From NCBI GenBank assembly GCA_021414245.1, contig JAIOOU010000003.1:186001-250000 (forward strand): 64,000 nucleotides of DNA, given 5' to 3'. Below are positions 1 through 64,000 of this stretch, piece after piece. Positions within the stretch are counted from its first letter, which is position 1. Each line of letters opens with the position of its first letter. The translations under genes were made by a program, and so were the position numbers. Origin of the DNA: Chloroflexota bacterium. Lineage in GTDB: Bacteria; Chloroflexota; Anaerolineae; Anaerolineales; Villigracilaceae. The notes below the pieces were generated by a model. The model was not told the DNA's origin. It saw only the letters and a program-made list of their open reading frames with translations, and searched no databases.

Positions 1-1
1 C

Positions 2-49
2 CTGAAGCGTGCAGAATCCTGCGTTCCTACAACCTGGAGAAATCAATGA
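2..49 (+). CDS. 3' end of an upstream gene (partial, uncertain)
   Basis: Frame 2 is open from the window edge to a TGA at 47-49 that overlaps the next ATG (46-48) as ATGA, the usual geometry of a translationally coupled gene pair. Only about 15 codons are visible and they show no recognisable motif. Frame 1 is also open to the edge, so this could equally be non-coding or a longer N-terminus of the next gene. Low confidence. Confidence 0.3.
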   Translation: MKRAESCVPTTWRNQ

Positions 50-345
50 CAATTGAATATGACGAAAAAGGAAAGTACTACACGGATGTTGTCACAAAAC
101 TGCCTGTGGCGGCCATCATTCAAACCACCGCGCATTTGATAAGAGGTTTCATTCATATTCGCAAAGGGGACCGCCTGAAGAACGAATTAGAGGGGAAGGA
201 TCTGTTTATCGCGGTCACGAATGCCGTTGTGCATGACGCCGAGGACAAGGCTCTTTATCGGGCCTCATTCATGGCCGTTCAAAGGGCCCAGATCGTCTGG
301 ATTTTGCCTGTTGAGGGTGAACCCAATCAACAGGATGCAAGCTAA
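46..345 (+). CDS. Small conserved-type protein of unknown function upstream of cpaF
   Basis: This 99-residue soluble protein has no signal peptide or membrane segment. Alternating hydrophobic stretches (VAAIIQTTAHLIRGFIHI, DLFIAVTNAVV, VQRAQIVWILPV) suggest a small beta-sheet fold. The start has a GGAG at 36-39 a few bases upstream. Its TAA overlaps the ATG of cpaF by one base (TAATG at 343-347), so the two are probably translated together. That pairing suggests a role linked to the CpaF-type machine, but this is inference only. I do not recognise a named family with certainty. Confidence 0.7.
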   Translation: MTIEYDEKGKYYTDVVTKLPVAAIIQTTAHLIRGFIHIRKGDRLKNELEGKDLFIAVTNAVVHDAEDKALYRASFMAVQRAQIVWILPVEGEPNQQDAS

Positions 346-1664
346 TGTCGATGTTGAATCAAGAGGGTGCGTCACGATTTACCAGTCAGGATCTCGTGCG
401 CCTGAAAAAATACCTTGCAGACAATCTATTAAGAGCCGTTGAAATGGACGGGGTGCCTGCCCTGCAAAGAAATTCCTATTTGCAGCAGCAGATCGTACAA
501 ATCTACGAGCAGACCCAGCTCAAACTCCCGGATGATCTGAGAAAACAGATCTTTACCCAGGTTTTGAATGACCTGTTGGGATATGGCCCGATCCAGACCC
601 TGTTGGATGATGAAGAGATCACGGAGATCATGGTCAACGGACCCAAAAAGGTCTTTGTGGAGAAGAACGGACAACTTACCAAGAGCACGGTCGCTTTTGA
701 CGATGACGACCATGTACTGCGGATTATTGACCGGATCATTCTTCCCCTGGGGCGGCGCATCGATGCGGATTCCCCTACTGTGGATGCGCGCCTGCCGGAT
801 GGATCACGTGTGAATGCCGTGGTGCGGCCGGTAGCGATTGATGGCCCGTCCATTACTATTCGCAAATTCCGCAAGGACAAGCTAAAAACCGAGGATTTGA
901 TCAACTTTGGCTCGTTGACGAAACAAATGGCCGATTTTTTGGAAGCCTGCGTCAGGGCCCGTTTTAATATTGTCATTTCCGGCGGCACCGGTTCGGGGAA
1001 GACCACGCTCCTGAATGTCATGTCAGGTTTCATTCCCGAGAACGAGCGTATCATCACGATCGAAGATGCCGCGGAATTGCAGCTCCAGCAGGATCATGTC
1101 ATGCGTATGGAGACCAAGGCGGCAAACGCGGATGGGCAGCATGCCGTCACGATTCGCGAACTTGTGAAGAATTCCCTGCGCATGCGTCCGGATCGGATCG
1201 TGGTTGGGGAGGTCCGTGGTGGCGAGGCCCTAGATATGCTCCAGGCCATGAATACAGGCCATGACGGCTCCCTGACCACTGTGCATTCCAATACCCCCAG
1301 GGATGCGCTCTCCCGCATCGAGACCCTTGTCCTCATGGCAGGCATGGATTTGCCTCTTAAGGTGGTCCGTCAACAGATATCCTCCGCCGTCGATCTGATC
1401 GTCCAACAAACCCGTTTGAAGGACGGCCAGCGCAAAGTCACCTCTGTCACCGAGGTGGCTGGCATGGAGGGCGACATTATCATATTAAGTGAGATATTCA
1501 AGTTCACCCAGACCGGTGTCGCAACGGATGGGAAAGTTCTTGGCGAGGTGAGTGCGACCGGAATCCGGCCAAACTTTACTCCCCGGCTCGAAGCGGCTGG
1601 TTTCCGCCTCGGGGCGGAAATATTTTCTCCAAAACCCTCAAGTGCCCAGAATACGCGCCGCTGA
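345..1664 (+). CDS. cpaF: CpaF/TadA-type secretion ATPase (type II/IV pilus, Flp family)
   Basis: A 439-residue hexameric ATPase of the type II/IV secretion superfamily, expected to power Tad/Flp pilus assembly or secretion at the inner membrane. Residues 1-90 form the variable helical N-terminal part. The segment around 95-200 is the N-terminal ATPase half (ITEIMVNGP, RRIDADSPTVDARLPDGSRVNAV). Walker A GGTGSGKTT lies near residues 213-221, followed by ITIEDAAELQL (Asp box) and the Walker B/His-box region RIVVGEVRGGEALDML and TGHDGSLTTVHSN. Length matches CpaF (about 430-450). The upstream small gene is coupled to it. No tadB/tadC follows here: the next gene is a regulator with its own promoter, so partner genes are elsewhere or outside the window. 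Confidence 0.93.
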   Translation: MSMLNQEGASRFTSQDLVRLKKYLADNLLRAVEMDGVPALQRNSYLQQQIVQIYEQTQLKLPDDLRKQIFTQVLNDLLGYGPIQTLLDDEEITEIMVNGPKKVFVEKNGQLTKSTVAFDDDDHVLRIIDRIILPLGRRIDADSPTVDARLPDGSRVNAVVRPVAIDGPSITIRKFRKDKLKTEDLINFGSLTKQMADFLEACVRARFNIVISGGTGSGKTTLLNVMSGFIPENERIITIEDAAELQLQQDHVMRMETKAANADGQHAVTIRELVKNSLRMRPDRIVVGEVRGGEALDMLQAMNTGHDGSLTTVHSNTPRDALSRIETLVLMAGMDLPLKVVRQQISSAVDLIVQQTRLKDGQRKVTSVTEVAGMEGDIIILSEIFKFTQTGVATDGKVLGEVSATGIRPNFTPRLEAAGFRLGAEIFSPKPSSAQNTRR

Positions 1665-1671
1665 TACACTC

Positions 1672-1680
1672 TGCTATAAT
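1672..1680 (+). promoter_or_regulatory. Extended -10 promoter for the XRE regulator
   Basis: TGC followed directly by a perfect TATAAT (1675-1680) forms an extended -10 element between the cpaF stop (1664) and the regulator ATG (1709). No good -35 is present at the usual distance, as expected for extended -10 promoters. Confidence 0.6.
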
Positions 1681-1708
1681 CTAGGCATATTACTTAATAA
1701 GAGGAAAT

Positions 1709-2383
1709 ATGACGAATGCCCAAATAACGATTCGCGAAAAGAAACTGGGTCTGCTCATCCGGGATGCCCGCATGGCGGAACGCCGCAGCATCAAGGAATG
1801 TGCGGATGCCATCGGCATCAAGCCTGGTTTGTTCCGTGCTTATGAGGAAGGTCGTCGTGCACCCTCCCTGCCTGAACTTGAAACGCTTGTTTATTATCTC
1901 AAGCTGCCGATCTCGCATTTTTGGGGCAAGGAGACCAAATCCGACTCGTCCTCACCGGTCGAGTTACTGGATACGTCACGCCTGATTGCCTTACGTCAGC
2001 GCATGATCGGCGCCTTATTAAGACAGGAACGCAACAATGTGAACATGGCAATCCGCCATCTAGCCAATGAAACCGGCATTTCTCCGGCGCGCTTGAAAGC
2101 ATATGAGTTGGGGGAGCGGCCAATCCCGGTTCCGGAACTGGAAAGCATTCTTGCCGTCATGGGCAGCCGAATCGATACCTTTTTTGACCAAAGCGGACCT
2201 GTCGGACAGTGGATGACCAGTCAGCGGGGCCTGCAAAAGTTTATCGAACTGCCGGAGGAAATGCAGAATTTTGTGTGCCAGGCGGTGAACCGTCCGTATC
2301 TTGAACTTGCCATGAAGCTTAGCGACATGTCCCGTGAAAAATTACGCTCGGTTGCTGAAGGCCTCCTGGATATTACCCTGTAA
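1709..2383 (+). CDS. Transcriptional regulator with two XRE-type helix-turn-helix domains
   Basis: A 224-residue cytoplasmic protein with a duplicated HTH. The first spans about residues 12-70 (IKECADAIGIKPGLFRAYEEG), the second about 92-158 (IRHLANETGISPARLKAYELG). Both have the recognition-helix pattern followed by R-x-P and L-x-x-L, as in cro/C1-type domains. The C-terminal 60 residues are helical and of unknown role. An AAGAGGA Shine-Dalgarno sits 5 bases before the ATG. Two DNA-binding domains in one chain suggest binding to adjacent or direct-repeat half-sites as a monomer. It heads a run of same-strand genes ending at the hydrolase and may control them. Its target is unknown. Confidence 0.85.
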   Translation: MTNAQITIREKKLGLLIRDARMAERRSIKECADAIGIKPGLFRAYEEGRRAPSLPELETLVYYLKLPISHFWGKETKSDSSSPVELLDTSRLIALRQRMIGALLRQERNNVNMAIRHLANETGISPARLKAYELGERPIPVPELESILAVMGSRIDTFFDQSGPVGQWMTSQRGLQKFIELPEEMQNFVCQAVNRPYLELAMKLSDMSREKLRSVAEGLLDITL

Positions 2384-2425
2384 ACCTTTTCAATATTCCC
2401 GTCGAATGCGCCTGGATAAAAACTT

Positions 2426-2947
2426 ATGACCCTCGAACCTGCCCAAATTGCTGATCAAGGCAAAAAATCCTTTGCAAACAAACAATTCGACGAAGCGGCC
2501 GAATTGTTCCTCCAGGCCGCGGAAGGTTTTACAGCAGGCAGGTCTGCGTTGATGGCGGCGGAAATGATGAACAACCGAAGTGTGGCCTTCTTGCAGGCCG
2601 GCAGGCCTCAGGAGGCATTGGATGCCGCCCGCGATACCGACCTTGTGTTTGCCGGGGGAAATGATCTCAAACGACAGGGAATGGCTTTGGGAAACCAGGC
2701 TGCCGCCCTTGAAGGTCTTCATCGATTGGAAGAAGCACTGGCCGTTTATGAGCGTTCCGCGGAGTTATTTGCGCAGGCCGGGGAAGGGGATCTGCGCGCC
2801 ATGGTAATGAAATCCGCTGCTGCCATAAAACTAAGAATGGGGAAGGTCACGGATTCGGCTTTTAAAATGATGGGCTCCCTGGACGTAAAGGAAACCCCGA
2901 ACCTTTTTGAACGATTCCTGAAATTCCTCCTGCGCTTTGTAAAATGA
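2426..2947 (+). CDS. TPR-repeat protein
   Basis: 173 residues made of about three to four tetratricopeptide-like helical pairs (AQIADQGKKSFANKQFDEAAELFLQAA; MNNRSVAFLQAGRPQEALDAARD; ALGNQAAALEGLHRLEEALAVYERSAELF). These give a small all-helical interaction scaffold with no signal peptide. The C-terminal LFERFLKFLLRFVK is amphipathic and could contact the membrane. Its stop overlaps the next start as ATGA (2944-2947), so it is coupled to the GNAT gene. Function unknown beyond protein-protein interaction. Confidence 0.8.
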   Translation: MTLEPAQIADQGKKSFANKQFDEAAELFLQAAEGFTAGRSALMAAEMMNNRSVAFLQAGRPQEALDAARDTDLVFAGGNDLKRQGMALGNQAAALEGLHRLEEALAVYERSAELFAQAGEGDLRAMVMKSAAAIKLRMGKVTDSAFKMMGSLDVKETPNLFERFLKFLLRFVK

Positions 2948-3813
2948 TAAACGTCCGTCTGCAGGTCCGGCGTGCTGTTGCCGGGGATCAACACCAGATC
3001 GCAAATTTATTCCTGTACGAAGCGGACAGTCATCGTCACCTGGACTGGCGGGCTCCGCTGGATTGGCTGGGTTTCCCAAATTATTGGGTTTTGGAGGACC
3101 AGGGACGTCTCCTCGCCGTACTGGCCTGCCCCGCAGATCCGCCGCATGTAGCCTGGATTCGCATTTTTGGACATACCCCGCAAGTTTCCGGACCTGAAGC
3201 CTGGTCTGCGCTTTGGGAGACTGCACGCGCGGAGATCTCCTACTCAACCGAAAAAATGCAGGTCGCGACGATCATTGTCAAACCGTGGTTTCAAAAGTTA
3301 ATTCTTTCAAGCGGTTTTGAATTAAAACAAAACATTGTCCTGTTGCAGCGAACCCGCAGTGACCTTCCCTGCCTTCCGCAAACAACCGGAATTCGAATTC
3401 GCCCAATGGCCCCGGAGGATTTGCCGGCCGTCACTGCAATTGACCTGGCTGCCTTTGGAGGGTTCTGGCATAACACACTTGAATCCCTGCAGCGGGCGCG
3501 TACACAATCTGTCAGTGCAATGGTTGCGGAGGATGATTCCGGTTTAATTGGGTACCAACTCAGTACGGGGAATCCGCTTGGGGCACACCTCGCCCGCCTC
3601 GCGGTCCGGCCTGAAGCGCAAGGCCAGGGCGTGGGTGCTGCACTGGTTGGAAATCTCCTGCAACAGCTTGGCGAGAGTCATTGGACCAGGCTGTCTGTCA
3701 ACACCCAATCGGATAACGCGGCGTCACTGGCGCTTTATCAAAAAATGGGTTTTGTCCGCACGGGCGAATACTTTCCCGTGTTTGTTTATCCAGCTGCGAT
3801 GAGACTTCCATGA
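2944..3813 (+). CDS. GNAT-family N-acetyltransferase with tandem domain
   Basis: 289 residues. The C-terminal half (about 145-285) is a clear GNAT domain: IRPMAPEDLPAVTAIDLAAFG at its start, the acetyl-CoA pyrophosphate-binding loop (PEAQGQGVGAALVGNLL, near residues 220-236) and the terminal LYQKMGFVRTGEYFPV. The N-terminal half (VRRAVAGDQHQIANLFLYE) looks like a divergent GNAT fold without the Q/R-x-x-G-x-G/A loop. Tandem GNATs with one inactive half are common. The substrate cannot be read from the sequence. It overlaps its neighbours by 4 bases on both sides (ATGA at 2944 and 3810), placing it firmly in a co-translated group with the TPR and V4R genes. Confidence 0.88.
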   Translation: MINVRLQVRRAVAGDQHQIANLFLYEADSHRHLDWRAPLDWLGFPNYWVLEDQGRLLAVLACPADPPHVAWIRIFGHTPQVSGPEAWSALWETARAEISYSTEKMQVATIIVKPWFQKLILSSGFELKQNIVLLQRTRSDLPCLPQTTGIRIRPMAPEDLPAVTAIDLAAFGGFWHNTLESLQRARTQSVSAMVAEDDSGLIGYQLSTGNPLGAHLARLAVRPEAQGQGVGAALVGNLLQQLGESHWTRLSVNTQSDNAASLALYQKMGFVRTGEYFPVFVYPAAMRLP

Positions 3814-4415
3814 CTGCCATAAAATTCCCTGCGCGAATTATGCATCGATTTGTGGAAACTCTTTCCGAGGATATCGGTCAGGAAACTTTCGCTGCAGTGT
3901 TAATGAAAGCCGGACTCCCCAGGGAATGGGCTGTTCCCGCCCACTTCACAGGCCTTGATGATGAGCGTACTGCGCATGCTTATTCCCGACTGCAATCCTC
4001 CCTGCGCACTTATTACGGCCGCGGCGCCCGCGGCATATTAATGCGCATCGGCGCAAAACTTTGGACGCATTCATTGGATGATGCCGCGTTCGGCGTAAAG
4101 GCCCAGGCTGCGTTCATTCGCGGGATACCGAAATCGGTGCGGCGCAAACCCACACTGGAATTGCTGGCGCGGATTTTGAGCGCTGAACAAGGAAATGTGT
4201 CGGTTCATACCCTGGACATGGATCTGCTGCTGGTGGATCAGACTTCTCCCAGCACCCTGGATCAATCGGAAGGAGCCCCGATCTGTTTTGTGACCTTTGG
4301 ATTGATCCGCGAAGGTTTGTTCTGGGCTGATGGTCAGGTACATGACATCGAAGAACGTGCCTGCCGTGCAATGGGCGCACGTCAATGTGAATTCAAGATC
4401 ACCATTGGAGGCTGA
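3810..4415 (+). CDS. V4R-domain (4-vinyl-reductase-like) ligand-binding protein
   Basis: 201 residues. The C-terminal part (about 120-198) ends in the typical V4R pattern, FVTFGLIREGLFWADG followed by ERACRAMGARQCEFKI. Its conserved Cys pair and [A/G]-x-x-x-C-x-F motif are seen in small-molecule-binding V4R domains of sensors and of bacteriochlorophyll enzyme BchJ. The N-terminal 110 residues are helical and end in RGARGILMRIGAKLW, the usual lead-in of this family. It overlaps the GNAT gene by 4 bases. The downstream hydrolase starts two bases after its stop. It may sense a lipid or hydrophobic ligand linked to that hydrolase; this is inference. Confidence 0.75.
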   Translation: MTAIKFPARIMHRFVETLSEDIGQETFAAVLMKAGLPREWAVPAHFTGLDDERTAHAYSRLQSSLRTYYGRGARGILMRIGAKLWTHSLDDAAFGVKAQAAFIRGIPKSVRRKPTLELLARILSAEQGNVSVHTLDMDLLLVDQTSPSTLDQSEGAPICFVTFGLIREGLFWADGQVHDIEERACRAMGARQCEFKITIGG

Positions 4416-4419
4416 ATTG
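4407..4419 (+). promoter_or_regulatory. Shine-Dalgarno and TTG start that set the hydrolase N-terminus
   Basis: GGAGG at 4407-4411 lies five bases before a TTG at 4417-4419. The first residues then read (M)KKFETTW, which fits the family N-terminus. The longer in-frame extension would lie inside the V4R gene and has no ribosome-binding site. Confidence 0.75.
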
Positions 4420-5256
4420 AAAAAATTTGAAACAACCTGGAAAACCCATGACGGCCTGGAGATTTTTGCCCAGGGTTGGGAACCGGATGTGATTCCGCCG
4501 AAGGCGGTGGTATGCCTGGTCCACGGCCTGGGGGAACATACTTCAAGGTATGCTCATGTAGCCGGGGCTTTTGGCAGAGAGGGATTCATTACCTTTGGTG
4601 CAGATCTGCGTGGTCATGGCCGTTCGGGCGGCGCCCGTGGGCATGTTTCCTCGATCGAGGATTTCATGAAGGATATTGACCTTCTGCTCAAGCAGGCCGA
4701 TGCGCGATATGCTGGTTTGCCGGTCATCCTGTATGGCCACAGCCTTGGCGGCATCCTTGTTTTACATTACGGCCTGTTGCGCAAACCCAGGATCAAGGGA
4801 GTCATTGCCACCAGTTCCGGCCTGCGTACTGCATTGGAGGATCAGCCGGCAAAAATCGCCCTGGCCAGGATACTGGGCTCGATCATGCCCGCTGTCTCGA
4901 TTGCAAGTGGTCTGGACGCGAACGCCATCTCCCGAGACCCCATGGTGGTGGAAGCTTATAAAAATGATCCTCTTGTTCACGACAGGGTTTCATTGGGCTT
5001 CGGAAAGACAATGATCGGGGTGGTAGCCTGGACTTTGGCTCATGCGGGCGAGTTCCCGCTGCCGCTTCTGCTGCTGCATGGCAAAGCGGATGCGATCGCA
5101 TATTCCAGCGGCAGCGTGGAATTTGCCGCCGCTCTGAAGGATAAATGCACACTTGTATTATGGGATGATGCCTTCCATGAACTTCACAATGAACCCGAAA
5201 AAGACAAGGTCTTCAAGACCATGACCCTGTGGATGGATGCCCGTCTGCACGAATAA
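4417..5256 (+). CDS. Alpha/beta hydrolase, monoacylglycerol-lipase type
   Basis: 279 residues using a TTG start. The full serine-hydrolase set is visible: oxyanion-loop region CLVHGLGEHTSRYAHVA, nucleophile elbow GHSLGG with Ser109, acid Asp225 in HGKADAIA, and base His254 in DDAFHELHNEP. The pattern HGLGEHSxRY plus DLRGHGRS is typical of monoglyceride lipases and lysophospholipases, about 280 residues long. No signal peptide, so it likely acts on cytosolic or membrane-face lipids. It is the last gene of the coupled group that begins at the XRE regulator. An intergenic gap of 85 bases separates it from the DsbA-like gene. Confidence 0.9.
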   Translation: MKKFETTWKTHDGLEIFAQGWEPDVIPPKAVVCLVHGLGEHTSRYAHVAGAFGREGFITFGADLRGHGRSGGARGHVSSIEDFMKDIDLLLKQADARYAGLPVILYGHSLGGILVLHYGLLRKPRIKGVIATSSGLRTALEDQPAKIALARILGSIMPAVSIASGLDANAISRDPMVVEAYKNDPLVHDRVSLGFGKTMIGVVAWTLAHAGEFPLPLLLLHGKADAIAYSSGSVEFAAALKDKCTLVLWDDAFHELHNEPEKDKVFKTMTLWMDARLHE

Positions 5257-5341
5257 ATAAGAGCCCTTTAACTCTTTACTGGACAGATTCATTTTCACAT
5301 GGGACAATTTACAACTAAAAATTTGAAATACAGGAGCGAGT

Positions 5342-6088
5342 ATGAGCAGCACAAAAGACATGAGCAAGCGGCAGGCCCGGCGTGAACAGATCCGCCGCAA
5401 GGAGCAGCGCGGGAGGCTGTTTGGGATCGGCCTGGTTTCATTGGGTGCGATCGCGATTGCCTTTTTGGTCATCTATCCAAGTCTGAAACCCGTCGGCGAG
5501 ATCGTTGTTCCGGAGGGGATCACCCGTCCGGATGTGAAATTCAATGCCACAGGCGACCCGGATGCGCCGATCAAGCTGGAGGAATATTCTGACTTTCAAT
5601 GCCCGTACTGCGGTAAATTTTCCGAGCAAACCGAGGCGAAATTGATCGAATCCTATGTCTCGACCGGGACGGTCTATTTTATTTATCATTCCTTTGGTGA
5701 ATTCATCGGTTCTGAATCTGCTGCCGCGGCAGAGGCGGCATATTGTGCCGGTGACCAGGAGAAATTCTGGCAGATGCATGATGTTATTTTTGCAAATCAG
5801 AACGGCGAGAACGCCGGGGCTTTTACCGACAAGAAATTGCTGGCCTTCGCCAATAAATTGGAACTGGATATGACGGCTTTCAAATCCTGTTTCAGCGGCA
5901 ATAAATATAAGAATCTGATCGCCCAGGATGGTCAGGATGGACTCAAGGCGGGAGTTAAAGCCACGCCCTCCTTTGTGATGTCCTATACGGTAAATGGGGT
6001 GCTGAAGACGAAACTGATCGAGGGGGCGCTCCCGATCGATCAGTTCAAACTTGAAATTGACGCTGCCCTGGCAGAGATGGGCAAGTAA
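5342..6088 (+). CDS. Membrane-anchored DsbA-family thiol oxidoreductase
   Basis: 248 residues. A positively charged N-terminus (KRQARREQIRRKEQRGR) precedes one transmembrane anchor (about 23-43, LFGIGLVSLGAIAIAFLVIYP). The thioredoxin-fold domain faces outside, with active-site C87-P-Y-C90 in DFQCPYCGKFSE. The helical insertion and a cis-Pro loop (VKATPSFVM) are present. The family (Thioredoxin_4, BdbD/DsbA-like) forms or shuffles disulfides in exported proteins. Two further cysteines (AAYCAGDQ and FKSCFSG) match the second conserved pair in this family. An AGGAG precedes the ATG. It ends just before a strong bidirectional terminator. Confidence 0.92.
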   Translation: MSSTKDMSKRQARREQIRRKEQRGRLFGIGLVSLGAIAIAFLVIYPSLKPVGEIVVPEGITRPDVKFNATGDPDAPIKLEEYSDFQCPYCGKFSEQTEAKLIESYVSTGTVYFIYHSFGEFIGSESAAAAEAAYCAGDQEKFWQMHDVIFANQNGENAGAFTDKKLLAFANKLELDMTAFKSCFSGNKYKNLIAQDGQDGLKAGVKATPSFVMSYTVNGVLKTKLIEGALPIDQFKLEIDAALAEMGK

Positions 6089-6102
6089 CCCGATCAAGAA
6101 TC

Positions 6103-6137
6103 AAAAAGGACACGACGGAAATCGTCGTGTCCTTTTT
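6103..6137. terminator. Bidirectional Rho-independent terminator between converging genes
   Basis: A perfect 15-bp inverted repeat (6103-6117 with 6123-6137, loop GAAAT) has an A5 tract on one side and T5 on the other. It can end both the DsbA-like gene and the converging response-regulator operon. Confidence 0.9.
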
Positions 6138-6152
6138 GATTCAGAAAATTTA

Positions 6153-6824
6153 TTAATCCTCAGGGATGCTGTTTCTATTCACGATGCCCTGCTGCCAGGC
6201 ATAGACAGCCACCTTGGTCCGGTCGGCAAGGTGAAGTTTGCTAAGGATGTTGCTTACATGTCCCTTGACGGTATTTTCACTGATCACCAGTTTTTCTGCG
6301 ATCTGGCTGTTGGTCAGACCATTTGCGATCAGTTTTAACACATCGGTCTCACGGTCGGTCAATTCCGTGAAGAGAGGCTGTTCTTCGCCGTTCTCACCGC
6401 GGATGTTTTGAAGGACCCGGGCTGCCACGCGCGGATGAAGCGTCACCTCGCCTTGCACGGCGCGATGCAGGACATCCGTCAATTTCTCCATTTTCATATC
6501 CTTGAGAATATACGAGATCGCACCAGCCTTTAAGGCGGGGAAAATATGGACATCTTCGTGGTAGGAGGTCAATACAACCACCTGGGTTCGCGGGCTGACC
6601 TGTTTAATGCGCCGGGTGGTCTCGATCCCGTCCATGCCGGGCATGATCAAGTCCAGCAGGACGATATCCGGGATCATCTCGCTCACCAGAGTCAGGGTCT
6701 CTTCCCCTGATGCCGCCTCGCCCACCACCTGAAAATCAGGGATTGTTTCAAGAAAGGATCGAATCCCATTGCGAACCACTTCATGGTCGTCAGCGATCAA
6801 AATGCTTGTACGATGATGTTTCAT
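6153..6824 (-). CDS. NarL/FixJ-type response regulator
   Basis: 223 residues. The receiver domain is at about 7-125, with the acidic pair in IADDHEV, phospho-acceptor Asp58 in IVLLDLIMPGMDG and the conserved Lys in ILKDMKMEKL. The LuxR-type HTH is at about 155-215 (LTDRETDVLKLIANGLTNSQIAEKLVISENTVKGHVSNILSKL). The sensor kinase gene lies immediately upstream (19-base gap), so the two form a cognate pair. An AGGAG precedes the ATG by about nine bases. Its DNA targets are not evident. The peptide-transporter operon that diverges from the kinase gene is one candidate, by position only. Confidence 0.94.
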   Translation of the reverse strand: MKHHRTSILIADDHEVVRNGIRSFLETIPDFQVVGEAASGEETLTLVSEMIPDIVLLDLIMPGMDGIETTRRIKQVSPRTQVVVLTSYHEDVHIFPALKAGAISYILKDMKMEKLTDVLHRAVQGEVTLHPRVAARVLQNIRGENGEEQPLFTELTDRETDVLKLIANGLTNSQIAEKLVISENTVKGHVSNILSKLHLADRTKVAVYAWQQGIVNRNSIPED

Positions 6825-6843
6825 TTTATGGTTAACTCCTGTT

Positions 6844-9800
6844 CTAACCTTTGATGGGCAGTTGGGCGATCACACGGGTTCCCTGCCCGGGGGCGCTTTG
6901 TACTTGAAGCGTACCGCGAATGCCGGCGATCCTTTCGCGCATGGAGCGGAAGCCCATGCCTTTTGCCTTTTGATTAATGTCGAATCCGACGCCGTCATCT
7001 GCAATGGTTGCCTGAAGTGAATCAGCATTATAAACCAGGGAGACTTCGACACGTTTTGCCCTGCTGTGCCTTGAGACGTTCGCAAGAGCCTCCTGGATCA
7101 GGCGATAAATGGCCTGCTCGATGTCCAGCGGAAGCCTGCGTTCATTCTGGACCGTCAGGTTGACCACCGCGTCGTTTCGATTTTCCCACTCGAATATGTA
7201 TTCGCGCAAGGTCGTGGGGAGTCCTTTTTCCTGGAGAGCAATCGGATAGATTTCCTGGATCAGAAAGGTCAATTCCTGGATCACTTCGTAGACGAGGGTC
7301 TCGGCCTCGTTCAGATGAGGTTTCACTTCGTCCGGTTTGGTCTTGAGGATGCCGTTGGCAGTGCCCAACTGAGCCAGGGCGGCAAATGCCTTTTGTTTGG
7401 CGCTGTCATGCAGGTCACGGGCGAGGCGGTTGCGTTCCTCCATCACAGCCAGATCCTTGGTCTGTTCAAAAAGTTCCATGTTCGCGATGGACAGCGAGGC
7501 GCGGTTGACCAGGGCCGTAAAAAGCCGGATAGCATCCTCGTTCAGGGCGTTGGGACGCGTATATGCCACATTGAAGACCGCCATCACCTTGCCGTCCAGC
7601 ACGATCGGGAAATGTGCGAACGATTGAATTCCCTCCCGGCGAATGACGGTTTGAATATCTGGCCGCAGGGAATTCAGGTTAAGATCTGAAACAATGACGG
7701 GATCGCCTGTCTTCATGGCCTGCCCGACCATGCCCTCCCCGTCCTCGAAATTCAGGGCATAGAGAGTTTCAGGCAGGAAGCTGTGGCTTACCCGGGGAAG
7801 TATTTTTCTTTGTTCCTCATTCCATGTAAAGACCACACTTCGATCGGCCTTGAGGATGGAGACCGATACATCCACCAGGGTCTGGAAAACCTGATTTAAT
7901 GTGACGTTTCGCAGGATCCTTTCGTCGGCCTGGTATAAGGCTTCGATCTCGCTTGTGCGTTTTTCAAGATCCGAGGTGCGTCTTTGCACCACGCGTTCCA
8001 ATTCGCGATTGCGTCCTTCCATGCTTTTCACACGCCAGCGATAGCCAACTGCGATCACGGTTCCAAGGGATACCAAGAGAAGGCCACGGAACCACCAGGT
8101 AACCCAGAAGGGGGGAATGACGGTGATCTTGATGGAAAGGCCCTGGTCATTCCACACGCCGTCGCTGTTCGCTCCAATTAATCGTAGTGTGTAGGTTCCG
8201 CCGGGAAGATTTGTATACCTTCCGTTTCGTTGTGTGCCGATTCTGTTCCAATTTGTTTCAAAATTTTCCAACCGATAGGCGTACTGGTTTTTGGCCGGCT
8301 GGCCATATGCAAGCGCCGTAAATTCAAATTCAAAGGAATTTTGAGGCCAAGGAAGGGTGATCTCCCGCAGGCTTTCAGGGGAGATGTCTGTTGAAATCGA
8401 TTTACCATCCTGGGTCAGCGAGGTCAAAACGATCTTTGGGGCAACCGGGTTGTCCCTGATCCTGTCCGGGGAAAAGATGTTAAAGCCATTAATGCCGCCG
8501 AAATACAGGTTTCCCTTCTGATCCTTTGCAAAAGAGCCGGGATTGAACTCATTGCTTTGCAGGCCGTCGCGGGTCGTAAAGTTGCGGATGTTTTTCGTGT
8601 TCGGGTCAAAACGGGTCAATCCAAAGTTGGTGCTTAGCCAGAGATTCTGGGCAGCATCCTCCAGAATTCCATAAATAACATTGTTGGGCAGCCCGTCCTT
8701 TTCGGTGAAGCGCGTAAAACTATTGGTGGCGGCTTCATAACGATTCAAACCGCCACCGGTTGTGCTGATCCACAGTGTGCCGAGATGGTCCTTGTACAGG
8801 CTTAAGATGGAATCGCTTCCCAGGCTTGCGGGATCATCCGGATTGTTTACATAACTGATGATCTGATCAGTATTTGGGTCGAATCGCTTCAAGCCATCGT
8901 CAAATGTCCCAACCCAAAAATTCAGGTCCTGGTCCTCCAGTATGGCGGTCACCTGATTGTTGGTAAAACTGTTGGTTGTATTTTGCTCGGATTCATAATA
9001 GATAAAGGTTTGGGATTGCGGTTCGAATTGGTCGAGCCCCCGGCTGGTACCCACCCAGATCACGCCCGAATGATCCTCGTAAATGCTGTATACAGGCGCG
9101 CCGGATAAACTTCCGGGGTTGTTGTAATCGGGGAGAAAATGGGTGAATTTTCCAGTATCAGGATCAAGACGGTCCAATCCCCGGGAGGTTCCGATCCAAA
9201 GATTCTTGTTCTGATCCAGCATTAGGGAGGTGATTTCATTGCTGTTCAATGAATTGGGATTGTCAGGGTCATGTTCGTAAAGCCTGAACTGGTTTGCCAC
9301 GGCATTGAATCTATTCAGGCCAGAATCGGAGGTGCCGATCCAGGCCGTGCCGTTGTCGCCGATCACGATGGGGGTGACAAAATTGTCACTCAGACTGTTG
9401 GGATCGTCGGGGTTGGTGCGATAGTAGGAAAAATAATCCTGCTGACGGTTGTATTTGTTCAGGCCCCCGCTATAGGTCCCAACCCATAGAACATAGCTGG
9501 TATCTTCATAGATGGCAAACACAGTGTTGTTGGACAGACTGTTCGAGATGGATGGTTGATGTTGATGTCGGATGAATTTTCCGCTTTTTATGTCATAGCG
9601 GTTCAGGCCATTATTGGTCCCAATCCAGATGCCATCCGTCCGGTCCTGATAGATGGTGAAAATGGTATTGCTGCTGATGCTGTCGTTGTCATCAGGGTTG
9701 TTGGAATAATGGGTGAAATAGCGCCCGCCGGTTTCAGAATAGTTCAGTCCGTTCGCAGTCCCAACCCAGAGATTATTATTTTTGTCGAGCAGGATGCTGA

Positions 9801-10587
9801 GAATGCGGTTGCTTGTCAGGCTTGTGAAGACATCCTCACTGTGTCTGAATACAGTGAACTTCTTTTCCTTCTTGTCATAGAAATTCAATCCTGCATCCTG
9901 GGTTCCGACCCATAGGTTTCCACCGGGGTCCAGGGCGAGGGCGCTGACCCAGTTGCTGCTCAGGTTTCCGGAGGGATTTGAAGAAGTCCGGAAGTGTTTG
10001 ATCGTCTCCAAACTGTAATCAATATAATCCAGGCCATCTTCCGTGCCCACCCAGATCCCGTTTGCCTCGGGGCTGAGGGCGGTGATGTGGTTGTGGCTGA
10101 TGCTGTCCGCGCCGGTGGCATGCAAATAGTGGGTAAAGGAACCAGTTCTGGGATCGTAACGATTTAATCCTCCAAGCCGTGTGCCGATCCATATGATTCC
10201 CTGGGGATCCTCAGACAAAGCAGTGATCCAGCGGTCGCTCAGGCTGTTCGGATTATCCGCATCGGGTTTGTAGATCTTGAAGGAGTATCCATCATAACGA
10301 TTGAGGCCATCCTCTGTTCCAATCCACAAAAAACCTTTTTGATCCTGAAGGATCGCGTTGACCACGCTTTGAGAGAGTCCCTGTTCGAGGCTGAACTGTT
10401 CGAAGCGGATGTTTTGGCTGTAGGTGGTGTCGGCCAGGTAATTCCTTGTTGAAGAGGAACCAGTTTTAGGTCCGGGAAAGGAGCCGGGCACGGGCTGGGT
10501 GGGAGCAAGGGCGGTGGAGCCGGCCTGTCCGCAGGAGGCGGTCAGAAGAATGATCAGGAAAGCCGCAAAGGCAGGGATCTTTCGCAT
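6844..10587 (-). CDS. Hybrid-extracellular sensor histidine kinase: beta-propeller, Y_Y_Y, TM, GAF, HisKA_3, HATPase
   Basis: 1247 residues from the ATG at 10587 (an in-frame TTG four codons earlier is less likely). An N-terminal signal/lipoprotein-like segment leads into about fourteen Reg_prop blades (repeated WIGT-x-x-GLNR-[YF]-D and LWVGT-x-x-GL motifs). A Y_Y_Y Ig-like domain follows, then one transmembrane helix near 800 (FRGLLLVSLGTVIAVGYRW), a coiled coil, a GAF domain, the HisKA_3 box with His about 1060 (RLARDLHDSAKQ) and a HATPase (EALANVSRHS; IADDGVGFD; GMGFRSMRERI). The architecture matches Bacteroidetes/Chloroflexi hybrid-type sensors that read extracellular polymers or their breakdown products. 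It is read with the NarL-type regulator just downstream. The ligand is unknown. Confidence 0.93.
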   Translation of the reverse strand: MRKIPAFAAFLIILLTASCGQAGSTALAPTQPVPGSFPGPKTGSSSTRNYLADTTYSQNIRFEQFSLEQGLSQSVVNAILQDQKGFLWIGTEDGLNRYDGYSFKIYKPDADNPNSLSDRWITALSEDPQGIIWIGTRLGGLNRYDPRTGSFTHYLHATGADSISHNHITALSPEANGIWVGTEDGLDYIDYSLETIKHFRTSSNPSGNLSSNWVSALALDPGGNLWVGTQDAGLNFYDKKEKKFTVFRHSEDVFTSLTSNRILSILLDKNNNLWVGTANGLNYSETGGRYFTHYSNNPDDNDSISSNTIFTIYQDRTDGIWIGTNNGLNRYDIKSGKFIRHQHQPSISNSLSNNTVFAIYEDTSYVLWVGTYSGGLNKYNRQQDYFSYYRTNPDDPNSLSDNFVTPIVIGDNGTAWIGTSDSGLNRFNAVANQFRLYEHDPDNPNSLNSNEITSLMLDQNKNLWIGTSRGLDRLDPDTGKFTHFLPDYNNPGSLSGAPVYSIYEDHSGVIWVGTSRGLDQFEPQSQTFIYYESEQNTTNSFTNNQVTAILEDQDLNFWVGTFDDGLKRFDPNTDQIISYVNNPDDPASLGSDSILSLYKDHLGTLWISTTGGGLNRYEAATNSFTRFTEKDGLPNNVIYGILEDAAQNLWLSTNFGLTRFDPNTKNIRNFTTRDGLQSNEFNPGSFAKDQKGNLYFGGINGFNIFSPDRIRDNPVAPKIVLTSLTQDGKSISTDISPESLREITLPWPQNSFEFEFTALAYGQPAKNQYAYRLENFETNWNRIGTQRNGRYTNLPGGTYTLRLIGANSDGVWNDQGLSIKITVIPPFWVTWWFRGLLLVSLGTVIAVGYRWRVKSMEGRNRELERVVQRRTSDLEKRTSEIEALYQADERILRNVTLNQVFQTLVDVSVSILKADRSVVFTWNEEQRKILPRVSHSFLPETLYALNFEDGEGMVGQAMKTGDPVIVSDLNLNSLRPDIQTVIRREGIQSFAHFPIVLDGKVMAVFNVAYTRPNALNEDAIRLFTALVNRASLSIANMELFEQTKDLAVMEERNRLARDLHDSAKQKAFAALAQLGTANGILKTKPDEVKPHLNEAETLVYEVIQELTFLIQEIYPIALQEKGLPTTLREYIFEWENRNDAVVNLTVQNERRLPLDIEQAIYRLIQEALANVSRHSRAKRVEVSLVYNADSLQATIADDGVGFDINQKAKGMGFRSMRERIAGIRGTLQVQSAPGQGTRVIAQLPIKG

Positions 10588-10969
10588 GGTTGGGTCCAAT
10601 TATATGCACTTAATGCCCGCAGGGCCCCATGGTTTCCCCCACTACAGGAGGGTCTTTTTAATGATTTGGAATTGGAAAAAGTCCGGTCAGGCATGGGGGG
10701 AGAACCGTTCAGATGAAGGGGGAAAGACGATCACGAGGGTGCATGACAGTTACCCACAGAGTTTGTATTATTCATCCAATGTTTTGCGGACAGGCTTCTC
10801 TCCTCACAAGAAAGCATACCGCACTGGGACGGTGAGGCGGATGTCAGAACTAGGGCTGGCTTCCGCCTCGCTCCGTATCGAGTCAAACTCAAATATGAAG
10901 GAGGTGGTTTGCATCGATTATTGGATGTGCTCGTTTGGGTTTTCATATTAATCACAAGGAGATTAGAGA
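10588..10969. other. Divergent intergenic region, 382 bases, no gene supported
   Basis: This separates the sensor-kinase operon from the peptide-transporter operon. On the minus strand a TATAAT lies at 10599-10604. On the plus strand an AAGGAGATT ribosome-binding site precedes the ATG at 10970. Short open frames here lack ribosome-binding sites and family resemblance. Any operator for the two-component system would be expected here, but I see no clear palindrome. Confidence 0.5.
10599..10604 (-). promoter_or_regulatory. -10 box close to the sensor-kinase start
   Basis: A perfect TATAAT on the minus strand ends 11 bases before the ATG at 10587. No Shine-Dalgarno lies between, so the transcript would have an almost absent leader. 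Confidence 0.45.
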
Positions 10970-13543
10970 ATGAAACTTGGAAAGATTTATGCAGTGTTAA
11001 GTTTGCTGGTCGTTTTTAGCATGCTGCTGGCCGCATGCCAGCCGTCCGGGTCGGACACGACCGGCATGCCTGAAACGGAAGCTCCCTCGATGACCGAGGC
11101 GCCTGCCGCAACCGAGGCGCCTGCCCAAACCAGCCGTCATGGCGGATGGCTGGATGAGATCGATGTCTCGGTGGTGTCTGGCGATTCCGCCATTTCGCAA
11201 CTCCAGGCGGGGGCGATCGATTATTTTTCGTTCGGGCTGGCCTCGGATGTTTATCCTGCCATCAAGGAGGCCGGGTTGAAGACCACCCAGTCCTTTGGCA
11301 GTTATTATGGCATCAGCTTTAATCCCGCCGTGTTCACCGACACCAAGACCTTGAATCCCTTTTCAGATCGCAAGATCCGCGAAGCGATGAACTGGTTGAT
11401 CGACCGGAATTACGTGAACCAGGAGATCTATGCGGGCGGCTCGCTGCCAAAATTATTTACCATCACCACCCAGCTGGTGGAATATACCAATCTGATTGAT
11501 ACCGCCCGGTCACTGGAGAGCAAATATGCCTATAACCTGGACAAGGCGAAGGAGATCATTGATGCGGAAATGACCGGATTGGGCGCCGACCTCGGCCCGG
11601 ATGGCAAGTGGCAATACAACGGTGCGCCTGTTACCCTGGCCTTCCTAATCCGTTCCGACGGCGACGGCACCCGCAAGCCAATGGGCGACTATGTTGCCAA
11701 TCAGCTGGAAAGTGTTGGATTTACGGTTGACCGGCAATATAAGACCTCTTCCGAGGCCTTCCCGATCTGGCTGGGCACAGCCGCCGCGGACGGCCAATGG
11801 AGCATGTACACGGCCGGATATATTCCCTCCGGTTTTCCACGTGACGAGCGCGCCCTGTTTCAACAGGGTTACTTGAATACCAGCATTCAAGCCGGCGAAC
11901 CGTACATTTCCAATGTTTCCGATCCTGAATTCCAAAAACTTGGCGATGATCTGGCCCAGGGGAATTTCTCCTCTCCTGAGGAACGCCAGAAGATGATGGC
12001 ACGTGCGCTTGAATTGTCCCTGCAGGATTCCCTGTTTGTATGGGTGATCGATCAACAAACTTATTCGCCTTACAACAATAATGTTCAGGTGACATACGAT
12101 CTTGCCACCGGTCCCGAGTCGACCAATGTGGGTCCGTATAACCTGAGGTTTGCCGGCCAGGAAGGTGGCACCATGCGGGTTGGAACGAACGATCTTTTTA
12201 CCCAGCCCTGGAATACGGTCGGCGGCAGCAACTGGGTTTGGGATGCGGGCGTCATGCGTGCGACCACCATGGGAACCTCCAATGCTGTCGGCGGTGCGGG
12301 ATTAATGGCCGATCCGTATACCGGCCTTGCCTATCCTCAGCGCATTGAGAGTGCAGAATTGACCTACAAGAAAGGCCTGCCGATCCAACAAAATCTGGAT
12401 TGGGTCAAGGTTAATTCGGTTGACCAGCTCGATGTTCCCGCGGATGCCTGGGTGGATTGGGATGCAAAAACCCAGAAATTCATTACAGCGGCCGAGAAAT
12501 TCCCGGACGGATTAACTGCGAATGTCATGAGCCGTGTTACTTATCCCGCCGATCTATTCCAGACTGTGAAGTGGCATGATGGCAGCCCGATTTCTGTGGG
12601 TGATTTCGTCATGTCCATGATTCAGGGTTTTGATCCGGCCAAGAAGGACAGTCCCATCTACGATGAATCCCTGGCCGCCAGCATCGACGCCGGTTTGGTG
12701 GCGTTCAAAGGCTATCGCATCGTCTCCACAGACCCCCTGGTGATCGAGGCTTACAGCGATTCCTACAACAAAGATGCTGAATTGAACATCCTGCCGCTCT
12801 GGCCCGCATCAGCCTTTGGTCTCGCGGGAGAGAACAGCTGGCCGATCCTCGCGATCTCGAACATGGCGGAAGCAGCCGGCGAACTCGCATATACCTCCGA
12901 CAAATCCGATCTGGAAAAGGTTGAGAACACCAGCTGGGTGGGTGGACCGAGCCTTGAGATCCTTTCGAAATATCTGGATCAGGCTGCAAGTGAGTCCTAC
13001 ATTCCCTACGAGCCAACACTGGGCCAGTATATTACGAAGGATGAGGCTGATCTGCGCTATTCCAATTTCAAGAAATGGTACGCGAATCACGGTCATTTCT
13101 GGGTTGGCACCGGTCCTTACTATTTGGACAAGGTCTTCACCACGGAGAAATCGCTGGTCTTGAAACAGAATGCCGACTTCGTGGATCTTTCCGATCGCTG
13201 GTCCGTTTTCAGCGAGCCAAAACTGGCCACCACTGTCCTGGATGGCCCGGGACAGGTGAAAGTTGGAGAGGAGGCGGTCTTCGATGCCACGGTCACCTTC
13301 AAAGACAAACCGTATCCGCAATCCGACATTCAAAAGGTGAAATACATCCTGTACGATGCCACAGGTGCGGTTGTGGTCGTGGGAGATGCCACAGCAGTGG
13401 CTGACGGCCAATATCAGGTGACTCTTACTTCTGAACAGACTGCGAAACTGCAGACCGGTTCTGCAAGACTTGAAGTGGCGGTCGTGCCCATTCCAGTCGC
13501 GGTCCCATCCTTTACATCGTTCGATTTTGTAGCCATACCCTAA
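10970..13543 (+). CDS. Oligopeptide-type ABC transporter substrate-binding lipoprotein (SBP family 5)
   Basis: 857 residues. A signal peptide ends in the lipobox LLAAC (Cys23), followed by a Thr/Glu/Ala-Pro linker (about 24-50) that lifts the domain off the membrane. The long family-5 binding domain follows, with motifs such as FSDRKIREAMNWLIDRNYV and FQTVKWHDGSPISVGDFV. An Ig-like domain occupies roughly the last 100 residues (ATTVLDGPGQVKVGEEAVFDATVTFKDKPYP). At over 850 residues it is longer than classical OppA (about 540). The order of halves appears rearranged, with SBP-like segments both before and after the HDGS motif. An AAGGAG site precedes the start. It heads the transporter operon and is followed by a stable stem-loop. 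Confidence 0.9.
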   Translation: MKLGKIYAVLSLLVVFSMLLAACQPSGSDTTGMPETEAPSMTEAPAATEAPAQTSRHGGWLDEIDVSVVSGDSAISQLQAGAIDYFSFGLASDVYPAIKEAGLKTTQSFGSYYGISFNPAVFTDTKTLNPFSDRKIREAMNWLIDRNYVNQEIYAGGSLPKLFTITTQLVEYTNLIDTARSLESKYAYNLDKAKEIIDAEMTGLGADLGPDGKWQYNGAPVTLAFLIRSDGDGTRKPMGDYVANQLESVGFTVDRQYKTSSEAFPIWLGTAAADGQWSMYTAGYIPSGFPRDERALFQQGYLNTSIQAGEPYISNVSDPEFQKLGDDLAQGNFSSPEERQKMMARALELSLQDSLFVWVIDQQTYSPYNNNVQVTYDLATGPESTNVGPYNLRFAGQEGGTMRVGTNDLFTQPWNTVGGSNWVWDAGVMRATTMGTSNAVGGAGLMADPYTGLAYPQRIESAELTYKKGLPIQQNLDWVKVNSVDQLDVPADAWVDWDAKTQKFITAAEKFPDGLTANVMSRVTYPADLFQTVKWHDGSPISVGDFVMSMIQGFDPAKKDSPIYDESLAASIDAGLVAFKGYRIVSTDPLVIEAYSDSYNKDAELNILPLWPASAFGLAGENSWPILAISNMAEAAGELAYTSDKSDLEKVENTSWVGGPSLEILSKYLDQAASESYIPYEPTLGQYITKDEADLRYSNFKKWYANHGHFWVGTGPYYLDKVFTTEKSLVLKQNADFVDLSDRWSVFSEPKLATTVLDGPGQVKVGEEAVFDATVTFKDKPYPQSDIQKVKYILYDATGAVVVVGDATAVADGQYQVTLTSEQTAKLQTGSARLEVAVVPIPVAVPSFTSFDFVAIP

Positions 13544-13562
13544 CCGGTAGGTAATGAAAAAA

Positions 13563-13594
13563 TGACAGGGGCAGGCATTATCCTGCCCCTGTCA
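13563..13594 (+). other. Intercistronic stem-loop after the binding-protein gene
   Basis: A perfect 13-bp inverted repeat (13563-13575 with 13582-13594, loop CATTAT) is GC-rich but not followed by a T-tract. In transporter operons such hairpins protect the abundant binding-protein mRNA or partly attenuate readthrough. It also argues against a permease start at 13562, which would sit in the stem. Confidence 0.75.
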
Positions 13595-13618
13595 GACCAG
13601 CAGGAATTCGAGGTAACC

Positions 13619-14740
13619 ATGGCAATAACCACTCAACCGTCCGCGGAAATTTTAGTCATCAAGAAAACATATCGGGAGAGGGCATTCATGCGAGTCTTTC
13701 GATATATCGGTGTGCGATTGTTGACGCTGTTTGGAACGGTCGTGATCGGCATTTATCTGACCATCATGATCGCGAACATGGGCGGCTATGTGGATCGGAT
13801 CATGCGCAACGAAATCCGGGACCGGATCACCCAGCGAATCGGCCTGAGTGCTGCGAGTCAGCAGATGGATCCCGCGGTCCGTAAAAAGCTGATCGAGGAC
13901 AGCATTGCCCTGGAGGAGAAACGGGTCGGCCTCAATGTGCCGATCGCCGTGCGGAACTTTCGTTACCTCTCAAATGCTCTGACCTTGAATTTGGGGCGCG
14001 CGATCAATATGACAAGCGACAGCGGCTCCAAGCAGGTGCGTTTGATCCTGCTCGAACGCCTGCCAGCCACCCTGCTCCTAATGGGCACATCGCAATTATT
14101 CCTCTTTTTTTCCAGCATCTTTATAGCACTTTCCCTTTCCCGTAATTACGGGAATTTCTGGGACAAATTTATCATTGCGCTTTCGCCGACATCGGCAGTG
14201 CCGCCATGGTTCTATGGAATTTTTCTCATTTTGATTTTTGCGGCAGCCTTTAAAGTGCTTCCTTTTGGTGGGATGGTCGATTCTCCGCCGCCAGCCAACA
14301 CCTTTGACTACGCGGTCAGTGTCCTGCAGCACCTGATCCTGCCCGGTGTTTCCCTGGTGCTCAGTTCGTTTTTTATCAGTGTCTACAACTACCGGACTTT
14401 CTTCCTGATCTATTCGAGCGAAGACTACGTGGATATGGCCAAGGCGAAAGGGCTTCCGTCACGGGATATCGAGCGGACGTACATTTTACGGCCTACTTTG
14501 CCGAATATCATTACAAACTTTTCCCTGCTGATCATCAGCCTGTGGACAGGCGCCCTGTTTACCGAGACCGTCTTCCTTTGGCCAGGTCTGGGCCGGACCC
14601 TTTTCCATGCCATTGGTCAATATGACACCCCGATCATTGTCGGTTCAACCATCATCTACGCCTACCTCCTGGCCATGACCGTTTTTTTGCTGGACTTCGT
14701 TTATGTGCTCGTGGATCCGCGCGTAAAAATAGGCAAATAA
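13619..14740 (+). CDS. Peptide ABC transporter permease (DppB/OppB type)
   Basis: 373 residues from the ATG at 13619 (GAGGT just upstream). A second possible start is 13688, behind GGGAGAGG. One N-terminal membrane helix (about 27-52, GVRLLTLFGTVVIGIYLTIMIANMG) is followed by a large extracytoplasmic loop and then five helices. The EAA loop is visible as DYVDMAKAKGLPSRDIERTYILRPTLPNIIT. LLGTALFTET-type sequence SLWTGALFTETVFLWPGLGRTLFHAI and a C-terminal DPRVKIGK are classic OppB features. It partners the permease that starts three bases after its stop. Confidence 0.93.
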   Translation: MAITTQPSAEILVIKKTYRERAFMRVFRYIGVRLLTLFGTVVIGIYLTIMIANMGGYVDRIMRNEIRDRITQRIGLSAASQQMDPAVRKKLIEDSIALEEKRVGLNVPIAVRNFRYLSNALTLNLGRAINMTSDSGSKQVRLILLERLPATLLLMGTSQLFLFFSSIFIALSLSRNYGNFWDKFIIALSPTSAVPPWFYGIFLILIFAAAFKVLPFGGMVDSPPPANTFDYAVSVLQHLILPGVSLVLSSFFISVYNYRTFFLIYSSEDYVDMAKAKGLPSRDIERTYILRPTLPNIITNFSLLIISLWTGALFTETVFLWPGLGRTLFHAIGQYDTPIIVGSTIIYAYLLAMTVFLLDFVYVLVDPRVKIGK

Positions 14741-14743
14741 TCC

Positions 14744-16081
14744 ATGAATACGTTCCGGAACTCCCTTCAAAAATTGTTTCAATATCCGTCGGCGCTTGCG
14801 GGCTTGTTTGTGGTTTTCATCCTGATCGTGGTGGCGGTATACACGGTGATTGCCATCCCGTATTCGGAGGCGATCCGCTTATGGAGGGGCGGGGAGGAAG
14901 TCTGGTACCAAAATCCGAGATTTGCCCCGCCAGCCTGGACCAATTATTTTTCCGCCAAAAAGCATTCGGAATCTTTTGCTGTAAACAGCCTCCACGGGCA
15001 GATCGGGAAGGTGGTGACGCCGGGAAATGGCGGCACCTCAACCATCGAATTGACGTATCCTTTCGATTTCTCCTATGATGACTTCCCGCAGGAAATGCTT
15101 TTATATTTCACATCCACGTTCAAGGAAAAGCAGCCATTTGTTTCCGTGGAATTATTAACCCCGGACGGAAGAAGGATCAGAATTGCCAACTTTGCCATCG
15201 CGAACGAATTTACCTACCGGTTCTCCCAGGATGTGAAACTGCTCGCCAAACTACAGGCACAGGATGTCATTCCGGCTTTGTTCTCCATTCCCAATAGCGA
15301 AACACCCCTGAAGGGGAAATACCAACTTCTGATCACGGGCACCACTTTCGAGCCTGATTCGAACATGGATGTGGAATTTGTCCTGCACGGACAGGTTTAT
15401 GGGCTGGCCGGGACCGATCATGCCCGTCGTGACCTGACCCTGCCCTTGTTATGGGGGGTTCCGGTGGCTCTGGCCTTTGGCTTGATCGCTTCGATGGGCA
15501 CTTCCATCCTGACCATGATCATTGCGGCGATTGGCGCCTGGTACGCAGGCTGGGTGGATGAACTGATCCAGCGCATTACGGAAGTTAATTTGGTTTTGCC
15601 GTTCTTTGCCATCCTGATCATGATCGGAACCTTTTATTCAAGAAGCATCTGGGTGATCCTGGGGGCGACCATCCTTCTGAGCATCTTCACCGGAGCGATC
15701 AAAGGCTATCGTGCCATTTTTCTGCAGGTGAAGGAATCCATGTACATCGAGGCAGCCCGGGCGTATGGTGCCAGCAGTCCGAGAATTATTTTCCTATACC
15801 TGATCCCGCGCATGATTCCTTTATTAATCCCAAGCCTGGTGCAATCCATCCCAGCCTTTGTTTTTTTGGAAGCATCACTGGCTGTGATTGGCTTGGGCGA
15901 CCCTGTCCTGCCGACCTGGGGAAAGATTATTCAGGATGCCAATTCCAATGGCGCACTTTACAAGGGCTACTATTACTGGGTCCTTGAACCTGCAGTCTTA
16001 TTGATGATCACCGGCCTCGCCTTTGCAGTCCTTGGATTTGCGCTGGACCGGATCTTTAACCCCAAATTGAGGGATGTATGA
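14744..16081 (+). CDS. Peptide ABC transporter permease (DppC/OppC type) with a large extracytoplasmic insertion
   Basis: 445 residues, against about 300 for DppC. After the first helix (ALAGLFVVFILIVVAVYTVI, about 18-38) there is an inserted beta-rich domain of about 180 residues (roughly 45-225) before the core. That core carries the EAA motif (MYIEAARAYGASSPRIIFLYLIPRMIPLLI) and ends DRIFNPKLRDV. The insertion faces the outside and may dock the long binding protein. It is separated by three bases from the DppB-like gene and overlaps the ATPase gene as ATGA at 16078-16081, so the operon is tightly coupled. Confidence 0.92.
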   Translation: MNTFRNSLQKLFQYPSALAGLFVVFILIVVAVYTVIAIPYSEAIRLWRGGEEVWYQNPRFAPPAWTNYFSAKKHSESFAVNSLHGQIGKVVTPGNGGTSTIELTYPFDFSYDDFPQEMLLYFTSTFKEKQPFVSVELLTPDGRRIRIANFAIANEFTYRFSQDVKLLAKLQAQDVIPALFSIPNSETPLKGKYQLLITGTTFEPDSNMDVEFVLHGQVYGLAGTDHARRDLTLPLLWGVPVALAFGLIASMGTSILTMIIAAIGAWYAGWVDELIQRITEVNLVLPFFAILIMIGTFYSRSIWVILGATILLSIFTGAIKGYRAIFLQVKESMYIEAARAYGASSPRIIFLYLIPRMIPLLIPSLVQSIPAFVFLEASLAVIGLGDPVLPTWGKIIQDANSNGALYKGYYYWVLEPAVLLMITGLAFAVLGFALDRIFNPKLRDV

Positions 16082-17040
16082 ACAGTTTAACTGGCAGTCT
16101 TTTGCGCATTGAAAATTTAATTCTGCATTTTAAAACCACCTCTGGAATCGTTCAGGCCGTGGATGGCGTGGATTTTGAACTCGATACAAACCGGGCTGTT
16201 GTCATCCTGGGAGAATCGGGCTGCGGGAAGACCTCCCTGTCCAAAGCCCTGTTACGTCTTCTGCCGCGAAATGTTGAGAAATATTCGGGTCAGGTCCGCC
16301 TGGATGGTACGGATGTGATGCTGCTCAACGATGAGGAATATCGTCAAAATGTGCGCTGGGTGGGGATTTCCCTTGTGCCGCAGGCGGCCATGAATTCATT
16401 AAACCCTGTCTTGAAGGTGGGGAACCAGGTTGCCGAGCCGGCCGTGATTCATTTGGGTCTCAGCAAGACCGAAGCATTGGTATTGGTCCATAAAATGTTT
16501 CAGCATGTGGGTGTGCCCCTTGATTTTGTCGAGCGGTACCCGTTCGAGTTGAGCGGCGGCATGCGCCAGCGTGTGGCACTTGCAATGGCTCTGGTGACCT
16601 CGCCCAGTCTGATTGTCCTGGATGAGCCCACGTCCGCGCTGGACCTGCTCACCCAGGCGAACATCATGAATGTGCTCAAACGCATTAAATATGAACTGGG
16701 CACTTCGTTTATTCTTATTACTCATGATATCGCCACATCGAGTGAACTTGCGGACGAGGTCGCAATCATGTATGCAGGTCAGATCGTTGAGACCGGGGAT
16801 GCGAGGGATTTCTTCCCTGCGCCGCTGCATCCGTACTCGCAAATGTTGATGGCGAGCGTGCCCCGCCTGCGCAGTGAATCCGACCCGATGTTCATTACGG
16901 GTCAGCCGCCCAGCCTGATGAATCCACCCAAAGGATGCCGCTTTGCTGCGCGCTGTCCATTTCGCTTTGAGAAATGTGCCGACGAGCCGCCTGTTTTCAT
17001 CAAGGGAAATCGTAAGGTGAAGTGCTGGCTGCACGAGTAA
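16078..17040 (+). CDS. Peptide ABC transporter ATPase (DppD/OppD type)
   Basis: 320 residues. Walker A GESGCGKTS starts near residue 45, Q-loop SLVPQAAMNSLNP, signature ELSGGMRQRVALAMAL near 158, Walker B SLIVLDEPTSALD near 178 and H-loop ILITHDI. The C-terminal oligopeptide/dipeptide transporter extension (PLHPYSQMLMASVP, then GCRFAARCPFRFEKCADEPP) has the cysteines that hold a [4Fe-4S] cluster in some DppD proteins. It would pair with the second ATPase at 17704-18714. A DinB-fold gene stands between them. Confidence 0.94.
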   Translation: MNSLTGSLLRIENLILHFKTTSGIVQAVDGVDFELDTNRAVVILGESGCGKTSLSKALLRLLPRNVEKYSGQVRLDGTDVMLLNDEEYRQNVRWVGISLVPQAAMNSLNPVLKVGNQVAEPAVIHLGLSKTEALVLVHKMFQHVGVPLDFVERYPFELSGGMRQRVALAMALVTSPSLIVLDEPTSALDLLTQANIMNVLKRIKYELGTSFILITHDIATSSELADEVAIMYAGQIVETGDARDFFPAPLHPYSQMLMASVPRLRSESDPMFITGQPPSLMNPPKGCRFAARCPFRFEKCADEPPVFIKGNRKVKCWLHE

Positions 17041-17069
17041 AAAATTCTGCAAAAATCAAGGAAAAAGCC

Positions 17070-17651
17070 ATGTCGTCACAAGCTCTTTATGATGTTTTGT
17101 ACATGTTCAAGGATATCCACAAGGTTGTCGTCGATTTTGCTGAGAGTCTGGATGAGGATCAGTTACGCTGGAAGCCCAAGGGATACAGTACTTCGATCGG
17201 ATTTCATCTCTGGCATCTCGCGCGGGAATCGGATTTTCTCCGGACCGTGATCCTGGAGCGCACGCCGCAACTCGGAGGCGATTTTGGAGAAGCGCGGGAG
17301 ATCTGGGCGAGGGAGGGCCTTGCTCAAAAATGGGGCTTTCCCACTGAATTGAATGCCACCGTGGGCACAGGTCTTTCAGATGAGGTTGCTTCCACCCTGC
17401 CCATTCCCCCAAAAGAGGAGTTAATGGAATACCTGCGTCATTCCTATGACGATTTGGAACAATTCGTTGAACTGCTGGACAGCCGCTATTCGAGTTTTGA
17501 CCAGGTGGATGAGGAATTAAAGAAGAAACTGCAGACCGTGCGTTTGAACCTGCTTGTCTTCCTTTCGCATGATTGCCGCCATCTGGGCATGATGGAATGC
17601 CTGAAAGGCCTGCAAACCGGTTTTGGGTCGGCCACCGAAAACAGAAAGTGA
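17070..17651 (+). CDS. DinB-family (DinB_2) four-helix metal-binding protein
   Basis: 193 residues from the ATG at 17070, with an AAGGA site seven bases upstream. Metal-ligand histidines are in the expected places: GFHLWHLARESDFL near residue 50, and the late HDCRHLGMMECLKGL. DinB/YfiT-like proteins often serve as thiol-dependent transferases (mycothiol/bacillithiol) or have unknown activity. This one sits inside the transporter operon, 29 bases after DppD and overlapping no gene. Its insertion between the two ATPases suggests a role in handling the imported compound, but that is inference from position. Confidence 0.87.
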   Translation: MSSQALYDVLYMFKDIHKVVVDFAESLDEDQLRWKPKGYSTSIGFHLWHLARESDFLRTVILERTPQLGGDFGEAREIWAREGLAQKWGFPTELNATVGTGLSDEVASTLPIPPKEELMEYLRHSYDDLEQFVELLDSRYSSFDQVDEELKKKLQTVRLNLLVFLSHDCRHLGMMECLKGLQTGFGSATENRK

Positions 17652-17703
17652 TGGACGCATTATGAATGCAGATGTAATCACGGAGTTAAGGAAGGTAAAC
17701 AAG

Positions 17704-18714
17704 ATGACTCTTAATGTTGAACACGAAGAACCCAGGGAACCCCTCCTGTCGGTGGACGACCTGCATGTCTGGTACGAACTCCGTCGATTCGGATTCGGCC
17801 GGGCGGGAAATGTCAAGGCAGTGGATGGTGTCAGCTTTGAACTGGCCGAGGGGGAAACAGTGGCAGTTGTCGGCGAGTCCGGATGCGGCAAGTCCAGTCT
17901 GATGAAAACCATTCTCGGTCTGAATATTCCAACCAGTGGCGAAGTTGTTTTTGATGGAAAAAACCTTGCCCATCTCAACAACAATGACATGCGTTCGTAC
18001 CGCTTTGAAGTTGGATATGTCCAGCAGGATCCTTATAGCGCCCTGGCGCCCTTTATGAACATCGGGCAGATCCTCGAGGAGCCTCTGATCATCAGCGGGG
18101 TGAAGGACAGGGCCGAACGGCTGGAACGCATTCGCCGCGTAATGGGGGAGGTCAAGCTTCATCCGGTTGAGGATTTTTTAACAAAGTTTCCGCATATGCT
18201 GAGCGGTGGTCAGCAACAGCGGGTGGTCATTGCGCGGGCCATGATCCTGGAACCCAAACTGATCGTGGCAGATGAGCCTGTGTCGATGCTGGATGCCTCT
18301 GTGCGGGTCGAGATCCTGAAGCTTCTGCACGCCTTGCAGGAAAAATATCATCTGACCGTGATCTACATCACCCATGACCTTTCGACAGTGAAATATTTTT
18401 CCGCGCGCATCTTTGTCATGTATGCAGGCAACCTGATCGAAAAAGCCGAAACGCGCCGTCTGCTTGAAAACCCGCTCCACCCCTACACAATGGCCCTGCT
18501 TGCCGCCACCTCTGATCCGGATTCCCGCAATGCGGATTCGTTCAAGGATGTCCCGCCTGGCGAGCCGCCAAGTCTGGTCAATCCTCCGGCAGGCTGTCGC
18601 TTCCATCCGCGTTGTGCAAAAGCCATCGCTGGTTTGTGTGATGAAAAAAAACCGCTGGACTTTGAACCCGAACCCGGTCATTTTGTAGCCTGCTGGCTTT
18701 ATCAACCAAAATGA
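17704..18714 (+). CDS. Peptide ABC transporter ATPase (DppF/OppF type)
   Basis: 336 residues from the ATG at 17704, supported by AAGGAAGG eight bases upstream. Earlier in-frame starts at 17662 and a TTG at 17623 lack a clear site. Motifs: VAVVGESGCGKSSLMK (Walker A), VQQDPYSALAPFMNI (Q-loop), MLSGGQQQRVVIARAM (signature), LIVADEPVSMLDASVR (Walker B) and IYITHDLSTV (H-loop). The C-terminus has the oligopeptide-transporter extension with NPLHPYTMALLA and GCRFHPRCAKAIAGLCDEKKP. It overlaps the next small membrane gene as ATGA (18711-18714). Confidence 0.94.
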   Translation: MTLNVEHEEPREPLLSVDDLHVWYELRRFGFGRAGNVKAVDGVSFELAEGETVAVVGESGCGKSSLMKTILGLNIPTSGEVVFDGKNLAHLNNNDMRSYRFEVGYVQQDPYSALAPFMNIGQILEEPLIISGVKDRAERLERIRRVMGEVKLHPVEDFLTKFPHMLSGGQQQRVVIARAMILEPKLIVADEPVSMLDASVRVEILKLLHALQEKYHLTVIYITHDLSTVKYFSARIFVMYAGNLIEKAETRRLLENPLHPYTMALLAATSDPDSRNADSFKDVPPGEPPSLVNPPAGCRFHPRCAKAIAGLCDEKKPLDFEPEPGHFVACWLYQPK

Positions 18715-18902
18715 GATCTCCGCGCTTCCTTCTTGGCCTTGGCCTGGTTCTCATGCTGACGGGGATCATCCTGCCTTTTCTAATGGTCATCCACGTTCTG
18801 GAGTCCACCTTCTTCCTTAATTTTTTTTCCTGGGGGGCTTCGTCGTTGGGATTGGGACTCGGCATGATCGGTTTTGCCCAATCCAATCGAACCCGTCAAT
18901 AA
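18711..18902 (+). CDS. Small membrane protein at the end of the transporter operon
   Basis: 63 residues with two predicted membrane helices (FLLGLGLVLMLTGIILPFLMVI and FFSWGASSLGLGLGMIGFAQ) joined by a short loop. The ATG overlaps the DppF stop by four bases, which strongly supports translation. Its stop lies in the A-tract of the following terminator. No known family; it may be a small transporter accessory, but that is a guess. Confidence 0.7.
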   Translation: MRSPRFLLGLGLVLMLTGIILPFLMVIHVLESTFFLNFFSWGASSLGLGLGMIGFAQSNRTRQ

Positions 18903-18935
18903 AAAGGAGCCTCCGTTTTTGGGAGGCTCCTTTTT
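18901..18935. terminator. Bidirectional terminator shared by transporter operon and ctaA
   Basis: A perfect 14-bp inverted repeat (18901-18914 with 18922-18935) carries A5/T5 flanks and loop GTTTTTG. The stop of the 63-residue gene (18900-18902) and the stop of the converging heme A synthase (18934-18936) both lie in its arms. Confidence 0.92.
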
Positions 18936-19965
18936 ATTGATTTGCATCCAGTGCCCTGAAGCGGTGGATGAAATAGATTGCCAGTGCGAATAAGGCAATT
19001 GCGCCTGCCTGATGCAGAAGGGCAATCACAATGTTTACATACGATAGGATCGTGAGGATCCCCAGGATGATTTGAATGGACACCGCGCCTATAAACCATT
19101 GCAGGCCTTGAAAAAGGTCGCTTTGGTAATTATTCCTGCGTGCCATGTAGTAGACGTAGATCACCGCTGCCAGTACGACAAAGGCAAACCAGCGATGGAT
19201 GAAAACGATGGTTTGCGGGGCCTCAAAAATATTGAGGAATGAATTAAAAAGATTGGGCGGAATCAATCTTCCGAACATAAGGGGCCATGTATCTGAAACA
19301 TGGCCTGCCTTCAATCCAGCCGTGAACCCTCCATACGAGATCTGGATCACGAGAATCCCAAGAAAAACCACGGCCAGTTTGGACGATGTGGACCATTTGG
19401 TTTTTCGGGATGAATCGGGAAAGCCAAATTTATGTCCCAGGGCTGTCCAAAATGACAGCCCAAGCAAGGTGAGGGCCAGCAGCAAATGAATGGTCAGGTT
19501 GAAATGGCTGACAGACGGCCGGTCCACCAGGCCGCTGGCCACCATGATCCAGCCTGCGATCGCCTGCATGATGAAGAGGACTCCCATCACAAAATAAATG
19601 CCGAACTCCTTGAATGGAATTCTTTTTCTAAAAAGAAAATAAAATACCGGAATGGCATAGAACAATCCCGCCATGCGGGCGATAAAGCGATGGACCCATT
19701 CCATGTAGAAGATGTATTTATATTCCTCCAGGGTCATGCCCGGATTGATCTTGATGAACTCGGGTGTTTGCTGGTATTTGAAAAACTCATCCTGCCAGGC
19801 CTGTTGGCCGATGGGGGGCATGGCCCCGCTGATGGGATTCCATTCCACGATCGAAAGGCCGGAACGGGTCAGCCGGACAAACCCTCCGAAGACAACCAGA
19901 AACGCCACAATAAATGTAAATGCGATCAGCCATTTCATGACGGCGTTGTTTTGAGTTTTAGGCAT
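18934..19965 (-). CDS. ctaA: Heme A synthase (COX15/CtaA family)
   Basis: 343 residues from the ATG at 19965 (GGAGA upstream). This membrane enzyme oxidises the heme O methyl group to formyl to make heme A for terminal oxidases. About eight transmembrane segments are visible, with the family's histidines in EWVHRFIARM (helix 2), FNLTIHLLLALTLL, IVFIHRWFAFVVL and IALLHQAGAIALF. The N-terminal signature GGFVRLTRSGLSIVEWNPISGAMPPI is diagnostic. No CtaB (heme O synthase) is adjacent. It implies an aa3-type oxidase elsewhere in the genome, and so capacity for oxygen respiration. Confidence 0.95.
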   Translation of the reverse strand: MPKTQNNAVMKWLIAFTFIVAFLVVFGGFVRLTRSGLSIVEWNPISGAMPPIGQQAWQDEFFKYQQTPEFIKINPGMTLEEYKYIFYMEWVHRFIARMAGLFYAIPVFYFLFRKRIPFKEFGIYFVMGVLFIMQAIAGWIMVASGLVDRPSVSHFNLTIHLLLALTLLGLSFWTALGHKFGFPDSSRKTKWSTSSKLAVVFLGILVIQISYGGFTAGLKAGHVSDTWPLMFGRLIPPNLFNSFLNIFEAPQTIVFIHRWFAFVVLAAVIYVYYMARRNNYQSDLFQGLQWFIGAVSIQIILGILTILSYVNIVIALLHQAGAIALFALAIYFIHRFRALDANQ

Positions 19966-20056
19966 GCAGTTTCTCCAATGAAAAGATGACGGCATTATAG
20001 CATGTGAATATTAGGACAATCTAAACGAAGACTTGTGAATCCCCCTGTTCGAATCA

Positions 20057-20088
20057 AAAGTCCCCATCTGTGGAAGAATGGGGACTTT
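20057..20088. terminator. Terminator after the 770-residue TPR gene
   Basis: A 10-bp inverted repeat (20057-20066 with 20079-20088) has A/T-rich flanks. On the minus strand it follows the stop of the TPR gene at 20102 and is succeeded by a T-run. Confidence 0.75.
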
Positions 20089-20101
20089 ATTTTTCCTGAA
20101 T

Positions 20102-22414
20102 TCAGCTGTTTTGCATTTGGAACAGGAGCTGGCGATATTCCTGCACATTGGGCGGGTTCATCAGCACAATCTGGTTGATGACTTCCTGCGCCTTCAGTTT
20201 ATCCCCTGATTGCATCAGGCTTTCGCCCAATCCATCCAGGAGGGTTACCGCTTCCTCCGTCCGGCCGGCACGGTGATATTGTGCAGCTAGGGCGCGTTTG
20301 AGAATGAGCTGTTCGGGATGTTCCTTGATTAGATCGTCGATAAAGTCGATGGCTTGATCGCCCCTACCCTGGCTTTCTAGATGATTAACGTAGCTCTCGA
20401 GTTCATTCGAAGCCTTGTCATTTTGGACCATGCGCAAATTAAGTTCGACAAGCTGTTTGCGTGCAACTTCATCATCGGGCGCAAGGGTCTTGATCTGCTC
20501 AAAAACCCGCAGGGCCTGCTTCCAATCCAGCCGTTGCAGATCGATATCTGCCATGCGCTGCAGGATGTGCGCATTCCAGTCGCGGTTGCCATTTCCCTGC
20601 TGGACCATGCGCAGGGCGGTCGTATAGGTCTTGCGCGCCAGATCCAATTCGGCCAGACGGTAATGGATGGCGGCCAATTCAAGATATTCATGAATGGCAT
20701 CATCCACCTGTCCGCGGGCGGTCAGCTGGTCGATCAGGCGATTACGGGCACCGAGATCCATCGGAGCAAGTTGAATGATCCGTTTCAGCAGCTTGGTTGC
20801 CTGGTTGACCTCTCCGCGTGCGCTGTACGCCTGGGCAACGACTCCGAATTTGGCAATGGCTTCCTGATTTCGTCCTTCCTGGACGAGCAGGTCTCCCATC
20901 AGAGTGTGCAGGGGCAGGTAGGTGGGTGCGTGCTGCAGGGCGTCATAAGCCTCGTCCATTGCCGACCGCAGGGTGCCAAGCCGTGCAAGTTGATTGATCC
21001 GGTTCATGGATTCAAGCACCGAACTCGATTGCGCCTGCAGGATCATGTCGGCAAGCGGGGCAATCATGTCCCCATCCTGTTTTGGCATCTGATCGCGGGT
21101 CTTATGCAGCTGTTCGCGCCAATCCGGCCGCATGAGCAGGGTGTTGATGTTTTCGCTTATTTTACGCAGGACAGCTTCGTCTTTTTGACCCTGATGCGCT
21201 TCAATCAATGGTTCATATTGCTGGCTGACTTCGTCCGCCTTGCCAGGGGGTACGGTCATTGCGTCGGCAAGCTTCAAGGCCTCGAGATATTCGAGGGCGG
21301 CCTGATTAAAGGCGCCTTTCCTGGCCATCAGTTGTCCCAACAACAGACGGGAGCCGAGGCCGTAATCGGCGTGCTTGACTGAGTTTTGCAGAAAGCGCTG
21401 GGCGGTTTCTAGGCGCTCGCCCTTGAACCGGAGAAGGCCGAGCATGTAGTACAGGGAGGGATGTTTGAATCCGGCTTCGAGCGCGCCTTCCAATTCCTCC
21501 GCAGCCTGCGCATCATTGCCTTTGCTTTGAGAGTCAATGGCCTGCCCGAGGTGTAGGATCGATTTTGTTTGTTCAGACTGCTGCAGGGAAATTCCGCCGG
21601 TACCTTTCATGATCGAGGAAAGGCCGCGCCGTTCCTGTGCGGAGGGGCTGTCATCGGAAAATTCGAAGAGAAGCTCCGCCAGCTGGGTTAATGCTTTTTG
21701 ACGCGCTTCAGCCACCGGGTCCAGCCCTGAAGCGGTTCGTGCCGTCGGTTTCTGTAATTGTTTTACCTGGGCCATGCGGATCGGTCCCGTCCCGCCCTTG
21801 CCGCGAATGGGTTTGGGAAGCAATTGTCCCGTGTTAAGCAAACCCTGCGCTTGTTTAACTTCCTGGCTGGCCGGTAAAAGGGATTGGGCCTTGTCGACCA
21901 TCTCTTTTGCCTTTTCCGCATTGCCCGCGCGCTGGATGATGCTGGCGATGGCGAGATATTCTGTTACCGCCTGCTGGGCGTGACCCAGTTTCTCGTGGAC
22001 CTGGGCCAGGCGGGAGTGCGCAATCGCATTTTCCGGATTTAAGTTGGTAACCCGAACCCAGTTTTCGAGAGCCTTGTCGGTATCGCGCTGCTGCAGAAAA
22101 AGGTCGCCTGCACGCATGGCCATGTCAACGGCTGTTTTTAGATCCCCAAGCCGTTCGGAGATCTGGGCCACTTTTTCAGCGGGCGCCGGATCGTCCTGGG
22201 ACAACTTTGCAACATTCATGTAGATTTGCAAAGCCTCCTCCATGTTGCCGAGTTGATAAAGGGCAAGGCCGAGGCTGTTTAATGCCTTGGGGTTATCCGG
22301 GAATTCCTGCAAGGCGCGCCGGTATGCGACACAGGCCTTGTCCCATTCCTGGTCCCAGGCCGCAGAGTGGCCTTCGTTCATGGCTTTTTGAAAAATATCT
22401 TCTCGTCCGGGCAT
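20102..22414 (-). CDS. Large TPR-repeat protein
   Basis: 770 residues made almost entirely of tetratricopeptide units, with clear examples at both ends (ALNSLGLALYQLGNMEEALQIYMNVA; AIAKFGVVAQAYSARGEVNQATKLLKRIIQLAP; NAHILQRMADIDLQRLDWKQALRVFEQIKTLAPDD). A charged, non-repeat linker of about 100 residues (near 190-290: LPKPIRGKGGTGPIRMAQVKQLQK) separates an N-terminal TPR block from the C-terminal one. No signal peptide or membrane segment, so it is probably a cytosolic scaffold. It is transcribed alone: a TATAAT lies at 22466-22471 upstream and a terminator downstream. The partner is unknown. Confidence 0.85.
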   Translation of the reverse strand: MPGREDIFQKAMNEGHSAAWDQEWDKACVAYRRALQEFPDNPKALNSLGLALYQLGNMEEALQIYMNVAKLSQDDPAPAEKVAQISERLGDLKTAVDMAMRAGDLFLQQRDTDKALENWVRVTNLNPENAIAHSRLAQVHEKLGHAQQAVTEYLAIASIIQRAGNAEKAKEMVDKAQSLLPASQEVKQAQGLLNTGQLLPKPIRGKGGTGPIRMAQVKQLQKPTARTASGLDPVAEARQKALTQLAELLFEFSDDSPSAQERRGLSSIMKGTGGISLQQSEQTKSILHLGQAIDSQSKGNDAQAAEELEGALEAGFKHPSLYYMLGLLRFKGERLETAQRFLQNSVKHADYGLGSRLLLGQLMARKGAFNQAALEYLEALKLADAMTVPPGKADEVSQQYEPLIEAHQGQKDEAVLRKISENINTLLMRPDWREQLHKTRDQMPKQDGDMIAPLADMILQAQSSSVLESMNRINQLARLGTLRSAMDEAYDALQHAPTYLPLHTLMGDLLVQEGRNQEAIAKFGVVAQAYSARGEVNQATKLLKRIIQLAPMDLGARNRLIDQLTARGQVDDAIHEYLELAAIHYRLAELDLARKTYTTALRMVQQGNGNRDWNAHILQRMADIDLQRLDWKQALRVFEQIKTLAPDDEVARKQLVELNLRMVQNDKASNELESYVNHLESQGRGDQAIDFIDDLIKEHPEQLILKRALAAQYHRAGRTEEAVTLLDGLGESLMQSGDKLKAQEVINQIVLMNPPNVQEYRQLLFQMQNS

Positions 22415-22465
22415 AGTGGTCCAATTCTACATGCGAATGCTTAAGCTTTTATGATTTCCAATGCA

Positions 22466-22471
22466 ATTATA
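22466..22471 (-). promoter_or_regulatory. -10 box upstream of the large TPR gene
   Basis: TATAAT on the minus strand, about 50 bases before the ATG at 22414, between this gene and polA. A -35 at the ideal distance is not convincing. Confidence 0.4.
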
Positions 22472-22501
22472 ACCTTACAGTTTCCATTCTTTGGTCAAAT
22501 A

Positions 22502-25309
22502 TTAATCCAGCACCCGCATCTCGCCCCAGCTTTGGCCGGCGCGGGCCTCGGTGGAAAGCGGGATGCTCATGGGGTAGGCATTCGCCATGATTTCCTGGAC
22601 GAGGTGCGCTGTTTTTTCGAGTTCGTCCTTTGGACATTCCAAAACCAGTTCATCATGGACCTGCAGAAGCATCTTGGCCTTGAGCTTCGCAGATTTAAGT
22701 GCCGGCGGGATCTTTAGCATGGCAATCTTCATAATGTCCGCAGCGGTGCCCTGGATGGGGGCGTTGATGGCCTCGCGTTCCTCGCGGTTCTTCATTTGCT
22801 GATTGATCTTGCTTTGCAAGGCGGGGAAATATCGTCTTCTGCCCAACAGGGTTTCGACATATCCCTGCTGCGCGGCGAGCAGGCGGGTTTCATCCAGATA
22901 TTGTTTAACACCCGGGAACTTCCTGAAGTAGGTTTTGACGAAATTTTCAGCCTCGGCCAGAGTCAATTCGGTGGTGCGGGTGAGACCAAAGGCGGACATG
23001 CCGTAGATCAGACCGAAATTGATCGCCTTGGCATGACGGCGCATCTCCTTGGTCACCGCTTCATTTTCGACGCCGTACACTGCCGCTGCGGTAGTGACAT
23101 GGATGTCCTCCCCGGCCCTGAACGCGGCCAGCATGGACTCATCCCTGGCCATGTGCGCGACGATGCGAAGTTCGATCTGCGAATAATCCACGGACAGCAG
23201 AACGTTTCCCTTGCCGGTGATAAACCCGTTGCGCACACGGCGGCCTTCTTCTGTACGGATGGGGATGTTCTGAAGGTTCGGATTCGAGGACGACAGACGT
23301 CCGGTCACGGCGCCGATCTGGCTGTAGGAAGTATGCACCCGGCCGGTATTTGCATCCACAGCTGCAGGCAGGGCGTCCACATAGGTGGATTTGATTTTCG
23401 AGAGTTCACGGTTTTCGAGGATCAGGTCCACCACCGGATGCTTGCCGCGCAAGGCTTCCAGTACGTCGGCGGAAGTGGAAAAATGTCCGCTGGCGGTTTT
23501 CTTTCCCTTGTCCGGCGGGTCAAGACGCAGATGAGTAAAGAGCACTTCCGAAAGTTGCTGGGTCGAGTTAAGGTTGAAGGGTTTGCCAGCCGAGTCAAAG
23601 ACCTGCTTTTCGACCTCGGCCATGCGTTTTGATAGTTTTTCCGACAATTTCTTGAAGAAGGGCAGGTCCAGCAAAATCCCGGTCATTTCCATTTCCGCCA
23701 GGACAGGCACAAGAGGCATTTCGATTTCCGCGAGCAGTTTTGCACCGCCGGTCCGGTCGAGATCCCTTTGCAGGATGGGCATGAGACGGATGATCGTTTC
23801 AGCGTCAGCTGCGGCATAGGGCGCCACGGACTCTATGGCGATATCCGCCATGCTTAACTGGTTTTTTCCCTTGCCGATCAGTTCTTCAATGTGGGTCATC
23901 TCCTCACCGAGGCGGGCCAGGACGAGATTCTTTAATCCCAGATTGCGCGAGGATGGATCGATCACGAATTCGGCCAGCATGCTGTCAAAGGACAGCGGGG
24001 CGGTAACCAAACCATTGCGGGCGAGCACTATATAATCATACTTAACATTGTGACCGATCTTCGGTATTCCCGGATCTGTGAAGGACGGTGCCAGCGTGCT
24101 AATTACCTTATTAAGGGGAAGGTTCTCCCCCGAAGAATGCCCGACCGGAATGTAATACGCCCGGCCTTCATGGGTTGCCAGCGAAATTCCCACGATGTCG
24201 GCCAGCATTTCCTCGGTGGAGGTTGTTTCCGTGTCAAAGGAAATCACCTTTGCCTTTTTCAATTCCCCGGCAAGGTCATCCAGTTTCTCCGGTGTATCCA
24301 CAATGACCACGTCAATGTTCGAGGATTGAGGTGTCGATATAACCTGGGGTTCGTTCACGAACATGGAGAACTGCCCGCTTTTTGTTTTTGCGGATCGGGC
24401 GGGCTTTTCTGTGGCGGGGGCGGAAGCAGATATTTCACCGCTGATGGCAGGCACCTTGTTTAACAAGGTCTTAAATTCCATCTGTCTGAAAAATTCCTCA
24501 AGAGCGGCCGGATCAAAAGGCTTGACCCTGGCATGTTCCAGGTCGATGTTGACTTTCAGGTCGACAATGATTCGGGCCAGGTCCCGGCTCATATAAGCCG
24601 CTTCCCTGCTGCCTTCGAGTTTGCTTTTCCAGCGGTTCTCCACTTGATCCAGATTCTGGTAGACCGCGTCCAGTGTGCCGAATTTTTCAAGCAGCGAGAT
24701 CGCAGTTTTTTCGCCCACGCCTTTTACGCCGGGAATATTGTCGGAGGTATCGCCTACAATGGCTTTGTAATCCACCACCTGATCCGGACGGACGCCCAGT
24801 TTTTTGATTACATCTTCATCTGTAATATAGGTTTGGTCGTCACCAGCCAGATAGACCACGGTGCGCTCGTTGACCAGTTGCAGCAGATCACGGTCGCCGG
24901 TGATGATCTTTACGCCCAATCCCTGCTCCTCCGCAATCCTGGCTGCAGACCCGAGAACGTCGTCCGCTTCATATCCATCCATTTCGAGACGTGGGATGTT
25001 AAAGGCGTCCACCATCTCGCGGATGCGATCAAGCTGCGGGCGCAGGTCATCGGGCATTTTTTCGCGCGTACCCTTGTATTCCGGGAAGATCTTGTCGCGA
25101 AATGTCTTGCCTACATCGAAAGCCACGGCCAGATATTCGGGCTTTTCCTGTTCCAGGATGCGAACCAATTCACGTGCAAAGCCGTAAACACCGGCTGTGG
25201 GTTCACCTTTGGATGTCTGCCAGCGCTGGCTGCTTGAGCCGGCGGTCAGGGCAAAATACATGCGATATGCGAGGGCGTGTCCGTCAATTAAGTAAAGGGT
25301 AGGTGGCAT
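22502..25309 (-). CDS. polA: DNA polymerase I
   Basis: 935 residues with three domains. The 5'-nuclease covers about 1-290 (LYLIDGHALAYRMYFAL, DGYEADDVLGSAAR, ITGDRDLLQLV, PGVKGVGEKTAISLL). The 3'-5' exonuclease (about 330-500) keeps all three motifs: SFDTETTST, GHNVKYDYIVLA and APYAAADAETI, so proofreading should be active. The family-A polymerase (about 540-935) has motif A LLSVDYSQIELRIVAH, the O-helix RRHAKAINFGLIYGMS and motif C LQVHDELVLECP. It repairs gaps and removes primers. No Shine-Dalgarno is evident; a weak inverted repeat lies at 25313-25326 just before the start. Confidence 0.97.
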   Translation of the reverse strand: MPPTLYLIDGHALAYRMYFALTAGSSSQRWQTSKGEPTAGVYGFARELVRILEQEKPEYLAVAFDVGKTFRDKIFPEYKGTREKMPDDLRPQLDRIREMVDAFNIPRLEMDGYEADDVLGSAARIAEEQGLGVKIITGDRDLLQLVNERTVVYLAGDDQTYITDEDVIKKLGVRPDQVVDYKAIVGDTSDNIPGVKGVGEKTAISLLEKFGTLDAVYQNLDQVENRWKSKLEGSREAAYMSRDLARIIVDLKVNIDLEHARVKPFDPAALEEFFRQMEFKTLLNKVPAISGEISASAPATEKPARSAKTKSGQFSMFVNEPQVISTPQSSNIDVVIVDTPEKLDDLAGELKKAKVISFDTETTSTEEMLADIVGISLATHEGRAYYIPVGHSSGENLPLNKVISTLAPSFTDPGIPKIGHNVKYDYIVLARNGLVTAPLSFDSMLAEFVIDPSSRNLGLKNLVLARLGEEMTHIEELIGKGKNQLSMADIAIESVAPYAAADAETIIRLMPILQRDLDRTGGAKLLAEIEMPLVPVLAEMEMTGILLDLPFFKKLSEKLSKRMAEVEKQVFDSAGKPFNLNSTQQLSEVLFTHLRLDPPDKGKKTASGHFSTSADVLEALRGKHPVVDLILENRELSKIKSTYVDALPAAVDANTGRVHTSYSQIGAVTGRLSSSNPNLQNIPIRTEEGRRVRNGFITGKGNVLLSVDYSQIELRIVAHMARDESMLAAFRAGEDIHVTTAAAVYGVENEAVTKEMRRHAKAINFGLIYGMSAFGLTRTTELTLAEAENFVKTYFRKFPGVKQYLDETRLLAAQQGYVETLLGRRRYFPALQSKINQQMKNREEREAINAPIQGTAADIMKIAMLKIPPALKSAKLKAKMLLQVHDELVLECPKDELEKTAHLVQEIMANAYPMSIPLSTEARAGQSWGEMRVLD

Positions 25310-25353
25310 GAGGATAAATTTTTATCGAACCGGGTTGGAGTTGGGTTAAAAAC

Positions 25354-25384
25354 AAAGCGCAGAGTTGATTATACTCTGCGCTTT
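25354..25384 (-). terminator. Terminator after the receiver/roadblock/Y1-fold gene
   Basis: A 12-bp inverted repeat (25354-25365 with 25373-25384, 7-base loop). On the minus strand it is followed by GTTTTT. It separates this operon from polA. Confidence 0.85.
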
Positions 25385-25392
25385 CTGAAAAG

Positions 25393-27063
25393 TTAGCGTC
25401 CGAAGCCTTGGGAATTATCTTCCTGGCCCTGCCGCTGCCGGGTTTGTTGAATGTAATCGCGTACCAATTGCGCGGGATGGGGCTGGGAACCGCCCATGAT
25501 CAGGTATCCCGGAGCCCAGAAATCACCCGAAGGATTTTCCTTCTTGAAACGGTTAAATTCCGCGAATATCTTTTCCGAGGTTTGCTGGCGCATGATGCGC
25601 ATCAGGTAGCCGGGGGAGGTGTTGGGCTGAACATTAACCACCCATTGCAGATATTCCGGGCGGACAGCCAGATATTCCAGCCGCCAGCCAAAGGCGATGC
25701 AGATATTTGGCAGCCATTTGCTGACGTGATCCGCCAGATCACCGGTGATGTAATGGGATGTAAAACGCGGCACAAGCAGGCAGGCATAGGTAAGGTGATA
25801 TAAACCAGCCGAGGTCGGCTCGACCACGAGTTTGCGAATCGCATCCGTGGTCGGACTTTCGCGGGTCACATCCTCTTCGCTGGATTTTGGCCTGACCACG
25901 GGAGTTTCGGGTCTGACCCGGGGCTGGGAGGGAGCCGTGACTTCAATTTCCTCCAGATCCGTTTGATGCTGTGCAGTCTGTTTTGAAGACTGCGGCTGAT
26001 CATTCGCGACAGTCAGGTTTTCCAATTGGAAGGTCGGAGATGCCTCCCGATTAAAAACGGAAGCGTTCGACATGGGGACTGACACACGGGTTTGGTTCGG
26101 ATCAATCCGTTCCTTTTTGCGCGTCTGTTTGAATTCACGCGAAGCGGAAGGTGAGGGGTTGGGTGTCGGAATGTCCGAAAGGATGTTGGAAATTGACGAA
26201 ATATTATCCATCGACTCGCCATCATCCAGGTCTGCAGGAAATTCCACGGATGATTTCGAAGCGGATTTGGCGGGTTTGGGTGATTCGCTTCGCTCGTTTC
26301 CCAGATCGCCGACCAATTGACTGGCCTGGCTGCGAATGGTGCTGAAGGGAGTCTCTGCGTCAAAGACCAAGGCCAGGACCGTGTCCGCAGAGAGGCGGGT
26401 GGCATACAGCATATGCTCGGCCTTGGTGGATTCGAGGCGGATAAACCTGAGCAGGTCCGAACCTTTTTGCCCGTCCCAATTGCGGGTCACCGTCTGAGCT
26501 ACTTCCTTGGCGGCATTGGCCGAGAGGCCGCCGGCATAGGACCATACTTCATTATTGCGGGTGATCAACGCGGCCTGGGCGGATGATTCCAATGTCAGGC
26601 GGGTTAAATGCTGTGCAGCCTTGCTGACATCACTCAGCCAGGACATGGATGTATTTGATGATGTACTTTGTTGTGGGGTGGGTGCTGCCGTAGCCTGCGG
26701 AGCGCTGATCGCCATCATGAAAGCCGACATCTTGAATGGTTTTCGAACGAGAATCCATGGGCGTAATTTATCGAATGCGGGCGGGGTAATGTTCTCATCG
26801 CAAAGAATGATCAGGTTGATACCCGGTCGAACCGTGCGCAAAGCCTGTCCGATTTCGTTGACCCAATCGTCGCCGAGCGAATAATCCAACAGGGCAAGCG
26901 GAGCCCCCAGTTCGTCCGCGCGAACAATGGCGGATGACTTATTGTGGACAACATGGATTCGATATAGCTTCGTCTCTTCCAGTGTCTTCTGTATTGCTTC
27001 CCCTAGGGTGGAGGAAGGGGTGACGACAAGCATATCCGCTGGCATATACGCAAATTCTATCAC
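25393..27063 (-). CDS. Receiver-like / roadblock / IS200-type Y1-transposase-fold fusion protein
   Basis: 556 residues, three folded parts. Residues about 9-122 form a receiver-like domain: Asp60 (LALLDYSLG) and Lys108 (ILVRKPFK) are at the phosphorylation and Lys positions, but the first strand reads VVTPSS instead of an acidic pair. Residues about 143-260 resemble a roadblock/LC7 domain (AALITRNNEVWSYAGGLS; EHMLYATRLSADTVLALVFD). After a disordered linker (265-410), residues 422-543 match the Y1 transposase fold of IS200/IS605: YHLTYACLLVPRF at its start, GDFWAPGYLIMGG near 513-525 and a Tyr at 537 in VRDYIQQT. The HUH motif, normally PDHVHLLV, is PEYLQWVV at 469-476, so both histidines are gone. 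Probably a domesticated nucleic-acid-binding module. It follows a 189-residue unknown gene by 30 bases. Confidence 0.85.
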   Translation of the reverse strand: MIEFAYMPADMLVVTPSSTLGEAIQKTLEETKLYRIHVVHNKSSAIVRADELGAPLALLDYSLGDDWVNEIGQALRTVRPGINLIILCDENITPPAFDKLRPWILVRKPFKMSAFMMAISAPQATAAPTPQQSTSSNTSMSWLSDVSKAAQHLTRLTLESSAQAALITRNNEVWSYAGGLSANAAKEVAQTVTRNWDGQKGSDLLRFIRLESTKAEHMLYATRLSADTVLALVFDAETPFSTIRSQASQLVGDLGNERSESPKPAKSASKSSVEFPADLDDGESMDNISSISNILSDIPTPNPSPSASREFKQTRKKERIDPNQTRVSVPMSNASVFNREASPTFQLENLTVANDQPQSSKQTAQHQTDLEEIEVTAPSQPRVRPETPVVRPKSSEEDVTRESPTTDAIRKLVVEPTSAGLYHLTYACLLVPRFTSHYITGDLADHVSKWLPNICIAFGWRLEYLAVRPEYLQWVVNVQPNTSPGYLMRIMRQQTSEKIFAEFNRFKKENPSGDFWAPGYLIMGGSQPHPAQLVRDYIQQTRQRQGQEDNSQGFGR

Positions 27064-27093
27064 CTAAAGAGGTCGGCATCAAGACCAAAACTT

Positions 27094-27663
27094 TCAATTC
27101 TGATAGTTGGAGTCAAAATCCCCCGGTAGATCCTTGATTCCCAATAAAGCAACCAGTATATCCGCTGGAATATCCCCATCTGGCAGGTCGGTTTTATAAA
27201 GTTGACCGTTTTCGGCCCGTTCACGCAGGGACCGCCAAAGCAGCTGGCGTTCGTCCCCGGCCACCACCAGGTCATTGATCGTCCTTGCCTTTTGCAGATA
27301 TTCTCCGGTGGAGTATAAAAAGGTCAGGCGTTTCCATTTGTCTGCCATGATGGGGGCAGGCAGCTTGTCTAATCCGCTCAATTGTATTTTGTAATATTCC
27401 TCATGTGCGCGTGGATGGTCCGGTTCGTCCCGCAACAGTTCAGCGCGTGTGGTCAACTCATGGCCGTTGACCTTTGAAATGAATTCGATCTGCCCGCCGC
27501 GTTCGCCGAAGGAGGAGGGCTGGTAGAAGGCCAGGTAGTCCACGGCCACCACTTTCGGCGCGGTACGAAGCGGGATGCGATACCAGCCGAGGAGCCGCGC
27601 GATTTCCAGATCCCGCGGAGTGGGGAGCAGGCAGACCAGAATAAGATCGGTCGGGCTGAGCAT
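27094..27663 (-). CDS. Conserved-looking protein of unknown function, partner of the Y1-fold fusion
   Basis: 189 residues, soluble, no signal peptide. The N-terminus reads LSPTDLILVCLLPTPRDLEIARLLGWYRIP, followed by VVAVDYLAFYQPSSFGERGGQIEFISKV. The pattern resembles a protein seen beside nuclease or restriction-like genes, but I cannot name a family safely. The C-terminus (LRERAENGQLYKTDLPDGDIPADILVALLG) is mixed alpha/beta. It lies 30 bases upstream of the receiver/roadblock/Y1 gene on the same strand with one promoter, so the two form a two-gene operon. The TATAAT is six bases from the ATG, and no Shine-Dalgarno is present. Confidence 0.7.
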   Translation of the reverse strand: MLSPTDLILVCLLPTPRDLEIARLLGWYRIPLRTAPKVVAVDYLAFYQPSSFGERGGQIEFISKVNGHELTTRAELLRDEPDHPRAHEEYYKIQLSGLDKLPAPIMADKWKRLTFLYSTGEYLQKARTINDLVVAGDERQLLWRSLRERAENGQLYKTDLPDGDIPADILVALLGIKDLPGDFDSNYQN

Positions 27664-27669
27664 GAGCTG

Positions 27670-27675
27670 ATTATA
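27670..27675 (-). promoter_or_regulatory. Leaderless-type -10 box
   Basis: TATAAT (minus strand) with only six bases to the ATG at 27663. It stands between the terminator at 27691-27725 and the gene, so the operon must start here with the transcript beginning at or next to the A of ATG. Confidence 0.65.
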
Positions 27676-27690
27676 AATCGTGTGCTGTAA

Positions 27691-27725
27691 AAAGTGACAG
27701 TCACCTCTGAGGTGACTGTCACTTT
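27691..27725. terminator. Terminator after the PLP-enzyme gene
   Basis: A perfect 15-bp inverted repeat (27691-27705 with 27711-27725, loop TCTGA). On the minus strand it directly follows the PLP-enzyme stop (27731) and runs into T5. Confidence 0.92.
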
Positions 27726-27730
27726 GGCTG

Positions 27731-29197
27731 CTATGTCAATCCCACTTCCTTGTTGAACTCAACGATCAACTCGTCAATTTGATCGGCTTGCTTTTGAACA
27801 TCCGTCCAGTAATTCGGGGCGTACCATTGATCCAGGATCTCCTGATACGTGCGGCCCTGTTGTTCCACCCAGGTATAGTATTTCAGGTTGTGGACCCGGC
27901 GGCGTTCGGGGTAGGTGAGCTCAAGCATGTTGTCTGTGGACTGTCCGTGCAGATATTGAGCGAAGTCGGCGGCGGCGTTATTTTCGGTGTATTCGCCGGA
28001 TTCCTGATGCATTTCGTGCAGGCGCGAGCGATAGAGTTCCATAGAATCAGTCAGCATGGTGATCATCACATCGTTCTCGTCCATCTCATAATACTTGGCG
28101 ACCTTGATGCAGGAAAGTACATTGGAGATGCCGGAGAAACCAAGCAGGTCGAGGCTGGAGATGATGGATTCGGGCACGCCTTTTTCCGCGAGATAGGCAC
28201 GTCCATTCTCTTCGTTGAAGAGGCGCGCAAGGTTGACCACTGCGTTATCGTCAATGGCGGTCACAAAGTCCGTGTTCTTGGTGTTGTGTACCCACGGCAC
28301 GTGTTTGTCGCCGATGCCTTCGATACGATGCGAGCCGAATCCGTTTTCCAAAAGGGTCGGGCATTGCAGGGCTTCGCTGGCGATGATCTTGCTGTTCGGA
28401 AAGACTTGTTTGAGATAGTCACCGCTGGCGATCGTGCCAGCCGAGCCGGTGGCGGAGGCCATGCCGCGGAAACGGTCGTTCTTGCCCATCACTTTCCTGA
28501 GCACTTCCTCCATGGCGTGACCTGTCACTTCGTAATGCCAGAGATAATTTCCGAATTCTTCGAACTGGTTGAAGATCATCAGGTCCTGGCCCGATTTTTT
28601 CAACTCCCAGCATTTATCGAAGATCTCTTTCACATTGGATTCGGAGCCGGGGGTCTTGATCGTTTCACCTGCGACCTTCGCAAGCCATTCGAATCTTTCC
28701 TTCGACATGCCTTCGGGCAGAATGGCGATTGACTCGCATCCCAGCAAGGCGGAATCATACGCGCCGCCGCGGCAGTAATTGCCCGTGGATGGCCAGACTG
28801 CCTTTTGAGTCGTCGGATCAAACTGACCGGTGACCAACCTCGGCACGAGACAGCTGAAGGCTGCCCCGACCTTGTGCGCACCCGTCGGAAACCATTTGCC
28901 GACCAAGACAAATATGCGCGCCTTGACGCCTGTCAGCGAAGACGGAAGCTCAAGGTAGTTGACCCCGCCAAAAGTCCCGCCGGATGCGCTGGGTTGGTTA
29001 TGCCAGTTGATTCGAAACAGATTGCGCGGGTGAATGTCCCAAAGTCCGATGCCTTTCAATTCCTCCTTTACTTTCGCGGGAATTTTGGAAGGGTCCTTCA
29101 TTTGGGCGTAGGTGGGGATGATGATATTGCGTTCTTTCGCGCGCTGGATGGCGCGGGCGCGGCGTTCTTTGTGAATGGTCAGGTCGATTGTGGTCAT
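27731..29197 (-). CDS. Fold-type II pyridoxal-phosphate enzyme (TrpB/threonine-synthase-like, 'PLP-dependent subunit beta')
   Basis: 488 residues from the ATG at 29197 (AGGAGA upstream). The PLP lysine is in KWFPTGAHKVGAAFSCL, followed by the STGNYCRGGAYDSALLG substrate loop, which replaces the Ser/Thr-Gly-Asn-x-G pattern of threonine synthase and cysteine synthase. A glycine-rich phosphate cradle appears as ASATGSAGTIASGDYL. This Chloroflexi-type protein is often annotated only as a beta-subunit-like PLP enzyme, and the substrate is not settled. Candidates are amino-acid lyase or beta-replacement chemistry. The gene is alone, with a TATAAT and an inverted-repeat operator candidate upstream (29215-29229) and a strong terminator behind. 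Confidence 0.85.
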   Translation of the reverse strand: MTTIDLTIHKERRARAIQRAKERNIIIPTYAQMKDPSKIPAKVKEELKGIGLWDIHPRNLFRINWHNQPSASGGTFGGVNYLELPSSLTGVKARIFVLVGKWFPTGAHKVGAAFSCLVPRLVTGQFDPTTQKAVWPSTGNYCRGGAYDSALLGCESIAILPEGMSKERFEWLAKVAGETIKTPGSESNVKEIFDKCWELKKSGQDLMIFNQFEEFGNYLWHYEVTGHAMEEVLRKVMGKNDRFRGMASATGSAGTIASGDYLKQVFPNSKIIASEALQCPTLLENGFGSHRIEGIGDKHVPWVHNTKNTDFVTAIDDNAVVNLARLFNEENGRAYLAEKGVPESIISSLDLLGFSGISNVLSCIKVAKYYEMDENDVMITMLTDSMELYRSRLHEMHQESGEYTENNAAADFAQYLHGQSTDNMLELTYPERRRVHNLKYYTWVEQQGRTYQEILDQWYAPNYWTDVQKQADQIDELIVEFNKEVGLT

Positions 29198-29214
29198 GGG
29201 ATTCTCCTGATGAT

Positions 29215-29229
29215 AGTTGTCAGACAACT
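29215..29229. promoter_or_regulatory. Inverted-repeat operator candidate before the PLP enzyme
   Basis: AGTTGTC-A-GACAACT is a perfect 7+1+7 inverted repeat between the -10 box (29233-29238) and the ATG (29197). TTGTC-N-GACAA resembles FadR-subfamily GntR operators; that regulator identity is inference. Confidence 0.6.
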
Positions 29230-29232
29230 TAA

Positions 29233-29238
29233 ATTATA
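29233..29238 (-). promoter_or_regulatory. -10 box for the PLP-enzyme gene
   Basis: TATAAT on the minus strand, 35 bases before the ATG. No good -35 is seen at 16-18 bases, so an activator may be needed. Confidence 0.5.
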
Positions 29239-29320
29239 GCGCACATCAGTACAAAAAGGGCATAACTTTTGTTCTGTTTGGGCATTATAAATTGCACGTA
29301 TCGTTTAATAGGAGAGTGCC

Positions 29321-29767
29321 ATGAATAACGCCAAGACAACCGCCATTTCCGGATGTGTGATCTGGTTTCTGCTAATTTCCATTATTGGCAGTTGTGTAAT
29401 GCCCGTATTTTTTGTGATCGGAAGTGTCAGTTCGTTCAGTGATTTTGCGATCCAAACCACCGGTGGCTGGCTGTGCCCGGAGGGCTCAACCCCGGAAAGT
29501 TATTCCTATCAAACCACCACGCATGACGAGAACGGTTTTGAGCAGCCCACCACTGCCTATGAATTACACTGCGTGGATGCCGGCGAGACGGTTGTAAAAA
29601 ATGACCCGGTGTTATATGCCTTTATTTGGATCGGGATCTTGGCCCTGGCCGGGTTGATCATCTCCGGGGTATTGACCTTTGTGTTTGCGGTCCCGGGTGG
29701 CATGTTGGTGACGAAGATGTTGAATAAGTTGAAGTCTTCTCAAACGGCGACAAATATCAATAATTAG
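29321..29767 (+). CDS. Small two-helix membrane protein with extracytoplasmic loop
   Basis: 148 residues. One helix near 9-33 (SGCVIWFLLISIIGSCVMPVFFVIG) and another near 100-130 (YAFIWIGILALAGLIISGVLTFVFAV) enclose a loop of about 65 residues with two cysteines (GWLCPEG and ELHCVDAG) likely forming a disulfide. GGAGAG precedes the ATG, and a TATAAA lies at 29286-29291. No named family; a transmembrane protein of unknown role. Confidence 0.72.
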   Translation: MNNAKTTAISGCVIWFLLISIIGSCVMPVFFVIGSVSSFSDFAIQTTGGWLCPEGSTPESYSYQTTTHDENGFEQPTTAYELHCVDAGETVVKNDPVLYAFIWIGILALAGLIISGVLTFVFAVPGGMLVTKMLNKLKSSQTATNINN

Positions 29768-29803
29768 AAAATAGACAAATGATTATCATTCAACCACAAA
29801 TTA

Positions 29804-29829
29804 CGGCGGGGACAGGAGTCCCTTGTCGA
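29804..29829. repeat. Left imperfect inverted repeat of the AT-rich block
   Basis: CGGCGGGGA, a five-base spacer, then GTCCCTTGTCGA. The same two words occur in reverse complement on the far side of the AT-rich gene (30734-30765), with an 11-base spacer and one mismatch. Confidence 0.7.
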
Positions 29830-29905
29830 AGCTCAACCAATGACTGCGCCGATAGGTATACTTGCTTTAAGACAACTTAGTTATGGTCTGCGAGAGGCAT
29901 ACAAT

Positions 29906-30679
29906 ATGAACATTTTTACATCAGAAGCAGATAATGCATTTTTAGATAAGAACTACAGGAAAGCTCTAAATTTATATAAGAAGGCACTAATTTCTGATCC
30001 TAATAATCCAAGGCTGTTAGCTGCGGCTACTGAGTGTTCATATAATCTCGCAAGAGTCGATGAAGCTTTGTCATTAGGTAAGGCTTCGGTGGCAATTAAG
30101 CCGAGTTTATCTAAAATACATGTGTTACTGTCATATCTTTACGCAACTAAAGGCGATAATCACGCAAGTAGGTCAGAAGCTGAAATTGCACTTGAACTAG
30201 ATCCCAACTCTGCCTGTGCTATTTGTTGTTATGGTACATTATTGGTTTTTGAACGAAATTACAAGGATGCAATTTCATACCTCAGCAAAGCAATAAGTGT
30301 TGAACCAAAGCTATATCTTGCACACTACAACCTCTCTGTGTGTTATCAAGAAATGAATGATTTTGCTGGTCAATACAGGCAAGTCAAGACTCTATTCAAA
30401 CTCAAACCGAATTTGAGAAATTTTGCAACCCTGACAGGAATGTACCTCTCTAGCCACCGTTTATTGCAGATAATTCTGATATTATCACCAATTCCCTACA
30501 TATTCATTGGATACGAGGTGCTATTTATTCCTCATTTTCTTCTGGTATGTTGGTTTATCTATGCAGCCATAATTTCAGGAAAAAATAGGCTATGGAAAAA
30601 TGTAAAACAAAACCTGATTATGGCAGGGATTTATGTGGCAATTGATTTTTTAGTATTCCTTGCGTCTATAACAAACTGA
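29906..30679 (+). CDS. AT-rich TPR protein with C-terminal membrane helices (acquired cassette candidate)
   Basis: 257 residues from the ATG at 29906 (GAGAGG eight bases upstream). Residues about 5-175 form four to five TPR units (ADNAFLDKNYRKALNLYKKALISDP; ARVDEALSLGKASVAI; NYKDAISYLSKAISVEPKLYLAHYN). Residues about 190-255 contain three hydrophobic helices (LLQIILILSPIPYIFIGYEVLF and so on). Codon use is clearly AT-biased (TTA, ATA, AAT) against GC-rich neighbours. Imperfect inverted repeats flank the block at 29804-29829 and 30734-30765. This looks like recent horizontal acquisition. No transposase is present. Confidence 0.75.
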   Translation: MNIFTSEADNAFLDKNYRKALNLYKKALISDPNNPRLLAAATECSYNLARVDEALSLGKASVAIKPSLSKIHVLLSYLYATKGDNHASRSEAEIALELDPNSACAICCYGTLLVFERNYKDAISYLSKAISVEPKLYLAHYNLSVCYQEMNDFAGQYRQVKTLFKLKPNLRNFATLTGMYLSSHRLLQIILILSPIPYIFIGYEVLFIPHFLLVCWFIYAAIISGKNRLWKNVKQNLIMAGIYVAIDFLVFLASITN

Positions 30680-30733
30680 GGCAAAATCTCGTTTGGTGCG
30701 GGTCTCCATAAAAACATCCCTCACAACCCTCGC

Positions 30734-30765
30734 TCGGCAAGGGACTTAGCGTAGCATCCCCGCCG
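30734..30765. repeat. Right imperfect inverted repeat of the AT-rich block
   Basis: TCGGCAAGGGAC, 11 bases, then TCCCCGCCG: the reverse complement of the left copy (29804-29829) with a longer spacer. It lies just before the stop of the decarboxylase beta-subunit gene. Confidence 0.7.
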
Positions 30766-30773
30766 ACTAATTC

Positions 30774-31910
30774 TTACCCAATCCCCAGCATCTTACTTAC
30801 AACTGAGAGCAAAATCCCGCCTGCGATCACGCTCCCGAGTTGACCGGCGGTATTCGCCCCCATCGCGTGCATGAGAATGAAGTTGTTCGGGTCTTCGTCA
30901 TTGGCTGTTTTTGCTGCGAGTCGCCCTGCCATGGGGAAGGCGGAGATGCCTGCCGCGCCGATGAGCGGATTGATCTTCCCGCCGGAAATCACGCACATCA
31001 ATTTCCCAAAGAGCAGGCCGGCCACCGTATCCAATGCAAAGGCGAACAGGCCCAGGATCATGATCTTGCCGGTGTCGATGTTCAGGAAGCTGGCCGCGCT
31101 CATGGTCGAGCCGATGGCCAGACCCAAAAACAGCGTGGCAATGTTGATAATCTCATTCTCAGCGGCCTTGCTCAACCGGTCCACGACGCCCGACATTTTC
31201 AACAAATTGCCCAGCATGAGCATGGAGATCAAAGGAGTGGCCTCCGGTACGAGCAAACCGACCACAAGGGTCAACACGACCGGAAAGAAGATCAAAGTTC
31301 TTCTTGAAATCGGTTTCGGCGCATATTCCATGTGGATCAGTCGTTCTTTTTTGGTGGTCAGCAGTCTCATCAACGGCGGCTGGATGATTGGGATCAAGCT
31401 CATATAGGAATAAGCGGCCACCGCAATGGGGGCCAGCAATTCAGGCGCAAGTTTGGTGGCAACAAAGATGGAGGTCGGTCCGTCGATGGCGCCGATGACG
31501 CCGATCGAAGCCGCTTGATTCAATGGAAAGCCCAAAACAATTGCCAGCATGAGCGTTCCAAAGATCCCGAATTGTCCCGCCGCACCCAGCAGGACCATGC
31601 GCGGCTGCGCCAACAGAGGCGAGAAATCGATCATGGCGCCCACACCGATGAAGATCAACAGCGGAAATAATTCGGTCTTAATGCCCGCATCATATAAAAC
31701 CTTGGACATGCCCTCGGCCGCCGTCATGCCGGCCAATGGGATATTTGCCAGTAAACATCCGAACCCGATCGGTAATAACAAAACAGGTTCGATCTCTTTG
31801 AATACCGCCAGATAGATCAGTATCAATGCGGCCAGGATCATGACTCCATTACCAATGGTGAAATTGGTGAAGCCTTTCAAAAGGCCGGGGACCAACGAGC
31901 CTAGATCCAT
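30774..31910 (-). CDS. mmdB: Sodium-pumping decarboxylase beta subunit (OadB/MmdB/GcdB)
   Basis: 378 residues, highly hydrophobic with about ten membrane segments. This subunit carries out decarboxylation of carboxybiotin coupled to Na+ export. Key family motif: GVIGAIDGPTSIFVATKLAP, whose Asp is required for Na+ transport in OadB. Further conserved loops read LFIGVGAMIDFSPLL, GSTMSAASFLNIDTGKI and GGKINPLIGAAGISAFPMAGR. Its start overlaps the biotin-carrier stop by ten bases. The operon order (carboxyltransferase, gamma, biotin carrier, beta) is that of methylmalonyl-CoA decarboxylases. Confidence 0.94.
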   Translation of the reverse strand: MDLGSLVPGLLKGFTNFTIGNGVMILAALILIYLAVFKEIEPVLLLPIGFGCLLANIPLAGMTAAEGMSKVLYDAGIKTELFPLLIFIGVGAMIDFSPLLAQPRMVLLGAAGQFGIFGTLMLAIVLGFPLNQAASIGVIGAIDGPTSIFVATKLAPELLAPIAVAAYSYMSLIPIIQPPLMRLLTTKKERLIHMEYAPKPISRRTLIFFPVVLTLVVGLLVPEATPLISMLMLGNLLKMSGVVDRLSKAAENEIINIATLFLGLAIGSTMSAASFLNIDTGKIMILGLFAFALDTVAGLLFGKLMCVISGGKINPLIGAAGISAFPMAGRLAAKTANDEDPNNFILMHAMGANTAGQLGSVIAGGILLSVVSKMLGIG

Positions 31911-32362
31911 GAAGCCTCGCCCAGATCCGCAAATTTTACGAGGGCCTGTTTGTGCGCCACACTTTGGCCGGCCTGCACCAACACCTCGCTGACCGTGCCG
32001 CTGAATATGGAACGAATGCTGTTCTTCATTTTCATCGCTTCAATGATCAACACCACCTGCCCCGCTTCGACTTTGTCGCCGGCTTTAACGAAAAGCTCAA
32101 CGACAGTCCCAGGCAGGGGCGCGGTCAGGGCATTGCCGCTCATGGCTGGATTGGGAGAGGATGCCGCGGCTGACGCAGGGTATTGTTGAAATGGTTTTTT
32201 CTCGATTTTCGCAGGCGCATCTTTTCGTGTTTCGGGCTGGCCGGTGTTCCCGGGCATGACCTCAAACCGTTCCCCGTCCACAATGGCAATGACGGGGCGG
32301 GTATTGACGTTTTCGATCTGGACTTCGTAGGAGTGATCGTTAACCGTGATTGTATAGTTCAT
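31901..32362 (-). CDS. mmdC: Biotin carrier subunit of the decarboxylase (MmdC/GcdC type)
   Basis: 153 residues. A beta-rich N-terminal part (MNYTITVNDHSYEVQIE) and an Ala/Pro-rich linker (about 48-75) precede the biotinyl domain. The biotinylation site EAMKMKN carries Lys111. The small beta-barrel (GTVVELFVKAGDKVEAGQVV; SGTVSEVLVQAGQSVAHKQALVKF) is complete. It shuttles CO2 as carboxybiotin between MmdA and MmdB. Two bases separate it from the gamma subunit gene upstream. Biotin ligase is expected elsewhere. Confidence 0.93.
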   Translation of the reverse strand: MNYTITVNDHSYEVQIENVNTRPVIAIVDGERFEVMPGNTGQPETRKDAPAKIEKKPFQQYPASAAASSPNPAMSGNALTAPLPGTVVELFVKAGDKVEAGQVVLIIEAMKMKNSIRSIFSGTVSEVLVQAGQSVAHKQALVKFADLGEASWI

Positions 32363-32364
32363 AA

Positions 32365-32712
32365 TTAATGCCTTCTGAAATTTCCCTTTTCAGAGCTTTG
32401 TCGGGTGCGCATGCCCAATTGCCAGGCGGAGACGATGGCGGTGGGCGGGTCGGGCAGGGGATGAGCGGAGGAGAGCTCCTGTTCCGCAAGAGCCATGGCG
32501 ACGGCGATGGCAGCTGCCTGGAGTTTGAATCCGCTGTTCGAAAGGGAAGCAGTTTCGGGTGAGTCGGATGCGGGGTTCTCATCTGCCGGAGATTCCTTTT
32601 CAGCGGTCAGTGAGGTCAGTAGCACCATCATCAGCCAAAGCAGGAGGATCGCCCCGAAGACAAGCCCCATGCCTAGGGCGGTGATCTGAAGGGAGAGAGC
32701 CAGGTCACTCAT
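32365..32712 (-). CDS. mmdD: OadG/MmdD-type small membrane subunit
   Basis: 115 residues. One N-terminal membrane helix (LQITALGMGLVFGAILLLWLMMVLLTSL, about 8-36) is followed by an acidic Ser/Glu/Pro linker and a cytosolic helical tail (AIAVAMALAEQEL; IVSAWQLGMRTRQ). This matches the OadG/MmdD gamma/delta subunits that hold the carboxyltransferase to the membrane core. Its ATG overlaps the mmdA stop (ATGA, 32709-32712). Confidence 0.85.
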   Translation of the reverse strand: MSDLALSLQITALGMGLVFGAILLLWLMMVLLTSLTAEKESPADENPASDSPETASLSNSGFKLQAAAIAVAMALAEQELSSAHPLPDPPTAIVSAWQLGMRTRQSSEKGNFRRH

Positions 32713-34262
32713 ACCGGAATATTCCCATGTTTGCGCGGAGGAGCGGGCGCGTATTTGTCGCGCAGCGCGGAAAGGGAGGCGATCAGCTTGGGTCTGGATT
32801 CACGCGGCTCGATGATGTCATCCACGTAGCCGGTGGAGGCGGCGTAATAGGGGTTGTTGAATTTCTCGCGATATTCAGCGGCCAGTTTTTTGCGTTCTGC
32901 GGAGGGATCGGCGGCTGATTCAATTTGTTTCTTGAACAATATGTTGGCCGCGCCTTCCGCGCCGAGCACGGCGATCTCCGCCGACGGCCAGGCATAGGTT
33001 ACATCGGTGCCGAGATACTTGCTCGACATGACTACATACGCGCCGCCATAGGCCTTGCGGGTGATGATGCAGATCTTCGGCACGGTGGCTTCCGAATAGG
33101 CATACAAAAGTTTGGCGCCGTGACGAATGATGCCGCCATGCTCCTGCGCGATGCCGGGCAGGAAGCCGGGCGAGTCCACGAAAGTCACAAGCGGAATGTT
33201 AAAGCAGTCGCACATGCGCACGAAACGGGTCATTTTGTCGGCTGCGTCAATGTCGATCACGCCCGCCATGATGGCCGGCTCCTGCCCGACGATACCCACA
33301 CTGTGTCCGCCGATGCGGGCCAGGCCTACGATGGCATTGCGTGCCCAGTCGGGCTGGATCTCAAGGAAGGTATCCTTGTCAATGATCTTTTCAATGACCT
33401 GATGCATCACATAGGGTTCCGTGGCATCCAGGGGAATCATATGATTCAATTCCTCGTCCATGCGGGAAAGCGAATCGGGAGATTGCAGGAATGGGGGATT
33501 CTCCACATTGTTGGAGGGTAGATAGGAAAGGAAATGCCTGACCATATCCAGTGCATTTTTTTCACTGGTCACGCTCAAATGCGCCACGCCACTGACCGAG
33601 GTATGCACACTGGCGCCGCCCAGGGATTCCGAGTCGATCACCTCCCCGGTCACTGCCTTGATGACATCCGGCCCGGTCAGGAACATGAAGGAGGATTTTT
33701 CGACCATGATGACCAGATCGGTCAATGCGGGGGAGTAGGCGGCACCGCCCGCACAGGGTCCAAGCATGACACTGATTTGCGGGACCACGCCGGAGTATTG
33801 GGCATTGCGCCTGAAGATTTCCGCATAGCCACCCATCGAGCGCACACCTTCCTGAATGCGCGCGCCGCCTGAATCGATCAGGGAGATGAACGGGACGCCA
33901 TTGCGTACCGCAAGGTCCATCACCCGGCAGATCTTGTGCGATTGCATTTCGCTGAGCGTGCCGCCGTAAATTGTAAAATCCTGTGAATATAAATAAACCG
34001 TCCGACCGCTGATCTGCCCATAGCCGGTGATGACACCGTCCCCGTAGAATTTATCCTTGAGCAGGTTGAGTTCATCACCTTGATGGGTGATGAAAGGTTC
34101 GATTTCATTGAAAGTGCCGGGGTCAAGCAGCAAATCCACCCGTTCGCGCGCGGTCAACTTTCCTTTTGCACGCTGTTTTGCATTGCGTTCCTGACCGCCG
34201 CCTTCCAGGGCCTTGGCACGGTGGCTTCTTAATTCTAGTATTCTGGGATCTTCCTGAGTCAT
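32709..34262 (-). CDS. mmdA: Carboxyltransferase subunit of methylmalonyl-CoA decarboxylase (MmdA)
   Basis: 517 residues, a crotonase-fold carboxyltransferase. It moves CO2 from methylmalonyl-CoA (or a related acyl-CoA) to biotin. The N-terminal half has AKGKLTARERVDLLLDPGTF, SLIDSGGARIQEGVRSMGG and VMLGPCAGGAAYSPALTD (oxyanion glycines). The C-terminal half has VDSPGFLPGIAQEHGGIIRHGAKLLYAYSEATVPK and RKAYGGAYVVMSSK. Propionyl-CoA carboxylase beta subunits are similar. The attached Na+-pump genes favour the decarboxylase. It is first in the operon, with AAAGGA six bases before the ATG and a promoter/operator just upstream. Confidence 0.92.
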   Translation of the reverse strand: MTQEDPRILELRSHRAKALEGGGQERNAKQRAKGKLTARERVDLLLDPGTFNEIEPFITHQGDELNLLKDKFYGDGVITGYGQISGRTVYLYSQDFTIYGGTLSEMQSHKICRVMDLAVRNGVPFISLIDSGGARIQEGVRSMGGYAEIFRRNAQYSGVVPQISVMLGPCAGGAAYSPALTDLVIMVEKSSFMFLTGPDVIKAVTGEVIDSESLGGASVHTSVSGVAHLSVTSEKNALDMVRHFLSYLPSNNVENPPFLQSPDSLSRMDEELNHMIPLDATEPYVMHQVIEKIIDKDTFLEIQPDWARNAIVGLARIGGHSVGIVGQEPAIMAGVIDIDAADKMTRFVRMCDCFNIPLVTFVDSPGFLPGIAQEHGGIIRHGAKLLYAYSEATVPKICIITRKAYGGAYVVMSSKYLGTDVTYAWPSAEIAVLGAEGAANILFKKQIESAADPSAERKKLAAEYREKFNNPYYAASTGYVDDIIEPRESRPKLIASLSALRDKYAPAPPRKHGNIPV

Positions 34263-34276
34263 GATATATCCTTTAG

Positions 34277-34290
34277 GTGAAATATTTCAC
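34277..34290. promoter_or_regulatory. Palindromic operator candidate before mmdA
   Basis: GTGAAATATTTCAC is a perfect 14-bp palindrome placed between the -10 box (34298-34303) and the mmdA ATG, overlapping the expected transcription start. A repressor bound here would block the decarboxylase operon. Confidence 0.65.
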
Positions 34291-34297
34291 AAAAAGG

Positions 34298-34326
34298 AGT
34301 ATATCATTCGACGTTGGCAATGCCAG
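34298..34326 (-). promoter_or_regulatory. Sigma-70-like promoter of the mmd operon
   Basis: On the minus strand, CTGGCA (34321-34326, four of six -35 matches), 17 bases, then TATACT (34298-34303). Transcription would start within the palindrome at 34277-34290. Confidence 0.6.
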
Positions 34327-34417
34327 TGATGGATGGCATACAAGAAATAGGACAATCCGCCTCTCTATTCCCCCGGCTTGATTTTCCTTAATTGATATTT
34401 ATTGTGCTTTGGCCGAT

Positions 34418-35608
34418 TCACCCTTGCAATAAGATGATCGCGCGTTGCGGTTCGCCAATATATTCCGCACTGTGATCCGTCATGACCACATCCTCCTCCA
34501 ATCCCATGTAGCCATAGCCCGGCACGGCAAGGCCCGGCTCGATGGTGAATATCTGGCCGGCTTCCAGCCTTTGTTTGGGTGAGTCGCCGTATTTCTCCCA
34601 CAGTGGCCCCAAAAGAGCGCCGCCATCATGCGCCACGCGGCCAAGCTGGTGGCCCAGCGCGTAGGGATATTCGGGATATCCCGAGTCGCTGACGATCTCG
34701 CGCGAAATAACGTCGATGGAATTACCGGTCATGCCCGGTTTCATGGCCAGGCGGGATTTTTCAATGGCTGTGCGAATGGTAATGAACCCGCGTTGTACCT
34801 CGATGGGCGCTTCAGTTTCGCCTTTGCGCAGGACATATGCCACACGTTGAATGTCCGAGCAGTAGCCTTCGTACTTCACGCCAAAATCGAAATGCAGCAA
34901 ATGTCCGGGTTCAACCTTGATGTCAGTCGGGCCGTTGTGACCGACTGGGGAGTTGGGTCCGCTGTTGACGGCGGGACAGTTCTCGGCTGGCCAGGCCAGC
35001 CCCACCTGATGTTCAGCCGCAAGTTTTTGCATGTATTCGGCAATCTCCGTTTCGGTCATGCCGGTCCTGATATGTGAGAATGTCTTCTGGAAGATCTCTT
35101 CTGTGATCTGCACAGCCTTTTTTACGCGGGCCAGTTCGGTTGAGGTCTTTCGACCGCGCATGGAATTGATAATGGGTTCGGCGCTGATGAGGCGCTCCGG
35201 ATACGGAGTGCCTGTCAGATATTCCTTCAAAAATTCGTACATGGCATGCGTCAACCCGTCCGCGTGGACATTGTTTTTGGAGGTGTTCACAGCGATCCGG
35301 TCCGGGTTGAGGCGCGAGATTGTCTCCTTAAGAATACCGCTCACAGCCGTGTCGTATCCAATGATCTCGTCAAAAACATCCAGGCGCTGGAGGGCCTCCT
35401 TTTCCAGATTTCCGATAATGGCGATCTTTCCGCCTGTGCGGGTTAGGATCAGCGCGGACGGCCAGGTCAGGTCACTTTCGCCGATCAGGAAATCCAGGGC
35501 AGGGTCGCGCACGCCACTGGTTTCCCGGACAAAGGTCAGCCACATGTCCATGTTTTGTTCCTTCAAGATCGCGATGGCCTGATCGACTTTTTCTTTAATG
35601 AGCGACAT
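34418..35608 (-). CDS. Xaa-Pro aminopeptidase/creatinase-type M24 metallopeptidase
   Basis: 396 residues: an N-terminal creatinase-like domain (about 1-145) and an M24 pita-bread catalytic domain (about 150-390). The two-metal ligands can be seen: Asp in LHFDFGVKYEGYCSDIQ (both Asp residues), His in ALGHQLGRVAHDGG, Glu in FTIEPGLAV and Glu in MGLEEDVVM. It cleaves N-terminal residues before proline or a related amide. Its start overlaps the end of the MFS gene (35595-35608), so peptide uptake or export and hydrolysis may be coupled. Confidence 0.92.
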   Translation of the reverse strand: MSLIKEKVDQAIAILKEQNMDMWLTFVRETSGVRDPALDFLIGESDLTWPSALILTRTGGKIAIIGNLEKEALQRLDVFDEIIGYDTAVSGILKETISRLNPDRIAVNTSKNNVHADGLTHAMYEFLKEYLTGTPYPERLISAEPIINSMRGRKTSTELARVKKAVQITEEIFQKTFSHIRTGMTETEIAEYMQKLAAEHQVGLAWPAENCPAVNSGPNSPVGHNGPTDIKVEPGHLLHFDFGVKYEGYCSDIQRVAYVLRKGETEAPIEVQRGFITIRTAIEKSRLAMKPGMTGNSIDVISREIVSDSGYPEYPYALGHQLGRVAHDGGALLGPLWEKYGDSPKQRLEAGQIFTIEPGLAVPGYGYMGLEEDVVMTDHSAEYIGEPQRAIILLQG

Positions 35609-36875
35609 GGGAACTCCTGAGGGGTTTGCGAGGGTCCTTTACCATGAAAATGAGAATGCCGATCATTATGATGGAAAGGACAATGGAAATGGAAAAGGTG
35701 GGGATGAATCCAGCCGAGTCCACGATCCAGCCGCCGAGCAGGGGAGCCATGATGGTGGCTGGAGCAGTAAGGGTTTGTGAGAGACCGATGTAAATGGGGC
35801 GTTCCGCTTCCGTGCCGAAATCCACGGTCATGGCCATGCCAATCGTCCAAATGGATACATTGGCGAGGCCGGCCAGCAGGAAGATGGGATAGAACCAGAC
35901 GATTGACGGCGCGAACCATGCCAGAATGGAACTCAGGAGTGCCGCCACCGCGCCAATGATCAGCATGGAGCGATGCCCCCAACGATCGCCAAGCCAGCCC
36001 ATGCCGGCATTCGCAATGGTTTGGGCGATGGTAAGGGTGGCGGTCAGAAACCCGGCTGTGATGGCATCCATGTCGAAGCGGCGCAGGGCATAAATGATGT
36101 AGAAAGAGAACCCCATTGTGGCGAATTGCGAAAGGAAACGCGCCGTGAGAAACCAGTTGAAGTTTGGGTCTTTGCGTAATATTTTCTTTGAATCATCCCA
36201 GAAATGGGTCTTTTCTTCGGGAATGACCTTTTCAACATCTTCAGGCTCACGGGTCCTTGCGAGGGCGATCCAGGATAAGGTGAAGAAAAAGCACGCGATG
36301 AGGAAGCAGATCGCAAAGTCGACGGGTGAATCGAGATAATCGAGAAGATAACCTGCGATGACGGCTGATCCACTGATGAAAAGATTCGCGATGCCGGCTT
36401 GAAATCCAAAAAAAGTGCCGCGCGATTCCGGCGGGATGATCTTGGAAATCATGGAGGTCCACGGGTTTGCTGTAAACCCGCCGCCCAATCCCTGCCAGGC
36501 CAGCAGGCCAAAGGTGATCAGCAAACCTGTCTGTACCCCGATTTTCGGAAGCAGCAACGCAACGGCCGCAAATCCGAGAAACGGGGCCCGCTCATGGATG
36601 GTCATCATCAACACGCTTCGTTTGTATCTGCGCAGGCGTGAGACGTAACTGGCAGTGAACAACTGAGGCAGCTGCCAGCCAACGGAATGGATGGCAGGGA
36701 CCAGTCCGATCAACAGGGCGGAGGTGGTCATGGATGCCACAAAGAGCGGCAGGATGGTGCTGAACGATGCAAATCCCAGCGCCGCCCCAAAGAGACCGCC
36801 ATCCCACAGGCCCACAATGACGTTGTGTTTCAAGTTTTCGCGAATGTTCTTTTCAAGGGCGGTGACGGGGAGCAT
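35595..36875 (-). CDS. MFS transporter
   Basis: 426 residues with twelve predicted membrane helices in two sixfold blocks. The loop between helices 2 and 3 has the basic SRLRRYKRSVLM pattern and the second half repeats it as GWLGDRWGHRSMLI, the MFS motif A. The cytoplasmic central loop (PEDVEKVIPEEKTHFWDDSKKILRK) is long. The start at 36875 has a TAAAAT six bases upstream and no Shine-Dalgarno. It is transcribed divergently from the TetR gene and overlaps the downstream M24 peptidase. Substrate unknown. Confidence 0.9.
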   Translation of the reverse strand: MLPVTALEKNIRENLKHNVIVGLWDGGLFGAALGFASFSTILPLFVASMTTSALLIGLVPAIHSVGWQLPQLFTASYVSRLRRYKRSVLMMTIHERAPFLGFAAVALLLPKIGVQTGLLITFGLLAWQGLGGGFTANPWTSMISKIIPPESRGTFFGFQAGIANLFISGSAVIAGYLLDYLDSPVDFAICFLIACFFFTLSWIALARTREPEDVEKVIPEEKTHFWDDSKKILRKDPNFNWFLTARFLSQFATMGFSFYIIYALRRFDMDAITAGFLTATLTIAQTIANAGMGWLGDRWGHRSMLIIGAVAALLSSILAWFAPSIVWFYPIFLLAGLANVSIWTIGMAMTVDFGTEAERPIYIGLSQTLTAPATIMAPLLGGWIVDSAGFIPTFSISIVLSIIMIGILIFMVKDPRKPLRSSHVAH

Positions 36876-36881
36876 GATTTG

Positions 36882-36887
36882 ATTTTA
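36882..36887 (-). promoter_or_regulatory. Leaderless-type -10 box of the MFS-peptidase operon
   Basis: TAAAAT (minus strand), six bases before the ATG at 36875, with no ribosome-binding site between them. Confidence 0.5.
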
Positions 36888-36907
36888 CCATTTGCGTTTT
36901 GGGACCC

Positions 36908-36935
36908 TTGACAGATTCTCCGTACCGGGTAGAAT
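36908..36935 (+). promoter_or_regulatory. Sigma-70 promoter of the tetR-export operon
   Basis: TTGACA (36908-36913) is a perfect -35, followed by 16 bases and TAGAAT (36930-36935). The start point would fall inside the palindrome at 36939-36952. Confidence 0.85.
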
Positions 36936-36938
36936 AAA

Positions 36939-36952
36939 AACGAACGTTCGTT
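36939..36952. promoter_or_regulatory. TetR-family operator candidate
   Basis: AACGAACGTTCGTT is a perfect 14-bp palindrome of the kind bound by AcrR/TetR-family repressors. Its position over the transcription start implies autoregulation of the tetR-export operon. Confidence 0.8.
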
Positions 36953-36975
36953 CATTTCTGTTTGAGAAGGAAATC

Positions 36976-37593
36976 ATGCCTGTAAAAGAGAAGGATAGTC
37001 CTACCAAGGGCGAGATCACCCGGCTTGCCATTGAAGATGCGGCGCTCGAATTATTCATGGAGCACGGTTATCATGCCACGTCCATGCGCCAGATCGCGGA
37101 GCAGGCCGGGCTCGCGTTGGGCGGGATCTATAACCATTTTTCCAGCAAGGAAGCAATCTTTGAAGGCATTGTTGTCGACAAACATCCCTATAAAAAGATT
37201 TTGCCTTTAATTCTCGGGGCCCAGGGCGAAACCGCCGAGGAGTTTTTGTCAAACGCCATGCGGATCGCCATTGACGAACTGGATCGTGAGCCTTATTACA
37301 TCAAGCTCATGATGATTGAGTTCGTGGAATTCAATGGCCAACATGGCGCCGCCATGTTGAGGGAGATTGCGCCGAAAGTGCTGCCTGTATTTGAACAGGT
37401 GGTAAAAATCAGAAAAAATATGCGCGTGACCAACCCCGCCATGCTCATGCGTATTTTCTTCGGCATGGTGCTTTCTTATTTCATTACGAACACGATCGTT
37501 TCCAATTCAATTATCAGCAAGCTCATGCCGAAAAATCCAATGGATGTTTACGTGGATGTCATCCTGCATGGTGTTCTTAAGCCAGAGACCTAG
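36976..37593 (+). CDS. TetR/AcrR-family repressor
   Basis: 205 residues from the ATG at 36976 (GAGAAGG upstream). The N-terminal HTH is classic: ITRLAIEDAALELFMEHGYHATSMRQIAEQAGLALGGIYNHFSSKEAIF (about 15-65). The C-terminal ligand domain is helical and of unknown specificity. The gene is followed after 14 bases by an ABC-export operon and preceded by a TTGACA promoter and a palindrome, the usual set-up of a drug-responsive repressor. E. coli YbiH/CecR with the YbhGFSR exporter is the closest functional parallel. Confidence 0.93.
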   Translation: MPVKEKDSPTKGEITRLAIEDAALELFMEHGYHATSMRQIAEQAGLALGGIYNHFSSKEAIFEGIVVDKHPYKKILPLILGAQGETAEEFLSNAMRIAIDELDREPYYIKLMMIEFVEFNGQHGAAMLREIAPKVLPVFEQVVKIRKNMRVTNPAMLMRIFFGMVLSYFITNTIVSNSIISKLMPKNPMDVYVDVILHGVLKPET

Positions 37594-37607
37594 TCAAAGG
37601 AAGCCTT

Positions 37608-38735
37608 ATGTTCAATTCCCGTATTTCCTCCATCATTCGCAAGGAGTTTGTGCAGCTCTTTCGCGATCCGCGCACGCTGGCACTTGCAGTGGTGATCCCC
37701 ATTGTGCAGTTGTTCCTGCTGGGATACGCGGCCACTTCGGATGTGCGTAACATCTCCCTGGCCGTTTGGGACCAGAGCAAGACGCCCGAGTCACGCCAGC
37801 TGTTGGATGCCTTTCAAGCCGCCGATTACTTCACCATTGATTATTCCGTCAACTCTTCCGATGAATATCAGAAGTTGATCGAATCCGGTGATGCGCGTGT
37901 TGCGCTTGTCATCCCCTCCGATTATGACCGCCGCATACTCGAAGGTGACGCCCAGGTCTTAATGGTTTTGGATGGCTCGGATGCCAGCATCGGTTCCACT
38001 GCGCTGTCCACGGCCCGGTTGGTGGGGCAGTCCTACGGCACCAAGATCCTCAGTCAACAGGCAGCTCTGAATGGACGGGCCGCGCCGCGGCCGCCTGTGG
38101 AGGTCCGCACCCAGGTTTGGTATAACCCCGACCTCAATTCCGCCTATTTCATGATTCCCGGCGTGATCGGCATGATACTTTCCTTTATCACCACCATCCT
38201 GACTGCCACGGCCATTGTACGCGAACGCGAACGCGGCACGATTGAACAGCTCATCGTCACCCCGATCCGTTCCTGGGAATTGGTGGTCGGCAAGCTGCTG
38301 CCTTACGTCATCCTTGCCTTTGTGGAAACATTCGAGATCATCATCATAGGACATTTCTGGTTCGGCGTCCCGGTACGGGGGAGTCTTTTGTTGATCATAT
38401 TGACCTCGGGACTGTTTCTGATGTCCAGTCTCGGAATCGGTTTGCTGGCCTCCACCATTGCCAATACCCAGCAGGAGGCCATGCTGACGGTCATGATGTA
38501 TAACCTGCCGAGTATTTTTCTTTCCGGTTTTTTCTTCCCGCTTCAAGCCATGCCTAAATTTCTGCAGTGGGTGGCTTATGCGATCCCGCTCCGTTATTAC
38601 CTTGTCGTCATTCGTTCCCTGATGTTGAAGGGTGTTGGCATTGAAGCCATTCAGCGCGAAGTCATTGCGCTCGCCATTTTTGGCGTGGTGATCATGACTG
38701 CCGCCGCATTACGTTTTAGAAAACGTCTGGATTAA
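37608..38735 (+). CDS. ABC-2 type exporter permease (YbhS/YbhR/YhhJ-like)
   Basis: 375 residues: an N-terminal helix (TLALAVVIPIVQLFLLGYAATS), a long extracytoplasmic domain (about 45-170), then five helices with the ABC2 signature RERERGTIEQLIVTPIRSWELVVGKLLPYV. The C-terminal part includes NLPSIFLSGFFFPLQAMP. It belongs to the exporter type that works with a HlyD-like adaptor. Only one permease gene is present, so a homodimer is expected. Confidence 0.92.
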   Translation: MFNSRISSIIRKEFVQLFRDPRTLALAVVIPIVQLFLLGYAATSDVRNISLAVWDQSKTPESRQLLDAFQAADYFTIDYSVNSSDEYQKLIESGDARVALVIPSDYDRRILEGDAQVLMVLDGSDASIGSTALSTARLVGQSYGTKILSQQAALNGRAAPRPPVEVRTQVWYNPDLNSAYFMIPGVIGMILSFITTILTATAIVRERERGTIEQLIVTPIRSWELVVGKLLPYVILAFVETFEIIIIGHFWFGVPVRGSLLLIILTSGLFLMSSLGIGLLASTIANTQQEAMLTVMMYNLPSIFLSGFFFPLQAMPKFLQWVAYAIPLRYYLVVIRSLMLKGVGIEAIQREVIALAIFGVVIMTAAALRFRKRLD

Positions 38736-38761
38736 ATTATTCCCCAATCAAGGAGATAAAA

Positions 38762-40066
38762 ATGCAACCCAAACTTCCCCCTCTTCCCGTACGTATCCTG
38801 GTCGCTGTGGTTGTGCTCGGCACACTCGGATATTTTGGATTTCGTTCGCTCAATGGAAATGAAAATGGGGCACTGACTGCCTCCGGATCCATCGAGGCGA
38901 CCATTGTGAATATCGCACCCGAGATGGCTGGCAAGGTCTCAGAGGTCTTTGTAAACGAGGGACAGGCTGTCAAAAAAGACGAAACGCTTCTTTCCCTGGA
39001 CCCAAGCCTGTTGACAGCCCAATATGCAGTGGCCTCTGCCCAGGTGGATTCTGCCAATGCCGCCCTGGCAGCCGCCCAGCTGAAATATGACCAGGCCTTG
39101 CAGGCTGCCATTGCCGCTCAAAATTCCCAGCGTACAAAAGACCTGCGTGTTACCGCCCCAACAGACTTCGATCAGCCTGCCTGGTATTTTGATCAAGCTG
39201 AACAACTGGATTCAGCCAAAATCGAATTGGATAATGCCCGCGCCGATCTGGATGTACAGACTGCAAATTTGAAGACCGTCATTTCCGACCTGCATAATTC
39301 GGATTACCTAAAGGCCGAAAAACGCCTGGCCGATGCCCGCACTGCGTTTCTAATTGCCGATGCCGTGAAGAAAGAGGCGGATGGAACTCCGAATAGTGGC
39401 GGTCTTCTGGAAGCGGCCAATGATTATCGTGAAATTGCACAAACCGAGCTTGATGATGCGCAGAGCGAATACGATGACCTGCTCAATACTGAGGAAGCTG
39501 ACGATGTCGAATACGCCCGCGGACAGGTGATCGTCGCCCAACAAAGATACTATGCAGCATATGAACGCTGGCTGGCGCTGCAGACCGGAGCTGAATCCCC
39601 CGCAGTTGTAGCCGCCCTTAAATCCCTCGATCAGGCAAAAGCTGCTCTAACCCAGGCGCAGGCAAATCTTGTTCTCCTGGAAACGCAAGTCGGCAAACTA
39701 AAGATTGTTGCACCGATCAACGGGGTGATTCTCACCCGTGCAGCTGAACCCGGGGAGTTTACCCAGCCTGGTGCCGTCATGCTCACTCTCGCTGATCTCA
39801 CAGATTTGACCATCACTGTATATGTACCTGAGGATCGTTACGGGGAGGTAAGCCTTGGGCAAACCGCTGAAGTCCGTGTGGATTCTTTCCCCGATCTGAC
39901 CTTTACTGCCACAGTTGTTCATATCGCCGATCAGGCTGAATTTACACCGCGTAATGTCCAGACCGTGGAAGGACGCAGTTCCACCTTCTATGCCATCAAG
40001 CTGAAGGTGGAGGACCCCGACGGGAAATTAAAGATCGGCATGCCCGCGGATGTTGTGTTCAAATAA
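38762..40066 (+). CDS. HlyD-family membrane-fusion/adaptor protein
   Basis: 434 residues. One N-terminal membrane helix (PVRILVAVVVLGTLGYFGF, about 8-26) is followed by a barrel/lipoyl half (GSIEATIVNIAPEMAGKVSEVFVNEGQAVKKDETLLSLD). A long coiled-coil hairpin (about 80-295, with an unusually acidic Glu/Asp/Ala-rich second arm) precedes the second lipoyl half (LKIVAPINGVILTRAAEPGEFTQPGAVMLTLADLTDL). A beta-barrel domain follows (ITVYVPEDRYGEVSLGQTAEVRVDSFPD). It bridges the permease to the cell surface. Chloroflexi lack a conventional outer membrane, so the outer partner is unclear. Confidence 0.93.
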   Translation: MQPKLPPLPVRILVAVVVLGTLGYFGFRSLNGNENGALTASGSIEATIVNIAPEMAGKVSEVFVNEGQAVKKDETLLSLDPSLLTAQYAVASAQVDSANAALAAAQLKYDQALQAAIAAQNSQRTKDLRVTAPTDFDQPAWYFDQAEQLDSAKIELDNARADLDVQTANLKTVISDLHNSDYLKAEKRLADARTAFLIADAVKKEADGTPNSGGLLEAANDYREIAQTELDDAQSEYDDLLNTEEADDVEYARGQVIVAQQRYYAAYERWLALQTGAESPAVVAALKSLDQAKAALTQAQANLVLLETQVGKLKIVAPINGVILTRAAEPGEFTQPGAVMLTLADLTDLTITVYVPEDRYGEVSLGQTAEVRVDSFPDLTFTATVVHIADQAEFTPRNVQTVEGRSSTFYAIKLKVEDPDGKLKIGMPADVVFK

Positions 40067-40101
40067 TCCAGGTTTGTGGCCGGCTTTAAAGGCGAATTCT
40101 T

Positions 40102-41067
40102 ATGAATGATTATCTGGTTCAGGCAAGCGGATTAAAAAAATATTTCGGTCCGGTTCACGCCGTTGACGATGTTTCCCTGCAAATTAAACCCGGCGAGATC
40201 TACGGGCTGGTCGGATCCGATGGGGCGGGAAAAACCACCACCATGCGGATGCTGGTGGGCGCATTATTGCCCACGGAAGGCACGATCAGCGTGTGTGGAT
40301 TCGATTTGCGCCATCAGGTGGAGCAGGCCCGTTCGACCATGGGTTATCTTTCACAGCGTTTCTCGATGTATGAAGACCTGACTGTGCTGGAAAACATCCG
40401 CTTCTTCGCGGAGATTCGCGGCTTGTCGGCCACCGAGTGGCTGCCGCGTTCCATGGAGATCCTTGAATTCGTCGGCCTTGATAAATTCATCGACCGGAGG
40501 GCCGGCCAGCTTTCAGGAGGCATGAAACAAAAACTTGGTCTGGCCTCCGCGCTTGTGACCCGGCCGCGCCTGCTGCTGTTGGATGAACCCACCACCGGGG
40601 TTGACCCCGTCACCCGGCAGGATTTCTGGCAGCTGGTCATCAAACTTGTCTCTGCACGAAATGGGGACGGTGTTTCGGTCATCATCTCCACCCCTTATAT
40701 GGATGAGGCCTCCCGCTGTCATCGGGTTGGATTTATGAAGGCCGGGAAGATCATCACGGAGGGTACACCCTCCAATTTACGTGCGCAGCTGGCTGGCCGC
40801 ATCCTGGAGCTGCGCGGTTCTCCGTTGCATATCCTGAGGCATGTGGCGCATGCCGACCCGGATGTGGAAGACGTGGCTGCATTTGGCGACAAACTGCATA
40901 TCCGCGTCCGTGCGGACAAGGCCGGCCTGATTATGAAGCGTTTGCCCGAAGAGATTAAAGCCGCAGGCGGATTGCTAACCGAGCTGCGCGCCATTCCATC
41001 CACACTTGAGGATGTTTTCATCGCTTTATCCGAAGACAGGGAATTTCTACCCAGTCCCACCTTGTGA
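40102..41067 (+). CDS. Exporter ABC ATPase (first of two)
   Basis: 321 residues. Walker A GSDGAGKTTTMRML, Q-loop YLSQRFSMYEDLT, signature QLSGGMKQKLGLASALV, Walker B RLLLLDEPTTGVDP and H-loop-like VIISTPYMDEASR. Note that the usual TH of the H-loop reads STPYMDEA, so the H-loop histidine is replaced by Pro. The E. coli YbhF N-terminal half is similar. The stop at 41067 precedes the SRPBCC gene. Confidence 0.92.
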   Translation: MNDYLVQASGLKKYFGPVHAVDDVSLQIKPGEIYGLVGSDGAGKTTTMRMLVGALLPTEGTISVCGFDLRHQVEQARSTMGYLSQRFSMYEDLTVLENIRFFAEIRGLSATEWLPRSMEILEFVGLDKFIDRRAGQLSGGMKQKLGLASALVTRPRLLLLDEPTTGVDPVTRQDFWQLVIKLVSARNGDGVSVIISTPYMDEASRCHRVGFMKAGKIITEGTPSNLRAQLAGRILELRGSPLHILRHVAHADPDVEDVAAFGDKLHIRVRADKAGLIMKRLPEEIKAAGGLLTELRAIPSTLEDVFIALSEDREFLPSPTL

Positions 41068-41087
41068 ATCTGAAAAGGAGTATTGCC

Positions 41088-41525
41088 ATGATTAATCTTG
41101 ACTTCAGCACCCTGATTGACCGCCCGGTAAAGGATGTGTTTACATTTGTTTCCAACCCCAATAACATGTCAAAGTGGAACTCCGCCGTGGTGAGTATCGA
41201 ACAAATCACACCCGGAACGGTTGGCGTGGGTACGAAATTCAAAACGGTTGGCGAAGCCATGGGACGCCGGTTGGAAGGCGAACTGCAGGTCCAGGCCTAC
41301 GAGCCCGATTCCAAATGCGGTTTCCAATTGAATGCCGGCCCCATGCAAATGAACTTGATCCTGTCCCTTAAAACTGTTGGCACCGGCACGAAGATCAGCC
41401 TGAATGTGCAGGGCAATCCTGCCGGGGTCTTCAAACTGGCCGAAGGGGTCATGACCGGACAGGTCAAATCCATGATGGAGGGCAATTTCGCCAAATTAAA
41501 ATCCGTGCTGGAAAGTGGAGCGTGA
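41088..41525 (+). CDS. SRPBCC/START-fold ligand-binding protein in the export operon
   Basis: 145 residues from the ATG at 41088, with AAAGGAG upstream. The sequence starts INLDFSTLIDRPVKDVFTFVSNPNNMSKWNSAVVSIEQ, a classic polyketide-cyclase/SRPBCC N-terminus, followed by GTKISLNVQGNPAG. The fold encloses a hydrophobic pocket. It stands between the two ATPase genes, six bases before the second. It may bind the exported hydrophobic compound or act on it; this is inference from its position. Confidence 0.87.
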   Translation: MINLDFSTLIDRPVKDVFTFVSNPNNMSKWNSAVVSIEQITPGTVGVGTKFKTVGEAMGRRLEGELQVQAYEPDSKCGFQLNAGPMQMNLILSLKTVGTGTKISLNVQGNPAGVFKLAEGVMTGQVKSMMEGNFAKLKSVLESGA

Positions 41526-41531
41526 TCAGAC

Positions 41532-42437
41532 ATGTCTTTACCGGTCATCTATGTTGAGAATCTGACCCGGCGCTTTGGCGATTTTGTCGCCGTCGATCAT
41601 ATTAACTTTGAAGTGAATGCCGGCGAAGTGGTCGGTTACCTGGGCCCGAACGGTTCCGGGAAGACCACCACGATCCGCATGTTGCTGGGTTTGCTCGAGC
41701 CCACCGAAGGTGAGGCAACCGTTCTGGGATTCGATGCCTTCAAACAAACCGAGGAAGTCCGCAAGCGCGTTGGGTATATGTCTCAAAAATTTGCGATCTA
41801 TGATGACCTGACCGTGCGAGAGAATCTGACCTTTTACGGCGGTGTTTATGGAATCACGGATAAGGCCCGCATCCAGGCGACCCTGGAACTGGTCGGCCTC
41901 AAGGGACATGAATCCACCCTGACAGCTTCGCTCTCCACAGGCTGGCGGCAGAGACTTTCGCTTGGCATTGCGCTGGTACACGAACCGAAATTATTGTTTC
42001 TCGATGAACCCACCTCCGGTGTGGACCCAACCGCCCGACGCGCCTTCTGGGATCTGATCTACGAATTGGCGGACAGCGGCGTGACCATTTTAGTCACCAC
42101 GCATTACATGGACGAAGCCGAGTACTGCGAGCGGGTTGGCGTCATGCGCGACGGGAAACTGCTGGCCATGGATACGCCGACGAATCTAAAAAAATCCATC
42201 ATCACGGGAGATGTTTGGGAGGTGTTCGTGCATCCTCTCGAAAAAGGCTTGGAGATTCTTTCCGGATTGGAGGGCGTCGAACGTGTCGGGTTGGCGGGGG
42301 ATCATTTGCGGGTGATCAGCTCCAAGGTGAGGAAAGAGGCGATGCTGAGCTTATTAAGCGGGGGAGGGCTGGCTGTGGAAAAGATCGAAAGAGGCGAGCC
42401 GACTCTGGAGGATGTCTTCCTTTCCCTGGCTCGTTAA
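41532..42437 (+). CDS. Exporter ABC ATPase (second of two)
   Basis: 301 residues. Walker A GPNGSGKTTTIRML, Q-loop YMSQKFAIYDDLT, signature region ASLSTGWRQRLSLGIALVHEP (LSTGW in place of LSGGQ), Walker B KLLFLDEPTSGVDPTARR and H-loop VTTHYMDEAEYCERV with its His present. The two ATPases complement each other: one retains the LSGGM signature but lacks the His, the other retains the His but has LSTGW. This is the pattern of asymmetric heterodimeric exporters. Its stop abuts a palindromic terminator. Confidence 0.92.
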   Translation: MSLPVIYVENLTRRFGDFVAVDHINFEVNAGEVVGYLGPNGSGKTTTIRMLLGLLEPTEGEATVLGFDAFKQTEEVRKRVGYMSQKFAIYDDLTVRENLTFYGGVYGITDKARIQATLELVGLKGHESTLTASLSTGWRQRLSLGIALVHEPKLLFLDEPTSGVDPTARRAFWDLIYELADSGVTILVTTHYMDEAEYCERVGVMRDGKLLAMDTPTNLKKSIITGDVWEVFVHPLEKGLEILSGLEGVERVGLAGDHLRVISSKVRKEAMLSLLSGGGLAVEKIERGEPTLEDVFLSLAR

Positions 42438-42476
42438 ATACAAAAAGGACACAGGCGCCTGTGTCCTTTTTGTATT
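42437..42476. terminator. Perfect 40-bp palindromic bidirectional terminator
   Basis: The two 20-base arms (42437-42456 and 42457-42476) are exact reverse complements with no separate loop; the GGCGCC centre forms it. The stop codons of the ATPase gene (42435-42437) and the converging PspC gene (42475-42477) both touch it. It shares AAAAAGGACAC with the terminator at 6103-6137. Confidence 0.92.
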
Positions 42477-42678
42477 ATTGAGTGACTGTTTCTTCGGGGG
42501 TGACGATGGCCATGATGATGTATGCAATCACGAGGCCGCCATGCACGGCAAAAAAACCAAGCACGAATAACAGGCGGACCACGGTGGGGTCGATGTTCAG
42601 ATAGTCGGCCAGGCCGGCGCATACACCCGCGATCATGCGGTTTGACTTGCTGCGGGTTAAGATTTTGGGTTCGTTCAT
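42475..42678 (-). CDS. PspC-domain membrane protein
   Basis: 67 residues. RSKSNRMIAGVCAGLADYLNIDPTVVRLLFVLGFFAVHGGLVIAYIIMAIVTPEE is nearly the whole PspC domain: a cytosolic helix with IAGVCAGLA, then one hydrophobic hairpin. Such stand-alone proteins occur near stress genes in many bacteria and modulate membrane-stress responses. A Shine-Dalgarno AAAGGAG precedes the start. Confidence 0.9.
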   Translation of the reverse strand: MNEPKILTRSKSNRMIAGVCAGLADYLNIDPTVVRLLFVLGFFAVHGGLVIAYIIMAIVTPEETVTQ

Positions 42679-42738
42679 TTTTGCTCCTTTCGTTTTGTTG
42701 TACTTACCTTACGCAGGCAAACGAAAAGAGTTGCAGTC

Positions 42739-43098
42739 TTATTTATGCTTTCTACCCTCGAAATAATTGGCGGCGGCCGCGTAAAGTAAAAATCCCCCGA
42801 GCATGATAAACACCACTGCCTGCAGGCCCAGCCATTTCAACTGCCATAAGCCAAAGCCAGCAAACACCACGCCGACCAGGCCGTAAAAGGTGGCATTGCG
42901 CATATAGCCGGAGGCCACGCGCTTGGATTGGAACAGGTTGCGCGCGGTGAGTTGCTCCAGTTGATGGACCTCGTCCTCATGACGGGACTGGCAGGCTAGG
43001 ACATCGTCAATGACAGAGGCGCATTCAACACATAGTCCGCGCTGGCAGTATTTGCACAGACCGACGGCGGCCTTGTCCGGGTGGTAGAAGCAGTTCAT
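42739..43098 (-). CDS. B-box-like zinc-finger membrane protein
   Basis: 119 residues from the ATG at 43098 (AAAGGAG upstream). The N-terminus MNCFYHPDKAAVGLCKYCQRGLCVECA is a B-box/zf-like cluster with Cys-x5-His spaced Cys and His ligands. It is followed by a helical link (HQLEQLTARNLFQSKRVASGYM) and two membrane helices (FYGLVGVVFAGFGLWQLKWLGLQAVVFIMLGGFLLYAA). It is anchored in the membrane with the zinc module likely inside. Function unknown; membrane-bound B-box proteins recur in Chloroflexi. Confidence 0.8.
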   Translation of the reverse strand: MNCFYHPDKAAVGLCKYCQRGLCVECASVIDDVLACQSRHEDEVHQLEQLTARNLFQSKRVASGYMRNATFYGLVGVVFAGFGLWQLKWLGLQAVVFIMLGGFLLYAAAANYFEGRKHK

Positions 43099-43142
43099 AA
43101 TTCTCCTTTGCAGCCAAAGGCCTCTAGACCCTGGCACTGTGT

Positions 43143-43787
43143 TCAAATTTTCAGGACTGGATGTCTCAGAACTGTCTTCATTTTATCAGGTGCGGCCTTG
43201 CGCGGGTCGCTGAGATAGATCTCGTGATGCTTGCCGTTGGGGCCGACGTTATCCTTTAATCCGTTCTGCTGCATGAATTCCTTCATTCGCTCAACGGTGG
43301 CTGGTTCGGTGGTGTAAGGCCCGATATGCATGACCTGCACACATAAACCCTCTTCAAAATGGGCGATTCTCAATCTGGATAACGATTCATTATCCCCTTT
43401 TTTCCTGCGGACCTGCTCGCGCGTCTCGTCAAACAGATCCTTTGTGATGACATCCGGCTGCATGATCATCAACGTATAGAACCAGTTGTCCTTTACTGTG
43501 ATATCGAAGAACCCATCTTCCACCCACCACAGACCCTCCAAGGCCATGACGGGATAATCGATCGCGTTCGTCTTGCGTTTCTTAAGCGCGAACTTAAGGG
43601 TGTAGGAGAGCGCGTACAGAGCCTGGGTTGCCGCTTGAAATCCCGGCGATGTGCCCGGTGCCTGTCCCTTTTCGATCGCGCCGTCGATCATCGCAAATTG
43701 CAGATCAGGGATCTGCAAGGCCTCGATCTTTTTTGCCGAGGGCTGATACAGATGCTTGAATTGTTTTTTCAAGTCAAGAGTTTTCAT
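43143..43787 (-). CDS. GyrI-like small-molecule-binding protein
   Basis: 214 residues. The full GyrI/effector-binding fold is visible: FQAATQALYALSYTLKFALKK, YPVMALEGLWWVEDG and the late VMHIGPYTTEPATVERMKEFM, followed by HHEIYLSDPRKAAPDKMKTVLRHPV. These stand-alone proteins bind hydrophobic drugs or ligands, and some hydrolyse them. No DNA-binding domain is attached, unlike SoxR/BmrR-type regulators. GGGAGG precedes the ATG. Confidence 0.9.
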   Translation of the reverse strand: MKTLDLKKQFKHLYQPSAKKIEALQIPDLQFAMIDGAIEKGQAPGTSPGFQAATQALYALSYTLKFALKKRKTNAIDYPVMALEGLWWVEDGFFDITVKDNWFYTLMIMQPDVITKDLFDETREQVRRKKGDNESLSRLRIAHFEEGLCVQVMHIGPYTTEPATVERMKEFMQQNGLKDNVGPNGKHHEIYLSDPRKAAPDKMKTVLRHPVLKI

Positions 43788-43841
43788 GCGTGCCTCCCGC
43801 CTTTTATGGTAGCGCGTGCATCCCGTCTTTACAAGTGAAAT

Positions 43842-45008
43842 TCATCCCTCGCCTTTGTGGATGACATCCCGGCCGTACTTCTCCTGCAGTTGATCCACGA
43901 CCTCCTGCAATTTGCGGGACTTTTCGTTTCCAGCATCCCACAAGCTGAGCTGACGGACCGGAGCACCCAGCCCGCTGACGCCAACCCCGATCAGCCGCAC
44001 GGCTTGATTTGGCTTGCGGACTGCGTGCAGCAGCTTCACCACAGCTTTGATGATCTCATCATCGTTATCCGTGGAGGTGGGAAGGGTTATTTGTCTGGTT
44101 ATGGTGGTGAAATCGGGCCAGCGGATCTTTAATTTAACGGTCTTTCCGGCCAGATCGTTTTTACGCAGCTGCCGGGCCACCTCTTTTGATTGCTCACGGA
44201 TCGTTTTTTCCAAGGTCCTGTCATCACGGACATCCACATTAAAGGTCGTCTCCTGGCTGATGGACTTGGTTTCATATTCGGTCACGATCGGGCGGTTGTC
44301 GATGCCCTGGGCGTGCCGCCAGAGGTCGCGGCCATTCTCGCCAAAGAGACAGGTCATTTCGTTTTCCGGCCAGCGTGCGATGTCGCCGATAGTGTGGATG
44401 CCGAGCTCGGTTAATCGCGCAGAGGTCTTGGGTCCCACGCCCCAGAGCATGTCTGCAGGCAGGGGGGCGAGGAATTTTGTCTCCTCGCCGTATGGCACGA
44501 TGGTGAGTCCGGAGGGGGATTCATTGGTTTTCTTGTTGGATTTTTTACCGACCTCGGTGGCGATTTTCGCGACCAGTTTATTGGAAGCGATCCCGATCGA
44601 GCTGGGTAAATGCAATTCGTTTTTGATGGCAGTCTGCAGGTCCCGTGCGATGCGGGCGGACGGGGTGTGCATGTCTGAGATGTCCAGAAATGCTTCGTCG
44701 ATGGAGATCTGCTCCACGAGGGGAGTCAAACCCCGCAACCTGCCCATTACTTTTTCCGAGTATTCGCCATACAGCCTGTGCCGTCCCGGGACAATGATTA
44801 GATTTCTGCACAATTGCAATGCACGGGACATCGGCATGGCGCTACGCACCCCCATGGCTCGTGCAGCATAGGAACAGGATGCGACCACTCCGCGTTCGTT
44901 GGGTTTTCCGCCAACCGCGAAAGGTTTGCCATGCAACTCAGGGTTCTGGATCTCCTCCACCGAACAGAAAAAGGCGTCCAGATCCAGGTGCAAAATGGTT
45001 CGAGGCAT
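43842..45008 (-). CDS. dinB: DNA polymerase IV (Y-family translesion polymerase)
   Basis: 388 residues from the ATG at 45008. It begins RTILHLDLDAFFCSVEE (catalytic Asp pair of motif I), keeps the SYAARAMGVRSAMP fingers motif and the second catalytic site QISIDEAFLDIS (Asp-Glu). The HhH thumb (PADMLWGVGPKTSARLTELGIHTIGDIA) and little finger are complete. It copies damaged DNA with low fidelity. The C-terminus lacks an evident clamp-binding LxLF box but has RQLSLWDAG, which fits a QLSLF-type beta-clamp peptide. TATAAT lies seven bases before the ATG and no Shine-Dalgarno is present. Confidence 0.95.
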   Translation of the reverse strand: MPRTILHLDLDAFFCSVEEIQNPELHGKPFAVGGKPNERGVVASCSYAARAMGVRSAMPMSRALQLCRNLIIVPGRHRLYGEYSEKVMGRLRGLTPLVEQISIDEAFLDISDMHTPSARIARDLQTAIKNELHLPSSIGIASNKLVAKIATEVGKKSNKKTNESPSGLTIVPYGEETKFLAPLPADMLWGVGPKTSARLTELGIHTIGDIARWPENEMTCLFGENGRDLWRHAQGIDNRPIVTEYETKSISQETTFNVDVRDDRTLEKTIREQSKEVARQLRKNDLAGKTVKLKIRWPDFTTITRQITLPTSTDNDDEIIKAVVKLLHAVRKPNQAVRLIGVGVSGLGAPVRQLSLWDAGNEKSRKLQEVVDQLQEKYGRDVIHKGEG

Positions 45009-45015
45009 GCTGATA

Positions 45016-45021
45016 ATTATA
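45016..45021 (-). promoter_or_regulatory. Leaderless-type -10 box of dinB
   Basis: TATAAT on the minus strand, with seven bases to the ATG at 45008. No ribosome-binding site is present. I see no LexA-type operator near it. Confidence 0.6.
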
Positions 45022-45098
45022 GTGTATGGGTGTTTTTGATATAAAAACAACCCCAAAAATATGGGAAAAAATGACCATGAAATTGACCTGTTAATATA

Positions 45099-45127
45099 TT
45101 GAACAATCGCATAAGAAAAGTTATACT
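45099..45127 (+). promoter_or_regulatory. Strong sigma-70 promoter for the secreted NBR1-Ig protein
   Basis: TTGAAC (45099-45104), 17 bases, TATACT (45122-45127). It gives a leader of about 70 bases that contains a direct repeat (45161-45183). Confidence 0.8.
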
Positions 45128-45160
45128 AGGGAGGTCGTATAGTCAAAGGGAACTTTAGGG

Positions 45161-45183
45161 ATTATTAAGCGTCATTATTAAGC
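45161..45183 (+). repeat. Direct repeat in the leader
   Basis: ATTATTAAGC occurs at 45161-45170 and again at 45174-45183, a 13-base period, between the promoter and the Shine-Dalgarno of the secreted protein gene. Possibly a regulator or RNA-binding site. Confidence 0.5.
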
Positions 45184-45206
45184 AATTGCTTTGCATGGAG
45201 GAAGTT

Positions 45207-47729
45207 ATGAAACATCTATCAAAATTTGGAACTGCTTTGTTGCTGGTGGCTTTGATGCTGTCGATCATACCCGCAGCTACACAATCTGCGCAGGCGGCCA
45301 CCTGTAATTGGGCGCAATTCGTTGCCGATGTGACCGTGCCGGACGGCACAAATTTCGCACCGGGCACCGCTTTCAAGAAGACCTGGCGTTTGAAGAATAT
45401 CGGCACCTGTGCCTGGAACAGCTCCGATGTATCCCTGATCTTTGACAGCGGTGAACGGATGAACGCTCCCACTTCATCGGCCCTGCCCACCACAGTCAAT
45501 CCTGGTCAAACTGTGGATATTACTGTCGATATGGCCGCGCCCAGCGCTGCCGGTCATTATTTCGGCTACTATAAATTCAAGAGTAATTCCGGTGGCGTGT
45601 TCGGCATTGGATCCACGGCCAACAAATCCTTCTGGGTCGAGATCAATGTGACTTCCACCTCCGGGACAGGGTATGACTTCACTGCCAGTGCGCCATCCGC
45701 CACCTGGTCGACCGGCGCAGGCGCATCATCCTTCCCGGGAACTGATGGGAGCTCGAACGGCTTTGCCTTGAAAAAGGACAAACCCAAATTCGAAAATGGA
45801 ATTGAATCAGCCCAGGCTGGTTTGCTTTTTGTCCCGAACAATGTTAACAATGGGTATATTCAGGGCATTTATCCCGCCTTCAAAGTGCAAAGCGGTGATC
45901 GATTCCAGGCGACCATCGGCTGTGAATATGGCGCCACAACCTGTTACGTTGCCTATCGTCTGGATTATCAGATCGACGGCGGCGCTATTAAGACCTTCTG
46001 GACCTTCCGTGAGAAATATGAAGGATTGAGCTACAACGCCAATCTTGATTTAAGCTCGCTGGCCGGCCAGGATGTCAAATTCATTCTTGTGATCTCCGCT
46101 TATGGTTCCGCCTCCGGCGATCGCGCGCTGTGGGGCAACCCAATTATTGCGCGCGCCGGCGGCACCCCGCCTCCTCCTCCGCCTCCGTCCGGATCCAAAT
46201 TTGATTTTGGTACAGTCTCCTCTCCGGTTGCCTCTGGATATTCAAAGGTCACGGAAGCCACAGCCTATTCCACAGGCAGTTTTGGCTGGACGGATCTGAC
46301 CGGTCTTGAATCTCGCGATAGAACCGCGCTCTCGGATGACCTGAAGCGCGACTTCGTCATGCATTCCTCCGCCGCCCGCACCTTCAAGACGGACCTGCCC
46401 AACGGCAACTACTCTGTCAATCTGACCATGGGTGATAATGATTTTGCCCATGACAACATGGTCGTTAAAGCCAATGGAACCACTGTGCTTGGGGATGTGG
46501 ATTCTGCCGCGGCGGCATTCACCAACAACACCTTCAGTGTGACCGTCAGCAGCGGTTCGCTTACGCTTGAATTTTCCGATGCGGGTGGCAGCGATCCGAC
46601 CTGGGTAATCAATACCCTGACCATTACACCCGCCACTCCGCCTCCTCCTGCCGCCTGTGACCGTGCCCAATTCGTCTCCGATGTGACCGTACCGGATGGC
46701 ACTAGCTTTGCTCCAGGCATCGCTTTTACCAAGACCTGGCGCTTAAAGAATGTCGGCACCTGCACTTGGTCCAACTACAGCCTGATGTTCGACTCCGGCG
46801 AAAAGATGGGCGGACCTGATGCGGCCCTGATCTCCACTTCCGTGGCTCCCGGTCAAACCGTTGACATCACCATTACATTAACTTCACCAACCACTGCCGG
46901 AACGTATCGAGGATACTGGAAGTTGAAGAATAACAGCGGTGTCCCCTTCGGCATTGGCTCTGCCGGAACCAAGTCCTTCTGGGTTGAGATCAAAGTATCC
47001 GGTACCGGGATCGTTCCGACAACTCCCGTCACACCCGGCACGCCTTTGACACCCGTAACCCCGGCCACTCCGATTGCCGGCACTGTGTATGATTTTGCTG
47101 CTAATGTTTGTGCGGCCACCTGGTTCACCGGCGCTGGTCAGCAGCCCTGCCCCGGCACGGACGGGGATGCAAAAGGCTTCGTCCTGATCAGCAACCCCTC
47201 CAGGCTCGAAACGGGAGCGATTGATAATCGCACCGGTTTGATTACCTTCCCGCAAAATATTGATAATGGATACATTCAGGGCTTTTACCCAACCTATAAA
47301 GTCAAAGCCGGCGATAAATTCAAGGCGACCGTAAACTGCGAAGGAAATGCAACCGCCTGTCGGGTTATTTTCCGGCTTGACTATGTTCTTTCCGGCAGCT
47401 CGACCGTCCAAACTTATTGGGCCTTTGTCGAAAAATACGACACCCCGCCGCAATTCTATGATGCGGTTGTAGACCTCAATTCGCTTGTTGGTCAGGACCT
47501 GAAATTTGTCCTTACCGTGCTTTCCACCGGATCCCCGGTAGGTGACCGGGCGCTCTGGGTGGCCCCGATCATCTATAACGCAGGAGTGGTGCCCACAGCT
47601 ACTTTCACGCCGACGGCTACTGCGACGCCAACTGCCACGGCGACGGGAACCACCACGGCCACGGCGACCGCCACGGCAACAGCCACGGCCACGGCTACTG
47701 CCACAGCAACGGCAACGACCCACCCGTAG
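45207..47729 (+). CDS. Secreted multidomain protein: two NBR1-Ig-like domains, lectin-like domains, Thr-Ala-rich tail
   Basis: 840 residues from the ATG at 45207 (GGAGG five bases upstream). A signal peptide (about 1-31) is followed by an NBR1-like Ig domain near 33-150 (NFAPGTAFKKTWRLKNIGTCAW), a beta-sandwich domain near 155-320, a malectin/carbohydrate-binding-like domain near 332-475 and a second NBR1-Ig near 483-598. A second copy of the beta-sandwich (about 626-791) and a Thr/Ala/Pro-rich tail follow. The domain pairs are clear internal duplications. It is exported and probably stays on the cell surface, where it may bind carbohydrates or proteins. No catalytic motif is seen. It is followed by a GAAA-loop terminator. 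Confidence 0.87.
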   Translation: MKHLSKFGTALLLVALMLSIIPAATQSAQAATCNWAQFVADVTVPDGTNFAPGTAFKKTWRLKNIGTCAWNSSDVSLIFDSGERMNAPTSSALPTTVNPGQTVDITVDMAAPSAAGHYFGYYKFKSNSGGVFGIGSTANKSFWVEINVTSTSGTGYDFTASAPSATWSTGAGASSFPGTDGSSNGFALKKDKPKFENGIESAQAGLLFVPNNVNNGYIQGIYPAFKVQSGDRFQATIGCEYGATTCYVAYRLDYQIDGGAIKTFWTFREKYEGLSYNANLDLSSLAGQDVKFILVISAYGSASGDRALWGNPIIARAGGTPPPPPPPSGSKFDFGTVSSPVASGYSKVTEATAYSTGSFGWTDLTGLESRDRTALSDDLKRDFVMHSSAARTFKTDLPNGNYSVNLTMGDNDFAHDNMVVKANGTTVLGDVDSAAAAFTNNTFSVTVSSGSLTLEFSDAGGSDPTWVINTLTITPATPPPPAACDRAQFVSDVTVPDGTSFAPGIAFTKTWRLKNVGTCTWSNYSLMFDSGEKMGGPDAALISTSVAPGQTVDITITLTSPTTAGTYRGYWKLKNNSGVPFGIGSAGTKSFWVEIKVSGTGIVPTTPVTPGTPLTPVTPATPIAGTVYDFAANVCAATWFTGAGQQPCPGTDGDAKGFVLISNPSRLETGAIDNRTGLITFPQNIDNGYIQGFYPTYKVKAGDKFKATVNCEGNATACRVIFRLDYVLSGSSTVQTYWAFVEKYDTPPQFYDAVVDLNSLVGQDLKFVLTVLSTGSPVGDRALWVAPIIYNAGVVPTATFTPTATATPTATATGTTTATATATATATATATATATATTHP
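47580..47726 (+). repeat. Low-complexity GCC-ACG-type tandem repeats coding a Thr/Ala tail
   Basis: Degenerate hexamer-like units (GCCACG, GCGACG, GCAACA) encode an alternating Thr-Ala chain after an ATFTPTATATPTATAT start. The coding frame is kept. Slippage could alter the length of this tail, probably a surface linker. Confidence 0.85.
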
Positions 47730-47747
47730 GAATTTGGAAAGAAGTTT

Positions 47748-47784
47748 GTTCCCGTTGTTGAAAAACAACGGGAACTTTTATTTT
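47748..47784 (+). terminator. Terminator with GAAA tetraloop
   Basis: A 12-bp stem (47748-47759 with 47764-47775) closed by a GAAA tetraloop (47760-47763) and followed by TTTTATTTT. A textbook intrinsic terminator for the secreted-protein gene. Confidence 0.92.
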
Positions 47785-47816
47785 AGGGATTCGTTCCCGT
47801 CTCGAAGAGGAGACAA

Positions 47817-49694
47817 ATGAAAAAAATATTCATCCTGATGATCCTGGTTTTGACGGCCTGCTCTCCTGCCGCATCCTCCACCCCGGGGTCATTCTTTGAC
47901 TCTCCGGCACCGGTCAATACGGACCTCGCGCCTGCTCCCATCATCCTGACAATTGACTCTACCTCCGAGCAGATCCAATCTGCCATGCTGTACAGCGCCG
48001 CACGATGGAAGACCCTCCAAATGGAGGGAACGGTTACCTGGTTTACGAACGGCGCACCGGTGAATTCCTTTCAGGAAAAAATCTGGCTTGATCCTGTGAA
48101 CAGCCGTTACAAGGTGGAGTGGACCGGGATATTGAACAGCCAGGATAAATTCCTGAAATTCAGCGACGGTGTCACTGTAAATAACATCGACATGAATTCC
48201 GGCCAGGTGGATACCGGTGTTTATCCCGTATCGGCGCACGTGGGACAGTTTATTCCGCCGCTTGTGGAAGGCGAAGCCCATCCCAACCCGATCTGGGGGC
48301 AGATCGGCACACCGTTGGCCCAGCTTGCCTTTCCTTCTGATTACGCCCAGAACTCCGGCATTTTTACTCCATTGGAGATATCTTCTGTAGCCGGACGGGA
48401 GGCCCTGGTGGTGGACTGGAGATTCTCCGAATCCTCCAGTCCATTCTGGAAAATGTGGCTTGATACTCAAACTGCGACCATCTTAAAACTGCAGGAATTT
48501 GGCAGGGACGGAAGCAATGCAGTGCAGGGCGAACGGGTCGTGACTCAAATCTTGTTTGATCAACCCATGGATCCTTCATTATTTGCTATGCCTGCCAGCC
48601 TTCCGGCTGCAGTGGTCCCAACCCAAATTGGGTCGAGCCCGATCGTAACCGAATCAGCTTCCACGTCTGAAAAAGAAGCGGGGGAATTGTATTTCTTCCT
48701 GCAGCCACGGCAGGCCGGCAAGTCCATTCAACTGGTAAAAGTTTCCGGGGTATGCGTCTTCGATCCGGCGAATTGCCCCGCTCTTGAAGTGATCCCGGTT
48801 CCTTTTGCTTTTAATTTTACGATCAATGCATTGAGCTGGTCGCCGGACGGCAAATATGCAGCCTTCTCCTATTCGGATCATGCGAATGGGACACCGACCA
48901 AGTTATGGCTGTTCGATGCCTCCGCAAAAACATGGACTGCCCTTGCTCAATTCCCGTTTATTGATCCGCCGTTTTGGTCCCCGGATGGCTCGTGGATCGC
49001 CTTTCGGACACAGGATGGTCTGGGTGGGGAGGATGTCCATGTAATGCATCCGGATGGCACCGAACTGAAGAACATTTCCACGGACCTGCCCGCGGACGGG
49101 CGTCCGTACATCATGGATGGCTGGTATACCGAGAATGTCATCATGCGTTCGGCTTTACCCGGAAGGGAAGGGCATGTCTATCTTGTGCGCGCCGCGAACG
49201 GACAGGCTCGTCCGATGTTCGATACTCTGCTGACCAAGGCCCCATTTGTCGCCTCGCCCGACATCAGTTTGCTTGCCTACGATGAATACGATTACAACAC
49301 CCAAAATCATTTATTGAAAGTCATGGAACCGGATGGCGCCAATGTCCTGACGCTGGCGAATTTTAGCGGCGGGAGTTTATACCCGATGGTCTGGTCTCCG
49401 GACAGCAAATTTATCGCCTTCAATTACTATAAAAGTTTCACCAACGGCGAACCGGGTGCAGAGGTGTATGTTGTCGGCCGGGACGGTGGGAACTTATCGC
49501 TGATTTACAAGGGAGTCACTGTTGGGCGGCTGGTCTTTTCGCCCAATGGCAGGTATCTGCTCGTGGAGGAAACGACTTCGTCAACGGGCGGCCATTTATT
49601 CCTTATTAATCTGGCCACCCTTGAACAAAAAATTCTTCAGGCCCCGGGGTTGTCCACGGATTACGATTGGTATGCCCCCTCGTGGAGGCCGTAG
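47817..49694 (+). CDS. Lipoprotein with LolA-like and PD40/TolB-like beta-propeller domains
   Basis: 625 residues. The lipobox is ILVLTAC (Cys15), after MKKIFILMI. Residues about 40-260 resemble LolA/MucB-type lipid-binding sheets (YSAARWKTLQMEGTVTWFTN; KIWLDPVNSRYKVEW). Residues about 330-620 are PD40/TolB-like propeller blades with repeated SWSPDGKYAAFSY, FWSPDGSWIAFRT, VWSPDSKFIAFNY and VFSPNGRYLLVEE. The protein is anchored outside the cytoplasmic membrane. GAGGAGA precedes the ATG. Its role (polymer or lipid binding, signalling) is not determined. Confidence 0.9.
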   Translation: MKKIFILMILVLTACSPAASSTPGSFFDSPAPVNTDLAPAPIILTIDSTSEQIQSAMLYSAARWKTLQMEGTVTWFTNGAPVNSFQEKIWLDPVNSRYKVEWTGILNSQDKFLKFSDGVTVNNIDMNSGQVDTGVYPVSAHVGQFIPPLVEGEAHPNPIWGQIGTPLAQLAFPSDYAQNSGIFTPLEISSVAGREALVVDWRFSESSSPFWKMWLDTQTATILKLQEFGRDGSNAVQGERVVTQILFDQPMDPSLFAMPASLPAAVVPTQIGSSPIVTESASTSEKEAGELYFFLQPRQAGKSIQLVKVSGVCVFDPANCPALEVIPVPFAFNFTINALSWSPDGKYAAFSYSDHANGTPTKLWLFDASAKTWTALAQFPFIDPPFWSPDGSWIAFRTQDGLGGEDVHVMHPDGTELKNISTDLPADGRPYIMDGWYTENVIMRSALPGREGHVYLVRAANGQARPMFDTLLTKAPFVASPDISLLAYDEYDYNTQNHLLKVMEPDGANVLTLANFSGGSLYPMVWSPDSKFIAFNYYKSFTNGEPGAEVYVVGRDGGNLSLIYKGVTVGRLVFSPNGRYLLVEETTSSTGGHLFLINLATLEQKILQAPGLSTDYDWYAPSWRP

Positions 49695-49703
49695 CATGCA
49701 CAT

Positions 49704-49740
49704 AAAAAGCAGGCCGCATCTACCATGCGGCCTGCTTTTT
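49704..49740. terminator. Bidirectional terminator that encodes the C-terminus of the RlmI-like protein
   Basis: A 16-bp perfect inverted repeat (49704-49719 with 49725-49740, loop CTACC). The minus-strand gene's last codons (KKKQAAW, then TAG) are read from one arm, so this terminator is partly coding. Confidence 0.92.
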
Positions 49741-50730
49741 CTTTATTTCCAGAATCGCGATCTTGGTTGAATGATTGAACGGCTCCGGATCTGTGATGAG
49801 TTTTCCGGTCCGAGTCTCCGGGTAGCCTGTGAAATCCTCCGGTACAGGGACCAATTCCCTGACCTTCAAATAGCCGTCTTTGCAAAGGGATTCCAGCGTT
49901 TGCATATACTCCCTCCCGCTGACAAACAGGGCGTTGTTGATTGCGATCAAATAGCCGCCGTCGTTGATCAACGGGCGGACCTTGTTGATCAGGCGCGCGC
50001 TTTCCTTTTCCTGATCCACTTTGCCCTTGGGGGTGGTGGAAAAGAAGGGAGGATCGATGATGACACAATCAAAGAAAGTGTGCGTGCGTTTCATATTGCC
50101 CACCTGCTCGAAAAAATCCCTGGAGATGAAATTTCCCTTTTGAATGGGGAATCCATTAAGGGTATAGGATTCCTTGGCGATATTCAGGAATTCCCGATTG
50201 AGGTCTATTTGCACCACACGGCTGGCCCCGCCTTTGAGGGCGGCCACCCCAAAACTACCTGTATAGGCGAAGGTGTTCAATACCGATTTGTTTTGGAGAT
50301 TTTCCATCACCCATTTGCGTAGATTGCGGGTATCCAGATATAGGCTTGAGTCGCGATTGAGTTCAAGATTGAGGGCATACCAGACACCGTTCTCCTTGAT
50401 TTTGCGATCCAACCCGGTTCCGAAGATCAGGGTCCCGCGTTTTTCCTCCGGGGTTGTGCCGTTCCGGGTTTTTATCACCCCGGACTGAAGCCACGCCAGG
50501 GAAGTTTGAAGGTATGGCGTCACTTCCTGGATTTCGCTTTGATTTTCCGCCGGGTGATCTGCGTAGTTATGCAACACCAGGGTCCGGCCGTATATATCCA
50601 GGACCAGATCCGGATGACCTTCCGTAAATCCGTTGAAGAGGCGAAAGGCCCCTTCATGGTGCGAGTCCATTAGGGCCTGGCGGGAGGCAATGGCTTTTTC
50701 GATCAGGGGCAGAACGGAATCCGAATTCAT
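49720..50730 (-). CDS. Class I SAM-dependent rRNA methyltransferase, RlmI/RlmK type without PUA
   Basis: 336 residues. N-terminal wing domain (about 1-130), then a Rossmann methyltransferase: NTFAYTGSFGVAALKGGASRVVQIDLNREFL (SAM glycine motif) and FDCVIIDPPFFS (the DPPF catalytic-type motif). Its closest match is the RlmI/YccW group that makes 5-methylcytosine in 23S rRNA, but the usual N-terminal PUA domain is absent. TACAAT is six bases before the ATG, again a leaderless promoter. Its terminator overlaps the last codons. Confidence 0.9.
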   Translation of the reverse strand: MNSDSVLPLIEKAIASRQALMDSHHEGAFRLFNGFTEGHPDLVLDIYGRTLVLHNYADHPAENQSEIQEVTPYLQTSLAWLQSGVIKTRNGTTPEEKRGTLIFGTGLDRKIKENGVWYALNLELNRDSSLYLDTRNLRKWVMENLQNKSVLNTFAYTGSFGVAALKGGASRVVQIDLNREFLNIAKESYTLNGFPIQKGNFISRDFFEQVGNMKRTHTFFDCVIIDPPFFSTTPKGKVDQEKESARLINKVRPLINDGGYLIAINNALFVSGREYMQTLESLCKDGYLKVRELVPVPEDFTGYPETRTGKLITDPEPFNHSTKIAILEIKKKQAAW

Positions 50731-50736
50731 ATGTTG

Positions 50737-50742
50737 ATTGTA
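50737..50742 (-). promoter_or_regulatory. Leaderless-type -10 box of the RlmI-like gene
   Basis: TACAAT on the minus strand, six bases before the ATG at 50730, no Shine-Dalgarno. Confidence 0.6.
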
Positions 50743-50782
50743 TCGTATTGTGAAATGGTCCCCGCATTTGCGCGGACCAAGG

Positions 50783-51451
50783 TTACGTCAGGTGATTTTC
50801 CAGCCAGGTATTGATCACGGCCAACGACTCTGCCGTCACAGTGTGCCCCATATTGAATTCGTGGTATTCGAGGTCCGTTTCAAGTTTTTGCAGCGTGTCA
50901 CGGCTGCGGCGCGCCCAGTCCACGGGGAGCACGGAGTCCTGGATGCCGTGAGTGAGAAGAAAAGGTTTTCCCTTGATATTTATTTTGTCAATTTGCAGAC
51001 CTGATTCGTGCGGGATGTATCCGGATTGGGAAATAATGCCGGAGACACGTCGGGGCTGAGTCAATGCATAGGACATGGAGACGATACTCCCCTGACTGAA
51101 ACCAAGCAGATAGAGTTTATTTTTATCGACGGGGTAATTTGCAATGACCTCGTCGATGAATTTGTCGATGGTATTAAGTGCATTTGCCAGGCGGGTGGGA
51201 TCGGGTTTGCCCACCTGGGAGATCTGAAACCATTCATAGGCATCAGGCCCCAGATCAAATGTGCCGCGTGGACTGATCCACAGAAATTTTTTGGGTAGAT
51301 AATTCGCCAGGTCGATCAGGTCGCTTTCGTTGCTGCCGCGTCCATGCAGGGCGAGAATGGTTGGGTAAACGGCATCAGGCCCGGGGCCCGCTGGCGAGGC
51401 GGGCAATTGGATCAAGTGATGAAGGGAAAGTGTTTTGGTCGGCATTGTCAT
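50783..51451 (-). CDS. Phospholipase/carboxylesterase (alpha/beta hydrolase)
   Basis: 222 residues. The catalytic triad is visible: Ser in YLLGFSQGSIVSMSYA, Asp in HGIQDSVLPVD and His in FNMGHTVTAES. The start LALHGRGSNESDLIDLA and the motif LGFSQGxxxxxxxA are of the YpfH/carboxylesterase_2 family, about 220 residues. No signal peptide, so it acts inside the cell on small esters or lipids. Its start overlaps the end of a 75-residue gene by four bases. Confidence 0.9.
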   Translation of the reverse strand: MTMPTKTLSLHHLIQLPASPAGPGPDAVYPTILALHGRGSNESDLIDLANYLPKKFLWISPRGTFDLGPDAYEWFQISQVGKPDPTRLANALNTIDKFIDEVIANYPVDKNKLYLLGFSQGSIVSMSYALTQPRRVSGIISQSGYIPHESGLQIDKINIKGKPFLLTHGIQDSVLPVDWARRSRDTLQKLETDLEYHEFNMGHTVTAESLAVINTWLENHLT

Positions 51452-51675
51452 GCCTTCTTTAGTTTTTGGATGTTCTTCGGATTAAATACGGAAAGCTCCC
51501 GGATGTTAAGGACCGCCCGGGCTTCATCGTCCAATTGCACCCAGTAAAAACTGCGGTGTTCTGAATACGGGTCGATGCGGATGACTGTCCCGTGATACCA
51601 GCCTTCATTCATCCCAAACTTGGAATCCAAATAGATCCTTACGCGATCACCGGTTTGGATGCCTTCATTCACCAT
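51448..51675 (-). CDS. Small SH3-like protein of unknown function
   Basis: 75 residues. IQTGDRVRIYLDSKFGMNEGWYHGTVIRIDPYSEHRSFYWVQLDDEARAVL is a small beta-barrel of the kind that binds nucleic acid or proline-rich peptides. It is coupled to the esterase (4-base overlap, 51448-51451) and follows the 63-residue membrane gene by 20 bases. Confidence 0.65.
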   Translation of the reverse strand: MVNEGIQTGDRVRIYLDSKFGMNEGWYHGTVIRIDPYSEHRSFYWVQLDDEARAVLNIRELSVFNPKNIQKLKKA

Positions 51676-51695
51676 GTCTTTTGATGACCGATCGA

Positions 51696-51887
51696 TTATT
51701 TTCGATTTGTGAACCAGAACAGCGCGGCGCCGATCAACGCGGTGATTGCGCCGTTGATTACCCATTGCGGGTCGCCTGTCATGAAACTGCCGGGCAAAAT
51801 ATTGACGCCTTGCAGGATCCAAATTCCGCCCGCAATGACAAGAAGTACTGCGATGATCTTGATGATGGTTTTTATGGTCGAGTTCAT
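51696..51887 (-). CDS. Small two-helix membrane protein
   Basis: 63 residues from the ATG at 51887 (AAGGAA upstream). Two hydrophobic helices (IIKIIAVLLVIAGGIWILQGVNIL and WVINGAITALIGAALFWFTN) joined by PGSFMTGDPQ. The motif GIWILQGVNxLPGSFMTG is familiar from small membrane proteins spread through Chloroflexi and other phyla; no function is known. Part of the minus-strand gene series that starts at the methyltransferase. Confidence 0.8.
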   Translation of the reverse strand: MNSTIKTIIKIIAVLLVIAGGIWILQGVNILPGSFMTGDPQWVINGAITALIGAALFWFTNRK

Positions 51888-51937
51888 TTTGTTATTCCTT
51901 TGAATGGTTTTGGATTGGCATGTTGACGGCTTGACGA

Positions 51938-52762
51938 TCATTCCGCCAGGGCAAGCATTGCGCGGAAAGCCAGATAGATCGTGACCATGTTATCCGCCGT
52001 GTATTCGACCCGCCTATCCGTGGCCCGGGTCGCGTGCGGCATCAAGGCTGCCCGGTCGGCCATGTCTGATTGGATGAATTCCACGGTCATTTTAACGGGC
52101 TGGGTGACCTTGAAGGGTCCGGGAGCCTTGCCGCTCTTCAGGTTGATCGCCGCGCGTTTGGCCACTTCCTCGATTAATTTTGCGGTTTCCGCAGGCGGCA
52201 GGCATTCCGCGGCCATGCGGCTGACGGCTTTTTTTACCTGCGCGGTCTCAACTTGATTTCCGAAAAACTCGCGTGCTTCCGCGCACAGGGTCTGGTCACC
52301 GGAAGCCATGATGACAGGTACATTGAAATGACCACAGACTGCCCCGTTCAACCCTGATTCGCCGAACGCACGTTCGTTGATCCATAATCCAGAAACACGC
52401 TCGTCAGACCAGGTATGGTCAAGGATGGCGTTGACCGCCCCCATGCGTCCGTGATAACCGATGAACATGACCCCATTCACATCCTGGTCGACCCCATTGA
52501 CCATGGAAAGCGGTGCCGGGGAGCCCGAATTCAAGGTGGCACGTGGATCCAATTCCTCGATCAAAATATTTCTACCGTGGTGGTGACCGTCTGTAACCAC
52601 GACAGAGGTTGCGCCGCCTGCAAAGGCTCCGCGAATGGCCGCGTTCACATCCCCGGTCATTAACCTGCGAAAGCGAGGGTATTCGGCATGGTCGGGGTTT
52701 ACCTGATCCCAATGCACCACCCCGGTGATTCCCTCCATGTCAGCGGCGATTAAAATTTTCAT
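51938..52762 (-). CDS. dppA: M55-family D-aminopeptidase
   Basis: 274 residues, the length of Bacillus DppA. ILIAADMEGITGVVHWDQV carries the first metal ligands (Asp8, Glu10). VVTDGHHHGRNILIEELD and FIGYHGRMGAVNAILDHTWS carry the His ligands. This zinc enzyme cleaves N-terminal D-amino acids such as D-Ala-D-Ala, feeding on cell-wall fragments. Its gene is about 50 bases from the 63-residue membrane protein gene and ten bases from the methyltransferase gene. AAAGGAG precedes the ATG. Confidence 0.93.
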   Translation of the reverse strand: MKILIAADMEGITGVVHWDQVNPDHAEYPRFRRLMTGDVNAAIRGAFAGGATSVVVTDGHHHGRNILIEELDPRATLNSGSPAPLSMVNGVDQDVNGVMFIGYHGRMGAVNAILDHTWSDERVSGLWINERAFGESGLNGAVCGHFNVPVIMASGDQTLCAEAREFFGNQVETAQVKKAVSRMAAECLPPAETAKLIEEVAKRAAINLKSGKAPGPFKVTQPVKMTVEFIQSDMADRAALMPHATRATDRRVEYTADNMVTIYLAFRAMLALAE

Positions 52763-52772
52763 TCCTGCTCCT

Positions 52773-53534
52773 TTAGATCTTGATTGCGCGGGTTGCCATG
52801 TACGTTTCGATATGCCCGCTGATCTTCAAACCATTGTGATGATCTTCATACATGCCGGCGATGACAAAGCCCGCATCCATCTGACCTCCCAGCTGGTCGG
52901 TGAGCGAGTGGCCGAATTCTGCGGGACGGTCTTCCTTTTGCAGGCGTTCCATTCCATAGGTTTCGATATCTGAAAACGGGATCCTGTTTCTAACATTCAG
53001 GATTCCGTTGTCCATATCCTCCCAATCAAATAGATAGAACAGGGGATTCATAAAACCTGACAGCAGGGATCCGCCGTGACGCAGCACGCGATATGCCTCT
53101 TTCCAAACAGGCCGGATCTCGTGAATGAACAGATTGGAGACGGGATGAAAGACAAGGTCAAAGCTTTCATTTCCAAATACGGATAGATCCCGCATATCTC
53201 CTTCAACAGTGCGGATCTCCAGCCCTTCCCGTTGGACCACTTCGCGGTCCCGGTTCAGTTGGGCGGGGGAATTGTCAAAGATGGTTACTTTTGCACCTGC
53301 GGCCGCCAGGATCGGGCCTTGCTGCCCGCCGCCGCAGGCCAGTCCCAGGATTTTCAACCCGGTCAACGGCGGGAACCATTCACGCGGCACAGATTTGTTC
53401 TCGGTCAATACCACTGACCAATCGCCTGCGCGGGCCCTCGCAATGATTTCCGGGGAGACGGGCACGGTCCATGGATTTTTTCCGGATTGCACCTGCCGGT
53501 CCCAGGCCTCGCGGTTAAATGAGCGAATATCCAT
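52773..53534 (-). CDS. Class I SAM-dependent methyltransferase
   Basis: 253 residues. SAM site ILGLACGGGQQGPILAAAGAKVTIFDNSPAQL, then a post-I acidic loop and EGDMRDLSVFGNESFDLVFHPVSNLFI as in UbiE/menaquinone-type enzymes. The C-terminal half is less typical and the substrate is unknown. An imperfect 11-bp stem-loop (53561-53593) lies in its leader. A 10-base gap leads to the D-aminopeptidase, so they probably share a message. Confidence 0.85.
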   Translation of the reverse strand: MDIRSFNREAWDRQVQSGKNPWTVPVSPEIIARARAGDWSVVLTENKSVPREWFPPLTGLKILGLACGGGQQGPILAAAGAKVTIFDNSPAQLNRDREVVQREGLEIRTVEGDMRDLSVFGNESFDLVFHPVSNLFIHEIRPVWKEAYRVLRHGGSLLSGFMNPLFYLFDWEDMDNGILNVRNRIPFSDIETYGMERLQKEDRPAEFGHSLTDQLGGQMDAGFVIAGMYEDHHNGLKISGHIETYMATRAIKI

Positions 53535-53762
53535 AAATTGTTCCTTTGTTGTTTAATGAATAATATTGGAGACGATAAAAACCTCCGATATTATAAGTTG
53601 AGTTGAGTTTTTCCATTTCATGATTCAGCATTTTGATTTGTGAAACTGAGACACTGGCTGGACGCAAAATTCTACATTTTCGGTTCAAGGGAGAAAATAT
53701 AGCACCCCGTCATTTTAATGACGGGGTGTTTGCCATTTAAATATATTCGCTTCGATTCGGAC
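53535..53762. other. Intergenic region between the methyltransferase and the LysM gene
   Basis: 228 bases without a supported gene. They hold an 11-bp stem-loop with one G-U pair (53561-53571 with 53583-53593) and the inverted repeat at 53703-53728. The rest is AT-rich and shows no open frame worth reporting. Confidence 0.5.
53703..53728. terminator. Stem-loop after the LysM gene
   Basis: A 12-bp inverted repeat (53703-53714 with 53717-53728) with a 2-base centre, so a shorter stem with a small loop in practice. It follows the LysM gene on the minus strand; the T-tract is imperfect. Confidence 0.6.
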
Positions 53763-54929
53763 CTATGGATTGGGTGTGCCTTCCACGGCCACTCCCACCC
53801 AGGTAAACACTCTCTTTTCACTCACAGCTCCCGAGGCAATCCATATGGGTTGACCCTGATCATCCGTTCCGGAAGTACGGACGGGGGTGATCCACCAACG
53901 CAGAACGTGGGCGACATTGTCCTTCGGGCGGAAGGAGGTCGGGACAATAAATTTGGTGTCTGTCACATAATCGTTCAGTCGGTGTGTCTGATCTGCGGTG
54001 ATATCTTCCACTGTGATCTGGTAGGCTTCCCCGTCACGCAGGGTGCCGACCGAGGCCCATTGCAGCGTGACGACATCGTTTGCCAGGGTAAAGGCCGCTC
54101 CGTCCGCAGGCAGAAGCAGGTTTGGGGCGGGGTAGGGAGGCGGGATGGTCGCTGTCGGTGTCGGACCGGGAGTTGCGGCTCTCATACACAGGGGCACTAG
54201 CAGGTTTTCCCCGATGAACACATTGTCAGTGGTTTTCCCGTTAAAAGACTTGATCGCATCCGGGGCGACGGCATAATTTGCCGCAATTGTGGATAGTGTG
54301 TCTCCATCCTGGACCGTGATCGGTACAGTATCACAGGCTTGCTTGGTTGCATCGAGAGGTAGCGGAGTGTTCGTTGCAGCAGGGGGAACGGTGGGTGTCT
54401 GGTATGGAATTTTCAGGGACTGTCCCACACTGATCGGGCAGCTGGAAGGCAGATTATTGGCGACGATGATGCTTTGGACGGAGATGCCAAAATTATAGGC
54501 GAGTTGCGAACAGGAATTGTCGCCAACTGCAACCGTGTAATCAAATGGCGGCCGCAAGGTGGCAGTCGGGATATCGGTCGGCAGCAAGGTTGCTGTTGGG
54601 GGCAGGCTGGCTGTTGGAGTTACGGAAGGCGTGGCAGTCTCGACCGCGTCAAAGGTGCCCTCCGGGGCGCTGGCCCGCAGGGAGAAGAATACGAGCGCTG
54701 CGGCCACAACTATTACGACAGCCAAAATCCCCACGGCGGCCGGGAGGCTTAAGGTGATCTCCGGCATGCGGCTGGCCTGGACCGATTTTTCTATCTTCTT
54801 TGCCGCCTTTGGTTCCGGCCGCGCGTTGAACTCAGTGCCGCACACGAGGCAGCGGGTTGCATTCTCACTTAAGCGGGTTCCGCAAGTGGGACAGACTTTT
54901 GTTTTACTGGGGATGGATTCAGGACTCAT
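53763..54929 (-). CDS. Zinc-ribbon, transmembrane, double-LysM protein
   Basis: 388 residues. An N-terminal zinc ribbon (VCPTCGTRLSENATRCLVCGTEF, about 12-34) is cytosolic. One membrane helix (about 58-80, LPAAVGILAVVIVVAAALVFFSL) follows, then a Thr/Pro-rich linker. Two LysM domains lie near 130-175 (YTVAVGDNSCSQLAYNFGISVQSIIVANNL) and 200-245 (ITVQDGDTLSTIAANYAVAPDAIKSFNGKT). The C-terminal domain (about 268-385) is Ig-like (LLLPADGAAFTLANDVVTLQWASVG). LysM modules bind peptidoglycan-type glycans. It may sense the wall or hold the membrane to it. TATAAT lies ten bases before the ATG. Confidence 0.88.
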   Translation of the reverse strand: MSPESIPSKTKVCPTCGTRLSENATRCLVCGTEFNARPEPKAAKKIEKSVQASRMPEITLSLPAAVGILAVVIVVAAALVFFSLRASAPEGTFDAVETATPSVTPTASLPPTATLLPTDIPTATLRPPFDYTVAVGDNSCSQLAYNFGISVQSIIVANNLPSSCPISVGQSLKIPYQTPTVPPAATNTPLPLDATKQACDTVPITVQDGDTLSTIAANYAVAPDAIKSFNGKTTDNVFIGENLLVPLCMRAATPGPTPTATIPPPYPAPNLLLPADGAAFTLANDVVTLQWASVGTLRDGEAYQITVEDITADQTHRLNDYVTDTKFIVPTSFRPKDNVAHVLRWWITPVRTSGTDDQGQPIWIASGAVSEKRVFTWVGVAVEGTPNP

Positions 54930-54939
54930 ATGAGAAAAA

Positions 54940-54945
54940 ATTATA
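54940..54945 (-). promoter_or_regulatory. -10 box close to the LysM gene start
   Basis: TATAAT on the minus strand, ten bases before the ATG at 54929, with no Shine-Dalgarno in between. Confidence 0.5.
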
Positions 54946-54972
54946 CCATTTTACAACTGTGCGCTTTACCTC

Positions 54973-56286
54973 TTACGGAGCGGCCGGTTTGGGAAGTGTG
55001 GTCACCAGCACCTTGTCCACACGGCGGCCGTCCATATCCATTACTTCGAAACGATATCCGTTCCATTCAAAATGTTCGGTGGCCTGCGGGACACGCCCCA
55101 GGGAGGTCATGATGAAGCCGCTAAGCGTCTCATATTCGTCCTCGTGCGGCAAGGTGTTGAAATTAAACAATTCCTTGAATTCATCGACTTCGAGCATTCC
55201 ATCCAACAGCCAGGAGCCATCCTGTCTTTGAGTGGCCTGCGGTTCCTCGAACTCCATGGCACCGACGATCTCCTCCAAAATATCGTTGATCGTCAACAAT
55301 CCCTGCAGGCCTCCGAACTCGTCCACCACCAGGAGAAGCTCGGTATTCTTTTCCTTGAACAGTTCCAGGGCGCGCGAAGCGAACATGGTTTCCGGAATAA
55401 AATGCGCCGGCTTGAGCAGAGCCTTCAGGTCCACCTGCTTGCCGGAGAGACTTTCCACCAAAAGATCGCGTGATTTGACGATGCCCAGGATCGTTTCCAG
55501 CGAATCCTGCCGGACCGGAAAGCGGGAATATGGGCAATCGGCGATTTTCTGGCGAATCTCCTCGATCGAGTCTGTGATATCCAGCCATACCATTTCCGTG
55601 CGCGGGGTCATCAGGGAATAGACTCGCGAATCACCCAGGCTGAAGATGCCCTCGACCATGTCCTGTTCAGCTTCTTGGAATACCCCTGCCTGAGTGCCCT
55701 GATCGATCAGAAGATGGATCTCCTCTTCAGTCACCGGCGGCTCGGAACTTTCCTTTACTCCGAGTAATTTCAGTATTCCTTCGGTCGAAAAACTTAGAAG
55801 TTTGACCAGTGGATAAAATAGTTTCGAGAAGAACAGCATCGGCCTTGCAACGAAGGAGGAGACACCTTCGGGATCGCGCAAGGCCAGCCGCTTTGGGACA
55901 AGTTCCCCCAGCACAAGGGAAAGATACGTGACCGGCAGCACACCGACCAGGATGCTGATGATTTCGCTATACTTTGCCAGCGCGGGAAATTTCTCCAGCT
56001 CCATGTTAAGCCAGGCGCCCAGGGTGGCGGCCGTTAAGGCACCGATCAGCAGGTCAATTGAGGTAATGCCGATTTGAATGACGGAAAGGAACTGGTTGGG
56101 ATTCTCGGTAAGTTTGAGGACGATTCCTGCCCGGAGATCCCCTTTGTTATGCTGGTTTTGCAGGCGGGTCTTTCTGACCGAGAGCAGGGCCGTTTCAGCC
56201 ATGGCAAGCACGCCGTTCAGGAGGAGCAAAATGGCGATGGCGATCAGCCCGCCGCTAAAATTGGTTTCTATGGGAATTTCTGACAT
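54973..56286 (-). CDS. CNNM/HlyC-CorC family membrane protein with CBS pair
   Basis: 437 residues. A DUF21/CNNM transmembrane domain (about 1-200: IAIAILLLLNGVLAMAETALLSVRKTRLQ and further helices) is followed by two CBS domains (about 215-335: SLMTPRTEMVWLDITDSIEEIRQKI; LLVVDEFGGLQGLLTINDILEEIVG). A CorC_HlyC domain comes last (about 350-430: WLLDGMLEVDEFKELF). The family handles Mg2+ or Co2+ efflux, or acts as a regulator. The N-terminal EIPIETNFSGG has no signal peptide. It is a single gene on the minus strand. Confidence 0.93.
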   Translation of the reverse strand: MSEIPIETNFSGGLIAIAILLLLNGVLAMAETALLSVRKTRLQNQHNKGDLRAGIVLKLTENPNQFLSVIQIGITSIDLLIGALTAATLGAWLNMELEKFPALAKYSEIISILVGVLPVTYLSLVLGELVPKRLALRDPEGVSSFVARPMLFFSKLFYPLVKLLSFSTEGILKLLGVKESSEPPVTEEEIHLLIDQGTQAGVFQEAEQDMVEGIFSLGDSRVYSLMTPRTEMVWLDITDSIEEIRQKIADCPYSRFPVRQDSLETILGIVKSRDLLVESLSGKQVDLKALLKPAHFIPETMFASRALELFKEKNTELLLVVDEFGGLQGLLTINDILEEIVGAMEFEEPQATQRQDGSWLLDGMLEVDEFKELFNFNTLPHEDEYETLSGFIMTSLGRVPQATEHFEWNGYRFEVMDMDGRRVDKVLVTTLPKPAAP

Positions 56287-56330
56287 GAGGTTTGTATTTG
56301 TTTTTCTCTATTTCTTATTGTAACGTATTG

Positions 56331-56477
56331 CTATTTTCTGTTGTCAATGTCTTTTTCGATCTTCTTTAAACGCTGGTCGAGACGGGCGTAAAATCTTCCA
56401 ACCATGACTGGAACAATCAGAACGAGCAGAAGCAGTCCGCAGGTAAGGCCTAACTCTACCACACCAATGTGAAACAT
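56331..56477 (-). CDS. Small single-helix membrane protein coupled to selD
   Basis: 48 residues from an ATG that overlaps the selD stop (TAATG, 56475-56479). FHIGVVELGLTCGLLLLVLIVPVMVGRFYARLDQRLKKIEKDIDN has one membrane helix and a basic-acidic coiled-coil tail. The overlap makes co-translation with selD likely. No family is known. Confidence 0.65.
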   Translation of the reverse strand: MFHIGVVELGLTCGLLLLVLIVPVMVGRFYARLDQRLKKIEKDIDNRK

Positions 56478-57538
56478 TAAAGCTGCACCTTGATCCCTTC
56501 CCCGGTCCGTACATTGCCGATCACCCAAAACGGCTGATCTAGTTCCTTTGCGCGTTTCTCGAATGCCGCCAATTTTTCCGCAGGCACGCCCAGCAGCAAG
56601 CCGCCGCTGGTCTGTGGATCGAATAATAACATCTGTTCAGGTTCCTGAATGGCACCGTCAAATTGCACATATTGTTCATAATAGCCCTTGTTGTCGAAGG
56701 CGCCGCCGGGGAAGATGCCTTTTTCCGCATAGCCGCGTGCGCCCTTCAGGAAGGGAAGTTTTGAATATTCAATATGCAAGGAGAGGCCCGCAGCAGCTGC
56801 CATTTCCAGACCGTGACCAAGGAATCCGAACCCGGTGATATCCGTCCCGCCACGCAGGTCAAATTCCACGGACAGTTGACTTGCGACCTTGTTCAGGCGC
56901 GACATCCAATCAATGGCTTCCTGCACGTCGCTTTCCAAAGCCTTTTCCTGTTTGAGTGCAGTGGTCGTTACCCCGCCTCCAAGCGGTTTGGTGAGTACAA
57001 GTACATCGCCGGCTTTCAATCCGCCTTTGCTGAGCATCCTGCGTGGATCGACAAAACCGATCACGACCAGCCCGTACTTGGGCTCTTTATCCTTGACCGT
57101 GTGCCCGCCGGCAATGACCACGCCCGCCTGTCGGGCTTTCTCCGCCCCGCCGCGCATGATCTCGCTCGACACCTCCACAGGCAGTTGATCCGGCAGGGCG
57201 GCAATGTTCAATGCCAGAAAGGGCTGTCCGCCCATGGCATAAATATCCGAGAGGGAGTTTGCCGCTGCGATCGCCCCGTATTCATAAGGTGTGTCCACCA
57301 CCGGGGTGAAAAAGTCCGTGGTGACCACAATGGCCTTGTCATCGCTTAAACGCCAAACGGCCGCGTCATCCGGAGATGCAAGACCAACCAACAGGTCCGG
57401 ATACGAGGCGGGATCGAAGATTTCTTTGATGGGACGCAGAACCTGCGTCAGCGCTTCGGCGCTAAGTTTGGACGCTCAACCTGCACACGCGGAAAGCGTG
57501 GTCAGGCGAACTTCGCGTCCGGATCGGGGAATCGGCAT
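56477..57538 (-). CDS. selD: Selenide, water dikinase SelD, itself a selenoprotein (Sec21 from TGA)
   Basis: 353 residues from the ATG at 57538 (AGGAG five bases upstream), the normal SelD length. It makes selenophosphate from selenide and ATP for Sec and selenouridine synthesis. Codon 21 is TGA at 57476-57478 and reads as selenocysteine: SACAG-U-ASK-LSAEALTQVL. U21 is at the position of E. coli Cys17, and Lys24 equals the catalytic Lys20 (U/C-x-x-K). Downstream SelD features: DDAAVWRL, VVTTDFFTPVVDTPYEYGAIAAANSLSDIYAMGG, GGHTVKDKEPKYGL and the C-terminal DPQTSGGLLLGVP. Without Sec decoding the frame would begin only at codon 50. A bSECIS-like fold follows the TGA at once. The gene is the only Sec-related one in the window. 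Confidence 0.95.
57445..57478 (-). promoter_or_regulatory. Bacterial SECIS-like stem-bulge-stem after the selD TGA
   Basis: The 31 bases after the TGA can fold as GCGUC/GACGC (outer 5 bp), a 7-base bulge on the 5' side, AGCGC/GCGCU (inner 5 bp) and a CGAA loop. The loop begins 18 bases after the UGA, inside the usual bSECIS distance of 16-37. An alternative hairpin (GACGCAG/CUGCGUC) competes further on. Confidence 0.7.
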
Positions 57539-57556
57539 TTCATCTCCTGAATCAAA

Positions 57557-57588
57557 ATGGCCAGTAACCAGAAGCGGCGACTGGCCAT
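57557..57588. terminator. Stem-loop between the SPFH gene and selD
   Basis: A 9-bp inverted repeat (57557-57565 with 57580-57588). On the minus strand it is followed by TTTT, then the selD ribosome-binding site. It can end the SPFH message. Confidence 0.6.
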
Positions 57589-57613
57589 AATTTTACCAAT
57601 TTACGCGCTGCCG

Positions 57614-58624
57614 TTATGGTGAGCTTGTATTCGGAAGAGGCAGAATGAACTGGTTGCCGCTTGGAATGAAAATGGTCTGCACGTTGGGCGCGAGTTTCAA
57701 AATATATTGATACTGCACCAGATCGGGCGTGAGGGATTGTGCCAGGAGTTGATTGGCCTCGGCTTCGGCCTTGGCTTGAATGATCCTTGCCTCCGCTGCG
57801 CCCTGTGCCGCGATGACAGCGGCATCCGCCTGGCCTTGTGCCACCTGACGGGCCTGCTCGGCTTCCTGTTTCTTTTGCTCCACAACCAGTTTGGCCTGCT
57901 GGGCCTGTTGTTCGGCGATCTGCTTCTGTTCGACCGCGGCGGCATATTCCTCGCTGAAATGAATATCGCGCAGCAGGAAGCTGACCAGCACAAGATCGTT
58001 GGATGCAAACGCCTCGGTTAATGTTGAGGTGATCAGCTGCTCCATTTCGGCGCGTTTTGTGCTGACAATCTCCTCGACGCTGTATTGCGAGGCTGCATCA
58101 CGGATGGTATTCCTGGCGGCTGGCCGCACCAATTCATCCTGAAAACGATTCTGCCAGTTAATGTGCAGTTCGATGATCTTGGTTGGGTCGATGGAATAGA
58201 TCACGGAGGCATCGATCAAAATTTCCTGCCCGTCCTTTGTGCGCGCGCGGATCGAATCGTCACCTGCAACCTGACCTTCGCCTGTCGAGGATGCCATGGT
58301 GTAGGTTTGACGCGAGATCGGATAGCGGGTCACCTGCTCTGCAAAGGGGATGATCCAGCGCAGTCCCGGCTGTAAGGCCTGTTCACGATAGCCCTTGGCT
58401 GCAAAGGCCGAAATCACAATGCCGCGCTCTTCGGGTTGGATAAAGACCAGTCCCGCGCCGATGCTGGTCAATAAAATTCCTGCAACCAGCAGGATGATCG
58501 CCAGGGAACTAAATCCTTTTGCGGGTTGATTGCGGCTGGCACGGACGATCATTGTGCCGACCACACCCAGAAATGCCATCCAGGCAATGGTGGCAATTCC
58601 TTGAATTACACCAGATATATTCAT
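57614..58624 (-). CDS. SPFH/prohibitin-family membrane protein
   Basis: 336 residues from the ATG at 58624 (GGAGGATACG directly upstream). One or two N-terminal helices (MNISGVIQGIATIAWMAFLGVVGTMIV and KGFSSLAIILLVAGILLTSIGAGLVF) precede the SPFH domain (about 70-200: YREQALQPGLRWIIPFAEQVTRYPISRQTYTM; QEILIDASVIYSIDPTKIIELH). A long heptad coiled coil (about 215-290, rich in QKQIAEQQAQQAKLVVEQKKQEAEQARQV) drives ring oligomers at the membrane. The tail ends in FIPSGNQFILPLPN. Prohibitin-like scaffolds regulate proteases and membrane microdomains. Confidence 0.93.
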   Translation of the reverse strand: MNISGVIQGIATIAWMAFLGVVGTMIVRASRNQPAKGFSSLAIILLVAGILLTSIGAGLVFIQPEERGIVISAFAAKGYREQALQPGLRWIIPFAEQVTRYPISRQTYTMASSTGEGQVAGDDSIRARTKDGQEILIDASVIYSIDPTKIIELHINWQNRFQDELVRPAARNTIRDAASQYSVEEIVSTKRAEMEQLITSTLTEAFASNDLVLVSFLLRDIHFSEEYAAAVEQKQIAEQQAQQAKLVVEQKKQEAEQARQVAQGQADAAVIAAQGAAEARIIQAKAEAEANQLLAQSLTPDLVQYQYILKLAPNVQTIFIPSGNQFILPLPNTSSP

Positions 58625-58700
58625 CGTATCCTCCGAAACATATTTTTCGTTGATTATATCTCTCTTGTCCGCGACCCCAATGCGTGTTAACATTTCTCCT

Positions 58701-59372
58701 ATGAAAAATGGTGAAGGCCGACTGTTCGAAACCCATCTGGATTTCCGCGCCCGCATCCTTTGCCCGCCCGAAATGATCCCCGCGCCCGGACAATATCTGC
58801 TCGCCCATGCCCGCGGTTCAGACTCACCCCTGGCTGTTCCTGTCTTTTTCAGCGACTCGGCGCCGGATGGATTTCTGTGCGCACCCCTGCCGGATTCCTC
58901 CTGGAGGCCCGGCACACAACTGAATCTGCGAGGACCTCTCGGTCGCGGGTTTTCGATCCCCGCTTTTGCACGCAAGGTGGCCCTGATCGTCTTCGACGAT
59001 TCGCCTGCCCGCTTGCGAGGGCTGATCTCCCTTGCCCTACAGCAGGATGCGGAAGTGGTTCTGGTGTGTAATTCAGTGCAGGAGGATTGGCCTGAAGCCG
59101 TGGAGGTCCAGCCATTACAGGCCATGTTCGAAGTGTATCGCTGGGCGGATTATGCTGCATTCGATGTGGCACGCGGAAACCTTCCTCACTTGAAGGAAAA
59201 TTTCGGGAAAGCGGACCAGGCCCGGGGTCCGCGGGAAGCGCAGGTTTTAATCCGCGCACCCATGCCATGCGGGACATTCGCGGAATGCGGAGTCTGTGCA
59301 TTGGCGGTCCATCATAACTGGAAAATGATCTGTAAAGACGGCCCTGTTTTTGAAATGAATGAGCTCTACTAA
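58701..59372 (+). CDS. PyrK-like electron-transfer protein with C-terminal [2Fe-2S] site
   Basis: 223 residues from the ATG at 58701; a start at 58680 is also possible and neither has a clear ribosome-binding site. The N-terminal FAD domain (LFETHLDFRARILCPPEMIPAPGQYLLAH; LRGPLGRGFSIP) fits dihydroorotate dehydrogenase electron-transfer subunits. The C-terminal cluster is PCGTFAECGVCALAVHHNWKMICKDGPVF, the Cys-x5-Cys-x2-Cys-x11-Cys [2Fe-2S] signature of PyrK. The central NAD-binding part is short and atypical (about 100 residues). No pyrD is nearby. It is divergent from the SPFH gene and converges on the FGYPI-repeat gene. Confidence 0.85.
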   Translation: MKNGEGRLFETHLDFRARILCPPEMIPAPGQYLLAHARGSDSPLAVPVFFSDSAPDGFLCAPLPDSSWRPGTQLNLRGPLGRGFSIPAFARKVALIVFDDSPARLRGLISLALQQDAEVVLVCNSVQEDWPEAVEVQPLQAMFEVYRWADYAAFDVARGNLPHLKENFGKADQARGPREAQVLIRAPMPCGTFAECGVCALAVHHNWKMICKDGPVFEMNELY

Positions 59373-59403
59373 AAAGCCCTCCGAATTTCGGAGGGCTTTT
59401 TAG
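59369..59403. terminator. Bidirectional terminator holding both stop codons
   Basis: A 16-bp inverted repeat (59369-59384 with 59388-59403) with A5/T5 flanks. The PyrK-like stop (59370-59372) and the FGYPI-gene stop (59400-59402, minus strand) both sit in its arms. Confidence 0.93.
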
Positions 59404-60344
59404 TACCAGATCCTGAACGAACTGGATGTGCTGTTTTTCAATCCATGATAACTACACAAGACATCCGCATAGACCTGGCTGCCCTGAGGCTGGGTGGCGA
59501 AGGAAAGGGGCAACACCCCGATGCCGCTGGCGTTTGTGGCGAGGGAGGTTGTTTCGTTGCGGCCGTCCGGCCAGTGGACGGTGGAGGTGCAGCTTGCATT
59601 GGTCACTGGCAGCAGGTTCTGATCCTGGACGATGACAAAAACAAGCTGCCTGTCAGTCGCCAGCGTGGTCGCCTTCCACATGAAGGCGCGTACGTTTATT
59701 TTGATGACGGAAGAGGTGGTGTTATCCAGTGGCCTGACGGGGGGAATCAATCCCGGATCCTCGCCGAGTTGATCGAAGTAAACCCGGCCCAGATCGGCAT
59801 TGACTACGCGTTGGCCCTCCAGTCTCCACGGCTGCCATTCGAGGCGCGCTTTTTCAAAATATTGGACGAGTTTGTTCTCGTGATATTCAAAACCGGAGAT
59901 GGGATACCCGAATTGTGCCACCCCGCCATATTGATCAAAGTATTCGAGGAACTCAAAGCAAATTGTGTGGCCGGTTTCAGGATAGGCACGGCAAGCCAAT
60001 GAATTATTTTTAGAGGACTCCCCGGTGGAAACATACGTTTCCGTGCCAAGAGCAGTCAACTGCACGCGGGTCCCTTCAGGAAGTTCTGCATGGAACTCAA
60101 ACCGGGCGCGTTGAAAGTATTGCACGGTCAGGCCATCTTTGCTGACAAACTCTTCCGTGATGGGATATCCGTATAGGATTAATGCGTCTGGATTGCTGTC
60201 ATAGAACACCAGGAAATCCCCTTTGACATTGTGCCCGGTCTCGCTGAAATACCGGTTGCCCTGTGTTTGCGCGTTGACAGTTGCCCAATTTGCACTGAGC
60301 AGTGCGATCGATAAAAACAATGACAGGGTTCTGCGCGACATCAT
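59400..60344 (-). CDS. Secreted protein with two FGYPI-type repeat domains
   Basis: 314 residues. The signal peptide is RTLSLFLSIALLSANWATVNAQ. Two repeats of about 65-75 residues follow: the first has YFSETGHNVKGDFLVFYD, LYGYPITEEF and VQYFQRARFEFHAELPEG. The second has YPETGHTICFEFLEYFDQYGG, FGYPISGFEYHENK and VQYFEKARLEWQP. The motif pair recurs as a surface module in Chloroflexota exported proteins, and no function is settled. The C-terminal third is an Ig-like domain (SVIKINVRAFMWKATTLATDRQLVFVIVQDQN). TATAAT lies 12 bases before the ATG. Confidence 0.85.
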   Translation of the reverse strand: MMSRRTLSLFLSIALLSANWATVNAQTQGNRYFSETGHNVKGDFLVFYDSNPDALILYGYPITEEFVSKDGLTVQYFQRARFEFHAELPEGTRVQLTALGTETYVSTGESSKNNSLACRAYPETGHTICFEFLEYFDQYGGVAQFGYPISGFEYHENKLVQYFEKARLEWQPWRLEGQRVVNADLGRVYFDQLGEDPGLIPPVRPLDNTTSSVIKINVRAFMWKATTLATDRQLVFVIVQDQNLLPVTNASCTSTVHWPDGRNETTSLATNASGIGVLPLSFATQPQGSQVYADVLCSYHGLKNSTSSSFRIWY

Positions 60345-60356
60345 TCTATGATTCTG

Positions 60357-60362
60357 ATTATA
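60357..60362 (-). promoter_or_regulatory. -10 box close to the FGYPI-protein start
   Basis: TATAAT on the minus strand, 12 bases before the ATG at 60344 and just behind the wecB stop at 60385, so the gene has its own promoter. Confidence 0.45.
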
Positions 60363-60384
60363 CCCACAATTAATGGATGCGGCC

Positions 60385-61497
60385 TTACAATTCCTTCCTG
60401 AGAATGGCGACAATCTTTTCAGCTGCATGGCCGTCTCCATAAGGATTGGACGCATTCGACATTTTTCCATATGCGCTCGCGTCATCCAGGAGCAGGTTTG
60501 TTTCCTCGACGATGCGGCGGGTCTCCGTCCCGACCAGTTTCAAGGTCCCGGCCTGCACTCCTTCCGGGCGTTCGGTCACCTCCCGCAATACGAGGGTGGG
60601 TATTCCAAATGCGGGGGCTTCTTCCTGAATCCCGCCCGAGTCAGTAAGGATCAGTGCGGCGTGTTTCATCAAGTGGACAAGTGGCAGATAATCCAGAGGT
60701 GGGAGCAGCGTGATGTGTTCAAAGTTCTTCAATATCCTGTTTACCGGTTCCTGAACATTCGGATTTAAATGCACCGGATAAACAAGCTCGACATCCCCGC
60801 GTTTTGCGATTTCACGCAGGGCCTGACATATATTTTCCATGGCGGAACCAAAATTTTCACGCCGGTGGGCGGTAACCAGAATTAATCTGCGGGCATCCTT
60901 CTTAATTCCGATCAGGTTGGTCAGTTCCTGTATTTCAACAGGTTCCGGTTGTCTCGATACATAGTGCAGGGCATCGATGACTGTGTTCCCGGTCACCTTG
61001 ATCATGCTTTCGTTCACGCCTTCCCCCAGCAGATTTTGCCTGGACCAATCCGTTGGCGCGAAATGCAGATCTGCAGTCACGCCGGCGATCCGCCGGTTGA
61101 TCTCTTCGGGAAAAGGTTGCCATTTGTCGTGTGTACGCAATCCCGCTTCGACATGGCCGAACTTAATGCGGTGGTAATACGCAAGCAGGGAGGTGATCGC
61201 CACGGTGGTCGTGTCGCCCTGGGCCAGAACCCAATCCGGCTTAAAGTCTGCGAACACCGGGTCGAGATGGGTGAAGATCGAGGCACTTAATTGTGCGAGC
61301 GACTGGTCAACCCGCATTAAATCCAGGTCATAATCCGGTTTGATTTCAAATAAACCTAATACCTGGTCCAGCATTTGGCGGTGCTGGGCAGTGACGCAGA
61401 CCCGTGAATCAATCCCTGCAGTTTGCGCGAGCAAACGCACCAGCGGGGCCATTTTGACTGCTTCAGGACGGGTTCCGAACACGGAGAGAATTTTCAT
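60385..61497 (-). CDS. wecB: UDP-N-acetylglucosamine 2-epimerase
   Basis: 370 residues from the ATG at 61497. KILSVFGTRPEAVKMAPLVRLL at the start, then GDTTTVAITSLLAYYHRIKFGHVEAGLRT, EEINRRIAGVTADLHFAPT and LILTDSGGIQEEAPAFGIPTLVLREVTERPEGVQAGTLKLVG are the WecB/MnaA signature blocks. It makes UDP-ManNAc, which the next gene oxidises to UDP-ManNAcA for cell-surface polysaccharide. The dehydrogenase gene lies upstream on the same strand, about 250 bases away, with an orphan lipoprotein-like reading frame between. Confidence 0.95.
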   Translation of the reverse strand: MKILSVFGTRPEAVKMAPLVRLLAQTAGIDSRVCVTAQHRQMLDQVLGLFEIKPDYDLDLMRVDQSLAQLSASIFTHLDPVFADFKPDWVLAQGDTTTVAITSLLAYYHRIKFGHVEAGLRTHDKWQPFPEEINRRIAGVTADLHFAPTDWSRQNLLGEGVNESMIKVTGNTVIDALHYVSRQPEPVEIQELTNLIGIKKDARRLILVTAHRRENFGSAMENICQALREIAKRGDVELVYPVHLNPNVQEPVNRILKNFEHITLLPPLDYLPLVHLMKHAALILTDSGGIQEEAPAFGIPTLVLREVTERPEGVQAGTLKLVGTETRRIVEETNLLLDDASAYGKMSNASNPYGDGHAAEKIVAILRKEL

Positions 61498-61590
61498 GGG
61501 TAATGTTGCAAACAAAAGTGTGAACTCGTTTTATGGAAATAGCGGCTATGATCAGCGTAGCAGGGTTTCATCCGGAGATGATATATATAT

Positions 61591-61899
61591 ATGAAGAAAA
61601 ACATAAGTTTTCCAATTCTGTTGATAATTCTGACCGCTTTGGTTTTGACAGCCTGCGGGCCAAGGCTGTCCTGCAGTTTGCAGGCGGTTCTCAATATTGT
61701 CAGGAACAGGTCGAAAAATAAATTGACCGGGGAAGATGGTGAATTATTTTCCCACTCCCAGACGGAAAAATTTAAATCCGGCTTTTTGCCATTGCAGCGC
61801 ATTCCACCCGCCGGCCGTATCAATCACGATGCGGGCTGTGGATCGTTGAGTGAGTTTTTCCGGGTCGAGGTTTTTGAATTCAGTATGATTGACCAATAA
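61591..61899 (+). CDS. Orphan lipoprotein signal sequence with degenerate tail (possible gene remnant)
   Basis: 102 codons. The start KKNISFPILLIILTALVLTAC (Cys22) is a convincing lipoprotein signal. From residue 23 the sequence is unlike a folded protein, and from 61744 on it runs antisense to the wecC gene. It lies in the wecB-wecC gap with no good ribosome-binding site. A truncated lipoprotein gene is the most likely reading; a short secreted peptide is possible. Confidence 0.35.
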   Translation: MKKNISFPILLIILTALVLTACGPRLSCSLQAVLNIVRNRSKNKLTGEDGELFSHSQTEKFKSGFLPLQRIPPAGRINHDAGCGSLSEFFRVEVFEFSMIDQ

Positions 61900-63048
61900 C
61901 ACAAGTGCATCCGCATCTTTAATTGATTCTTCAAAAGTGGGGGACAAGATGATGCCTGGCAGACTTGCATCCGGCTTGAAGGGTTCCCATGCTTTTACGA
62001 AGGCGCCTTCCTTCTGAAGGAGGTGTACAACTTCGTTGGCCGGGCTTTCGCGTAGATCGTCGACATCCGGCTTGTAGGCCAGCCCAAGGGCTGCGATCTT
62101 TTTTCCAGTCAGCGGGCCCAGGGCACGTTTGACCAGGTCCACGACAAAATGCGGCTGGGCATCGTTTACCTGTCGGGAATGGTAGATCAATGGGGTTAAC
62201 TCGGGTGCAACTTCCACGAAGAACCATGGATCCACGCTGATGCAATGCCCGCCGACGCCCGGTCCCGGATTGAGGATTTTTACCCGTGGATGGAGGTTTG
62301 CCACCGAGATGGCCTCCCAGACATCCACGCCAAATTTGTCCGCAAGACGGGAGAACTCATTGGCGATTGCAATATTCACGTCGCGATAGGTGTTTTCCAT
62401 CAACTTGACCATCTCGGCTGTGGTGGCATCGGTCTGGATGATCTGTCCCTTCACAAAGGTGGCGTACAAATCATGACCAGCCTGGGCGGATTCAGGCGTT
62501 ATGCCGCCGATCACGCGCGCATTCTCGATCAATTCACGCATAATTTGTCCGGGCAGCACCCTTTCAGGGGAATAAGCCAAATGGAAATCGCGCCCGGCTT
62601 CCAATCCGGAACGAGCGAGTATGGGAGCGATCAGGTCCACTGTGGTGCGGGGAGGGGAGGTCGATTCGAGCACGACAAGGTTTCCCTTCTTTAAGAAGGG
62701 TACGATCGATTCTGCGGCAGAGATGACTGCGCGCATATCCGCCAGTTTGTAGGTGATGCCGTTGTATTCGCCAACCTTGTTTTCCTGAAAAGGGGTGGGA
62801 ACGGCAATAATAAAGGCGTCCGCCTCCTCTGGCTTGGAGGCAGCGTGAAAATTACCGGATTGAATGGCTTTTTTGACCTCGTCCAGCAGGCCGGGTTCAT
62901 GAATGTGGATTTCACCCTTGTTCAAGGTATCGATAATATGCCGGCTGATGTCTACGCCGAGCACATTGACCCCGTGCGATGCAAAAGTGGATGCCGTCGG
63001 GAGGCCGATGTAACCAAGGCCGATCACACAAATTTTTTGAAATTTCAC
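61744..63048 (-). CDS. wecC: UDP-N-acetyl-D-mannosamine dehydrogenase (nucleotide-sugar dehydrogenase)
   Basis: 434 residues from a GTG at 63048 (TGGAG five bases upstream), giving VKFQKICVIGLGYIGLPTASTFASHGVNVLGVD with an intact GxGxxG NAD site. Longer starts would need a non-family extension. Other marks: VVLESTSPPRTTVD, YSPERVLPGQIMRELIENARVIGG, EMVKLMENTYRDVNIAIANEFSRLADKFG, and the catalytic Cys in NPGPGVGGHCISVDPWF. It oxidises UDP-ManNAc twice to UDP-ManNAcA. Together with wecB it makes a precursor for surface glycans. Upstream a TATAAT at 63080-63085 may start it. Confidence 0.94.
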   Translation of the reverse strand: MKFQKICVIGLGYIGLPTASTFASHGVNVLGVDISRHIIDTLNKGEIHIHEPGLLDEVKKAIQSGNFHAASKPEEADAFIIAVPTPFQENKVGEYNGITYKLADMRAVISAAESIVPFLKKGNLVVLESTSPPRTTVDLIAPILARSGLEAGRDFHLAYSPERVLPGQIMRELIENARVIGGITPESAQAGHDLYATFVKGQIIQTDATTAEMVKLMENTYRDVNIAIANEFSRLADKFGVDVWEAISVANLHPRVKILNPGPGVGGHCISVDPWFFVEVAPELTPLIYHSRQVNDAQPHFVVDLVKRALGPLTGKKIAALGLAYKPDVDDLRESPANEVVHLLQKEGAFVKAWEPFKPDASLPGIILSPTFEESIKDADALVLLVNHTEFKNLDPEKLTQRSTARIVIDTAGGWNALQWQKAGFKFFRLGVGK

Positions 63049-63079
63049 AGAAACTCCATTGGATGAATTTAACGTTCCT

Positions 63080-63085
63080 ATTATA
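63080..63085 (-). promoter_or_regulatory. -10 box for wecC
   Basis: TATAAT on the minus strand, about 31 bases before the GTG at 63048; a good -35 is not evident. Confidence 0.4.
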
Positions 63086-63142
63086 CAACCTGCCTGAATG
63101 ATTATTTGCACAACTTTAACCATCTCATCTGCGTATATCTTG

Positions 63143-63170
63143 TTGAATCGTGCTTTTCTTGTTGTATAAT
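63143..63170 (+). promoter_or_regulatory. Sigma-70 promoter for the nfeD-slipin operon
   Basis: TTGAAT (63143-63148), 16 bases, TATAAT (63165-63170). The ATG at 63185 follows a GGAGG, so the leader is very short (about eight bases). Confidence 0.75.
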
Positions 63171-63184
63171 CGAATGGAGGCAAA

Positions 63185-63778
63185 ATGGATTTCCTTTTGG
63201 AACCAAATATTGCGTATTTGATCCTGTTGGCTGGCATCTTCCTGACTCTCATGGCGATCGTTACCCCGGGGACGGGAATGTTGGAAGTGGGGGCATTTTT
63301 CTGCCTTGTGCTTGCAGGCTACGCGGTCTACAGCCTGTCCTTTAACTGGTGGGCGCTGATCATCCTGCTGCTGAGTGTGATCCCGTTTGTTTATGCCATT
63401 CAAAAACCGAAGCGCGAAAAATATCTTGCGTTATCCATCATTCTTCTTGTGATCGGATCGGTCTTCCTGTTCGCCGTAGACGGGTGGAAACCTGCGGTCA
63501 ACCCGGTAATCGCCCTCGTAGCATCGGGTTTGCTGGCTGTCTTTTTATGGGTGGTGGTCCGAAAAACGGTGCAGGCAGCCGGGATGCGTCCGACCCATAA
63601 TCTGGAGGGCTTGATCGGCGGAGCAGGCGAGGCCCGGACAGATGTCGGTGAAGAAGGAAGCGTTCAGGTGGGCGGGGAGCTATGGTCGGCGCGCAGCGAC
63701 GCACCCATTCCAGCTGGCAGCAAGATACGAGTTGTTCGTCGCGAGGGTTTTATCCTCGTTGTTGAAAAAGATGTTTAA
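63185..63778 (+). CDS. NfeD-family membrane protein
   Basis: 197 residues. Four hydrophobic helices (about 5-120: AYLILLAGIFLTLMAIVTPGTGMLEVGAFFCLVLAGYAVYSL and further) precede a soluble OB-fold (about 135-195): LEGLIGGAGEARTDVGEEGSVQVGGELWSARSDAPIPAGSKIRVVRREGFILVVEK, the NfeD C-terminal signature. This is the short NfeD1b type that lacks the protease. It works with slipin/stomatin partners in membrane-microdomain upkeep. The slipin gene starts 37 bases after its stop. Confidence 0.94.
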   Translation: MDFLLEPNIAYLILLAGIFLTLMAIVTPGTGMLEVGAFFCLVLAGYAVYSLSFNWWALIILLLSVIPFVYAIQKPKREKYLALSIILLVIGSVFLFAVDGWKPAVNPVIALVASGLLAVFLWVVVRKTVQAAGMRPTHNLEGLIGGAGEARTDVGEEGSVQVGGELWSARSDAPIPAGSKIRVVRREGFILVVEKDV

Positions 63779-63815
63779 GTAGTCACCACTATTAATTTGA
63801 AGGAGAGTTCACACT

Positions 63816-64000
63816 ATGAATGCTGCAACTGGTGGTACCCTGTTCTGCCTGGTTGGCGCCGTCCTGATCGTTGGTCTGATCATTGTTTGGAGCGCCATCA
63901 AGATCGTCCCTGAATATCAACGCCTGGTCGTCTTTCGGCTGGGACGTGTTTTACAACAACCGAAGGGGCCTGGCATCGTTCTGATCTTCCCGGGTATTGA
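63816..64000 (+). CDS. Slipin/SPFH (band 7) protein, partial at window end
   Basis: The visible 61 codons begin after AAGGAGAG and a short gap. They start with one membrane helix (LFCLVGAVLIVGLIIVWSAIKIV) and then the first SPFH strand (VPEYQRLVVFRLGRVLQQPKGPGIVLIFPGI), the characteristic start of slipin. It continues past base 64000. With the NfeD gene it forms the common NfeD-slipin pair. Confidence 0.93.
   Translation, partial: MNAATGGTLFCLVGAVLIVGLIIVWSAIKIVPEYQRLVVFRLGRVLQQPKGPGIVLIFPGI

Follow-up and report, generated by a model that had tools for sequence, protein, structure and literature searches.

A receiver-roadblock protein of Chloroflexota ends in a Y1 transposase fold that lacks the HUH motif

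We describe a gene whose product joins a degenerate receiver domain and a roadblock/LC7-like domain to a C-terminal Y1 domain of the kind found in the transposases (TnpA) of the IS200/IS605 group. The gene lies in a 64,000-nucleotide stretch of a Chloroflexota genome (GenBank assembly GCA_021414245.1, contig JAIOOU010000003.1, positions 186,001 to 250,000), here called the window. We are close to certain that the Y1 domain has lost its metal site and its ability to cut and that it has been exapted as a noncutting domain. Support for the fold and the exaptation is good. The exapted pseudo-transposase is the C-terminal module of a signaling-type protein, whose mechanism is a matter of inference: the protein may act as a noncatalytic dimeric scaffold or adaptor, an inferred role that we put no higher than an even chance. 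The features of the locus are collected in Table 1.

Table 1. Positions of the fusion gene, its domains, and its neighbors within the window
Feature	Coordinates	Strand	Details and basis
Fusion gene, receiver-roadblock-linker-HUH-less Y1	25393..27063	(-)	556 aa, GTG start; ORF list and orthologues
Degenerate receiver domain, residues 6-125	26689..27048	(-)	Asp60 and K108-P109 kept, acidic pair lost
Roadblock/LC7-like domain, residues 141-256	26296..26643	(-)	Foldseek MglB match; Robl_LC7 in 1/17 members
Linker, residues 259-412	25828..26289	(-)	Low-confidence model, pLDDT mostly <50; net charge -5
HUH-less Y1 domain, residues 413-548	25420..25827	(-)	Pfam, model, Foldseek
Former HUH motif position, now Y471-L472-Q473	25645..25653	(-)	Alignments and residue counts
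Y537, aligned with the catalytic Tyr of TnpA	25453..25455	(-)	Invariant alignment column; Phe in 27/96 chains
T541, in place of the metal-binding Gln of TnpA	25441..25443	(-)	Alignment; role of Gln from the accessible part of PMC6006769
polA (DNA polymerase I), conserved downstream neighbor	22502..25309	(-)	Pfam DNA_pol_A, E 1.5e-153
TPR-repeat protein beyond polA	20102..22414	(-)	Pfam TPR; often syntenic in close relatives
189-aa protein, upstream neighbor	27094..27663	(-)	30 nt from the fusion gene
Intrinsic-terminator-like hairpin between fusion gene and polA	25354..25384	(-)	Perfect 12-bp stem, T-rich tail

Domain architecture and fold

The Y1 fold of the C-terminal domain, originally predicted from the letters of the window alone, is now well supported, as Pfam, a sequence search of the PDB, and a structure model concur. 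Residues 422 to 540 match the Pfam family Y1_Tnp (E 2.6e-12; 47.4 bits against a cutoff of 23), the sequence search of the PDB ranks the TnpA chain 2ec2_A first (E 1.8e-10), and the NCBIfam IS200 transposase family scores 53.3 bits, just below its cutoff of 55. Modeled alone from an alignment in which 7 intact TnpAs of viral contigs were added to 23 fused relatives, the domain reached a pLDDT of 92.1 and a pTM of 0.84, and the first 29 Foldseek matches to this model were all TnpA chains. The seven TnpA rows pull the model toward the TnpA fold, and the independent support is that of the sequence matches. The model superposes on 2fyx_A with a TMt of 0.83 (rmsd 3.5) and on IS608 2vic_B with a TMt of 0.74 (rmsd 7.9); the rmsd of most TnpA superpositions other than 2fyx_A is high, about 7 to 15 Å, which a differently placed C-terminal helix could explain, although this is an inference. 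A scan of the viral contig set with the window's Y1 domain found no relative.

The three-domain chain was likewise borne out, the receiver being recognized by VIA-align, the roadblock domain by an MglB match of the structure model, and the Y1 domain by Pfam. In a full-length model built from 38 sequences, the receiver and roadblock domains have a pLDDT of mostly 80 to 95 (about 90 in the receiver part), and the Y1 part is poor. The receiver matches 6ifh, among Spo0F-type receivers (VIA-align Z 16.0, rmsd 2.4, 113 aligned); as receivers fill the VIA-align list for the full-length model, the absence of TnpA from that list is uninformative. For the roadblock domain, Foldseek returned MglB 6h5b_C (TMt 0.71, rmsd 2.5, probability 1.00). 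By sequence, Pfam recognizes neither a receiver nor a roadblock domain in the window protein at a significant level. Across 17 diverse members, the window protein included, Pfam reports Y1_Tnp in all 17, Response_reg in 12, and Robl_LC7 in 1 (E 0.0014). A search with PADLOC gave nothing for the fusion protein, and PHROGs gave transposase only.

As predicted, the receiver lacks the acidic pair for Mg2+, with T15-P16 at this place in the window. The phospho-acceptor-type residue D60 is present in 93 of 96 unique three-domain chains (de-duplicated by sequence), K108 in 78, and P109 in 94; Asp60 occurs together with any acid at positions 14 to 16 in six. An alternative ATG start at residue 7 (27043-27045) is equally likely, since M7 is near-invariant among orthologues.

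Loss of the catalytic residues

The HUH motif is present in seven of seven aligned TnpAs, and its two His positions align to Y471 and Q473 of the window protein, while the catalytic Tyr aligns to Y537. The spacing of 64 to 66 residues between motif and Tyr, on which the original prediction relied, thus stands. The prediction that both His residues are replaced was also correct, with the addition that the metal-binding Gln is lost too and that the Tyr is often a Phe. Both His residues occur together in none of the 96 chains, and a single one occurs in eight; one chain is gapped at the motif, and the single gapped chain of the set is probably a broken frame of locus L081. The catalytic Tyr column holds Tyr in 68 chains (including that of the window), Phe in 27, and a gap in 1, and the metal Gln column holds Thr in 68 and Gln in 8. 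The set of sequences without a roadblock domain (n = 39) includes, besides TnpAs, fusions cut by contig ends or broken frames (L081, L090, L102, and L106). That several lineages retain a single His is consistent with an ancestor that had the HUH motif.

Conserved gene neighborhood

A two-gene operon had been predicted, and this holds near the lineage of the window only: a count by eye gave a match to the 189-aa upstream neighbor at 32 of 56 close loci, some of them short of flank, compared to 0 of 20 order-level loci. Upstream neighbors differ between loci, and the 189-aa protein has no match in Pfam, NCBIfam, PADLOC, or PHROGs and no significant match in the PDB. The widely kept neighbor is instead polA: of 86 loci with enough flank, 77 have a same-strand polA gene no more than 3 kb downstream, and in 68 of these 77 it is within 300 bases. 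This sample comprises L032 to L135 and 14 class-level loci, with L001 to L031 and later loci excluded and three short-flank loci set aside. Four of the 86 loci (L131, L133, L134, and L135) repeat genomes already present, and without repeats the count is 74 of 82. The loci without polA are L056/L135, L068, L100, L102, L166, L170, L181, and L184. In other families, two-domain receiver-roadblock genes without a Y1 domain (L178, L179, and L183) hold the same polA-adjacent place.

The gene was predicted to have its own terminator, and a hairpin with a perfect 12-bp stem and a T-rich tail (25384-25354, minus strand) indeed follows directly after its stop codon. The terminator scan as a whole found 11 sites against 8.7 expected, and therefore only the quality of the stem supports this hairpin. 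Given its position between the two genes in the window, shared transcription of the fusion gene and polA is not implied.

No insertion sequence ends are apparent, again as predicted; the two close inverted repeats within 24900-27900 both look like terminator hairpins. A perfect 17-nt inverted repeat with a GTGACWGTCAC core lies at 27691-27725, just after a PALP-family gene, and recurs right after that gene in three relatives (L034, L040, and L052). The genome has 12 copies of the core, compared to 0 in a reversed control. We considered this palindrome as a target of the Y1 domain and rejected it: the repeat follows a stop codon, ends in a T run, and has a core that recurs 12 times, for which a terminator is the simpler explanation. 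It is probably a recurring terminator.

Stand-alone paralogues

From the genus of the window, 22 stand-alone dead-Y1 proteins form a clade nested in the fused group (support, 100/98), a placement that makes the fusion their most likely source. In 11 of 21 loci, the stand-alone gene has an Mrr-like gene nearby, directly adjacent in 9 of these 11; one such neighbor matches Pfam Mrr_cat (E 2.5e-8) and PADLOC PDC-S02 (E 1e-20). At the Mrr-like loci (L109 to L115, L125, and L128, also L117 and L122), the Mrr-like gene encodes about 283 aa and often precedes a 163-aa gene of unknown family. At L118, L119, L121, and L123, the stand-alone gene adjoins one for a DUF1521-like protein (by Pfam on two, by similarity on all four). 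The stand-alone protein at L119:1969-2613 comes nearest to an exception in the survey for copies that keep HUH: its HUH positions read HLH, but Phe and Thr stand where TnpA has the Tyr and the Gln.

Surface properties and proposed role

We compared the charge of Y1 domains in rows with at least 105 aligned residues. The mean net charge is +4.8 in TnpA, +2.2 in near fusions, +0.4 in order-level fusions, and -5.8 in class-level fusions, and the ranges overlap (-1 to 8 in TnpA, -2 to 5 in near fusions). Positions 435 and 436, which form a basic loop in TnpA, are K/R in 11/11 and 11/11 TnpA rows, compared to 0/73 and 0/73 near fusions, 0/14 and 2/14 order-level fusions, and 0/12 and 3/13 class-level fusions. 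TnpA has 12 columns in which K/R predominates, and of these the near fusions keep R433 (73/73), R492 (72/72), K508 (70/72), and R535 (71/72), and position 446 is basic in part of them (43/73). R433 is also kept in 14/14 order-level and 9/12 class-level rows. Across the fusions, W460 is conserved in 97/99 (and is W in four TnpAs), W516 in 98/99, and Y520 in 96/99. R542, found in 96/98 fusions and accompanied by an RQG tail in near relatives, is absent from the common TnpA letters.

As the basic loop and the positive charge are not kept family-wide, a role in protein interaction or dimerization is favored over hairpin binding, although the matter is unsettled. The pattern of W460, W516, Y520, and R542 seems, by inference, more in keeping with a surface for protein binding or dimerization than with a conserved DNA-binding one. 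The original prediction had left the choice between signaling and DNA or RNA binding; signaling fits better, and classical DNA binding fits less well.

MglB-type roadblock proteins and TnpA operate as dimers. TnpA shares its active site across the two chains and binds hairpins at the element ends, according to the accessible part of PMC5934647. Each chain of the fusion would thus carry two dimerizing modules, the roadblock and Y1 domains. The roadblock domain may pair with a second roadblock protein or bind a small GTPase of the MglA-like kind, and the genome of the window has both kinds of candidate: two small roadblock proteins (L191 and L192) and a 177-aa Ras-like GTPase (L236:1495-2028). 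The matches of the GTPase are modest, both to Arf/Rab-type chains (best E 2.1e-7) and to MglA 3t12 (E 9e-6); its gene lies within a same-strand gene run on a different contig from the fusion. No MglA-like gene was found among the window neighbors scanned. The degenerate receiver could serve for docking or be weakly regulated, and a protein-binding surface might lie on the dead Y1 domain around its altered former active site, W460, and R542. In the absence of interaction data, a mainly protein-protein function of the Y1 fusion is a claim that could go either way; contact with an MglA-like GTPase is possible but rather doubtful.

Some hints of DNA run against the scaffold reading, namely, the polA neighbor and the pairing of stand-alone paralogues with an Mrr-like gene. 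The dead Y1 domain could instead bind structured single-stranded DNA or RNA and serve as a regulator or accessory of DNA polymerase I in repair or Okazaki-fragment work, with the receiver and roadblock domains as inputs. We consider this unlikely but cannot rule it out, particularly in the lineage of the window, where the near fusions are mildly basic and keep the four basic positions listed above. The link to polA in most loci is in its favor, but the same place is held by the two-domain relatives L178, L179, and L183, and the link therefore does not single out the Y1 domain; moreover, a terminator-like hairpin separates the two genes in the window, and gene order may last without a common function. 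Nucleic acid binding must also be reconciled with the loss of the 435-436 loop in all groups and with the negative mean charge of the class-level fusions.

Selection on the Y1 domain

Among 38 close orthologues, the median dN/dS is 0.070 for the Y1 domain, 0.085 for the roadblock domain, 0.21 for the receiver, and 0.32 for the linker (pairs limited to dS 0.1 to 1.5, which leaves 63 to 161 of 703 pairs, depending on the domain). The former HUH site (Y471 and Q473) is unchanged in these 38 orthologues. The Y1 domain is thus the slowest-evolving part of the chain in near orthologues, which suggests that it works without cutting.

This constraint also speaks against a Y1 domain that is a structural remnant and does no more than maintain the fold or dimer of the chain. 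In distant families, the former catalytic positions do vary, as would suit a remnant. The Y1 domain has, however, spread as a stand-alone gene family, and the existence of two-domain forms without it indicates that the chain can do without Y1; we regard the remnant as a poor candidate next to the scaffold or adaptor that we favor.

Distribution and inheritance

Matches were found in 55 of 61 genomes, the window genome included. A whole-chain search of the class matched 297 of 297 genomes because ordinary receivers match, and the search was rerun with the roadblock-Y1 part only. At E 1e-3, this profile matched in 243 of 397 class genomes, and one match spans roadblock and Y1 domains in at least 93 of the 397, from at least 12 families (both figures counted by eye among the matches listed). 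The name Anaerolineales is borne by many of the close relatives. Domain order is unchanged in distant members, often with long receiver-roadblock linkers and with frames of up to 1256 codons, and some families have receiver and roadblock domains only (L178, L179, L180, and L183; 253 to 308 codons).

A search of 300 sampled phylum genomes at E 1e-12 gave 64 matching genomes, 36 of them outside the class (the total of outside-class genomes in the sample was not recorded). The outside-class matches listed start at profile position 111 or later, in the linker and Y1 parts, and have frames of 90 to 232 aa, with one exception; in each of the four that were fetched, neither receiver nor roadblock accompanies the Y1 domain. 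One of these four, with a 533-aa frame (G495:C53), was rejected as a fusion, its true Y1 frame being an ordinary 143-aa TnpA with the motif DHVHL. As far as sampled, the fusion looks confined to one Chloroflexota class.

In a tree of 80 Y1 domains, the TnpAs fall on one side of a branch with support of 80/95 that occurs in 84% of bootstrap trees, which is not strong. Near-identical fusions had been thinned by locus number to keep 80 rows, and the number dropped was not recorded. The fused branches mostly track host families; the fused rows nearest the TnpAs are L158 and L184, which are long or isolated. The fusion is vertically inherited and not mobile, and the gene described here is the only Y1_Tnp match in the genome of the window. 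The predicted exaptation is upheld by the Y1 match and by our finding no close homologue with an intact catalytic set in a mobile element.

The top family matches are transposases, as would be expected if the gene encoded an active transposase or belonged to a mobile element, but this reading is rejected as virtually impossible on residues (HUH and Gln gone), copy number, and synteny (the fixed place by polA), together with a tree that mostly tracks host families. Still less credible is an assembly or annotation artifact fusing unrelated genes: many relatives are metagenome-assembled genomes, but the chain is one open frame in 96 unique sequences from many genomes, including the single-contig genomes G021 and G025, and we reject the artifact.

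Relation to known systems and significance

The fusion shares with IS200/IS605 TnpA (2ec2, 2fyx, IS608 2vic, and ISDra2 2xma) the Y1 fold, W516, Y520, the HUH-Tyr spacing, and, in the window, the Tyr. Unlike TnpA, it has neither HUH nor the metal Gln, often has Phe for the Tyr, has lost the 435-436 loop, carries receiver and roadblock domains, and is immobile. RAYT/TnpAREP proteins are similarly host-adopted Y1 proteins outside a typical insertion sequence; in the accessible part of PMC6006769, the HuH/Y core is common to the whole Y1 family, these proteins included, class 2 has the signature Y---NP, and described Y1 members are taken to process single-stranded DNA. The fusion, in contrast, has no HUH, and its motif is Y-I-Q-Q-T rather than Y---NP. 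Where flanking REP pairs of the RAYT type might be sought, there is the genome-repeated, terminator-like palindrome at 27691-27725.

Receiver-roadblock fusion proteins have been noted previously (PMC4316618, in its accessible part). Compared to these and to MglB, with which it has the roadblock fold in common, the fusion adds a Y1 domain and lacks an MglA-like gene among the neighbors scanned. TldR proteins are nuclease-dead. They are RNA-guided regulators related to TnpB, as far as the accessible part of PMC13418256 describes them. The logic of an IS605-group protein reused as a regulator is common to both cases, but TldR derives from TnpB and not TnpA.

The expectation that no system of this makeup has been described was met within the open-access literature, where we found no description of a receiver-roadblock-Y1 chain; the accessible part of a review of adopted mobile elements (PMC8987985) contains no such case. 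A host-adopted transposon protein stripped of its chemistry is thus known in principle, and the receiver-roadblock-Y1 variant appears to be undescribed. It is a tentative suggestion, and one we would not lean on, that this is the first Y1 pseudo-transposase family, in which a dead TnpA became the output module of a class-wide, polA-tied scaffold and spun off Mrr-pairing genes, possibly for defense or DNA sensing.

Automatic annotation may, we infer, mislabel such genes as transposases. In the lineage of the window, the Y1 fold has been held under strong selection after the loss of all metal ligands, which makes the receiver-roadblock-Y1 family a clear test of a transposase fold without its chemistry and a possible way into the little-studied roadblock signaling of Chloroflexota.
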